A DNA stretch of 38,151 nt, from contig JAIPCF010000019.1 of assembly GCA_021738385.1 (NCBI GenBank), forward strand, positions 1-38,151, read 5' to 3'. This DNA comes from Sulfuritalea sp. (GTDB taxonomy: Bacteria; Pseudomonadota; Gammaproteobacteria; Burkholderiales; Rhodocyclaceae). Made by a program: the position numbers and the translations under genes. Positions 1 through 38,151 of this stretch are shown here, in pieces. Position 1 is the first letter of the stretch. The number at the start of each line of letters is the position of its first letter. Below the pieces are notes generated by a model that was not told the DNA's origin, ran no database searches, and saw only the letters and a list, made by a program, of their open reading frames with translations.

Positions 1-74
1 CCCCGGCCGGGGTGCGGCGTTTTGCAGCCCGCAGCGGTGGCCGATTTGTTCGTTTTGATTAAGGAAAAAGTTAC

Positions 75-278
75 ATGGCAACTGGTACAGTTAAATGGTT
101 CAACGACGCCAAAGGTTTTGGTTTTATCACCCCGGATGATGGCAGCGAGGATCTGTTTGCACATTTCTCAGCCATCAACATGGCTGGGTTCAAGTCATTG
201 AAAGAAGGCGACAAGGTTACTTTTGACGTAGTGCAAGGCCCCAAGGGCAAGCAAGCGTCAAATATTCAGAAGCCTTGA
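75..278 (+). CDS. cspA: Cold-shock protein, CspA family
   Basis: Single-domain cold-shock protein of 67 residues, the usual family length. These are OB-fold proteins that bind single-stranded RNA and DNA and act as RNA chaperones in the cytoplasm. The RNP1 motif KGFGFI is at residues 13-18 and the RNP2-like LFAHF at 27-31, with the typical [10 protein letters not shown] start. A purine-rich AAGGAAAAA lies just upstream of the ATG. It stands alone and is followed by a strong terminator shared with convergent icd. The window begins only 74 bases upstream, so any long cold-shock 5' leader is mostly out of view. Family is certain; the exact paralogue (cspA, cspE or other) is not. Confidence 0.95.
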
Positions 279-323
279 TGTCCTGATCTTTTCGACGGCC
301 GGGTAACCGGTTTAGAAGAAACA

Positions 324-362
324 ATGCCCGCCCGACGTACACGCCGGGGCGGGCATTTTTTT
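324..362. terminator. Bidirectional rho-independent terminator between csp and icd
   Basis: A perfect 10-bp stem (324-333 with 347-356) is followed by a run of seven T on the plus strand. The upstream flank is A-rich, so it can also terminate icd on the minus strand. It sits between two convergent genes. Confidence 0.9.
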
Positions 363-375
363 CGGCTGAATTCTT

Positions 376-1605
376 TTACATCCGATCGATCATGGCTTGG
401 CCGAAGGCCGAGCATTTCACTTCTGTGGCGCCTTCCATCAGTCGTGCGAAATCATAAGTCACGACTTTGTCGCCAATCGCGGCTTCCATTGATTTGATGA
501 TCAAGTCCGCCGCTTCTGTCCAGCCAAGGTGGCGTAGCATCATTTCTGCGGAAAGAATCAGGGAACCCGGATTTACATAGTCCTTGCCGGCGTACTTTGG
601 AGCTGTGCCGTGAGTCGCCTCAAAGCACGCATAAAGGTCCGAAATATTGGCACCGGGGGCGATTCCAATGCCCCCAACCTGCGCAGCAAGTGCATCGGAA
701 ATATAGTCACCGTTGAGGTTTAGTGTGGCGATAACATCATACTCAGCCGGGCGCAACAATATTTGCTGAAGGAAAGCATCTGCAATAGCGTCCTTGATGA
801 TGATGCCATTGGGTAGCTTGAGCCATGGACCGCCATCGATTTCGACACCACCGAACTCGTTCTTTGCCAGTGCATAAGCCCAATCACGGAAGCCACCTTC
901 GGTGTACTTCATGATGTTGCCCTTGTGCACGATCGTGACCGACTTGCGCTTATTGGTAATGGCGTAGTTGATGGCGGCACGCACCAAGCGCTCCGTACCT
1001 TCACGCGACACCGGTTTGATGCCAATGCCCGAGGTATTGGGGAAGCGTATCTTTGTAACTCCCATCTCCTCCTGTAAAAACTTGATGAGCTTTTTGGCAG
1101 GTGCCGACTCGGCTTGCCATTCGACGCCACAGTAGATGTCTTCTGTGTTCTCGCGGAAGATCACCATATCTGTCTTGCTTGGATCCTTGAGCGGCGAGGG
1201 AATGCCCTTGAAGTAACGCACCGGACGAACGCACTGGTAAAGATCCATTTCCTGGCGCAAAGCGACATTCAACGATCGGATTCCGCCACCCACGGGTGTT
1301 GTCAGCGGACCCTTGATCGAAACAGAGTATTCCTTGCAGGCAGTGATAGTCTCGGCGGGTAGCCAAACGTCCGGACCGTAGAGACGAGTCGCCTTTTCTC
1401 CGGCATAGACTTCCATCCAAGAGATTTTGCGCTTTCCGTCATAGGATTTTTGTACAGCAGCGTCGACCACTTTTTGCATGACCGGCGTGATGTCCACACC
1501 AATGCCGTCGCCTTCGATAAATGGAATCACCGGATTGTCGGGAATGGGTTGGCCGGGAACAATTTTCTGGCCTTCAGCGGGAAGCTTTATCAGGGAAGTG
1601 CTCAT
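376..1605 (-). CDS. icd: NADP-dependent isocitrate dehydrogenase
   Basis: Isocitrate dehydrogenase of 409 residues (E. coli Icd has 416), which oxidises isocitrate to 2-oxoglutarate in the TCA cycle. The segment [14 protein letters not shown] at 107-120 contains Ser111, equivalent to E. coli Ser113, the residue phosphorylated by Ace[10 protein letters not shown] and VHKGNIMK are also conserved. The frame is open 24 codons further upstream, but the start at 1605 has a GGAG ribosome site seven bases away and gives the family N terminus MSTSLIKLP. The gene is divergent from aceK, its own kinase/phosphatase, with a 162-base gap between the starts. That arrangement supports control of flux between the TCA cycle and the glyoxylate bypass by phosphorylation. 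Confidence 0.97.
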
Positions 1606-1767
1606 ACCTGCTCCGTTCAAAATGGGCGTTGAGATTCGAGGGAGATGCAAGATTGATCGCCGGCAATTATCCTCCAAATCCGTATCGCGCTCCAGTCGCC
1701 GCAGGATCCGAGACGGTTGGGCGCGCTGTTAGAATTCACAGGCACAAGCTTATCGAGATTTCACCCA

Positions 1768-3540
1768 ATGTCTCCTGGCTCCTCTGAAGACCTGATAGCC
1801 CAATCCATTGCCTATGTTCTGGTCGATGGTTTCAATAAGCACTATCGACGGTTTCATGAGAGTTCGGCACTCGCCAAGCAGCTATTCGATCAAGCGCAAT
1901 GGCAAGAAGGTCGGCAAGCTGTCAGGGACCGCATCCAGTTCTATGATGATCGTGTCCGCGAGACCACGGAGAGGCTGCACCGTGAATTCAACGCCGACAG
2001 TTTGAGTGATGTCGTTTGGCAGCAGGCAAAACTTCAGTTCATTGGACTGCTGACCAATCACAAACAGCCGGAACTTGCTGAAACTTTCTTTAACTCAGTG
2101 TTCTGCCAGATACTGCATCGTACCTATTTTCACAACGATTTCATTTTCGTGCGACCGGCGGTGTCTACTGAATACATCGAATCAGACCCTCCGACCTATC
2201 GGTGTTATTACCCGAACGAAGTCGGTTTCAGAGTGTCTATTCGACAGATGTTCATAGACTTTGGCTGGGCACGCGAATTCGAGGATATTGAGCGCGACGT
2301 CGATTGCATTTTGCGCAGCATCTCGGATCATCTGGGTACGATTCCGACACGGGAAGCAAATCTGCAAATACAGGTACTCAACTCGGCCTTCTATCGCAAC
2401 AAAGGCGCCTATGTGATCGGCAAGGCCGTCAATGGAGGGTTTGAGTATCCCTTTGCGGTTCCGGTGCTGCACTCCCCGGAAGGGAAGCTGTACCTCGACA
2501 CCATTATTCTCGACGCCTGGCGTATCGCCGTTCTGTTCTCTCTGTCACGCGCCTACTTCATGGTCGACATGGAGGTGCCGTCCGGATATGTGCATTTCCT
2601 GCGTTCGATCATGCCAAACAAGCCTCGCTCGGAGCTTTACACCATGCTCGGGCTTGGCAAGCAGGGCAAGACCATGTTCTTCCGCGATCTGATTTTTCAC
2701 CTGCATCATTCCGCAGATCAGTTCATTGTCGCGCCCGGCATACGGGGTTTGGTCATGTTGGTATTTACTCTTCCTTCGTACCCATATGTGTTCAAGGTGA
2801 TCAAGGATGTTTTCGGAAGTTCCAAAGACGTCGACCATGAAACGGTTCGGCGCAAGTATCAGTTGGTGAAACAGGTGGATCGTGTGGGCCGCATGGCCGA
2901 TACGCTGGAATTCTCAAAAGTGGCTCTGCCGCGCAATCGCTTTTCGAAGGAACTGATCGACGAACTCTACAAAGAAGTGCCGTCACTGATGGAAGAGGAT
3001 GGCGACGATCTGGTCATCAAGCATCTCTACATCGAGCGTCGAATGGAGCCGCTTAACCTCTACCTTGAGCGGGCAGAAAAGGAAGGGCGGGAGGATCTGA
3101 TTGAACAAGTCGTCTGCGAATACGGGAACGCCATCAAGGAACTTGCCATTGCCAACATATTCCCGGGTGACCTGCTCTGGAAGAACTTTGGTGTGACCCG
3201 CTACGGCCGGGTGGTGTTCTACGACTACGACGAGATCGAGTACATGACTGATTGCAAGTTTCGGCGCATTCCGCCGCCACCCAATTTCGAGGCTGAGATG
3301 TCCGGCGAAGTCTGGTATTCCGTGTCCAGACTGGATGTATTTCCCGAGGAGTTCGAAACATTTTTGCTGGTTTCGGACAGGATCCGAAAAGCATTCATTC
3401 AATATCATTCCGATCTGTTTGACGCCGGCTTTTGGCAGAAAATTCAGGAACAGGTTCGCTTGGGCTTGATGCAGGATTTTTTCCCCTATCCAGAATCGCA
3501 ACGTTTCTGCAACTCTTTCGCTGGTGGCAGCCAGGTTTGA
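1768..3540 (+). CDS. aceK: Isocitrate dehydrogenase kinase/phosphatase
   Basis: Bifunctional enzyme that phosphorylates and dephosphorylates Icd, switching carbon between the TCA cycle and the glyoxylate shunt. It is about 590 residues long, near the family norm. The AceK ATP-binding signature [14 protein letters not shown] is at about 295-308. The C-terminal kinase core [14 protein letters not shown] continues to [11 protein letters not shown] near residue 484. The frame is open 17 codons earlier, but the ATG at 1768 gives the best N-terminal fit to the family ([20 protein letters not shown]). No strong ribosome site is visible there. Unlike in E. coli, it is not beside aceA or aceB here but divergent from its target icd. 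Its stop overlaps the proposed start of rluE. Confidence 0.96.
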
Positions 3541-4073
3541 GTCGACTCATTCTGTTCAACAAGCCCTATGGCGTCCTGACCCAGTTTACTGACCGCACTG
3601 GACGGCCGACATTGGCAGACTTCATTCCCATTCCGGATGTGTATGCAGCCGGACGATTGGATGCAGACTCTGAAGGATTGGTCGTGCTGACGGACGACGG
3701 ACGCTTGCAAACGCGGATCAGCGACCCGCGTCACAAACTGGCCAAACTTTACCGAGTGCAGGTTGAAGGCTTGCCTACGGACGGGGCTCTGCAGCAACTG
3801 GAGACCGGTATTGATCTGGGCGACTTTCATACTAGGCCCTGTCGGGTGCGTCGCATTGTTGAGCCTGAGGGCCTTTGGCCGCGCGATCCACCGGTACGGT
3901 TTCGGGCGGTAATTCCAACGAGCTGGCTGGAACTTACTTTGTTTGAGGGAAAAAACCGCCAGGTCAGACGTATGACCGCACGCGTGGGTTGCCCGACCCT
4001 AAGGCTGATCCGCTGGGCAGTGGGGGAATGGACAATCGAAGGGCTCCTGCCTGGTCAGTGGAGAGAGACTTAG
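3537..4073 (+). CDS. rluE: 23S rRNA pseudouridine synthase, RluE type
   Basis: RsuA/RluE-family pseudouridine synthase, expected to modify 23S rRNA at the site corresponding to U2457 in E. coli. The catalytic motif GRLDADSEG carries Asp42. [32 protein letters not shown] and [14 protein letters not shown] closely match RluE. The N-terminal S4 domain of RsuA is absent, as in RluE. The reading frame runs upstream into aceK, but the family alignment begins at LILFNKPY. The TTG at 3537, overlapping the aceK stop as TTGA, is therefore the best start and gives 178 residues. Translation is probably coupled to aceK. Function is confident; the TTG start is inferred. Confidence 0.92.
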
Positions 4074-4177
4074 ACCCCGCGTCAACCTAATGTGAGGCTG
4101 AACGTTTATTGGCGCAGCACTTCCGAATATCGAGGTGTCAATTGGAATCAACTCAAACACGAACTTAAGGAAAAATT

Positions 4178-4390
4178 GTGAATAAACTTCTCGCTGCCCT
4201 GGTAGCTGGCTTGATCGCCGGCTCTGCTTTTGCTGCTGATGCTGCCAAACCGGCTCCCGCTGCTGCGGCTCCCGCCGCTGCTGCTCCGGCTGCTGCTGCT
4301 GCTCCGGCCGCCGCCGAGCCTGCCAAGATGAAGAAAGCCAAGAAGGCCCACAAAGCCAAGAAATCGAAGAAAGCCGCTGCAGAGGGTTGA
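4178..4390 (+). CDS. Small secreted alanine/proline- and lysine-rich protein of unknown function
   Basis: A 70-residue product in three parts: a signal peptide (MNKLLAALVAGLIAGSAFA, probable cleavage after residue 19 before ADAAK), an Ala/Pro low-complexity middle (about 24-47), and a Lys-rich basic tail (about 50-66, KMKKAKKAHKAKKSKK). The start is GTG at 4178, preceded by TTAAGGA seven bases away. A strong terminator follows at 4418-4447, so this looks like a monocistronic gene. The tail resembles histone H1-like Ala/Lys tails, but the signal peptide implies export; a cationic periplasmic or envelope role is only a guess. The opposite strand is also open, but it has no comparable signals. 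I recognise no named family. Confidence 0.8.
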   Translation: MNKLLAALVAGLIAGSAFAADAAKPAPAAAAPAAAAPAAAAAPAAAEPAKMKKAKKAHKAKKSKKAAAEG

Positions 4391-4417
4391 TACTTCTGAT
4401 TTCAGTGCTTTAGATTG

Positions 4418-4447
4418 AAAAATGGCAGGGCAACCTGCCATTTTTTT
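4418..4447 (+). terminator. Rho-independent terminator of the Ala/Lys-rich gene
   Basis: An AAAAATGGCAGG arm (4418-4429), a GCAA loop and the complementary CCTGCCATTTTT arm run into seven T residues. It lies 28 bases after the stop codon. Confidence 0.9.
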
Positions 4448-4575
4448 GGTCCGTTGTTTTGGAATGCGGGTTAGATTGCAATCTGATAGAGGTGAGATTA
4501 GAGGCGGCACCTCCAAATTTTCCCCAGGCGGTACCGACGAATTGACGACCGCTACCTGACTATTGGAGATCACTA

Positions 4576-5022
4576 ATGTTGTTCAGGATATTGTTGCTGA
4601 CAGCGTCTGTACTGATATCTGGAACCGGAACGGCACAGCAGAAGCAATTACCGTTGATCGAGCTGTCCGCAGGGATGCACCGGATTGAAGCCGAACTTGC
4701 GGCAAACTCGGGTAGTAGACAAATTGGCCTCATGCAGCGAACTGCAATGGCGCCACAGCGTGGAATGCTGTTTGTGTTTCCCGAGGTCGGAAGCCAGTGC
4801 ATGTGGATGCGAAATACACTGATACCACTGTCGGTTGCGTTTCTCGACGACCGTGGCAGAATCATCAACATCGAGGATATGAAGCCCAAATCCGAGAACA
4901 CGCATTGCGCTACCAAGCCTGCGCGCTATGCGCTTGAGATGAATATCGGCTGGTTCAGGAGCCGAGGACTGGGTGCTGGGTCGCTTATTCTGGGGATCGA
5001 TAAAGCGCCGCCAGGAAACTGA
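4576..5022 (+). CDS. Secreted DUF192 family protein
   Basis: A 148-residue protein with an N-terminal signal peptide (hydrophobic residues 2-17, likely cleavage near TGTA-QQ), followed by a DUF192 domain. Family hallmarks seen are RQIGLMQRTAMAPQRGMLFVF (without the initial R within 48-66), CMWMRNTLIPLSVAFLD and the tail ALEMNIGWFRSRGL. The molecular role of DUF192 proteins is not established; they are usually predicted to be periplasmic or membrane-associated. A GGAGAT ribosome site precedes the ATG. The gene is preceded by a terminator and converges on slyX, so it is probably its own transcript. Confidence 0.9.
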   Translation: MLFRILLLTASVLISGTGTAQQKQLPLIELSAGMHRIEAELAANSGSRQIGLMQRTAMAPQRGMLFVFPEVGSQCMWMRNTLIPLSVAFLDDRGRIINIEDMKPKSENTHCATKPARYALEMNIGWFRSRGLGAGSLILGIDKAPPGN

Positions 5023-5084
5023 GCGCTGGCAAATGGCTCGAAGGGGAAACCAAATTCCTTGCTAAGTGAGGAATTCCGAACCTC

Positions 5085-5285
5085 CTAATAATGGGGTGGA
5101 ATTTCGTCGCGCAGGTTTCGTTGTTCATCAGCAGCTTCGGGCTGCATCATCTGGTACAGCTCACGGATCTGGGCCTGAAGCAGATCGATTTGTCGTTGCT
5201 GACGAAAAGCCGTGCGGTTCAGTTCTTCGACGTGATCTTCCGCCAGGCCGAGCTTGATTTCGAGTTCTGCAATTCTGGTTTCCAC
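5085..5285 (-). CDS. slyX: SlyX family protein
   Basis: Short coiled-coil protein of 66 residues that matches SlyX in length, in the heptad-like core ETRIAELEIKLGLAEDHVEELN, and in the terminal PPHY. SlyX function is unknown; in enterobacteria it lies opposite slyD. The frame extends seven codons upstream to a TTG at 5306. The GTG at 5285 is preferred because CCGGAGGG lies immediately upstream at ribosome-site spacing and the SlyX core begins right after it. It lies downstream of sodB, separated by a terminator hairpin, so expression would come from read-through or an unseen promoter. Confidence 0.88.
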   Translation of the reverse strand: METRIAELEIKLGLAEDHVEELNRTAFRQQRQIDLLQAQIRELYQMMQPEAADEQRNLRDEIPPHY

Positions 5286-5309
5286 TCCGATCCCTCCGGA
5301 CAGCAAATC

Positions 5310-5339
5310 AAAAAAGGGCGCCTCGCGGCGCCCTTTTTT
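5310..5339. terminator. Bidirectional terminator hairpin after sodB
   Basis: A perfect stem AAAAAAGGGCGCC (5310-5322) pairs with GGCGCCCTTTTTT (5327-5339) around a TCGC loop. It has a T run on both strands. It follows sodB and precedes slyX on the minus strand. Confidence 0.92.
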
Positions 5340-5372
5340 GCTTGCTACATTCGTTAAACGTGATCGCCTGAG

Positions 5373-5957
5373 TTAGGCGAAGTTACTTGCCGCAAATTCC
5401 CAGTTCGCCAGCGAATTAAGGAAAGTCTCAACAAACTTCGGCCTCGCATTGCGATAGTCAATGTAATACGCGTGTTCCCATACATCAATGGTCAGAAGTG
5501 CCTTGTTCTCGCTATTCAGCGGGGTGCCCGCTGCGGTGGTGTTGACGATATCCACGGAGTCGTCTGGTTTTTTCACTAGCCAGGTCCAGCCTGAGCCGAA
5601 ATTGCCGACAGCCGAGGCTTGGAAGGCTTTCTTGAAGTCGTCGAAGCTACCCCATTTCTTATTGATCGCTTCAGCCAGCGCACCAGTTGCCGTACCGCCA
5701 CCGCCGACTTTCATGCTGTTCCAGAAAAAGCTGTGATTCCAGACCTGAGCCGAGTTGTTGAAGATACCCCCGGCCGGTGCTTTTTTTACGATCGCTTCCA
5801 GATCGAGCGATTCGTACTCGGTACCCTTGATCAGGTTGTTGAGATTGGTCGCATAGGCCTGATGGTGCTTGCCATAGTGATATTCGAAAGTTTCCTTCGA
5901 GATGTGGGGTGCGAGCGCGTCCATCGCGTAGGGCAGGGGGGGGAGGGTATGTTCCAT
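5373..5957 (-). CDS. sodB: Superoxide dismutase, iron type
   Basis: Cytoplasmic superoxide dismutase of 194 residues that converts superoxide to hydrogen peroxide and oxygen. All four metal ligands are in place: His27 (EYHYGKHH), His75 (QVWNHSFFW), Asp158 and His162 ([11 protein letters not shown]). Gln71 in NNSAQVWNH is the position usually taken as the mark of iron rather than manganese enzymes. The ATG is preceded by CAGGAG. It lies 63 bases downstream of xseA on the same strand and may be co-transcribed with it. The terminator at 5310-5339 ends the unit. Confidence 0.97.
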
Positions 5958-6020
5958 GATGTTTCTCCTGTTGCTGAAGGGTGGAAAGCCTTAAAGTTGA
6001 CTATTATAGTCAGGAATAAT

Positions 6021-7367
6021 TCAGGTGGCAATCGAACGATGCCCGGGCCTGGCCGCCAGTACAGTAGCGTCTGCTTCGCCCTGCGCCAAATGAAGATTCA
6101 GCACTTGTCCGGTCTGCAAATCCGCGGCGTTTGTTATGACCTGACCCGCTTCATTGCGAACAATAGAAAAGCCGCGGGCAAGTGTGGCCGTGGGATTCAG
6201 GTGCTCCAAAGCTGCTGCAATGTTGTCAAGTGCATTCCATCTTTGTTGTTGTTGCGAGCGAAGGGCCGCTCTCAGTCGTTGCGCCAGCAATCCGACATGT
6301 CCGCTGTGCCTGTCAACACGAGGGAAGCTGCGCCGCAAACCAAGCGCTGTCTGGTTTAGGCGGTCCCTATGTCGACGCAGGCCGCGATGCAGTGATGCAT
6401 CGAGTCGCGCGTCAAGCAGTGCAAGTCGATTGCGTAGGTGCGCCAATTGCGTTGCGGGATGAACCAAGCGCAACGCGAGGTGATCCAGTCGTTGCTGTTC
6501 CCACGCGACGCGGTACTGCATGGCGCGCTCGAGGGACCTTCCAAGATCGGCTACTTCGTCAGTGGCTTCGTGCCACCCTTGTGTTGCAAGTTCAGCAGCC
6601 GCAGTCGGTGTAGCGGCACGCAGATCGGAAACGTAGTCGCAGATGGTTGTATCTGTTTCGTGACCCACTCCGCTGATTGTCGGCAAGGGGCTGGCAACAA
6701 TCGCGCGCGCAACAATTTCCTCGTTGAATGCCCAAAGATCCTCAATGCTGCCACCACCACGCACGATCAACAAAAGGTCGCATTCTTTGCGCTGCCCGGC
6801 CAGAGCTATAGCATTCGCAATGTTTCCGGCGGCGCTATCGCCCTGCACCAGGGTTGGATAGACGATTGCGCTAAGGTGCGGCGCGCGGCGCCTCACGGTT
6901 GCCAGCACATCACGAAGTGCCGCGGCGCGCGGGGAACTGATGATCCCTACTTGAAGGGGAAACCGAGGAAGTGGCCGCTTACGCTCAGGGGCAAACAGAC
7001 CCTCCTCCGCCAGTTGTATCTTTAATCGGGCAAAGGCTTCAAACAAGCGTCCCAGTCCGGCTCGGCGCAAGGCCTCGATATTCAGCTGGAACTCACCGCG
7101 TGGTTCATACAGCGATACCAATACACGCGCTTCAACCTGTTGGCCGTTCTCCAATTGCCACGGAATCGATTGGGCACGCGAGCGAAACATTACGCAACGT
7201 GCTTGGGCAGCTTCGTCTTTCAGCGAGAAGTAATAATGTCCAGAGGCAGCGCGAGTCAGATTGGAAATTTCTCCCGCGACCCATAGCAGCGGGAACTCCC
7301 TTTCCAGGCTTTGGCGTGCAAGGCGGTTGAGTTCGCTGATACTGACCACACCTGGGGGAACTGTCAT
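6021..7367 (-). CDS. xseA: Exodeoxyribonuclease VII large subunit
   Basis: Large subunit (448 residues) of exonuclease VII, which degrades single-stranded DNA from both ends and works with the small subunit XseB. The N terminus is an OB-fold (VSISELNRLARQSLEREFPLLWVAGEISNL, in part at 8-27). The nuclease domain carries VGIISSPRAAALRDVL, LLLIVRGGGSIEDLWAFNEE and SGVGHETDTTICDYVSDLRAATPTAAAE (each seen in pieces), followed by a long coiled-coil region. xseB is not in the window. The start at 7367 gives the family N terminus. A TAGAAT -10-like hexamer lies on the minus strand at 7404-7409, without a good -35. Confidence 0.96.
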   Translation of the reverse strand: MTVPPGVVSISELNRLARQSLEREFPLLWVAGEISNLTRAASGHYYFSLKDEAAQARCVMFRSRAQSIPWQLENGQQVEARVLVSLYEPRGEFQLNIEALRRAGLGRLFEAFARLKIQLAEEGLFAPERKRPLPRFPLQVGIISSPRAAALRDVLATVRRRAPHLSAIVYPTLVQGDSAAGNIANAIALAGQRKECDLLLIVRGGGSIEDLWAFNEEIVARAIVASPLPTISGVGHETDTTICDYVSDLRAATPTAAAELATQGWHEATDEVADLGRSLERAMQYRVAWEQQRLDHLALRLVHPATQLAHLRNRLALLDARLDASLHRGLRRHRDRLNQTALGLRRSFPRVDRHSGHVGLLAQRLRAALRSQQQQRWNALDNIAAALEHLNPTATLARGFSIVRNEAGQVITNAADLQTGQVLNLHLAQGEADATVLAARPGHRSIAT

Positions 7368-7791
7368 GGATTAGGGCTCGGCTCTAGATTAGCGGGAATA
7401 AAAATTCTACAGCATGTGTCACGCGCGAAGGCTCTTGGTCACTACTTGGATTAAGGTGTCCGGTCAGGTTCTTGATTCAGATTGTGATCTGTCGAAAATT
7501 GGGTTCTGCTCTGAATTTGTCCGGACCAACAAAGTTCTTATACGTGGCTGACTTAGTGTTCCCGCCAAACGATTTTTTACGAACTTATTCACAGTTTCTG
7601 TGGATAAGTCGACGACAAATTTCTTCGTCAGTCATCGACAGCCAAAACCTCAGAATCGTCTGGAGCACCCACAAACAGGAATGGGCATGGTTTCAGATTG
7701 ATATCAGCGTTTCGCCAGGTGCCCATTTGTATTGCCGAAACGGCTTACTCGGGCTAAAGTTCGCGCTTTCCCGCTTACCGGAGTTGTCCTC
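7368..7791. other. 424-base intergenic region between divergent xseA and exbB
   Basis: No supportable gene. It holds the upstream region of xseA (a TAGAAT -10-like element on the minus strand at 7404-7409), the paired DnaA-box sequences at 7585-7607, and the exbB leader. A weak sigma70-like pair lies near the exbB end: TTGCCG at 7732-7737 and TAAAGT 17 bases later. Open frames that cross this region lack ribosome sites and resemble no family. Confidence 0.6.
7585..7607. promoter_or_regulatory. Two opposed DnaA-box sequences
   Basis: TTATTCACA at 7585-7593 fits the TTATNCACA DnaA consensus. TGTGGATAA at 7599-7607 is the exact reverse complement of the strongest box, TTATCCACA. They are separated by five bases and form an almost perfect inverted repeat that extends one to two bases beyond each box. 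DnaA binding is inferred from sequence only. Confidence 0.6.
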
Positions 7792-8397
7792 GTGCTTTCC
7801 ATTCTTCAGGCTGCCGGCTGGCCGATCTGGCCTTTGTTGCTGGCGTCCGTAATAGCCGTTACGTTGATTATCGAGCGTGCCACTGCCTTGCGCCGCCCCA
7901 AGATCGTCCCTAAAGGACTGCTGCAAAGCGCTGTCGCGGACTTTCAGCAAAGTGGCGCGGGCGAAGCGCAACTCGCTCGTCTCGAAGCGCATTCGCCCCT
8001 GGGAAGAGTTCTGGCCGCTGGCATGCGAAACTCCAAGAGCTCTAGAGAGATCATGAAAGAGGCCATCGAGGAGGCAGGGCGTGCCGTAGCTCATGATCTG
8101 GAACGCTTCCTCACAACTCTCGGAACCATCGCCTCGATTGCGCCCTTGATGGGGTTGTTTGGCACCATCATCGGCATGATCGAAATTTTTGGTTCGTCGA
8201 CGGCAGCCGGGAATAATCCTCAGGCGCTGGCACATGGAATCTCAGTGGCGCTCTACAACACCGGATTCGGTCTGATCATTGCCATACCCGCCATGATCTT
8301 TTATCGCCATTTCCGGGCGCTAGTCGATAGTTTTTTGGTCGAGATGGAGCAAGAGGCGATCAAGTTGGTTGAAATTCTCCATGGCGAACGAAGCTAG
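7792..8397 (+). CDS. exbB: MotA/TolQ/ExbB proton channel family protein
   Basis: Inner-membrane proton-channel subunit of about 201 residues. It would couple proton motive force to outer-membrane transport or envelope processes together with the adjacent ExbD. Three hydrophobic segments are visible: near the N terminus (WPIWPLLLASVIAVTLII), in the middle (LGTIASIAPLMGLFGTIIGM) and at the C-terminal side (ALYNTGFGLIIAIPAMIFY). The GxxGTxxGM core is typical of the family. The frame is open 20 codons upstream to a TTG, but the GTG at 7792 has GGAG at good spacing and gives the common betaproteobacterial N terminus MLSILQAAGWPIWPL. It leads the exbB-exbD-lpxK-ycaR-kdsB cluster. No tonB is nearby. 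Confidence 0.92.
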   Translation: MLSILQAAGWPIWPLLLASVIAVTLIIERATALRRPKIVPKGLLQSAVADFQQSGAGEAQLARLEAHSPLGRVLAAGMRNSKSSREIMKEAIEEAGRAVAHDLERFLTTLGTIASIAPLMGLFGTIIGMIEIFGSSTAAGNNPQALAHGISVALYNTGFGLIIAIPAMIFYRHFRALVDSFLVEMEQEAIKLVEILHGERS

Positions 8398-8409
8398 GTA
8401 AGTCCAGCG

Positions 8410-8829
8410 ATGAACTTTCAAAGAGGCCGACGTCGAGAAGAGTTGGAGATCAATCTTATTCCGATGATTGATGTGCTCCTGGTAATTCTGATATTTCTCA
8501 TGATTACCACAACCTACTCGAAGTTTTCCGGGCTGGAAATAAATCTGCCGACGGCTGACGCTCCTCAGACCAAGGAACAGCCAAACGAAGTCAATGTAAT
8601 TGTGACCGCGGCCGGCGAGATCATGGTGAACAAGGCGACGGTGGGTGCTCGTGATGTTGAGTCCATTGCCGCTGCAATGAAGCGACTGACAGGTGCCGGT
8701 AGCGAACCTATCGTGATCATCAACGCCGACGCCAAGGCAGCGCACCAGAGTGTTGTCGATGTCATGCAAGCGGCCCAGCAGGCCGGGCTGTCGCATATTT
8801 CCTTTGCCATCCAGCGAACGCAGCGCTGA
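8410..8829 (+). CDS. exbD: Biopolymer transport protein ExbD/TolR
   Basis: A 139-residue partner of ExbB with one N-terminal membrane helix and a periplasmic domain. The helix carries the essential-type aspartate (Asp21, PMIDVLLVILIFLM) that takes part in proton translocation in this family. The C-terminal part (VNVIVTAAGEIMVNKATV, and IVIINADAKAAHQSVVDVMQ) matches the ExbD/TolR fold. It begins 12 bases after exbB, so the two are certainly co-transcribed. Whether the pair serves a distant TonB or acts in a Tol-like role cannot be told from here. Confidence 0.95.
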   Translation: MNFQRGRRREELEINLIPMIDVLLVILIFLMITTTYSKFSGLEINLPTADAPQTKEQPNEVNVIVTAAGEIMVNKATVGARDVESIAAAMKRLTGAGSEPIVIINADAKAAHQSVVDVMQAAQQAGLSHISFAIQRTQR

Positions 8830-8869
8830 CACTGGCGGCTTTGTCGCCATTTGGCGGCGCCGTGGGCTG

Positions 8870-9832
8870 GTGGCCTGGCTGCTGTTCCCCGTTTCCATTC
8901 TTTTTTTGGTTCTCGTCACCGGGCGCCGGGCTTTATATCGTCTCGGTTGGTTGCGTAGATTTCGCCTCCCTGTTTCGGTGGTGGTGATTGGCAATATCAA
9001 TGTCGGCGGGACGGGCAAGACGCCATTGGTGGTCCACTTGGCGCAGTCTTTGCTGTCGAGCGGGCGACATCCTGGAATAGTCAGCCGCGGCTACCTTGGC
9101 AATACGGAGAATGTAGTCGAGGCGAGTCCAGAAAGCGATCCGGGTGAAGTGGGGGACGAACCCGTGCTACTGGCTCGACTCAGCGGTTGCGCTGTATTTG
9201 TTGGCAGGGACCGTGTGGCGGCGGCCAGAGCATTGCTGGCCACGAATCCGGACTGTGATGTGATTCTTTCGGATGATGGACTGCAGCACTATCGCCTAGA
9301 GCGCGATGTGGAGATTGCCATATTCGATGCAGGCCGGATGCAAAACGGCTGGATGCTGCCCGCCGGGCCGCTACGGGAACCGATGGATCGGCTGAACCAG
9401 GTTGACGCGGTTGTCATCAACGCAACCGCCGTGTCGCCAGCGCCGACTTTTGCGTGCCCGACGTTTGTAATGAGCCTGCAAGGCAGCACTTTTTTTCGCC
9501 TTGACGATCCGTTGATTACCTGCAGCGCTACAGAGCTGACTGGCAAGGCGCTGCACGCTGTCGCCGGCATTGGTGAGCCACGGCGGTTTTTCGATATGTT
9601 GTCCAATCTCGGGCTGAGCTGCTCCGAGCATTCCTTCGCCGATCACTACGATTATCGCGCTGAGGATATCGGGTTTCCCGGCGATGCGATTCTGACGACG
9701 GAAAAGGATGCCGTAAAATTGGCCCGACTCAAACTGTCTCTGCCGGTCTGGGTTTTGCCCGTGGCGGCGGAGGTCAGTCCTGCCCTTACCGAATTTGTTC
9801 TGGAGAAGCTGCATGGATACTCGTCTTCTTGA
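8870..9832 (+). CDS. lpxK: Tetraacyldisaccharide 4'-kinase (lipid A biosynthesis)
   Basis: LpxK phosphorylates the 4' position of the lipid A disaccharide precursor at the inner membrane. A hydrophobic N-terminal segment is followed by the Walker A motif GGTGKTP (about 45-51 from this start). Further hallmarks are [31 protein letters not shown] and the C-terminal [10 protein letters not shown]. The start is uncertain. The GTG at 8870 is the first usual start codon outside exbD and gives 320 residues. The upstream stretch IWRRRG also looks like family sequence, so translation may begin earlier: at an ATT (8849), or at ATGs inside exbD (8750 or 8759). It is followed, with a 20-base overlap, by ycaR. 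Confidence 0.92.
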
Positions 9833-9989
9833 AATACTCGTTTGTCCTGTTTGCAAAGGACTGTTGGAGAATCGCAAAGCGGCATCAGAGTTGGTTTGCA
9901 AGGCTTGTAAACTTGCCTATCCGGTGAAGGACGACATCCCGGTGATGTTGGAGGATGAAGCACGTTCTCTTGGAGCCGAAGAGCCCTGA
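9813..9989 (+). CDS. ycaR: Trm112/YcaR family zinc-ribbon protein
   Basis: A 58-residue Trm112-like protein (UPF0434). Four cysteines in two pairs (Cys11-Cys14 and Cys29-Cys32) form a probable zinc ribbon, and the sequence [12 protein letters not shown] is diagnostic. Trm112 proteins activate methyltransferases in eukaryotes; the bacterial role is poorly known. The ATG at 9813 lies inside the end of lpxK with a 20-base overlap and has GGAG upstream. The order lpxK-ycaR-kdsB is the same as in E. coli, which supports the call. Confidence 0.92.
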
Positions 9990-9998
9990 TGGAATTTT

Positions 9999-10025
9999 TC
10001 CCAGGCGTAATGCCGGGAGTCTTTT
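9999..10025 (+). terminator. Weak terminator-like hairpin after ycaR
   Basis: TCCC-A-GGC pairs with GCC-GGGA (9999-10018) with one bulged A and a five-base loop, followed by only four T. It could attenuate rather than end transcription before kdsB. Confidence 0.3.
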
Positions 10026-10096
10026 GCTTGAATCTGACCGGGTTTGGTGGCCGCAATTGTTATGCTGCGGGCACCGATAATCACTGAATTTCAGCC

Positions 10097-10873
10097 ATGA
10101 ATCGATTCCGTGTAGTCATTCCAGCGCGCTTTTCATCGACTCGGCTGCCCGGAAAACCTTTGGCCGATATTGCTGGCCAGCCGATGATTGTCCGCGTGGC
10201 GGCAGCGGCGAGACGCTCGCAACCCGATGGTATCTGGATTGCGACCGACGATGAGCGGATAGTCATTGCAGTTCGGGAGCATGGTTTCGAAGCCATGATG
10301 ACAAGGGTCGATCACATCAGTGGCACCGACCGTATCGCTGAAGTGGCAGATAAATTGAATTGGGACGACGACGAAATCGTGGTTAATGTCCAGGGTGACG
10401 AACCGTTGATCGATCCCGCCTTGATCCAGGAGGTTGCTACTGCCTTGAGCAATGACCCCGAAGCTGCGATGGCCACTGCTGCTCACCCTTTCATTGAGGC
10501 GGCGGATTTCTTCAATCCAAACATAGTCAAGGTGGTATGCGATGCGCAAGGCCGCGCACTGTACTTTAGTCGAGCTCCCATTCCCTGGGACAGGGATCAA
10601 TTCTCAAGCCAGCGCGATTCGCTTCCCGCCGATCTTCCGGCGCAGCGTCATATTGGACTGTATGCCTATCGCGTTGGTTTTTTGCGTCGATTCGGACAGC
10701 TCGCGATTGCTCCCATGGAGCGTTGCGAGTCGCTGGAGCAATTGCGAGCACTTTGGCATGGTTATCCGATACAGGTTGTCAGCATCGACCACTCTCCGGC
10801 GCCCGGCGTTGATACACCAGAAGATTTGGAAACGGTGCGCCGATTATTTGACGTCAAGAAGGATTCGGAGTAA
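10097..10873 (+). CDS. kdsB: 3-deoxy-manno-octulosonate cytidylyltransferase (CMP-KDO synthetase)
   Basis: KdsB makes CMP-KDO from KDO and CTP in the cytoplasm for attachment to lipid A, so it follows LpxK in the same pathway. At 258 residues it is slightly longer than E. coli KdsB (248). The nucleotide-binding N terminus [17 protein letters not shown] is at about 5-21. [33 protein letters not shown] and [15 protein letters not shown] are family motifs. It is separated from ycaR by 107 bases containing a weak hairpin. Confidence 0.97.
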
Positions 10874-10922
10874 GTTTTGCTAGACAAAAAATTGAAAAAA
10901 CATCATTAAATCATCTAGATAA

Positions 10923-11600
<678 letters not shown>

Positions 11601-11634
11601 AAGAAACAAACATTTTCTTCAGTCAGGGGGTTTC

Positions 11635-12744
11635 ATGTCCAGTCCAATACGACGAATAGCGATCTGTACCGGCGGTGGTGACGCTCCTGGGCTGAATGCA
11701 GTGATACGGTCAGTGGTTATTGCCGCTGAGAATCGTGGCTGGGAGTGCTACGGTATTCACGACGGTTTCAACGGCATACTTTTTCGTGAGCGTTATCCCG
11801 AGGGTGGGGTATTTCGACTCACTCGGGCGACGGTACGTGGCATAGGCCCCCTGGGAGGAACAATTCTGGGCAGTACCAACAAGGGAGATCCGCTGCATTT
11901 TCCGGTGCAAATGCCCGACGGGACAATGAGAGATACGGATCGCTCAGACGAAATACTGGAGTATTTCGCGATGAAGGAGCTCGACGCCCTGGTATCGATT
12001 GGCGGCGATGGCTCGCTTACCATCGCCAATGCGCTGCACAAGAAGGGTTTGCGTGTCGTTGGCGTGCCCAAGACAATCGATAACGATCTCGACAAAACAT
12101 TTACCACCTTCGGTTTCGATTCGGCAGTGAGTTTTGCCACCGAGTGTCTAGATCGGCTACACAGCACGGCCGAAAGCCACCATCGGGTGATGGTGGTCGA
12201 AGTTATGGGCCGCTATGCTGGCTGGATAGCGCTTCACAGCGGGATCGCAGGTGGTTCGCACGCTATCTTGATTCCAGAGATTCCTTTCGATCTGGATAAA
12301 GTGGTCGCCAAGATTCGCAGCAGGGATACTCAAGGGCGAATGTACTCAATTGTGTTGGTCGCGGAAGGTGCGGAGCCGATTCACGGTCATCGGGAAGTGC
12401 TCGCACCCGCCGAGATCGGTCATGCGGAACGGCTGGGAGGAATTGGTGAGCGAATCGCGAAGGTGCTTGGCGAGCAAACTGGCAAAGATGTCCGTGTCGT
12501 GGTGCTCGGTCACTTATTGCGTGGAGGCAGCCCAACAGCCTTTGATCGCCTTGCCGCGATGCGGTTCGGTACTGCTGCTGTCAGGGCTTTGGAAGAGGGG
12601 CAGTCGGGCGTCATGGTGGCGCTCGCATTTCCAAACGTAAACTACGTAGCGCTGGAAGAGGTAGCGGGTCGCATGAAGGGCGTCCCGCTGGACTGCGACA
12701 CTCTTCAAACGGGAAGAGACGTCGGTATCTGCTTCGGGGATTGA
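11635..12744 (+). CDS. pfkA: 6-phosphofructokinase, mixed-signature type
   Basis: Phosphofructokinase-family enzyme of 369 residues acting on fructose 6-phosphate in glycolysis. TGGGDAPGLNAVIR marks the N terminus. The phosphoryl-donor site reads GGDGS with Gly126, the residue typical of ATP enzymes. The next motif is PKTIDND with Lys146, where classical ATP enzymes have Gly and PPi enzymes have Lys. The two positions are 20 residues apart, as in E. coli numbering 104 and 124. This Gly/Lys combination occurs in a subgroup that includes actinobacterial ATP enzymes, so the donor could be ATP, PPi or polyphosphate. An AGGGGG ribosome site precedes the ATG. It converges on a clear PPi-type paralogue. 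Confidence 0.9.
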   Translation: MSSPIRRIAICTGGGDAPGLNAVIRSVVIAAENRGWECYGIHDGFNGILFRERYPEGGVFRLTRATVRGIGPLGGTILGSTNKGDPLHFPVQMPDGTMRDTDRSDEILEYFAMKELDALVSIGGDGSLTIANALHKKGLRVVGVPKTIDNDLDKTFTTFGFDSAVSFATECLDRLHSTAESHHRVMVVEVMGRYAGWIALHSGIAGGSHAILIPEIPFDLDKVVAKIRSRDTQGRMYSIVLVAEGAEPIHGHREVLAPAEIGHAERLGGIGERIAKVLGEQTGKDVRVVVLGHLLRGGSPTAFDRLAAMRFGTAAVRALEEGQSGVMVALAFPNVNYVALEEVAGRMKGVPLDCDTLQTGRDVGICFGD

Positions 12745-12794
12745 CTTACTGCCGCTGGTATATTCGGATCTCCGGCGCTTCTGAGTAGAGCGGC

Positions 12795-14015
12795 CTAAGT
12801 TGTCGGACTCAGTATCTTGGCGACCTTGTTCAGGCGCAATCGGTAGGCGTCGGGCATGCCTGATCCGAGCAAGGGGCGTAGATACAGGCGGAACGCGTCG
12901 GTAACGTCGGTGCCGTTTGCGGCAATGAACTCGTCTTCCATAACACGGGTTTTGCCGGCGACGCTTTCCAGTGGGACCAATTGATAGTCAACTGAATAGA
13001 AGCCCGTTCGCTTGATTGCCACTGATCCGTCACAATCACCCCACATCGCGTATTGCACTGCTTTTTCGCCGACTTCACGGGCTTCACGCTGGTCTACATC
13101 CGATACGCAACCCATGAAAGAGCGCTGCAGGTAACCAAAGGTGTCGCCTCGTACGCGCTTGATACCGAGTTTGCTCTTGATCTCGTCACACAAGAGATCG
13201 GCTAGGGCGCCAGTGCCTGAGAGTTGTATGTTGCCATGGGCGTCCCGTTCGATATGCGTAGTCAGCTGGGTGATGATGGGCAAGCCCTTGCTGTCATGAA
13301 TCCCTTCGGAAGCGGCGATCACGCAGCGGCCATACCTGTCGTAGGTCTCCTTGACGTCGGCCAGGAATTTTTCGACACTGAAGGTGCGCTCTGGAAGGTA
13401 AATCAGATGGGGACCATCGTCCGGGAATTTTTTCCCCAGCGCCGATGCGGCTGTCAAGAAGCCGGCATGTCGGCCCATCACCACGGCGAGGTAAACCCCC
13501 GTTAGTGCCGTGTTGTCAAGATTGGCTCCCATGAATGCCTGGGCCACGAAGCGCGCAGCCGATGGGAAGCCCGGAGTGTGGTCATTGCCGACTAGATCAT
13601 TGTCTATGGTCTTCGGGATATGAATGCAGCGCAACGAGTAGTTTGCTCGCTTCGCCTCTTCACTGACAATCCTCACTGTATCGGACGAATCATTACCACC
13701 AATGTAGAAAAAATAGCCTATGCCATGCGCCTTGAGCACCTTGAAAATTTCCTGGCAGTACTTCAGATCAGGTTTGTCTCGTGTCGAACCTAGCGCCGAT
13801 GAAGGCGTGTTGGCCACCATTTCTATGTTGTGGCTGGTTTCTTGTGTTAGATCGAGGAACTCTTCATCAACGATTCCCGATACTCCATGATAGGCACCGT
13901 AGACCAATTCGACATTTCGAAACTTGCGGGCTTCCAAGACAACGCCTGCCATCGATTGATTGATGACGGCGGTGGGCCCCCCCCCTTGAGCGACTAAAAC
14001 TTTTCCCTGTGGCAT
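12795..14015 (-). CDS. pfp: Diphosphate-dependent phosphofructokinase
   Basis: A 406-residue phosphofructokinase that probably uses pyrophosphate and works reversibly between fructose 6-phosphate and fructose 1,6-bisphosphate. The donor site is GGNDS with Asp109, the PPi-type residue, followed by PKTIDND with Lys135, both matching PPi specificity. GGGPTAVINQS at 11-21, VMGRHAGFLTAASAL and RGDTFGYLQRSF are further family landmarks. The AAAGGA ribosome site is ten bases before the ATG. It is divergent from hppA, the membrane pyrophosphatase, with a 356-base shared control region, and convergent with a second phosphofructokinase. The context points to metabolism organised around pyrophosphate. 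Confidence 0.94.
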   Translation of the reverse strand: MPQGKVLVAQGGGPTAVINQSMAGVVLEARKFRNVELVYGAYHGVSGIVDEEFLDLTQETSHNIEMVANTPSSALGSTRDKPDLKYCQEIFKVLKAHGIGYFFYIGGNDSSDTVRIVSEEAKRANYSLRCIHIPKTIDNDLVGNDHTPGFPSAARFVAQAFMGANLDNTALTGVYLAVVMGRHAGFLTAASALGKKFPDDGPHLIYLPERTFSVEKFLADVKETYDRYGRCVIAASEGIHDSKGLPIITQLTTHIERDAHGNIQLSGTGALADLLCDEIKSKLGIKRVRGDTFGYLQRSFMGCVSDVDQREAREVGEKAVQYAMWGDCDGSVAIKRTGFYSVDYQLVPLESVAGKTRVMEDEFIAANGTDVTDAFRLYLRPLLGSGMPDAYRLRLNKVAKILSPTT

Positions 14016-14151
14016 GATCAGATGTTCCTTTCGGTTGATCAGATTTTTTTGACTTTCCTGGATGCGGCAAAACGTCTTCGGTATCGCATCTCTTCAGGTA
14101 GCGATCCCTCACATGGGTAGCTACTATATTCGCCATTTCGGGTAGCTGGCA

Positions 14152-14182
14152 TCCATCAAGCGGATATCTCCATCAAGCGGAT
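14152..14182. repeat. Tandem 14-bp direct repeat upstream of hppA
   Basis: TCCATCAAGCGGAT occurs exactly at 14152-14165 and again at 14169-14182, a 17-bp period. It could be a pair of regulator sites or simple slippage. Confidence 0.7.
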
Positions 14183-14309
14183 TTCTGCCTTGGCACCAGA
14201 ACAAGGCATCCAGAAGCGCCAGAGAAATTAGTTGGTTCATACACCAGAATTGAGGATATCGCTTTGAAAAACATCAACGTTCGGGCGATAAAAGTTGCCA
14301 TATAGTCTT

Positions 14310-14337
14310 TTGTGAGGCGTCTATGGCGTGATAAAAT
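14310..14337 (+). promoter_or_regulatory. Candidate sigma70 promoter of hppA
   Basis: TTGTGA (14310-14315) and TAAAAT (14332-14337) are separated by 16 bases. The -10 differs from consensus at one position. It lies 35 bases before the hppA ATG. Confidence 0.5.
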
Positions 14338-14371
14338 TACCTGTTAAGTTCATCAATACTCAGGGGGTTTT

Positions 14372-16477
14372 ATGTCAGCAGGACTGATTTTTGCGCTGAT
14401 CTGTGCCGTGGCGGCAATCGCCTACGGCTGGATCATGAGCCAGTGGATATTGTCGCAGCCGGCGGGCAACGACCGCATGAAGCAAATAGCGGCCGCCATT
14501 CAGGAAGGTGCTCAAGCCTACCTCAACCGCCAGTACACCACGATCGGAATTGTCGGTGCGGTACTCGCTGTGGTCATCTTGATATTCCTCGGCGCAAAAA
14601 CTGCGATCGGTTTCGTTCTGGGCGCAGTACTGTCGGGCGCGGCTGGCTACATCGGCATGAACGTTTCGGTGCGGGCAAATGTGCGTACGGCTGAAGCCGC
14701 TCGAATTGGTATCAATGAAGCACTGAATGTTGCGTTCAAGGGCGGCGCCATCACCGGAATGCTGGTTGTAGGATTGGGGCTGCTGGGTGTTGCAGGGTAT
14801 TACGCGGTGTTGAAAATGATGGGTGGTGCCGGTGTTGAAATGGAAGGCATCATCCACCCGCTGATTGGTCTCGGTTTCGGTTCCTCGCTGATATCGATTT
14901 TCGCGCGTCTTGGTGGCGGTATCTTCACCAAAGGTGCGGACGTCGGAGCCGACCTCGTGGGCAAGGTCGAAGCCGGTATTCCTGAAGACGATCCGCGCAA
15001 CCCCGCTGTGATCGCCGACAACGTGGGTGACAACGTGGGCGACTGCGCAGGCATGGCGGCTGACTTGTTCGAGACCTATGCCGTCACTACTGTGGCCACC
15101 ATGCTGCTGGGTGCGCTGCTGCTGAAGGTGAATCCAGTATTTGCCGAACAGGCGGTCATCTATCCTCTGGCCCTGGGTGGCTTCTCGATCATTGCGTCGA
15201 TCGTTGGCGTGATGTTCGTAAAGACATCGCCGGGTGCCAAGATCATGAACGCGCTGTATCGCGGCTTGATCGTGGCGGGTGTGCTGGCGTTGATCGCTTT
15301 CTACCCGATGACAACTTGGTTGATCGACGATCACCTGCTCGATACAGTGTTGGGTATCGCGGGTGGTGCGCAACTAAGGCTCTATGGCGCGGCAGTGATC
15401 GGTCTGGTACTGACCGGATTGATGGTCTATATCACCGAGTACTACACGGGCACCGAGTTCAAGCCGGTGCAGCACGTGGCGCAAGCCTCAACCACGGGTC
15501 ATGGCACCAACATCATCGCCGGTCTCGGTGTATCGATGAAGTCCACGGCCTGGCCGGTTCTTTCGGTCTGTGCCGCCATCTGGGCTTCATACACGCTAGG
15601 CGGTTTGTACGGCATCGCGATCGCGGCCACTTCCATGCTTTCCATGGCCGGCATCGTGGTCGCGCTTGACGCCTACGGCCCTATTACCGACAACGCTGGC
15701 GGCATTGCCGAAATGGCCGAGTTGCCCGATTCTGTTCGGGGTATTACCGATCCGCTGGACGCGGTTGGCAATACGACCAAGGCCGTGACGAAAGGCTATG
15801 CCATTGGTTCAGCAGGCCTTGCCGCGCTGGTTCTGTTTGCCGACTTTACCCATGGGTTGGAGTCGCTCAAGCCGGGTGTGAAGTTTGCCTTTGACCTGTC
15901 CGACCCGGCTGTGATTATTGGCCTCTTTGTTGGCGGCATGGTGCCTTATCTGTTTGCCGCAATGGGCATGGAAGCGGTGGGCCGCGCTGCCGGAGCAGTG
16001 GTAGTTGAAGTACGCCGTCAGTTCAAGGAAATCCCGGGCATCATGGAAGGTACGGGCAAGCCCGAATACGGCACTTGTGTCGACATGCTGACCAAGGCTG
16101 CCATCAAGGAGATGATGATTCCTTCGTTGTTGCCCGTGCTGGTGCCGGTCGTTGTTGCAGTTGTCATGAACTTCCTGATGGCTCCGGTCGACGGCGTTGG
16201 CGCCGGAGTGCGCGCGCTGGGCGGCGTGCTGATGGGCACTATCGTTACCGGTATCTTCGTTGCCATTTCGATGACCACAGGCGGTGGTTGCTGGGATAAC
16301 GCCAAGAAGTACATCGAAGACGGCAACTTTGGCGGTAAGGGTTCCGAAGCTCACAAGGCGGCTGTTACGGGTGACACGGTCGGTGATCCCTACAAGGATA
16401 CGGCTGGCCCGGCGGTTAACCCGCTAATCAAGATCATCAACATCGTGGCTTTGCTGATTCTGCCTCTGGTGGTGTGA
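14372..16477 (+). CDS. hppA: K+-independent proton-translocating membrane pyrophosphatase
   Basis: Integral membrane pyrophosphatase of 701 residues that hydrolyses PPi and pumps protons, or runs backwards to make PPi. The substrate site [20 protein letters not shown] (190s) and [18 protein letters not shown] are intact, as are [13 protein letters not shown] and the C-terminal [28 protein letters not shown] carries Lys470 and Thr473; this Lys/Thr pair marks the K+-independent class, while K+-dependent enzymes have Ala there. About 16 membrane helices are expected for the family. Divergent from the PPi-dependent phosphofructokinase, it suggests coupling of PPi chemistry to membrane energy. Its stop overlaps the alternative GTG start of ggt. 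Confidence 0.97.
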
Positions 16478-16494
16478 TCTCAAATGTGATTGCA

Positions 16495-18231
16495 ATGCAA
16501 ACGGGCGGCCTGCGGGCTGCCCGTTTTTTCTTGGCACTCGCGATACTGGAGAGTGGCAGTGCTGCTCTGGCCCAAGCTGAGCAGCCTGAAGCCTCCAGTG
16601 GGTTTCAACAACGCAAGGCGCAAAGCAGTTCGGGTTTCATGGCCGTAACTGCCAACGCCTACGCGACCGACGCTGCCGCGGAAATTCTGCAGTTGGGTGG
16701 AAATGCGTTGGATGCGGTTATTGCGGCGCAGTGGGTTCTCAATCTTGTCGAGCCGCAATCATCAGGCATTGGCGGTGGAGGGTTCCTGCTACATTGGGAC
16801 GCTCAGCGCAGCAAGGTCTCGGCCTGGGATGGCCGGGAAACGGCTCCCCGTAGTGCCAGCGCCGACTTTGCACGGCGCCCTGATGGAAGTCTTGCCGGAT
16901 TTTATGAGCTTGTAGCCACCGGCAAATCGGTTGGTGTCCCCGGCCTTGTTTCGATGTTTGAAACCGTGCATCGACGTCACGGCAAGCTGCGGTGGGAGCG
17001 ACTTTCTCGTCCTGCAATTCGTCTGGCAATAAACGGTTTTATCATTTCGCCGCGACTGTACAAACTGTTGAGTAAAGACAAGCTCCTGCGCAAGAATACA
17101 TCGGCACGTGCGCTTTACTATCAAGCCAATGGCGAACCCAATCCGGTCGGCAGCGTATTGCGCAACCCCGACTTCGCCGTGAGTTTGCGCGACATTGCTA
17201 CAGCAGGCGCTGTTGCCTTGCATGAAGGTGATCTGGCCGCTCGTATTGTCATCGAAGTCAGGCAGCGGGGCGGCATGCTGACGACCCAGGACATGCACGA
17301 ATACCAGCCCAAGCAGCGGTCCGCTGTTTGTGGTCCCTATCGTCAATGGCGAATCTGCGGTATGCCGCCACCATCTTCCGGGGGCATAGCCGTACTTGAG
17401 TTGCTGGGTTTGATGGAACATTCCAGACTGCCGTCGGGGGACCCGGCTATCCCTGATTCAGCCCACTTGTTTGCTGAAGCCGGGCGCCTCACCTATGCCG
17501 ATAGGGGGCGCTATCTCGCGGACCCGGATTTTGTGGCCGTTCCTCAGCGAGAGCTTTTGGCGCCAGGATATCTGGAGCGACGGGCGCGTCTGATCAAATC
17601 GGACCGCAGCATGGGTATCGCCCAACCGGGAGACCTGCCCACTCGCCAGACTCTGGCTGACGACAATGCCCCTGAATTGCCAGCGACAACGCATATTTCG
17701 ATAGTTGATCGTGAAGGCAATGCAGTGGCACTAACGAGTTCGATCGAGAGTGCTTTTGGAAGCCGTATCCAGGTAGGCGGTTTTCTGCTCAACAATCAAC
17801 TTACTGACTTTTCTTTTGTGGCAGAACGTGATGGCAAACCAGTTGCCAATCGTCTGGAGCCCGGAAAGCGGCCGCTGTCTTCGATGTCTCCGACCCTGGT
17901 CTTTGACGCACGCGGCAAACTTTATGCGGTACTGGGCTCTCCTGGAGGCAGTCGCATCATCAACTATGTCGCGCGGACTTTGGTGGCGCTGCTCGATGGT
18001 CGCTACGATCCGGCTAGCGCGGTTGCACAACTGCATGTCGGAAACCGCAATGGAGCAACGGAAATAGAGCACGGTTCCGCTGCGGATGCATTGGCGCAAG
18101 AACTGGTCCGGCGCGGCCACAAGGTCAAGCGCGATGACATGACCAGCGGATTGCATTTGATCGTTCGTTCAGGTAACAACTGGATGAGCGCTGTCGATCC
18201 GCGCAGAGAAGGCACCGCGCGTGGTGAATGA
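16495..18231 (+). CDS. ggt: Gamma-glutamyltranspeptidase precursor
   Basis: Periplasmic N-terminal-nucleophile hydrolase that transfers or hydrolyses the gamma-glutamyl group of glutathione. The 578-residue precursor starts with a signal peptide (hydrophobic FFLALAIL, end near ALAQA). The large subunit contains ILQLGGNALDAVIAAQWVLN and SSGIGGGGFLL. Self-cleavage is expected before Thr398 in PATTHISIVD, the catalytic Thr. The small subunit has NNQLTDFS, PLSSMSPTLVF and GSPGGSRIINYV. The ATG at 16495 is chosen; a GTG at 16474 overlapping the hppA stop is in the same frame. Neither has a good ribosome site, so coupling to hppA is possible. The stop abuts the convergent murJ stop with no spare base. 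Confidence 0.94.
   Translation: MQTGGLRAARFFLALAILESGSAALAQAEQPEASSGFQQRKAQSSSGFMAVTANAYATDAAAEILQLGGNALDAVIAAQWVLNLVEPQSSGIGGGGFLLHWDAQRSKVSAWDGRETAPRSASADFARRPDGSLAGFYELVATGKSVGVPGLVSMFETVHRRHGKLRWERLSRPAIRLAINGFIISPRLYKLLSKDKLLRKNTSARALYYQANGEPNPVGSVLRNPDFAVSLRDIATAGAVALHEGDLAARIVIEVRQRGGMLTTQDMHEYQPKQRSAVCGPYRQWRICGMPPPSSGGIAVLELLGLMEHSRLPSGDPAIPDSAHLFAEAGRLTYADRGRYLADPDFVAVPQRELLAPGYLERRARLIKSDRSMGIAQPGDLPTRQTLADDNAPELPATTHISIVDREGNAVALTSSIESAFGSRIQVGGFLLNNQLTDFSFVAERDGKPVANRLEPGKRPLSSMSPTLVFDARGKLYAVLGSPGGSRIINYVARTLVALLDGRYDPASAVAQLHVGNRNGATEIEHGSAADALAQELVRRGHKVKRDDMTSGLHLIVRSGNNWMSAVDPRREGTARGE
16499..16529 (+). terminator. Terminator-like hairpin inside the start of ggt
   Basis: AAACGGGC (16499-16506) pairs with GCCCGTTT (16519-16526), and six T residues run from 16524 to 16529. 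Its position 22 bases after hppA is that of an hppA terminator, but it also encodes the ggt signal peptide. Confidence 0.65.
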
Positions 18232-19767
18232 TCAGTTCGCGGCGCGGCGGAAATCCTGCCAGCGAAAACCAAGTATATACAGGGTGAGGAAATAGCTGCC
18301 AAGTCCTGCGGTGACGACGCCGGTAAGTCGCAATACACGCTGTCCGCCAGATATAACGAGCCAGGTCGAACTTTCGCCACTGGCAAACCACAGAACTCCG
18401 GCTAATATCAGAAGTGCCGCAAGAAGCTTCAACATGAAAATGCTCCAGCCAGGCTTGGGCATATAGACGCCTCGCTGACGCAGGCCGCGCCAAAGCATAG
18501 CGGCATTGAAGCAAGAGGCCAGACCGATGGATAGGGCCAGTCCCGCGTGTTTCAACCAGCCAATGAAAGCAGCGTTCATCAGTTGGGTCAGCATCAAGGT
18601 CAGCAGAGCGATTTTTACCGGTGTACGGATATCTTGTCGCGCATAAAAGCCGGGGGCCAACACCTTGACCAGGATCAGGCCTGTCAAACCGATGGAGTAG
18701 GCGACCAGCGCCTCCCGGGTTCGCAGCACATCGACTGCGGCGAAGGCGCCGTACTGGAATAGCGTCGAAAGCAAGGGTATTGCCAGAATTGCCAGCGCCA
18801 GTGATGCGGGCAAAGTAAGCATCAATGTCAGACGCAAGCCCCAGTCAAGCAGGGCTGAAAAATCTTCCGCCTGACCGCTGGCATGGGTCTTGGCCAGGCT
18901 TGGCAGCAGAATGGTGCCGAGTGCAGCACCGAGCAGTCCGGCTGGAAACTCCATGAGTCGATCAGCGTAATAGAGCCAGGAGACGCTGCCGCTCTCCAGA
19001 AATGAGGCAAAAACGGTGTTGATAAGCAGGCTGATCTGTGCCACTGACACGCCCAGCACCGCTGGCGCCATAAGTTTGAGCACGCGTTGCACGCCCTCAT
19101 CACGCCAGACCGGATCAAAACGCGGCAGCATGCCTAGTTTCCCCAGCGCGGGAATCTGAATTGCAAGCTGGATTGCTCCACCCAGAAAGACCGCCCAGGC
19201 CAAAGCAAGTACCGGCGGATCGAACCAGGGTGCGGCAAAGAGCGCCATCCCGATGAAGGAAAGATTCAGCAAAACCGGTGTGAAAGCGGGCAGCGCAAAC
19301 CGACTCCACGTGTTCAGAACTCCGGCGGCCAGCGCTACCAGCGACATGAACAGAATGTAGGGAAAGGTAATCCGCGTAAGTTCGACGGTGAGCTGGAATT
19401 TTTCGGCATCGGCGCTGAAGCCGGGTGCCGTGACCGCGATCAACAATGGAGCCAAAGCCATACCGAGTGCGCTGACTCCCAGTAATATCAGGAACAGCAT
19501 GCTGGCGACACGATCGACCAAGGTTTTGGTCTCCATTTCGCTGCGTCGATTGCGGTATTCGGCAAGGATGGGGACGAAAGCTTGAGAAAAGGCACCCTCG
19601 GCAAATAGTCGCCGCAACAGGTTGGGAAGGCGGAAAGCCACAAAGAAGGCGTCGGTCATCATGCCTGCGCCGAAACTTCTGGCAATGACGAAGTCGCGGA
19701 CGAAGCCGAGGATGCGGGACAGCAACGTCATACTGCTGACAGTGGCCAAAGTGCGGAGCAGATTCAT
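18232..19767 (-). CDS. murJ: Lipid II flippase MurJ
   Basis: MurJ/MviN, 511 residues, an inner-membrane protein of the MOP superfamily that flips lipid II for peptidoglycan synthesis. The N terminus [25 protein letters not shown] and [33 protein letters not shown] (in parts) are diagnostic. Many hydrophobic segments fit the usual 14 helices. TAGGA is the ribosome site. It is divergent from rpsT, the same neighbourhood (murJ beside rpsT) seen in many proteobacteria, and convergent with ggt. No terminator fits between the two abutting stops. Confidence 0.97.
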
Positions 19768-19807
19768 GGGGTCCTATGGTATCTGGGTTATTACTCTCAG
19801 AAGCTGC

Positions 19808-19836
19808 TTGCAATGGGTGGAAGACCCCCTTATAAT
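19808..19836 (+). promoter_or_regulatory. Sigma70 promoter of rpsT
   Basis: TTGCAA (19808-19813) and a perfect TATAAT (19831-19836) lie 17 bases apart. Transcription should start near 19843, giving a leader of about 27 bases before the rpsT ATG. Confidence 0.85.
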
Positions 19837-19869
19837 CGCGCCCTTCCTTAAGCTCTACCGGATATAGAA

Positions 19870-20130
19870 ATGGCCAATACCGCCCAAGCTCGCAAGCGTG
19901 CCCGTCAAGCAACCGAACAACGTGCCCACAATGTTGGACTACGTTCTTCGTTTCGTACCGCAATCAAGAAGGTGCGCAAGGCTATTGAGGCCGGCGACAA
20001 GACCGCCGCTCAAGCCGTGTTCAAGGATTCGCAATGCGTGATTGATTCAATTGCCGACAAGAATATCGTGCACAAGAATCTCGCTGCCCGCCAAAAGAGC
20101 CGTCTTTCAGCTGCAATCAAAGCGCTCTAA
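19870..20130 (+). CDS. rpsT: 30S ribosomal protein S20
   Basis: Small primary-binding protein of the 30S subunit, 86 residues, helical and very basic. The N terminus [18 protein letters not shown], the central [20 protein letters not shown] and the terminal [18 protein letters not shown] are typical. Its start is ATG, with only a weak ribosome-binding sequence. In E. coli S20 represses its own translation; whether that applies here is unknown. It has a consensus promoter and a strong terminator, so it is monocistronic. Confidence 0.98.
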
Positions 20131-20170
20131 GTTATTTGCCAAAGCGCGCTTCGGCGCGCCAAAGGCTATA

Positions 20171-20204
20171 AAAAAGGCTGCCCACTTCGGGCAGCTTTTT
20201 TTTT
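20171..20204 (+). terminator. Rho-independent terminator of rpsT
   Basis: GCTGCCC (20177-20183) pairs with GGGCAGC (20189-20195), extended by A-T pairs and followed by nine T residues. Confidence 0.92.
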
Positions 20205-20405
20205 GCTTTGCCAGATTTCCTGCCGCGATTATTGTCGCCAAGGCCGCAAATCAGCTTGCTTAACTGCTCGAGGTCGGCATTAGGGGTGGATCCAAATCGC
20301 ATCAATACACAATAATACAAAGCTAAGGAGCCATTCTGAAACCCATGGCAGACGACGATTTGCATATTGTTTTCGTGGAATACTGAGCAAAATTAGTCAA
20401 ATACA

Positions 20406-20434
20406 TTGAATTTGAGGAAATCACTGCATATAAT
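20406..20434 (+). promoter_or_regulatory. Sigma70 promoter of the 20466 gene
   Basis: TTGAAT (20406-20411) and a perfect TATAAT (20429-20434) have a 17-base spacer. The predicted start near 20441 leaves a leader of about 25 bases with a GAAAGGGG ribosome site. Confidence 0.8.
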
Positions 20435-20465
20435 GATCAGACTCGCTTGAAGTGAAAGGGGTTTC

Positions 20466-20687
20466 ATGCAATCCCATCAGTTCACCAAATATGCCTTTCG
20501 TATTCGTACCCGCCAAGGTGTCGTCGTCGATAATTTGATGATCCATGGCCGGGATGAACATGACGCCCAGCGCAAACTGAGGCAGGTCTATCGCGATTGT
20601 CAGATCATAGAATGTATTTGCCATCGCGGAGGTGTTCGGGTGCCTGTGGCCAGCTTTGAAGAGGTCGCAAACCTGATTCTTCGCTGA
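20466..20687 (+). CDS. Small cytoplasmic protein of unknown function
   Basis: A 73-residue protein with no signal peptide or membrane segment. A predicted beta-rich start (YAFRIRTRQGVVVDNLMIHG) leads into a charged helix (RDEHDAQRKLRQVYRDC), then two cysteines (CQIIECICH) and a short tail. The pattern of a strand pair followed by an amphipathic helix suggests a small alpha/beta domain. The three Cys and one His might bind metal, but this is speculation. Support for a real gene comes from the near-perfect promoter, the GAAAGGGG ribosome site and the ATG. The overlapping opposite-strand frame has no such signals. I do not recognise the family. Confidence 0.75.
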   Translation: MQSHQFTKYAFRIRTRQGVVVDNLMIHGRDEHDAQRKLRQVYRDCQIIECICHRGGVRVPVASFEEVANLILR

Positions 20688-20739
20688 GGGCATTTCTAGC
20701 TAGCAGCGACTCCGAACTTGTGTGGCGACCTTACTGTCT

Positions 20740-21501
20740 TCAAAGAAATCGGACTGCCCGCAATTCTTCCATTAGAGCCAAATAGTCCAGCGCACCCCTG
20801 CTCGATGGACTGTGTCCGAAGATATCGAGACTCATCGCGGGCGCCTCGGCGATGGCCACATTTTCAGAGATTACCGTTTCGCAAAGTTCGGCTCCGAACT
20901 GCATGCTCAGCCTGTCCTGAATGTCAAAACTCATCTTGCGACGCCGGTCGAATCGCGTCAGAAGGTAGCGGCGTTCAACGCGGCGCTTGAGTACGGGTTC
21001 CAGGGCTTTCAAGGTATGTTCGATCTGCAATGCGCCGCGCAAGGAGAGATAGTCTGACGATACCGGGATCAGCATCCGGTCAGAGGCGAATATCGCGTTG
21101 AGTGAAAGAACACCCAGAAACGGACAACAGTCGATTATGGCGGTGCTCTCTCCGCCGGAGCTTTCAAGCGTCTGCAAGCCGGCATTGAGCCGATTGAGAA
21201 TGGTTGGTCCCTTGCCAAATATCGAGTCAACTTTGATAAGTTCCGCGTGCGCCGGGACCAGACGGCCTACCCCTTGCCAATCAACAATAATTTCATCCAG
21301 AGGTCGGTTGTCTTGATAGAGAGAGAACACGCTGTTGCTTGCCCCGGCAGGTGCATTGCCAAAAATGGCCGTCAAGTGTGCCTGTGGATCAAGGTCGACC
21401 AGTAGCGTGGGCGACGAATCTCTTGCCAAGGCAGCGGCGAGATTGAGCACAGTAGTGGTTTTACCAACCCCACCTTTCTGGTTGAAAACTGCCATTCGCA
21501 A
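20740..21501 (-). CDS. ParA-family ATPase, orphan
   Basis: Deviant Walker-A ATPase of the ParA/MinD/Soj group, 253 residues. From the proposed start the sequence opens (M)RMAVFNQKGGVGKTT, with the signature KGGVGKTT at 9-16. LLVDLDPQAHLT supplies the A' motif and STAIIDCCP the Walker B. The frame extends 24 codons upstream to ATG 21573. The TTG at 21501 is preferred because GGAGG lies eight bases before it, the family normally starts here, and a TATACT -10 sits inside the upstream extension (21551-21556). No parB or parS is recognisable nearby, so plasmid-type partition is unlikely. The cargo is unknown. It is divergent from argD. Confidence 0.88.
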   Translation of the reverse strand: MRMAVFNQKGGVGKTTTVLNLAAALARDSSPTLLVDLDPQAHLTAIFGNAPAGASNSVFSLYQDNRPLDEIIVDWQGVGRLVPAHAELIKVDSIFGKGPTILNRLNAGLQTLESSGGESTAIIDCCPFLGVLSLNAIFASDRMLIPVSSDYLSLRGALQIEHTLKALEPVLKRRVERRYLLTRFDRRRKMSFDIQDRLSMQFGAELCETVISENVAIAEAPAMSLDIFGHSPSSRGALDYLALMEELRAVRFL

Positions 21502-21550
21502 CGCCGATTCCTCCGTCTCGCCAGTCTGTACAGGGCCAGGATTTTCACTT

Positions 21551-21571
21551 AGTATAGGCATGTTTTCATGC
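21551..21571. promoter_or_regulatory. parA -10 element and adjoining palindrome
   Basis: On the minus strand TATACT (21551-21556) is a good -10 for parA; no clear -35 is present. Beside it GCATG-TTTT-CATGC (21558-21571) is a perfect inverted repeat, a plausible operator between parA and argD. Confidence 0.45.
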
Positions 21572-21573
21572 AT

Positions 21574-21611
21574 GGCGGCCGCGTTGCTCTTCGGCCGCCG
21601 TATGTTTTTTT
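21574..21611 (+). terminator. Terminator-like hairpin in the argD leader
   Basis: GGCGGCCG (21574-21581) pairs perfectly with CGGCCGCC (21592-21599), followed by GTATG and seven T (21605-21611). It lies 27 bases before the argD ATG and no plus-strand gene precedes it, so attenuation of argD is more likely than ending another gene. Confidence 0.55.
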
Positions 21612-21638
21612 GGACGGAGTTTTTCGCGGAGCGCTCCC

Positions 21639-22811
21639 ATGCCGCATTTGATGAATACCTACGGGCGGCTGCCTGTAGCGTTTACACATGGTCAGGGTTG
21701 CCGACTGTTTGATACAGAGGGCAAATCCTACCTCGACGCTCTGGCTGGAATAGCGGTCAATACGCTGGGCCACAATCACCCGAGCCTGGTAAAAAGGTTG
21801 AGTGAGCAGTTCGGCCGATTGATTCATACATCGAATCTGTATCGGATTAACGAGTCGGAAGCGCTGTCTGATCGCCTCGCGTCAATTTCCCGCATGGATG
21901 AGGTGTTCTTCTGCAACTCTGGCTGCGAAGCCAACGAAGCGGCGATTAAACTCGCCCGGCTTTATGGGCACCAGCAAGGTATCGAGCAGCCCACCATCAT
22001 TGTCATGGAGCAGGCGTTTCACGGGCGGACGCTGGCAACATTGTCGGCGACCGGCAATCGCAAAGTGCAAGCCGGTTTTGAGCCTCTGGTTTCGGGATTT
22101 GTACGGGTTCCATACGATGACATTGATGCGATCGAGCAACTCGCGGCGCGCAATCCAAACGTGGTCGCGGTGTTGTTCGAACCGATTCAGGGTGAGGGCG
22201 GCATAAATGTTGCGCACAGTGACTTTATGCGCTCGCTAAGACTGATTTGCGATCAGAAAAACTGGCTCTTCATGGTCGACGAGGTGCAATGTGGAATCGG
22301 TCGCACCGGACTATGGTTTGCTCATCAGCATGCTGGAATTTTGCCGGACGTCATGACCCTGGCAAAGGGTTTGGGATCCGGCGTGCCGATCGGTGCCTGT
22401 CTTGCAAGTGGCCGCGCGAGCGGTGTGTTCAAGCCCGGCAACCATGGTTCGACTTTTGGCGGAAATCCCTTGGCCTGTGTAGCGGCGCTCACGACGCTTG
22501 ATGTGATTGAAGCCGATGAGTTGATTTTGCGCGCGGCTAAATTGGGAGACATGATTCGTCAAGGCCTGCGAGATGGTCTGGATGGCGCCAGCGGTCTGGT
22601 CGAAGTTCGCGGTAGCGGCCTGATGATTGGCATCGAACTTGATCGTCCTTGTACTGAACTGATCCAGCGCAGCCTTGAAGCGGGCTTGTTGATAAATGTC
22701 ACTGCAGACAAAGTGGTGCGCCTGCTGCCGCCTCTGGTTATGAGCGATGCCGAAGGCCAGGAGATTGTGGCGATACTTGTTCCGTTGATCAAAAAATTTC
22801 TCGGCGCCTGA
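21639..22811 (+). CDS. argD: Acetylornithine aminotransferase
   Basis: PLP-dependent class III aminotransferase, 390 residues, converting N-acetylglutamate semialdehyde to N-acetylornithine; many ArgD enzymes also act in lysine synthesis. The PLP lysine is Lys243 in TLAKGLGSGVPIGA. NSGCEANEAAIKLAR, EQAFHGRT and VDEVQCGIGRTG are typical. A CGGAG ribosome site precedes the ATG. Its stop overlaps the argF start by one base (TGATG), giving translational coupling. The leader contains a terminator-like hairpin and the region upstream a palindrome. The other arg genes are not in the window. Confidence 0.95.
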   Translation: MPHLMNTYGRLPVAFTHGQGCRLFDTEGKSYLDALAGIAVNTLGHNHPSLVKRLSEQFGRLIHTSNLYRINESEALSDRLASISRMDEVFFCNSGCEANEAAIKLARLYGHQQGIEQPTIIVMEQAFHGRTLATLSATGNRKVQAGFEPLVSGFVRVPYDDIDAIEQLAARNPNVVAVLFEPIQGEGGINVAHSDFMRSLRLICDQKNWLFMVDEVQCGIGRTGLWFAHQHAGILPDVMTLAKGLGSGVPIGACLASGRASGVFKPGNHGSTFGGNPLACVAALTTLDVIEADELILRAAKLGDMIRQGLRDGLDGASGLVEVRGSGLMIGIELDRPCTELIQRSLEAGLLINVTADKVVRLLPPLVMSDAEGQEIVAILVPLIKKFLGA

Positions 22812-23737
22812 TGATGGAATCACCCCAGCATTTTCTGCAGTTGAAGGATATTTCCAGCGAAGAACTTGACTACGTCTTTGAACGTACCCGCAGGATCAAA
22901 GAACGCTTCAAGACCTACGAGCGGTATTGGCCCTTGCAGGACCGTACTTTGGTGATGATTTTCGAAAAGGCAAGCACCCGCACTCGCTTGTCATTCGAGG
23001 CGGGCATGCACCAATTGGGTGGTACGGCAATTTATCTCAACACTCGGGATTCTCAACTTGGACGCGGAGAATCAATTGAGGATGCCGCTGAAGTTATTTC
23101 GCGCATGAGCGACATCGTCATGATTCGTACATACGAGCAGGACGTGATCGAGCGCTTCTCAAGTCATTCAAGGGTGCCCGTGATCAACGGCCTGACCAAC
23201 GAATATCACCCTTGCCAGATTCTCGCCGACATCTTCACCTATATGGAACATCGCGGTTCGATCAAGGGCCGCACCGTGGCATGGATTGGCGACTCAAACA
23301 ACGTCTGCAATACGTGGCTGCAGGCGGCGGAAGTTTTTGGCTTCAATGTTCATGTGTCAACGCCTCCGGGATACGAAGTCGAGGCCGAACGTGCCGGACT
23401 CTATGGCACAGACCATTTTGAACAGTTCGCCGACCCTATGGATGCCGCGCGTGAGGCCGACTTGGTAACAACCGATGTGTGGACCTCCATGGGTTTTGAA
23501 GCCGAAAACGAAGAGCGACGGCGCGATTTCGCCGATTGGCAGGTTGATGCCGAAATGATGCGGGCCGCACGTCCGGACGCTGTATTCATGCATTGCTTGC
23601 CGGCACATCGTGGCGAGGAGGTTGCCGCTGAAGTGATTGACGGGCCGCAAAGCGTGGTGTGGGACGAAGCAGAAAACCGACTACACACGCAAAAGGCCTT
23701 GATGGAATACCTGTTACTGGGCAGATTGAACGACTGA
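22811..23737 (+). CDS. argF: Ornithine carbamoyltransferase
   Basis: Makes citrulline from ornithine and carbamoyl phosphate in arginine synthesis; 308 residues. The carbamoyl-phosphate motif STRTR is at 55-59, HPCQ at 133-136 and the ornithine-loop HCLP at 261-264. All are intact, so this is the anabolic-type active enzyme. Two consecutive ATG codons offer starts at 22811 and 22814; the first overlaps the argD stop. It is followed by argG after ten bases. Confidence 0.97.
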
Positions 23738-23747
23738 AGGAAGCAAA

Positions 23748-25016
23748 ATGAACGCAGCAAAGAAAGCGGATAAACCCGAAAACAACAAGGTTGTCCTCGC
23801 CTATTCGGGTGGGCTGGACACATCGGTAATTCTGAAGTGGTTGCAGGACACCTACAATTGCGAGGTGGTGACCTTCACCGCCGACTTGGGTCAGGGTGAG
23901 GAACTCGATCCTGCGCGCGCAAAGGCTTTGAAACTGGGTATCAAGCCAAAGAATATTTTCATTGACGATTTGCGCGAAGAGTTCGTCCGCGACTTTGTGT
24001 TCCCCATGTTCCGGTGCAACACAGTCTATGAGGGCGAGTATCTGCTCGGGACTTCGATTGCGAGACCCCTGATCGCCAAGCGAATGGTGGATATCGCCAG
24101 GAAGACCGGCGCCAATTCGATTTCCCACGGTGCAACAGGCAAAGGCAACGATCAGGTTCGGTTTGAACTCGGAGCCTATGCCCTGATGCCCAACGTCAGG
24201 GTTATTGCGCCGTGGCGGGAGTGGGATCTGCTGTCGAGAGAGAAGCTGATGGCCTATGCCGCGAAGCATGGAATTCCCGTTGAGATGAAGCACAAGAAGG
24301 GCGGTTCACCCTATTCGATGGATGCCAACCTGCTGCATATTTCCTACGAGGGACGGCACCTTGAAAACCCTGCTGCGGAAGCCGAGGAGTCAATGTGGCG
24401 CTGGACGGTGTCACCAGAGAAGGCGCCGAACAAAGCCGAGTATCTTGATCTTGAATTCAAACTGGGGGATCTGGTCGCCATCAACGGCAGGAAAATGAAA
24501 GCCCATGAGTTGCTGGCTACGCTGAACGCAGTGGGTGGCAAACATGGAATAGGTCGTCTCGATCTGGTAGAGAACCGCTATGTCGGCATGAAATCGCGCG
24601 GCTGCTATGAAACACCGGGGGGCAGCATACTGCTCAAGGCTCACCGTGCCATCGAGTCGGTTTGCCTGGATCGCGAAGAGGCGCATCTGAAGGACGATCT
24701 GATGCCGCGTTACGCGAGCCTGATCTACAACGGCTACTGGTGGAGTCCGGAGCGCAGGGCCTTGCAAGCGCTGATCGATCACACCCAGCAGAACGTCAAT
24801 GGCTGGGTTCGTCTCAAACTCTACAAGGGCAACGTCATCGTAGTCGGACGGGATTCGAAGACCGATTCCTTGTTTGATCCGACCATCGCGACTTTCGAGG
24901 ACGATGCCGGCGCATATGACCAGAAGGATGCCCATGGATTCATTCGGCTCAACGCGCTGCGCCTGCGCATTGCAGCCAACAGAGCAGAGAGCAGAGTGAC
25001 CAAGAAGAAGCGCTAA
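23748..25016 (+). CDS. argG: Argininosuccinate synthase
   Basis: Joins citrulline and aspartate using ATP, the penultimate step of arginine synthesis; 422 residues, typical for the long form. The PP-loop AYSGGLDTS is at 18-26. [15 protein letters not shown] and [15 protein letters not shown] are family signatures. A GAAGGAAG ribosome site precedes the ATG. It is the last gene of argD-argF-argG; argH is not in the window. Confidence 0.97.
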
Positions 25017-25054
25017 CTAAGTGTAGGCTAAGGGTGTAGGTGAGGAACACGCCG

Positions 25055-25264
25055 ATGTTCGGCATTTCCGAAGAGCAGTTGGCAGAGTTCGGCATGACAT
25101 TTGGCCTTGGTGCCTTCATGCTCTACATGCTGTTCATCATTGGCGAACTGGCCTGGAAGTCGAAAGCGGGGAAGCTTGGCACTTTCATCCTGTTTTTTGT
25201 ACTTGCCTTTGGCATGCTCGGCTTCGTCGCCAAGTTCATTATTCAAAAATTGTGGGGGATCTGA
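25055..25264 (+). CDS. DUF2788 family small membrane protein
   Basis: A 69-residue protein with two hydrophobic segments (about 14-31, [18 protein letters not shown], and 43-64, [20 protein letters not shown]) joined by a short basic KSKAGK loop. This matches DUF2788, whose role is unknown. The frame opens at a GTG five codons earlier; ATG 25055 gives the family N terminus [13 protein letters not shown]. It ends one base before ppnP, so the two are translated together. Confidence 0.88.
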
Positions 25265-25265
25265 A

Positions 25266-25577
25266 ATGTCGCAGTTTGATAATGTTGCGGTGGTCAAACA
25301 GGCCAATGTCTACTTCGATGGAAAGTGTGTCAGCCATTCCATTCAGCTTGCCGATGGCACAAAGAAAAGTGTCGGTGTAATCCTGCCGGCAACATTGACC
25401 TTCAATACGGGCGTGCCTGAAGTCATGGAAACCGTGGCGGGAGCGTGCCGCTATCGAATCAAGGGTGGGGATTGGCAAGACTGCGGTGCCGGACAGAGTT
25501 TCAAGGCACCCGGAAATTCAAGCTTCGATATCGAAGTCAGCGGTGAGCCGTATCATTACGTTTGCCATTTTGATTGA
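25266..25577 (+). CDS. ppnP: Pyrimidine/purine nucleoside phosphorylase (PpnP, DUF1255)
   Basis: Small cupin-fold enzyme of 103 residues; E. coli PpnP (YaiE, 94 residues) splits many nucleosides with phosphate. Core motifs visible are [33 protein letters not shown] and the end [23 protein letters not shown] 25266 is fixed by the one-base gap after DUF2788 and by family alignment, although the frame is open further upstream. It has no visible promoter of its own. Confidence 0.93.
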
Positions 25578-25592
25578 TCACAAGGGGACGGC

Positions 25593-26087
25593 ATGCCATC
25601 TTTTGACATCACTTCTGAAGCGGATATTGTGGCACTGAAAAACGCAGTCGATGTGGCCGGACGACACATCGGCAATCGCTACGACTTCAAGGGCACTTCA
25701 GCCCGTGCCGAGTTGAATGAGAAGGACAAGACCATCACCATTCATGGCGATTCCGAATTTCAGCTCGGCCAGGTCAAGGACATTCTGTTTCCGGAAATGG
25801 AAAAAAAGGAACGTGAAAGTACCAAGCGGCTCGATCATGGTCCGGTGCAGTCAATAGGTGGCAACAAATCGAAACAGGAACTCAAGATCAAGATCGGTAT
25901 CGAGATCGAACTGGCGAAAAAAATCGTCAAGATGATCAAGGACAGCAAGCTCAAGGTCCAGGCCAGCATTCAGGGTGACGCCGTGCGTGTCACCGGTGCC
26001 AAGCGTGATTTACTGCAGGAAGTCATTGCCTTGGTAAGAAAATCGATTGTCGATTTCCCGTTGCAATTCGGCAATTTCAGGGACTGA
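25593..26087 (+). CDS. yajQ: YajQ family nucleotide-binding protein
   Basis: A 164-residue UPF0234/YajQ protein with two RNP-like domains. Homologues bind nucleotides, and in Xanthomonas a member acts as a cyclic di-GMP receptor. [30 protein letters not shown] and [14 protein letters not shown] at the start, and [20 protein letters not shown] later, are characteristic. It begins 15 bases after ppnP. Its last 11 bases overlap the end of the convergent amidotransferase gene. Confidence 0.95.
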
Positions 26088-26781
26088 TCAATCCTTTGAT
26101 CCAGCGACGGTAAAGGTGGTCCGCCACCAGGCGCATCGCCGCGATACGTGATTCCATTTGTTCCTGCATTTGTTCCGGTGCCTGCACCGAGTCAGAAGCA
26201 GGGGCTCGCTCAGCCGACCATTGCTGGCACCAGCTACGGATCATTGTTTCTGTCATTTCGACATGGCATTGCATGCCCAGATGTGGGCCGCGTACAAAAG
26301 CCTGGTTGTTGCAGTGAAGACTCTTCAATAGTGGGGTGGCGCCGGGCGGGATGTCGAAGGTTTCGCCGTGCCAGTGAAAGGCAGTGAAGCGAGTGGTATC
26401 GCCCAGCCAGTTGGCGGAGGCGTCGGAATCGATTGTCTGCACTTCGCCCCAACCAATTTCCTTGACCGGATTGGTCGTCACTGCGCCACCGAGCGCCTTG
26501 GCCATAAGCTGCCCGCCCAGACAATGACCAATGACCGGAATGCCCTTACTAACTGCATCGCGTATGAGTGAAAGCGTTTTTGGAAGCCACGGCAGTTCGT
26601 CGTTAACACTCATCGGTCCACCCATGAAACACAATCCTGAAAATTCATCAGAAGTCGGTGGTGGCAATACGCCTTCGTCAATCTTGAAGAGCATCCAGGG
26701 CACAGAGTGCCGGTCGAGGAATGTGGCAAAATAGCCCGGTCCCTCGCCGGGACTATGACGGAATATTGCGATCGGTTTCAT
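26077..26781 (-). CDS. Class I glutamine amidotransferase-like protein
   Basis: Stand-alone class I amidotransferase domain of 234 residues. The nucleophile elbow GHCLGGQ holds Cys87, and QCHVEMT holds His173 and Glu175, completing a Cys-His-Glu triad. [17 protein letters not shown] is typical of the GuaA-like stand-alone subfamily often annotated as GMP synthase-like or gamma-glutamyl peptidase. No synthetase domain is attached, so the acceptor is unknown. It overlaps yajQ by 11 bases at its end, and its start codon overlaps that of the divergent Nudix gene. Confidence 0.92.
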
Positions 26782-27406
26782 GCTGGAGTCTCTTGTTAGC
26801 GCAAGCCCGAATTCTAGCGGAGGCTTGCTTTCACTGATGCGTCGTCGATTCAGCGAAGGATTTGCCGTGCCCCCGGTAAGCGAACCGGGAGTGAGTGCAG
26901 GTTCCGATTTGATAGCGGCGGCCGTGCTGGTGCCGGTAATTCTGCGCGAATCCGGGACGACGTTGTTGCTTACCCAGCGTACAGCACATCTACGTGATCA
27001 CGCTGGGCAAGTCAGCTTTCCCGGTGGACGTTGGGAAGATAGTGACGCATCGCCGGAAGCCACTGCCTTGCGCGAAGCCGAAGAAGAAGTCGGGCTTGTC
27101 GCTTCTCAGATCGAGATTCTTGGACGGTTGCCGGAATATCGCACCGGTACAGGGTTTGTCGTCACGCCGGTGGTTGGCCTGGTGACGCCGCCGCTGAATC
27201 TGAAACTGGACGACTTTGAGGTGGCGGAGGTCTTTGAGCCCCCTTTCGCTTTTCTTGTCGACAGTGCCAATTATCAGCGTCACTCGATCGAGGTGCGCGG
27301 TGTCATGCGTGAATACTGGGCTGTGCCGTGGCAGGGCTATTACATATGGGGTGCAACAGCTGGCATGCTAATGACCCTCAGTCGCTTCCTGGCTTGCGAG
27401 GATTGA
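26780..27406 (+). CDS. Nudix hydrolase, CoA pyrophosphatase (NudL) type
   Basis: Nudix enzyme of up to 208 residues, probably cleaving the diphosphate of coenzyme A or its derivatives. The CoA-type signature LLTQRTAHLRDHAGQVSFPGG (without its first L, 64-83) precedes the Nudix box at 82-106, with REAEEEVGL intact. The start is uncertain: ATG 26780 overlaps the divergent amidotransferase start in a CATG, while ATG 26837 (residue 20) has GGAGG 13 bases upstream and would be closer to NudL length. It is followed after four bases by the CobD/CbiB-family gene. Confidence 0.92.
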   Translation: MLESLVSASPNSSGGLLSLMRRRFSEGFAVPPVSEPGVSAGSDLIAAAVLVPVILRESGTTLLLTQRTAHLRDHAGQVSFPGGRWEDSDASPEATALREAEEEVGLVASQIEILGRLPEYRTGTGFVVTPVVGLVTPPLNLKLDDFEVAEVFEPPFAFLVDSANYQRHSIEVRGVMREYWAVPWQGYYIWGATAGMLMTLSRFLACED

Positions 27407-27410
27407 GCTT

Positions 27411-28358
27411 ATGACCCTGTTGTCCATCATTATCGCGCTGGTCATCGAGCAACTGCAGCCGCTATCGATACACGCTGCAGTACGAGGCCCACTGAGGCAG
27501 ATGGCCGATTCACTGTCTGAAAAATTCAATGACGGCAGCCACAGCCATGGGGTCATTGCCTGGATCCTCGGTGTCGCGCTACCGACGGCGCTGCTGGCGG
27601 CCCTTTCTGCTTGGCTAATGCATACACAAGCCTTGCTGGGTTTTCTACTTGGTATCGGCGTGCTCTACCTGACCATGGGCTTTCGTCAGTTCAGCCATTT
27701 CTTTACAGATATCCATCTGTCCCTGCGAAGGGGCGAAGTGGAGCAGGCGCGTCAAATACTTGCCCAATGGCGCGGCGTATCCGGTGACCGCTTGACCAGT
27801 AGTGAAGTTGCTCGGCTTGCGATAGAACATGCATTGCTGTCGTCCCATCGCTACGTATTTGCACCGCTTTTGTGGTTTTCCCTGTTCGGTCCGGCGGGAG
27901 CTTTGTTGTACCGGTTGGCCCAGTTGCTGTGCGAATACTGGGGTGAGCGTACAGATGCTGAAATTGGCGAATTTGGCCAGTTTTCGCGCCAGGCATTCCA
28001 GATTATCGATTGGATACCCCTGCGTGTGACCGCTGCATTTTTTGCCATCGTGGGTGATTTTGAGGATGCGGTTCATTGTTGGCGCACCCAGGCTGTAAGG
28101 TGGCCGGAAGCTGGCTCCGGTATACTTCTTGCAAGTGGTGCGGGTGCCCTTGGCGTGCGCTTGGGAATGCCAGTGCACGAGGTGGGGCAGGAATTGGGTC
28201 AGGAGGCAGGCGATCCTGACAATCGTCCCGAACTGGGGTTGGGCGAGGATGCGGACCCAGATTTTATGCAAAGCACGATAGGCCTTGTCTGGCGCAGTCT
28301 CGTGCTCGGTTTGGCGGTGCTGGCTCTGATCTGGGTTTCCGGTTGGGTTGGTAGTTGA
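27411..28358 (+). CDS. CobD/CbiB family membrane protein
   Basis: A 315-residue inner-membrane protein of the CobD/CbiB (adenosylcobinamide-phosphate synthase) superfamily. Hydrophobic segments lie near 1-15, 47-90 (two), 145-170 and 297-313. The motif FGPAGALLYRLAQLL and an RxxxxR-rich cytoplasmic portion are in the family. No other cobalamin gene is in the window and the sequence is divergent, so it may not act in B12 synthesis; AmpE-type signalling proteins belong to the same broad family. It is probably co-transcribed with the Nudix gene. Confidence 0.85.
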   Translation: MTLLSIIIALVIEQLQPLSIHAAVRGPLRQMADSLSEKFNDGSHSHGVIAWILGVALPTALLAALSAWLMHTQALLGFLLGIGVLYLTMGFRQFSHFFTDIHLSLRRGEVEQARQILAQWRGVSGDRLTSSEVARLAIEHALLSSHRYVFAPLLWFSLFGPAGALLYRLAQLLCEYWGERTDAEIGEFGQFSRQAFQIIDWIPLRVTAAFFAIVGDFEDAVHCWRTQAVRWPEAGSGILLASGAGALGVRLGMPVHEVGQELGQEAGDPDNRPELGLGEDADPDFMQSTIGLVWRSLVLGLAVLALIWVSGWVGS

Positions 28359-28380
28359 TTCTTCAATTAGGAGTTATTTA

Positions 28381-29568
28381 ATGGCTGACAAGAGAGAAGT
28401 CGTAGTACTGAGCGCGGTTCGCGCCCCCGTAGGCACGTTTGGTGGCGCCCTGTCGGGTATGGAACCCGCCGAGTTGGGTGGTTTGGTCATCAAGGAAGCC
28501 ATCGCCCGTTCCGGCGTCGATCCTGCGGCCATCAGCTTTGCTACCGTCGGCAATGTGATCCCGACCGAGACTCGCTACGCCTATGTCGCGCGAGTTGCCT
28601 CGATTCAGGGTGGTATGAGCATGGACTCTGTCGCCTTTGCCGTGAATCGCTTGTGCGGTTCAGCGCAGCAGGCCGTTGTCAATTCGGCACAGGCCATCTT
28701 GTTGGGCGATGCCGACTTCGCCATTGGCGGCGGTGTCGAAGTCATGTCGCGTGGCGCCTATCTGTCGCCGGCGATGCGTTCCGGTGCGCGCATGGGTGAC
28801 ACCAAGATGCTCGACGCCATGGTTTGCGCATTGACAGATCCCTTCGGTGTCGGTCACATGGGTATTACTGCGGAGAATCTGGCCAAGAAGCATGGCTTCA
28901 CGCGCGAACAGCAAGACGAGTTTGCCTGCGAGTCGCACCGTCGCGCGGCTGCTGCCATTGCTGCCGGCTACTTCAAGGAGCAGATCGTGCCGATCACGCT
29001 CAAGTCCCGCAAGGGTGAAGTGGTGTTTGACACCGACGAGCACGTCAAACCCAGCACGACCATGGAAACCCTGGGCAAGATGAAGCCCGCCTTCGACAAG
29101 GCGGGCACCGTGACAGCAGGCAATGCCTCGGGCATCAACGACGGGGCTGCTTTTCTGGTGCTGGCCGACGCCGCCAAGGCGGCTGCCGGAGGCCACAAGG
29201 CCATGGCGCGTCTGGTGGCCTACGGCATCGGCGGTGTGCCGAATGATGTCATGGGTGAAGGCCCGATCCCATCCACCAAAATCGCGCTGGCCAAGTCCGG
29301 CCTCAAGCTTGACGACATCGGTGTCATCGAGTCCAACGAAGCCTTTGCCGCGCAGTCGTTGTCCGTTGCCAAGGTTCTCGGTCTCGACCCTAAGAAGACC
29401 AACCCCAATGGTGGAGCGATTGCGCTCGGCCACCCGATCGGCGCCAGCGGCACCGTGATCATCACCAAGGCCCTGTATGAAGCCCGCCGCATTGGCAGCA
29501 AGTACGCGCTGGCAACCATGTGTATCGGCGGTGGTCAGGGCATCACAACGATCTGGGAATTGATCTAG
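28381..29568 (+). CDS. Acetyl-CoA acyltransferase (beta-ketothiolase, BktB-like)
   Basis: Thiolase of 395 residues that joins or splits acyl-CoA units. The nucleophile is Cys92 in [11 protein letters not shown], the active-site histidine is in [14 protein letters not shown], and the second cysteine is in CIGGGQG. Overall it resembles Cupriavidus BktB, a broad-chain thiolase, including [18 protein letters not shown] and [17 protein letters not shown] 28381 has TTAGGAG upstream and gives the family N terminus; the frame extends 11 codons further back. It could serve beta-oxidation, polyhydroxyalkanoate synthesis or aromatic side-chain breakdown. The strong terminator at 29592-29622 ends the unit. 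Confidence 0.94.
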
Positions 29569-29591
29569 TCAAGATCCGATCTGTAAAAATA

Positions 29592-29622
29592 AAACAGGCC
29601 CGGCATCACCGGGCCTTTTTTT
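29592..29622. terminator. Bidirectional terminator between thiolase and aminotransferase
   Basis: AGGCCCGG (29596-29603) pairs with CCGGGCCT (29609-29616), with seven T after it and an A-rich flank before it, so it works for both convergent genes. Confidence 0.93.
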
Positions 29623-29633
29623 ATCAATGCGGT

Positions 29634-30824
29634 CTACATGACGGCGGCCATTGCCTCGGCAACATACGCGACGTTCTTGGTGTTGAGGCCAGCGACGCAC
29701 ATCCGTCCCGAGCGCACAAGATAAACCGCATGCTGTTCGCGCAGTGTGTCGACCTGCTCCGGGGTCAGTCCGGTATAGCTGAACATGCCTTTTTGCTGCA
29801 GGAAGTAGTTAAAATTGCGGCCAGGGCAGCGCGCCGAGAGCACTTCATGGAGGCTTTTGCGCATGACTTTGATGCGATCGCGCATTCGAGCCACCTCGCC
29901 GTCCCATTCCCCAGCCAGTGCGCGGTCACCAAGAATTCGCGCGACCACCTGGCCGGCATGATTCGGCGGGCTCGAGTAATTTCGGCGAACCGTGAATTTG
30001 AGCTGTCCGAGTACCAGATCGGCTTGAGCCGCATTCGGGCAAACCACCGAAAGACCGCCGCAGCGCTCGCCATAAATCGAGAGATTCTTCGAGAACGAAT
30101 TCGCCAGAAAGAAGCAACCCCCGGCGTCAGCAAAGCTTCGCACCACCCACGCATCCTCGTCGATGCCGACGCCAAAGCCCTGATAAGCCATATCGAAGAA
30201 CGGAATCAGTTTCTTTTCCAGCAGCACCGGAAAGAGCTGCTGCCACTGCTCACGCGAAAGATCGACACCGGTCGGGTTGTGGCAGCAAGGGTGAAGCAAC
30301 ACGATGCTGCGCTCCGGCAATGAAGCAATCTTCGCCAGCATCTCGGGAAACAATACACCGCCGGTTTTAGAGTCGTAGTAGGGATAGTCGCTTACCTTGA
30401 TACCGGCACCTTCAAACATGGAACGGTGGTTGTCCCAGGTTGGGTCGCTGACCCAAACACCGGCATCCGGAAAATAGCGCTTCAGCAAATCGGCGCCGAC
30501 CTTCAAGGCGCCTGATCCACCTATGGTTTGTATGGTGGCGATGCGCTTTGATTTCACCGCTTCGCGGTCTGCGCCAAAAATCAATTGTTGAACGTGCTCA
30601 CGGTAAGCGGCAAGGCCCTCCATCGGCAGGTAGGAGCGTGTCAAACCATCTGCAGCAAGCGAAACCTCTGTGCGCTTGACCAGATCGAGCAAGGGAATGC
30701 GACCGTCTTCGTCATAGTAAAGTCCGATACCCAGGTTGACCTTGTTCGAACGTGGATCCTTCATGAAGGTTTCCACCAGCGACAGGATGGGGTCGCCGGC
30801 ATAGGCGTCGAGATGATTGAACAT
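29634..30824 (-). CDS. tyrB: Aromatic amino acid / aspartate aminotransferase
   Basis: Class I PLP aminotransferase of 396 residues, TyrB/AspC type. The PLP lysine is Lys246 in [45 protein letters not shown] and the N-terminal [19 protein letters not shown] are typical. RSYLPMEGL favours the TyrB (aromatic) over the strict AspC subgroup. CCGGAG precedes the ATG. An extended -10-like TGCTAGTAT lies on the minus strand at 30881-30889. It is separated from the GNAT gene upstream by 98 bases. Confidence 0.92.
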
Positions 30825-30922
30825 TGCTTGGGCTCCGGATCAGAAATTGATTGGCGGCAGGGTGGCCGCGCGAGCCCCGAATACTAGCAAGGAATCAGAT
30901 GCGTCGCAGTTCGCGCCAGGGA

Positions 30923-31363
30923 CTAGGTTCCGCTCTGGTAAATGTTCCAATCATGAATCTCCATGAATCGCTCCGGTTGGGGCAGGGCTCTGAAGCCCTG
31001 TTGCCGATAGAGTTCATGGGCGTCCACCGTAACCAGCAGGAGCCGCCGCAAACCCTGCAGTTCCGGATGCGCGAGGATGCACGAGACCAGCCATTTTCCC
31101 AAGCCTTTGCCTCGATACGGTTCGAGCACAAAGACATCGGCCAGATAGGCAAAGGTGGCTCGATCGGTCACTGCGCGCGCGAAGCCGATCTGGCGCGACG
31201 CATGGTACACGCCAAAACACAGTGAATTCGCTACAGCACGTTCCATGACCGGCCGCGGAATTCCCTTGGCCCAGTATGAGTTGTGGAGATAACCGTGGAT
31301 GGTTTCGATATCCAGATCCTGCTGTCTGTCGGTCACCAGAAAATCATCGCGATTCCATTCCAT
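30923..31363 (-). CDS. GNAT family N-acetyltransferase
   Basis: A 146-residue acetyltransferase with a single GNAT domain. The acetyl-CoA-binding motif A is EPYRGKGLGKWLV (about 80-92). VDAHELYRQQGF near the end is the usual motif B. The N terminus (DIETIHGYLHNSYWAKGIP) is common in small stand-alone members of unknown substrate. An AAGGAG ribosome site lies ten bases before the ATG. It lies between the acyl-CoA ligase and the aminotransferase on the same strand, 130 bases after the ligase, and is probably not part of the catabolic function. Confidence 0.9.
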   Translation of the reverse strand: MEWNRDDFLVTDRQQDLDIETIHGYLHNSYWAKGIPRPVMERAVANSLCFGVYHASRQIGFARAVTDRATFAYLADVFVLEPYRGKGLGKWLVSCILAHPELQGLRRLLLVTVDAHELYRQQGFRALPQPERFMEIHDWNIYQSGT

Positions 31364-31411
31364 GAGTCAAGTTCTCCTTGTGGATTGCGCGGTGCTTGCA
31401 TTCGGATGGGG

Positions 31412-31483
31412 CGTCGTCAGTGACGACGATCACATAAAAGTCGGCGATGGCGGTACGGCGAATCTTGGCGGAACATACCGCCA
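31412..31483. other. Two adjacent inverted repeats between ligase and GNAT genes
   Basis: CGTCGTCA-G-TGACGACG (31412-31428) is a perfect palindrome. TGGCGGTA (31448-31455) and TACCGCCA (31476-31483) form a second hairpin with further pairing inside. On the minus strand the second is followed by only four T, so this may be a weak terminator of the ligase operon or a control site for the GNAT gene. Confidence 0.45.
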
Positions 31484-31493
31484 CAGCAGTACA

Positions 31494-33167
31494 TCACGCA
31501 GCGCTGACGGCTTCCTTCTCTTGCAGGGCGCGCCACATGACTTTTCCGGTGGCCGACTTGGGCAGGGTTTCAGCAAACTCGACAATACGCGGGGACTTGT
31601 AGGCGGCCATATTCTGATGCGCCCAGTCGATGATGTCCTGCTCGCTGACCTTTCCGCGCTGTGCCTCCTTGATGACGACAATGGCCTTTACCGTTTCACC
31701 GCGATGCGAGTCTTTGGAACCAATGACACAGGCTTCCTGGATCGCCGGGTGCTGGTACATCAGCGATTCGACTTCGGCGGGCCAGACCTTGAAGCCGGAG
31801 GCATTGATCATGCGCTTGAGACGATCGACCATGAAGAAATAGCCGTCCTCGTCGACGCGGCCGAGATCGCCGGTACGGAACCAGCGTTTGCTCTCGATCT
31901 CGATAAATGCATTGCGGGTGGCTTCGGGATTGTTCCAGTAGCCGAGAAAGACCTGCGGACCGCGAGTAAGTATTTCGCCGACTTCGCCCACCGGCATTTC
32001 CTTGAAGGTATTCGGATCGACGACCATCGATTCGGTATCGGCAATCGGTATTCCCAGGCACTGCTTCTTGGCCCGGTCCGGCGGATTGATGTGGGAGGGT
32101 GCGATGGTCTCCGACAAGCCGTAGCCCTCGACATAGGTGATGCCCATGTCGAGCAATTTTTGCGCGATTGCCTCCGGCATCGCGGCGCCGCCGCCGCTCA
32201 TGCGCGTAATCGTCGAAAGATCGTATTCGCCGATCTTCGGATTCATCAGAAAATCGATAATCATGGTCGGAATGGCCGTCCATGAGGTGACGCCGTAGCG
32301 TTCTATGCACTGCGCCGCGGCTTCGCGATCCCAGCGCGGCAGCAAAACTACGGTAGCGCCTACCTGCAGCGGCCCGCTCATGCTGCCCTGCATTCCAGTG
32401 ACATGGAAGAACGGCAATACCGCCATATAAACCGCATCCTGCTGGATGCCGAACCACTGATAGCCGGCCATCAGGGTATGCATTGCCGTCCGATGGCTAT
32501 GCATGCAACCCTTGGGTTGTCCTGTGGTCCCCGAGGTATAGGGCATCACGCACAGGTCGTCGGGCCCGACAGAAATCGGGCCGGGGCGCTGATTCTGCGC
32601 AAGCATGTCGGACCACAGCGTGACGCCGGAGTCATCGATGGCCTGCCGTGGCGCCTTGACGAAGTCCGGTACCTTGAGATCGGTCTCTGTCTTGAGGTAG
32701 TCGCTGTAGGCGGCAACGATGATCCTCTGCAGCCCATTGTCCTCGGCGCTTCCCAGCAGAGGTTTCATCTGCGGGTAGATGTCCTGCGCGACGATTGCTA
32801 CGGCGGCGCCGCTGTCCTTGACGTAATGTCGCAATTCCGTGGTCATGTTCATCGGATTGACCGGGACGACCACGGCATTGGCCCGCAGGATGGCGTAATA
32901 GGCCAGCACGAATTGCGGGCTGTTCTGCATGTAGAGCAACACGCGGTCGCCCTTTTTCACACCACACTGCTGCTCAAGATAACCGGCTATGCGTTCTGCC
33001 TCGTCCTTGAACTCGGCGAAGCTGATCTTCGTGTCGTAGAACACCAGATACGGCTTGTTGGGATAGCGCCGTGCCGACACCTCGACGTTGTAGAACAGAT
33101 CGGTTTCCGGAACGCTCAGGTGACGCGGCAGATCCGCGGGCCAGAAGGCGAAATGACGGTCGGACAT
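31494..33167 (-). CDS. Acyl-CoA synthetase (AMP-forming), medium/long-chain type
   Basis: ANL-superfamily ligase of 557 residues that activates a carboxylic acid to its CoA thioester with ATP. The P-loop YTSGTTGQPKG, the A5 motif GYGLSET, the A7 motif WFRTGDLG and the hinge region ASGFKVWPAEVE are intact. KSATGKVMWRAL near the C terminus carries the catalytic lysine. The ATG at 33167 has AAAGGAAA upstream and is preferred over an in-frame start seven codons earlier. It is last in the catabolic run. Repeat copy 1 lies just upstream of its ribosome site. The substrate cannot be read from the sequence. Confidence 0.93.
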   Translation of the reverse strand: MSDRHFAFWPADLPRHLSVPETDLFYNVEVSARRYPNKPYLVFYDTKISFAEFKDEAERIAGYLEQQCGVKKGDRVLLYMQNSPQFVLAYYAILRANAVVVPVNPMNMTTELRHYVKDSGAAVAIVAQDIYPQMKPLLGSAEDNGLQRIIVAAYSDYLKTETDLKVPDFVKAPRQAIDDSGVTLWSDMLAQNQRPGPISVGPDDLCVMPYTSGTTGQPKGCMHSHRTAMHTLMAGYQWFGIQQDAVYMAVLPFFHVTGMQGSMSGPLQVGATVVLLPRWDREAAAQCIERYGVTSWTAIPTMIIDFLMNPKIGEYDLSTITRMSGGGAAMPEAIAQKLLDMGITYVEGYGLSETIAPSHINPPDRAKKQCLGIPIADTESMVVDPNTFKEMPVGEVGEILTRGPQVFLGYWNNPEATRNAFIEIESKRWFRTGDLGRVDEDGYFFMVDRLKRMINASGFKVWPAEVESLMYQHPAIQEACVIGSKDSHRGETVKAIVVIKEAQRGKVSEQDIIDWAHQNMAAYKSPRIVEFAETLPKSATGKVMWRALQEKEAVSAA

Positions 33168-33191
33168 GTGTTTCCTTTCGTATAACAAGCT

Positions 33192-33287
33192 TTACCACGG
33201 CGACACGGCGACACGGCGACACTGCGAACCCCTTGCATCGAGTTCAATCCTTTGCTTTTCGCCGTGTCGCCGTGTCCGCCGTGGTAA
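33192..33287. repeat. Palindromic repeat, copy 1
   Basis: A 96-bp element between the ligase and the acyl-CoA dehydrogenase. It begins TTACCACGGCGACACGGCGA and ends with the near reverse complement, finishing GCCGTGGTAA. The arms are built from the 8-bp unit CGGCGACA in tandem (three copies in the left arm). The central 30 bases or so are unique. It would form a long hairpin. Confidence 0.88.
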
Positions 33288-33304
33288 CGATTTAACGGTC
33301 TTTC

Positions 33305-34528
33305 TTACTTGCCCAGGTAGCGCCCGAGTTCCTGTTTGGCGATGGCATTGCGATGGACTTCGTCCGGGCCGTCGGCAAAGCGCAGGGTGCGCGCCTGGGC
33401 ATAGGCGGCAGCGAGCGGGAAGTCGTCGGAGACGCCGGCACCTCCATGCACCTGCATGGCCCAGTCGATCACCTGCAGCGCCATGTTGGGCGCGGCCACC
33501 TTGATCATGGCGATTTCCTGCTTGGCCACCTTGTTGCCGGCGGTGTCCATCTTCCATGCGGCATTCAGCGTCAGGAAGCGGGCCTGGTCGATCATGATGC
33601 GGGCTTCGGCGATGCGCTCGCGCGTGACGCCCTGGTCGGCGATCGGCTTGTGGAAGGCCACACGCTTGAGGGCGCGTTTGCACATCAATTCCAGTGCGCG
33701 TTCGGCCAGGCCGATCAGACGCATGCAGTGATGGATGCGGCCGGGGCCGAGGCGACCCTGGGCGATTTCAAAGCCGCGGCCTTCACCAAGCAGGATGTTC
33801 GAGACGGGAACCCGTACATCCTTGAAATCGACTTCGCCATGGCCATGCGGTGCGTGATCGTAGCCGAACACGCTCAGCGCACGTACGCGCGTGACACCCG
33901 GGGTGTCCATCGGCACCAGGATCATCGACTGCTGGTTGTGCCGGCTCGGATTGTCCGGGTCCGTCTTGCCCATGAAGATCAGAATCTTGCAACGCGGATC
34001 CGGCGCGCCCGAGGTCCACCACTTGCGGCCGTTGATGACGTATTCGTCTCCATCGCGCACGATACGAGCTTCGATGTTGGTCGCATCGGACGAGGCGACG
34101 GCGGGTTCGGTCATGGCGAAAGCCGAGCGAATTTTTCCTTCCAGCAACGGCATCAGCCATTCGTTGCGCTGGGCGTCGTTGCCGTAGCGCTCGATGGTTT
34201 CCATGTTGCCGGTGTCGGGCGCGGAACAGTTAAAGGCTTCCGGCGCGATATGCGAGCGACCCATGATTTCGCACAAGGGTGCGTATTCCAGATTGGTCAG
34301 CCCCGCGCCGCGTTCCGACTGCGGCAGAAACAGGTTCCACAGGCCCGCGGCACGGGCCTTGTCCTTGAGCTGTTCCATGACCACGGTCGGCACCCAGGGG
34401 TTGCCTTTGGCCCGATTGGCCTCGACCTCGGCGTGAAAGGCGTCCTCGTTCGGGTAAATGTGCTCGTCCATGAAGGCATTCAGACGCTTCTGTAAATCCT
34501 TGACCTTGGGCGTGTAATCGAAATCCAT
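33305..34528 (-). CDS. Acyl-CoA dehydrogenase, ACAD10/11 type
   Basis: FAD-dependent acyl-CoA dehydrogenase of 407 residues. [16 protein letters not shown] and [17 protein letters not shown] are the FAD/substrate motifs, and [17 protein letters not shown] and [16 protein letters not shown] follow. Near the end, [10 protein letters not shown] has Asp386 at the place where medium-chain enzymes carry the catalytic Glu of YEGT; DGPDEVH is how I recall the ACAD10/11 group. The ATG at 34528 with GAGGA upstream is preferred over an in-frame start 26 codons earlier that would run into repeat copy 2. The neighbouring APH kinase corresponds to the N-terminal half of ACAD10/11. Confidence 0.93.
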
Positions 34529-34572
34529 GATGTGTCCTCGTTTGTTGTTCAGTCTCTTATGATTCAAAACTA

Positions 34573-34657
34573 TTACCACAGCGACACAGCGGTACAGTGA
34601 AAACACAAATATGCATTTGAACTTGATCTTCGCCGTGCCGCTGTGTCGCCGTGGTAA
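34573..34657. repeat. Palindromic repeat, copy 2
   Basis: An 85-bp element between the APH kinase and the acyl-CoA dehydrogenase. It starts TTACCACAGCGACACAGCG and ends CTGTGTCGCCGTGGTAA. It has the same ends and 8-bp period as copies 1 and 3, with AG for GG changes in one arm. The centre is A/T-rich. Confidence 0.86.
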
Positions 34658-34669
34658 ATGCTTGCCTGC

Positions 34670-35737
34670 TCAGTTGCTTGCCAGAAGACGTTCGACCTGA
34701 CGCCAGGCTTCTTCGGCCAGTGGTCGGGTGCGCTTGCCGGTTTCGATGGCTTCGGTGCTCGAGGCGTTGCCTTGCAGGGCGCGCGCCATGATGCCTTGCA
34801 GAATTCCGGCCAGACGGAACATGTTGAAGGCCATGTAGTACTCCCACTCCAGCGGCGGGATCGGCGAGCGTCCGGTTCGCTGGCAATAGGCGGCGACGTG
34901 GTCGGCTTCCGAAGGAATGCCCAGGGCCTTGAGATCATGGCCGGCCAGTCCGCGAAACTGTCCGGGCGAAAGGCGCCAGGTCATGCAGTGATAGGCGAAA
35001 TCGGCAAGCGGGTGTCCCAGGGTCGACAGCTCCCAGTCAAGCACGGCGAGGATGCGCGGCTCGGTGGGATGGAACACTGTGTTGTCGAGTCGAAAGTCGC
35101 CATGCACGATGCTGGTTTCGTCGCCGGGCGGAATATTCTGCGGCAGCCATTCGATCAGCTTGTCCATGGCCTCGATCTTTTCGGTTTCCGAGGCGCGGTA
35201 CTGCTTGCTCCAGCGCGCCACCTGACGCTCCAGATACTTGTCCGGCTTGCCATAGTCACCCAGACCGACTGCCTGATAGTCCACCTTGTGCAGGGCGGCG
35301 ATGACCCGATTCATTTCATTGAACGTGGCCGTGCGTTCGGCAGGACTCATGTCGGGAAGCGATGGATCCCACATGATGCGACCATCGACGCAATCCATGA
35401 TGTAGAACATCGTGCCGATGACGCTGTCGTCCTCGCACAGCGCCCAGGTTTTCGCTACGGGAACATCGGTAGCGGCCAGTGCCGAGATGACCTTGTATTC
35501 GCGATCCACAGCGTGGGCGCTGGGCAACAGCTTGCCGGGCGGTTTGCGCCGCAGTACATACTTGCGCCGGGTATCGCGCAGCAGAAACGTCGGGTTGGAT
35601 TGTCCGCCCTTGAACTTCTCCGCTAGCAGCGGCCCGGAAAAGCCTTCGACGTGCGCCGCCATCCATTCCGCCAGACGCTGGGTATCGAAAGCGTCCTGCG
35701 CGGTAATGGGGCGCGTGCCGGTGAATTTGTCCGTCAT
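34670..35737 (-). CDS. APH-family phosphotransferase (acyl-CoA hydroxyl kinase candidate)
   Basis: Aminoglycoside-phosphotransferase-fold kinase of 355 residues. The catalytic loop VHGDFRLDN has Asp214 and Asn219, and the metal-binding motif LDWE follows with Asp234. FKGGQSNPTFLL is the nucleotide-binding loop and YVLRRKPPG holds the likely ATP lysine. The subfamily is that of ACAD10/11 N-terminal domains and LvaA, which phosphorylate the 4-hydroxyl of acyl-CoAs, not antibiotic-resistance enzymes. It overlaps the MDR reductase upstream by four bases (ATGA) and precedes the acyl-CoA dehydrogenase, from which it is separated by repeat copy 2. Confidence 0.92.
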   Translation of the reverse strand: MTDKFTGTRPITAQDAFDTQRLAEWMAAHVEGFSGPLLAEKFKGGQSNPTFLLRDTRRKYVLRRKPPGKLLPSAHAVDREYKVISALAATDVPVAKTWALCEDDSVIGTMFYIMDCVDGRIMWDPSLPDMSPAERTATFNEMNRVIAALHKVDYQAVGLGDYGKPDKYLERQVARWSKQYRASETEKIEAMDKLIEWLPQNIPPGDETSIVHGDFRLDNTVFHPTEPRILAVLDWELSTLGHPLADFAYHCMTWRLSPGQFRGLAGHDLKALGIPSEADHVAAYCQRTGRSPIPPLEWEYYMAFNMFRLAGILQGIMARALQGNASSTEAIETGKRTRPLAEEAWRQVERLLASN

Positions 35738-36738
35738 AGTTTTACCAGTTGCTTGCCGAAATTGCCGCCCTTCAACAAGCTGATGAAAGCAGCAGGTGCC
35801 GCGGCAAGTCCATCAGCAACCGTTTCGCGATACTTGATGCGGCCGGCAGCGACATGGCCGGCGAGTTCCTTGAGTGCCGGCGGCCAGCGACTGAGGTCGT
35901 CGGAGACGATGAAGCCTTGCATCCTGATGCGATTCACCAGTACCGATCCGATGTTCACCATCGGGTACGGTGCCGAGTTGTATTGCGAGATCAGCCCGCA
36001 AACCGCGATGCGCGAAAAGGCATTCATGCGGCCAAGCAGGGTATCGAAAATTTCGCCGCCGACGTTTTCAAACAGGCAGTCAATCCCCTTGGGTGTCGCC
36101 GCCTTGAGGTCGCCGCGCAGATTGCCGGCCTTGTAGTCGATGCAGGCATCGAAGCCAAGTTCGTCGACCACATAGCGGCATTTCTCTGCACCACCGGCGA
36201 TGCCCACTGCACGCGCGCCGTGAATCTTCGCCAGTTGCCCCACCACACTACCCACCGCACCGGATGCCGAGGTGACCACCACGGTTTCGCCGGCCTTCGG
36301 TGCGCAAATGTCCATCAGGCCGACCCAGGCGGTGACACCGGGCATGCCGAGCGCCCCGAGATAGGCCGACAGAGGCACGGCGCTGGCATCGACTTTCTGC
36401 AAAGCGCTGCCGTCGGCGACGGCCCAGGTTTGCCAGCCCAACGCGCCGACCACGGTATCGCCGACCGCAAATTTTGGGTGATTGGATTTGATGACTTCAC
36501 CGGCTGTGCCGCCCACCATGACTTCGTTGATCTCGACCGACTTCGCGTAGGACTTGGCATCCGACATTCGACCGCGCATGTAGGGGTCGAGCGACAGCCA
36601 TCGGTTTCTGACCAACACCTGGTCCGGGCCGGGCTCGGGAATGTCGCATTCCTCAAGGCGGAAATTGCTTTCCTCTACCCAAGCGGTGGGGCGACTGGCG
36701 AGGACTATTTTCTGGTTCTTTTCCATCGGAATGTCCAT
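35734..36738 (-). CDS. NADP-dependent oxidoreductase, zinc-free MDR (CurA/PTGR type)
   Basis: Medium-chain reductase of 334 residues, of the group that includes leukotriene B4 dehydrogenase and CurA, which reduce the double bond of alpha,beta-unsaturated carbonyls with NADPH. LSLDPYMRGRMSDAKSY near the N terminus is typical. The Rossmann fold is VVVTSASGAVGSVVGQLAK, and FENVGGEIFDTLL follows. Zinc ligands of alcohol dehydrogenases are absent. Two ATGs are possible (36738, or 36726 at residue 5). It overlaps the APH kinase by four bases, so the two are coupled. It could reduce an enoyl intermediate of the same pathway. Confidence 0.92.
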   Translation of the reverse strand: MDIPMEKNQKIVLASRPTAWVEESNFRLEECDIPEPGPDQVLVRNRWLSLDPYMRGRMSDAKSYAKSVEINEVMVGGTAGEVIKSNHPKFAVGDTVVGALGWQTWAVADGSALQKVDASAVPLSAYLGALGMPGVTAWVGLMDICAPKAGETVVVTSASGAVGSVVGQLAKIHGARAVGIAGGAEKCRYVVDELGFDACIDYKAGNLRGDLKAATPKGIDCLFENVGGEIFDTLLGRMNAFSRIAVCGLISQYNSAPYPMVNIGSVLVNRIRMQGFIVSDDLSRWPPALKELAGHVAAGRIKYRETVADGLAAAPAAFISLLKGGNFGKQLVKL

Positions 36739-36783
36739 TGTTATCTAGCGTTGAATTAAAAGTCGGCGCTGGCTCGCTTTGCG

Positions 36784-36812
36784 CGCCTGGGATTCCGCTT
36801 CGCGGGCAGGCG
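36784..36812. other. Hairpin in the leader of the MDR reductase gene
   Basis: CGCCTG (36784-36789) pairs with CAGGCG (36807-36812) across a G/C-rich loop, in the 90 bases between the thioesterase and reductase genes. It lacks the sequence of the three large repeats. A decayed repeat or an mRNA structure are both possible. Confidence 0.4.
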
Positions 36813-36828
36813 ACGGCGATTGTCATGG

Positions 36829-37254
36829 TCAGGGGTCTTCTGCTTTGGCTTTGGCGACGCCTTCGCGGCGCAGTTTGAAGGTACCGAGTGACTTGGCGAC
36901 CAGCTCACCGCTCTCGTCAAATGCCTCGCCCTCGCAGAAGTGTAGCGAACTGCCACCGCGCAGCAGTTTTCCTTCAGCGACGATGCGGCCTTTCGCCGAG
37001 CGCAAAAAGCTGATCGACATATCGACCGTCATCACACCGCCGCCGTGTTCTTGCGAAGTGCGTGCAGCAACTGCCATGGCGACATCAAGCATGGTCATGA
37101 TGACGCCACCGTGCGAGACCTCGAAGCTGTTGAGCATTTCCGGTCGCAGTTCGAGCGAGATGCGCGAGCGTCCGCCCTCGGCCATCTCGGCCTTGACGCC
37201 GAGATGTTTGAGAAAGGGAACCTTGAGTCCGAAAAAATCCTGGCTGCTGGGCAT
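36829..37254 (-). CDS. PaaI-like hotdog-fold thioesterase
   Basis: A 141-residue hotdog protein likely to hydrolyse acyl-CoA thioesters. The family segment MLNSFEVSHGGVIMTMLDVAMAVAA (about 40-64, given in part) contains the HGG turn and the Asp at the start of the long helix. VDMSISFLRSAKGRIVAEGKL is the following strand region. It may release CoA from dead-end intermediates of the pathway. It begins ten bases after the SDR stop, so these are one transcript. Confidence 0.9.
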   Translation of the reverse strand: MPSSQDFFGLKVPFLKHLGVKAEMAEGGRSRISLELRPEMLNSFEVSHGGVIMTMLDVAMAVAARTSQEHGGGVMTVDMSISFLRSAKGRIVAEGKLLRGGSSLHFCEGEAFDESGELVAKSLGTFKLRREGVAKAKAEDP

Positions 37255-37264
37255 TGCGTCGATA

Positions 37265-38038
37265 TCAGAAGCTCAAACTGCCACCATCCACCGGCAAGGC
37301 ATGACCCGTAATGTGGCGTCCGGCATCAGAGGCGAGCAACACGACAGTACCCTTGAGATCCTCGTCGCCGCCAACGCGTCCCAGGGCGGTGCCCGAGATG
37401 ATCCGGTCGCCGAGTTTTTCCATGATGCCGCTGGCCATTTTTGAGGGAAAGAAGCCCGGGCAGATGGCGTTGACGTTGATGTTGTACTTGCCCCATTCGG
37501 CCGCCAGTGCGCGCACGAAATTCACGTCGGCGCCCTTGCTGGTGTTGTAGGCAATGGTTTGCATGTCCGGCGGATTGCCGCGCAAGCCGGCAATCGAGGC
37601 GGTGACAATGACCTTGCCCGACTTTTGCGGAATGAAGGCACGCTTGCCGACTTCGCGAGTCAGAAAGAACATGCCGTTGACATTGAGATTGATGACCTTC
37701 ATCCAGGCTGCATCGGGAAAGTCTTCAGCGGGTGCGCCCCATGTGGCGCCGGCATTGTTCACCAGAATGTCTATCTTGCCGTATTGATCGAGAACAGCGC
37801 TGACAAGGGCGGGGATCTGGTCGAATTTCGACAGATCGTTGGTAATCGTCAGCACCTCGACGCCCTGCTTTTCAAGGTGAGCTTTCGCCTCCGCCAGTTC
37901 GTCGGCTTTGCGCGCGGTGATAACGAGCTTGGCACCCATCTCACCGAGAGCCTCGGCCATCTGCAAGCCCAGCCCGCGCGAGCCGCCCGTGATGATGGCA
38001 ACCTTGCCGGTGAGATCGAATAGTTGTTTGACGCTCAT
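37265..38038 (-). CDS. Short-chain dehydrogenase/reductase
   Basis: Classical SDR of 257 residues. The cofactor motif TGGSRGLG is at 17-24, NNAG at 94-97, and the catalytic Ser148, Tyr164 and Lys168 (YNTSK) are intact. The end GHALPVDGGSLSF is typical. An Arg in place of an acidic residue after the second strand (TARKADEL) suggests NADPH rather than NADH. It is the first gene of the catabolic run, with AAAGGA before the ATG and repeat copy 3 just upstream. In the Pseudomonas lva operon an SDR (LvaD) reduces the 4-oxo group; the same role here is a hypothesis. Confidence 0.94.
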   Translation of the reverse strand: MSVKQLFDLTGKVAIITGGSRGLGLQMAEALGEMGAKLVITARKADELAEAKAHLEKQGVEVLTITNDLSKFDQIPALVSAVLDQYGKIDILVNNAGATWGAPAEDFPDAAWMKVINLNVNGMFFLTREVGKRAFIPQKSGKVIVTASIAGLRGNPPDMQTIAYNTSKGADVNFVRALAAEWGKYNINVNAICPGFFPSKMASGIMEKLGDRIISGTALGRVGGDEDLKGTVVLLASDAGRHITGHALPVDGGSLSF

Positions 38039-38059
38039 GGAAATCCTTTCATAGATCGT

Positions 38060-38143
38060 TTACCACGGCGACACGGCGGGCACGGCGAATTCAAACAAAT
38101 TTCTCGCAAGGTTTTCGCCGTGTCACCGTGTCGCCGTGGTTAA
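38060..38143. repeat. Palindromic repeat, copy 3
   Basis: An 84-bp element upstream of the SDR gene. It begins TTACCACGGCGACACGGCG and ends CGTGTCGCCGTGGTTAA, with one extra T in the right end. It has the same ends and 8-bp period as copies 1 and 2. The centre is A/T-rich and unlike the others. Confidence 0.86.
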
Positions 38144-38151
38144 AGTTTTTT

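Follow-up and report, generated by a model that had tools for sequence, protein, structure and literature searches.

Palindromes of tandem 8/9-bp units in Sulfuritalea as probable gene-less copies of a mobile element family carrying a GxxExxY nuclease gene

Introduction

MITEs, of which ERIC and Correia-type elements are examples, have a DDE insertion sequence as parent. Free-standing PD-(D/E)XK homing endonucleases are small, possibly self-spreading nuclease genes, and integrons pair attC sites, marked by GTTRRRY core sites, with an integrase. Palindromic repeats of the look considered here are common in environmental genomes. REP sequences are palindromes of 20-40 bp, tagged at one end with GTAG or CGTC, and REP or REPIN repeats form with a RAYT gene the two-part system termed the REPtron (PMC3733652, PMC8266576).

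This report concerns three palindromes in the window, the whole 38,151-nucleotide stretch of a Sulfuritalea sp. contig that was analysed. With a probability of roughly two in three, they belong, as non-autonomous copies, to a mobile element family whose full-length form consists of an arm, a GxxExxY gene and an inverted arm. Literature searches by repeat letters, family and topic found no description of such an element in print and, as far as found, no origin or partner gene had been assigned to such repeats before. Papers on REP sequences, on MITEs and on unrelated subjects were what the topic searches yielded.

Structure of the window palindromes

The three palindromes, 84-96 bp long, lie exactly where a sequence-only reading had placed them (Table 1). 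Their arms consist of three, once four, tandem units of CACGGCGA or variants. The 8-bp internal period proposed by that reading holds for most unit steps, but one step in the right arm of copy 1 and one in the left arm of copy 3 measure 9 bp. Other features it had described are equally evident: the central parts of the copies are mutually unrelated, several changes in copy 2 leave G-T pairs in the stem, and the rest of the window has no copy. A three-unit regular expression matches inside copies 1-3 and nowhere else in the window. To this can be added that both arms of copy 2 have CACAGCG as unit 2, which means that its departure from consensus is partly mirrored. Against dinucleotide shuffles, the copies fold with z scores of -10.0, -9.4 and -8.3 (copies 1, 2 and 3), and 0 of 200 shuffles of each folded as well as the native copy. 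Rfam gave no match to the window. All three resemble MITEs in being short, bounded by terminal inverted repeats and devoid of coding capacity.

Table 1. Coordinates of the palindromes, their arms and neighbouring genes in the window
Feature	Position	Strand	Remarks
Palindromic element copy 1	33192..33287	.	96 bp; CGGCG units; gap between acyl-CoA dehydrogenase stop and AMP-binding ligase start
Copy 1 left arm	33192..33227	+	tandem CACGGCGA units
Copy 1 right arm, inverted	33258..33287	-	
Palindromic element copy 2	34573..34657	.	85 bp; gap between APH-family stop and acyl-CoA dehydrogenase start
Copy 2 left arm	34573..34601	+	
Copy 2 right arm, inverted	34629..34657	-	
Palindromic element copy 3	38060..38143	.	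84 bp; upstream of short-chain dehydrogenase start
Copy 3 left arm	38060..38089	+	
Copy 3 right arm, inverted	38114..38143	-	
AMP-binding (acyl-CoA ligase type) gene, downstream of copy 1	31494..33167	-	Pfam PF00501
Acyl-CoA dehydrogenase gene, between copies 1 and 2	33305..34528	-	Pfam PF00441/PF02770
APH-family phosphotransferase gene, upstream of copy 2	34670..35737	-	Pfam PF01636
Short-chain dehydrogenase gene, downstream of copy 3	37265..38038	-	Pfam PF00106

Operon setting

All three copies lie in one operon between a stop codon and the next start, beginning 17, 12 and 7 nt past the stop codon, with the start of the next gene further downstream. The adjoining genes further include those for a zinc-type oxidoreductase and a thioesterase (Pfam). 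Copy 3 ends 8 bases before the end of the contig and is continued on contig C43. The overlap of this contig with the window end comprises 139 identical bases, and beyond it lies a frame with a thiolase-like end (by eye). A second, different dispersed repeat, absent from the sequence-only reading, is present at about 36758-36823.

Immobile hairpins, held in operons by selection for mRNA stability or attenuation, would suit the position of all window copies between cistrons. In the same direction point the presence of some palindrome at the copy 2 site in 11 of 15 relatives and the placement of 29 palindromes of the genome: 18 between co-directional genes, 1 divergent, 5 convergent and 5 overlapping a predicted frame, a crude count by open reading frames that is confined to this genome (G000) because the units of G023 and G027 are themselves crossed by open frames (overlap scored for 19 of 23). 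This explanation is nonetheless very improbable, as congeners carry anything from 0 to 162 arms, relatives have empty sites, copies are nested in one another, and an operon-strand terminator is predicted at none of the copies. Between 33100 and 38151, 2 intrinsic terminators are predicted against 5.2 expected; copy 3 has one of them, on the antisense strand.

Copies and empty sites across the genus

A search for further copies, which the sequence-only reading had proposed, found 88 three-unit arms in the genome and none in the reversed control under a strict pattern; this pattern replaced a looser one (280 matches against 310 in the reversed control) that served as a source of places only. Gene-less copies are the commoner form, with 53 short exact pairs against 7 gene-bearing ones. 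Repeats of the same look were present in 47 of 50 genomes searched, the 50 having been chosen for GxxExxY with typed arms.

The earlier suggestion that such palindromes are REP-like repeats, in the form that the RAYT-type transposases of the genome mobilise them, is barely credible. The genome has two PF01797 genes and the palindromes lie between genes, but no three-unit arm flanks either gene (loci L094 and L095, the latter with one loose two-unit match). Both PF01797 genes have a GTCGGCGC motif that resembles the window's other dispersed repeat. The copies, moreover, are 63-143 bp long and symmetric, with ACC...GGT type ends on both sides and neither a GTAG nor a CGTC tag. RAYT as mobiliser is thus unsupported.

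Empty sites in relatives, the other check that had been proposed, occur both at the window loci and elsewhere. With further copies as well as empty sites present, the refutation that the sequence-only reading had set for a mobile family fails on both points. The gap orthologous to copy 1 measures 17-30 nt in 4 of the 5 same-genus species read. Of 15 other same-genus species, 4 have a gap of 28-41 nt at the copy 2 site and 11 have other palindromes there. At the trpE-trpG junction, 21 species were read: 16 have a short gap, 3 have arms with the gene or its remnant, and 2 have another repeat; a gene-less palindrome of the element family was found there in none of the 18 gene-lacking species. Near-identical copies of a 135-bp family stand at 10 sites read in G021, and 4 of its 6 forward copies with both flanks have 4-bp target-site duplications. 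In an offset scan for such duplications this family alone stands out; a blind scan would not reach significance.

The GxxExxY gene between inverted arms

Arms like those of the window flank a gene for GxxExxY (PF13366/TIGR04256), a predicted PD-(D/E)XK nuclease of 125 residues. The genome itself has such a gene, with CGGCG arms like those of the window copies, on contig C79 (locus L159). Across the genus, 19 PF13366 matches represent 18 loci in 13 of 31 genomes; inverted arms are present at all 16 loci readable on both sides, and the remaining 2 meet a contig edge just past the gene, with the left arm alone visible. An element arm consists of an ACC or TCC end followed by 2-4 tandem 7-bp units, most of them spaced at 8-9 bp, and the left and right arms of an element mirror each other. 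Unit types include CACGGCG, CACAGAG, CGCAGAG, CACCAAG and CGCAGAT.

A wider survey fetched 80 loci beyond the genus, 78 of them with both flanks. An inverted match of at least 16 was found at 49 of the 78 loci (shifted controls 0/400), and of at least 14 at 59 (2/400). Unit arms in the expected orientation number 45 at the stricter threshold, from 12 phyla and including one archaeal locus, and 53 at the looser. The other 33 loci at the stricter threshold comprise 29 with a lower score, 2 with a match lacking units and 2 with reversed units. The gene's own other arm was the best match among all 78 in 30 of 78 loci.

Among 226 exact hits, 9 inverted pairs span more than 180 bp; 7 enclose GxxExxY or a remnant, one encloses a nested palindrome, and one represents two separate palindromes. 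No gene other than GxxExxY was found between exact arms of the unit types studied. The link between repeat and gene also accounts for predicted GxxExxY N-termini that start with arm-encoded residues: at 40 of 59 loci the open frame covers half or more of the upstream arm. By tblastn with one query each, the gene was found on 7 plasmids out of 72,556 and on none of 50,697 phages, so that no vehicle was found.

Predicted nuclease fold

Three of the proteins score 136-151 bits against TIGR04256 and PF13366, well above the curated cut-offs of 22 and 35. In 74 proteins D68, K80 and Y96 are invariant, and E78 and Q92 are present in at least 90%; these residues correspond to the D...ExK site and the QxxxY motif. 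The predicted structure (pLDDT 94.6) has Cas4 (4ic1), 3syy, lambda exonuclease, AddAB and the I-Bth0305I homing endonuclease domain as Foldseek neighbours in the PDB, with Cas4 and lambda-type exonucleases ranking best and none at E <= 0.001 (best match E 1.2e-3, TM-score 0.45). By site, motif and fold, GxxExxY is predicted to be a single-domain PD-(D/E)XK nuclease of the Cas4/lambda-exonuclease type, with no DNA-binding domain besides the nuclease. It had no match in PADLOC or, by sequence, in the PDB, and two weak matches in PHROGs. The family name TIGR04256/PF13366 rests on the motif alone, and no link of the family to repeats or mobility was found in print.

Unit type and the resident gene

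In this genus, gene-less palindromes are of the unit type seen in the arms of the resident gene (counts in 31 genomes, the gene's own arms included). CGCAGAG arms number 7, 42, 8 and 33 in the four species with such a GxxExxY, 1 in one other species and 0 in 26. CACGGCG arms number 24, 43 and 16 in the three species whose gene or gene remnant has them; two further species have 2 and 1, and 26 have none. CACCAAG arms number 46 in the single species with such a gene, 3 in one other and 0 in 29. At the copy 2 site, the palindromes of G012 and G002 differ from copy 2 in unit type, and each resembles the GxxExxY arms of its own genome. Genomes with GxxExxY have a median of 37 palindrome arms against 0.5 in those without, own arms subtracted (p 0.001, kinship ignored). 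The unit match is less strong when phyla are compared (p 4e-5; p 0.005 without own arms; Fisher p 0.09).

On the GxxExxY protein tree, CAC versus CGC unit type gives no signal (15 changes against a shuffled mean of 14.6), which counts against tight recognition, since tight recognition predicts tracking. The AAG/GAG feature of the unit does track the tree (8 changes against 11.1 shuffled, 0/300), and the 8/9 spacing does so weakly (5 against 7.4, 21/300).

GxxExxY might instead be a passenger or homing-type gene inside palindromes that are mobilised by something else or made by host repair. Along with the behaviour of CAC/CGC on the tree, the excess of gene-less copies and the homing endonuclease among the fold neighbours, such a view would accommodate the palindromes of G010 and G021, which have no GxxExxY match. 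Four genomes with palindrome arms and no PF13366 match count against the element reading itself: G021 (49 arms, genome 85% complete), G010 (18 arms, 99% complete), G006 (11 plus 3 arms) and G020 (11 arms, 70% complete). The passenger view is unlikely, given that gene and arms come together at trpE-trpG with no bare palindrome there, that GxxExxY is the sole gene found between exact arms, and that units match within the genus.

A by-product of replication template switching, turning tandem short repeats into palindromes, would account for the mirroring of arms within a copy and for the inter-unit spacers of G027, which are partly mirrored (by eye). Such an origin is highly improbable; it leaves unexplained the GxxExxY gene, the unit types shared by many sites of one genome and the near-identical G021 copies.

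Proposed mode of movement

As non-autonomous copies of the GxxExxY element family, the window palindromes would move as follows. The nuclease would recognise folded or double-stranded arms, cut at them and start copying into intercistronic gaps. Gene-less palindromes would be mobilised in trans; internal deletion, with loss of the gene, may be a further source of them. A hairpin between stop codon and ribosome site may do little harm, which would explain the survival of copies in such gaps. The earlier proposal of a MITE-like family mobilised in trans gains support from the many copies, the empty orthologous sites, the nesting and a candidate for the autonomous partner, whose arms are the same.

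The odds are about even that these elements constitute a new prokaryotic class, with unit-armed loci from at least 12 phyla, an archaeal one among them, in which one Cas4-like PD-(D/E)XK nuclease suffices for movement and works on long palindromes built of 8/9-bp tandem units. If so, the CACAGAGA, CACGAAGG, CGCAGAGG, CGCAAAGG, CACCAAGG and CGCAGATTT repeat types would be ends or gene-less copies of one superfamily. By their link to GxxExxY, the repeats acquire an enzyme with a name, an element of full length, a rule for matching the two and an assay. Should the nuclease be what moves the palindromes, then the core chemistry of this transposition would be none of the DDE, HUH, serine or tyrosine kinds.

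Comparison with known systems

The ends of integron attC sites differ from those of the element (by eye). Like MITEs, the window copies are small, gene-less, bounded by inverted ends, located between genes and probably moved in trans; unlike MITEs, their proposed parent is not a DDE insertion sequence, and the palindrome spans almost the whole length. Target-site duplications, of 4 bp, are seen in one G021 family only. Free-standing PD-(D/E)XK homing endonucleases share with the element a small nuclease gene that possibly spreads itself. In contrast to these, which occupy one intron, intein or gene, the element is found at several different host sites, its gene and arms insert together (at one site, trpE-trpG), and many palindromes are gene-less. 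The REPtron likewise unites many short intercistronic palindromes with a single-gene partner bearing the same repeats; its partner, however, is an HUH tyrosine transposase, whereas here the partner is a PD-(D/E)XK nuclease, the gene lies inside the palindrome, and the arms are built of tandem 8/9-bp units (PMC3733652, PMC8266576).

Palindromes of the Window and Their Copies

The three palindromes (see table) occupy the positions assigned to them in the sequence-only reading, and their folding z-scores are -8 to -10. That reading's claim that the window holds no other copy also stands, as the remainder of the 38 kb has no further three-unit array. On the minus strand, which is the strand of the operon, each palindrome starts 7 to 17 nt past the stop of the upstream gene and finishes ahead of the start of the next gene; six genes around the copies are assigned by Pfam. 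At copy 3 the window overlaps a second contig of the same genome, C43, from which the upstream stop was taken. Contigs C31, C95, C101, C123, and C129 likewise terminate at or within a palindrome, and the elements thus seem to break assemblies.

Coordinates of repeat features in the window and in one further locus
Feature	Positions	Description
Copy 1	33192-33287	starts 17 nt past upstream stop
Copy 2	34573-34657	starts 12 nt past upstream stop
Copy 3	38060-38143	starts 7 nt past upstream stop (stop on C43)
Slot around copy 2	34529-34669	with the congeneric gaps L097-L115, six palindrome sequence types, three of the superfamily (by eye)
Contig overlap at copy 3	38013-38151	equals C43 1-139 (139 bases)
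Other dispersed repeat	36758-36823	AAAAGTCGGCGCTGGC..., about 60 bp
Locus L095	1100-2700 (of L095)	tandem partial RAYT-like copies with a AAAGGGGTCAGCATCAC-like repeat between them (by eye)

Many further copies, as a mobile family would predict, are present in the genome that holds the window (G000; 3.34 Mb in 162 contigs, 82% complete): 88 arms match an exact pattern in which three units are spaced 8 or 9 bp apart, and the reversed control pattern matches none. Among the 31 congeneric genomes the number of exact-pattern arms ranges from 0 to 162. By eye, about 145 kb of G000 around matches (40 loci) contain three subfamilies with CGGCG, CGGAG, and CAGAG units, and some CAGAG palindromes are 131-142 bp long with similar centres. 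Palindromes are also nested: a CAGAG/CGGAG palindrome lies within a CGGCG palindrome in G000 (L043), and a CGCAGAT-type palindrome within a CGGCG palindrome in G006 (L275).

A Nuclease Gene between the Arms

We hold that the repeats form a family of mobile elements that has a nuclease of its own and includes the window copies as gene-less members; the association of gene and arms, the match of unit types, and the pattern of insertion are shown. In the congener G007, an open frame lies between two arms separated by about 400 bp, and it matches TIGR04256 (GxxExxY) and PF13366 with 151 bits each. The 19 PF13366 matches in the genus represent 18 loci in 13 of 31 genomes, one broken gene being counted twice. 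A motif search captured 13 of the 18 loci, and the others (L153, L155, L157, L161, L163) were read separately. Inverted arms are found at the gene ends in all 16 loci readable on both sides, with those of L153 and L156 called by eye (automatic scores of 9.5 and 12 missed them); at L147 and L148 a contig ends just beyond the gene and only the left arm is visible. The units around these genes are CACAGAG, CACGGAG, CACGGCG, CGCAGAG, CACCAAG, and CGCAGAT. G000 itself has one GxxExxY gene with CGGCG arms (C79, L159), the units of the window copies. Arms of the CGCAGATTT type enclose GxxExxY at L155, L157, and L161, and this repeat type therefore belongs to the same superfamily.

Gene breakage with retention of the arms is a possible route to gene-less palindromes: G016 has three broken copies (L158/L164, L162, L163), two of them via internal deletion, all with arms. 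Among 226 exact hits of three unit types in the genus (CGCAGAG, CACGGCG, CACCAAG), 53 inverted pairs span 65-167 bp and nine are longer. Seven of the nine hold GxxExxY or its remnant, one holds the nested G006 palindrome, and the ninth (G014, C64) is two ordinary palindromes; no other gene was found in these nine pairs.

We infer that the GxxExxY protein performs the movement. An AlphaFold2 model of the homologue at L165 (74 rows) has a pLDDT of 94.6, and its best Foldseek neighbours in the PDB, none at E <= 0.001, are SSO0001 (a Cas4 protein), LHK-Exo, lambda exonuclease, and AddAB. In 74 proteins D68, K80, E28, Y31, and Y96 are invariant, and E78, Q92, and H19 are conserved at 90% or more. 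Searches with GxxExxY gave no relative among PDB sequences and no entry in PADLOC. The CAC/CGC feature of the units does not follow the protein tree and the AAG/GAG feature does; should the arms be read by this protein, some of each unit would be free to vary.

Arms and Unit Types across Phyla

Beyond the genus, the best 80 loci by similarity were taken from at least 575 relatives in named genomes, with the genus proteins as queries, and 78 had enough flank to compare the upstream 200 nt with the downstream 220 nt by local inverted match. A match of at least 16 occurs in 49 of 78 and of at least 14 in 59 of 78, against 0 and 2 of 400 shifted positions in the same loci. With matched letters rechecked, unit arms in the expected orientation account for 45 of the 49 (12 phyla) and 53 of the 59 (14 phyla); the remaining matches are reversed units (2 and 3) or unit-free (2 and 3). 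At the lower threshold, unit arms among these best 80 loci are found, among other phyla, in Pseudomonadota (12/12), Planctomycetota (9/10), Chloroflexota (8/10), Acidobacteriota (7/10), Bacteroidota (6/15), and the archaeal Methanobacteriota (1/2). Cross-pairing the upstream side of one locus with the downstream side of another gives 9% at 16 or more because the units are alike everywhere; the gene's own partner arm ranks best of 78 in 30 of 78 loci.

Within the genus, the match between gene arms and palindromes is sharp (counts include the genes' own arms). CGCAGAG arms number 7 in G002, 42 in G023, 8 in G025, and 33 in G016, whose GxxExxY genes (broken in G016) have CGCAGAG arms; G003 has one and the other 26 genomes none. 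CACGGCG arms number 24 in G000, 43 in G014, and 16 in G016, the species with a gene (in G016 a remnant) of this arm type, with two in G006, one in G003, and none in 26 genomes, and CACCAAG arms number 46 in G027, whose gene has them, three in G006, and none in 29. The 14 palindromes read in G027 are arranged like its gene-bearing element, with as many as four units and spacers of roughly 1, 2, and 3 bases. The median number of further arms is 37 in congeners with the gene versus 0.5 in those without it (p 0.001, kinship not corrected).

Across phyla, among 50 genomes picked from the 78 for clear arm type, arrays occur in 47 and more than two in 41, with reversed controls at zero in all 50. The gene's own unit type prevails: 22 genomes with CGC arms have 370 CGC and 175 CAC arms, and 28 with CAC arms have 780 CAC and 80 CGC arms (p 4e-5; 0.005 without each gene's two own arms, a majority table then giving only p 0.09).

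Insertion Sites and Ends

At the trpE-trpG junction (21 loci readable of 26 examined), G007 and G003 have arms and gene, G016 has arms with a gene that has suffered an internal deletion, and 16 of 21 have nothing but a short gap. An unrelated repeat, CCCCCACGCTCACT...GGGGGC, is found there in G027 (L250) and G010 (L252). A bare palindrome is seen in none of the 21, which speaks against homing of the gene into a pre-existing palindrome. The G007 and G003 proteins are 53% alike despite trpG DNA that is 83-92% alike, suggesting that the site was hit by more than one insertion.

The empty sites in relatives that a mobile family should leave are seen as short gaps at copy 1 (17-30 nt in four of five congeners, with another repeat in the fifth) and at copy 2 (28-41 nt in four of 15 readable congeners). 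At the copy 2 site, two of the 15 (G012, G002) have superfamily palindromes with other units, resembling those genomes' own GxxExxY arms (L153, L161), and nine have unrelated palindrome families by eye; this may be a reusable landing slot or a place where some hairpin is selected.

ACC follows a weak inverted motif, GAAAAxCxTTC, that lies outside the units. The extended ends CCTAAATTCCTC / GAGGTTTTAAGG are common to almost identical 135-bp copies read at 10 sites in G021. A 4-bp direct repeat flanks four of six forward G021 copies with both flanks; as a blind offset scan would not be significant, we treat it as a lead toward target duplication. The strongest objections to a mobile family with a nuclease of its own are three: G010 and G021 have palindromes without a detected GxxExxY, a general target duplication is missing, and the link between units and protein tree is weak.

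Comparison with Known Repeats

In the papers covered, the GxxExxY family appears next to a reverse transcriptase gene and as one line in a gene table of an algal virus. A search by repeat letters found no paper on these repeats; most subscription papers and all preprints were outside its scope, and absence from print is not proven. The window also contains a different dispersed repeat, AAAAGTCGGCGCTGGC..., which recurs in many places in G000 and its congeners with 87-95% identity among the matches listed. A GTCGGCGC motif adjoins both PF01797 (RAYT-type transposase) genes (L094, L095), and the AAAAGTCGGCGCTGGC... repeat may thus be their REP family. The palindromes themselves differ from the families described in the REP literature covered (PMC3733652, PMC8266576).
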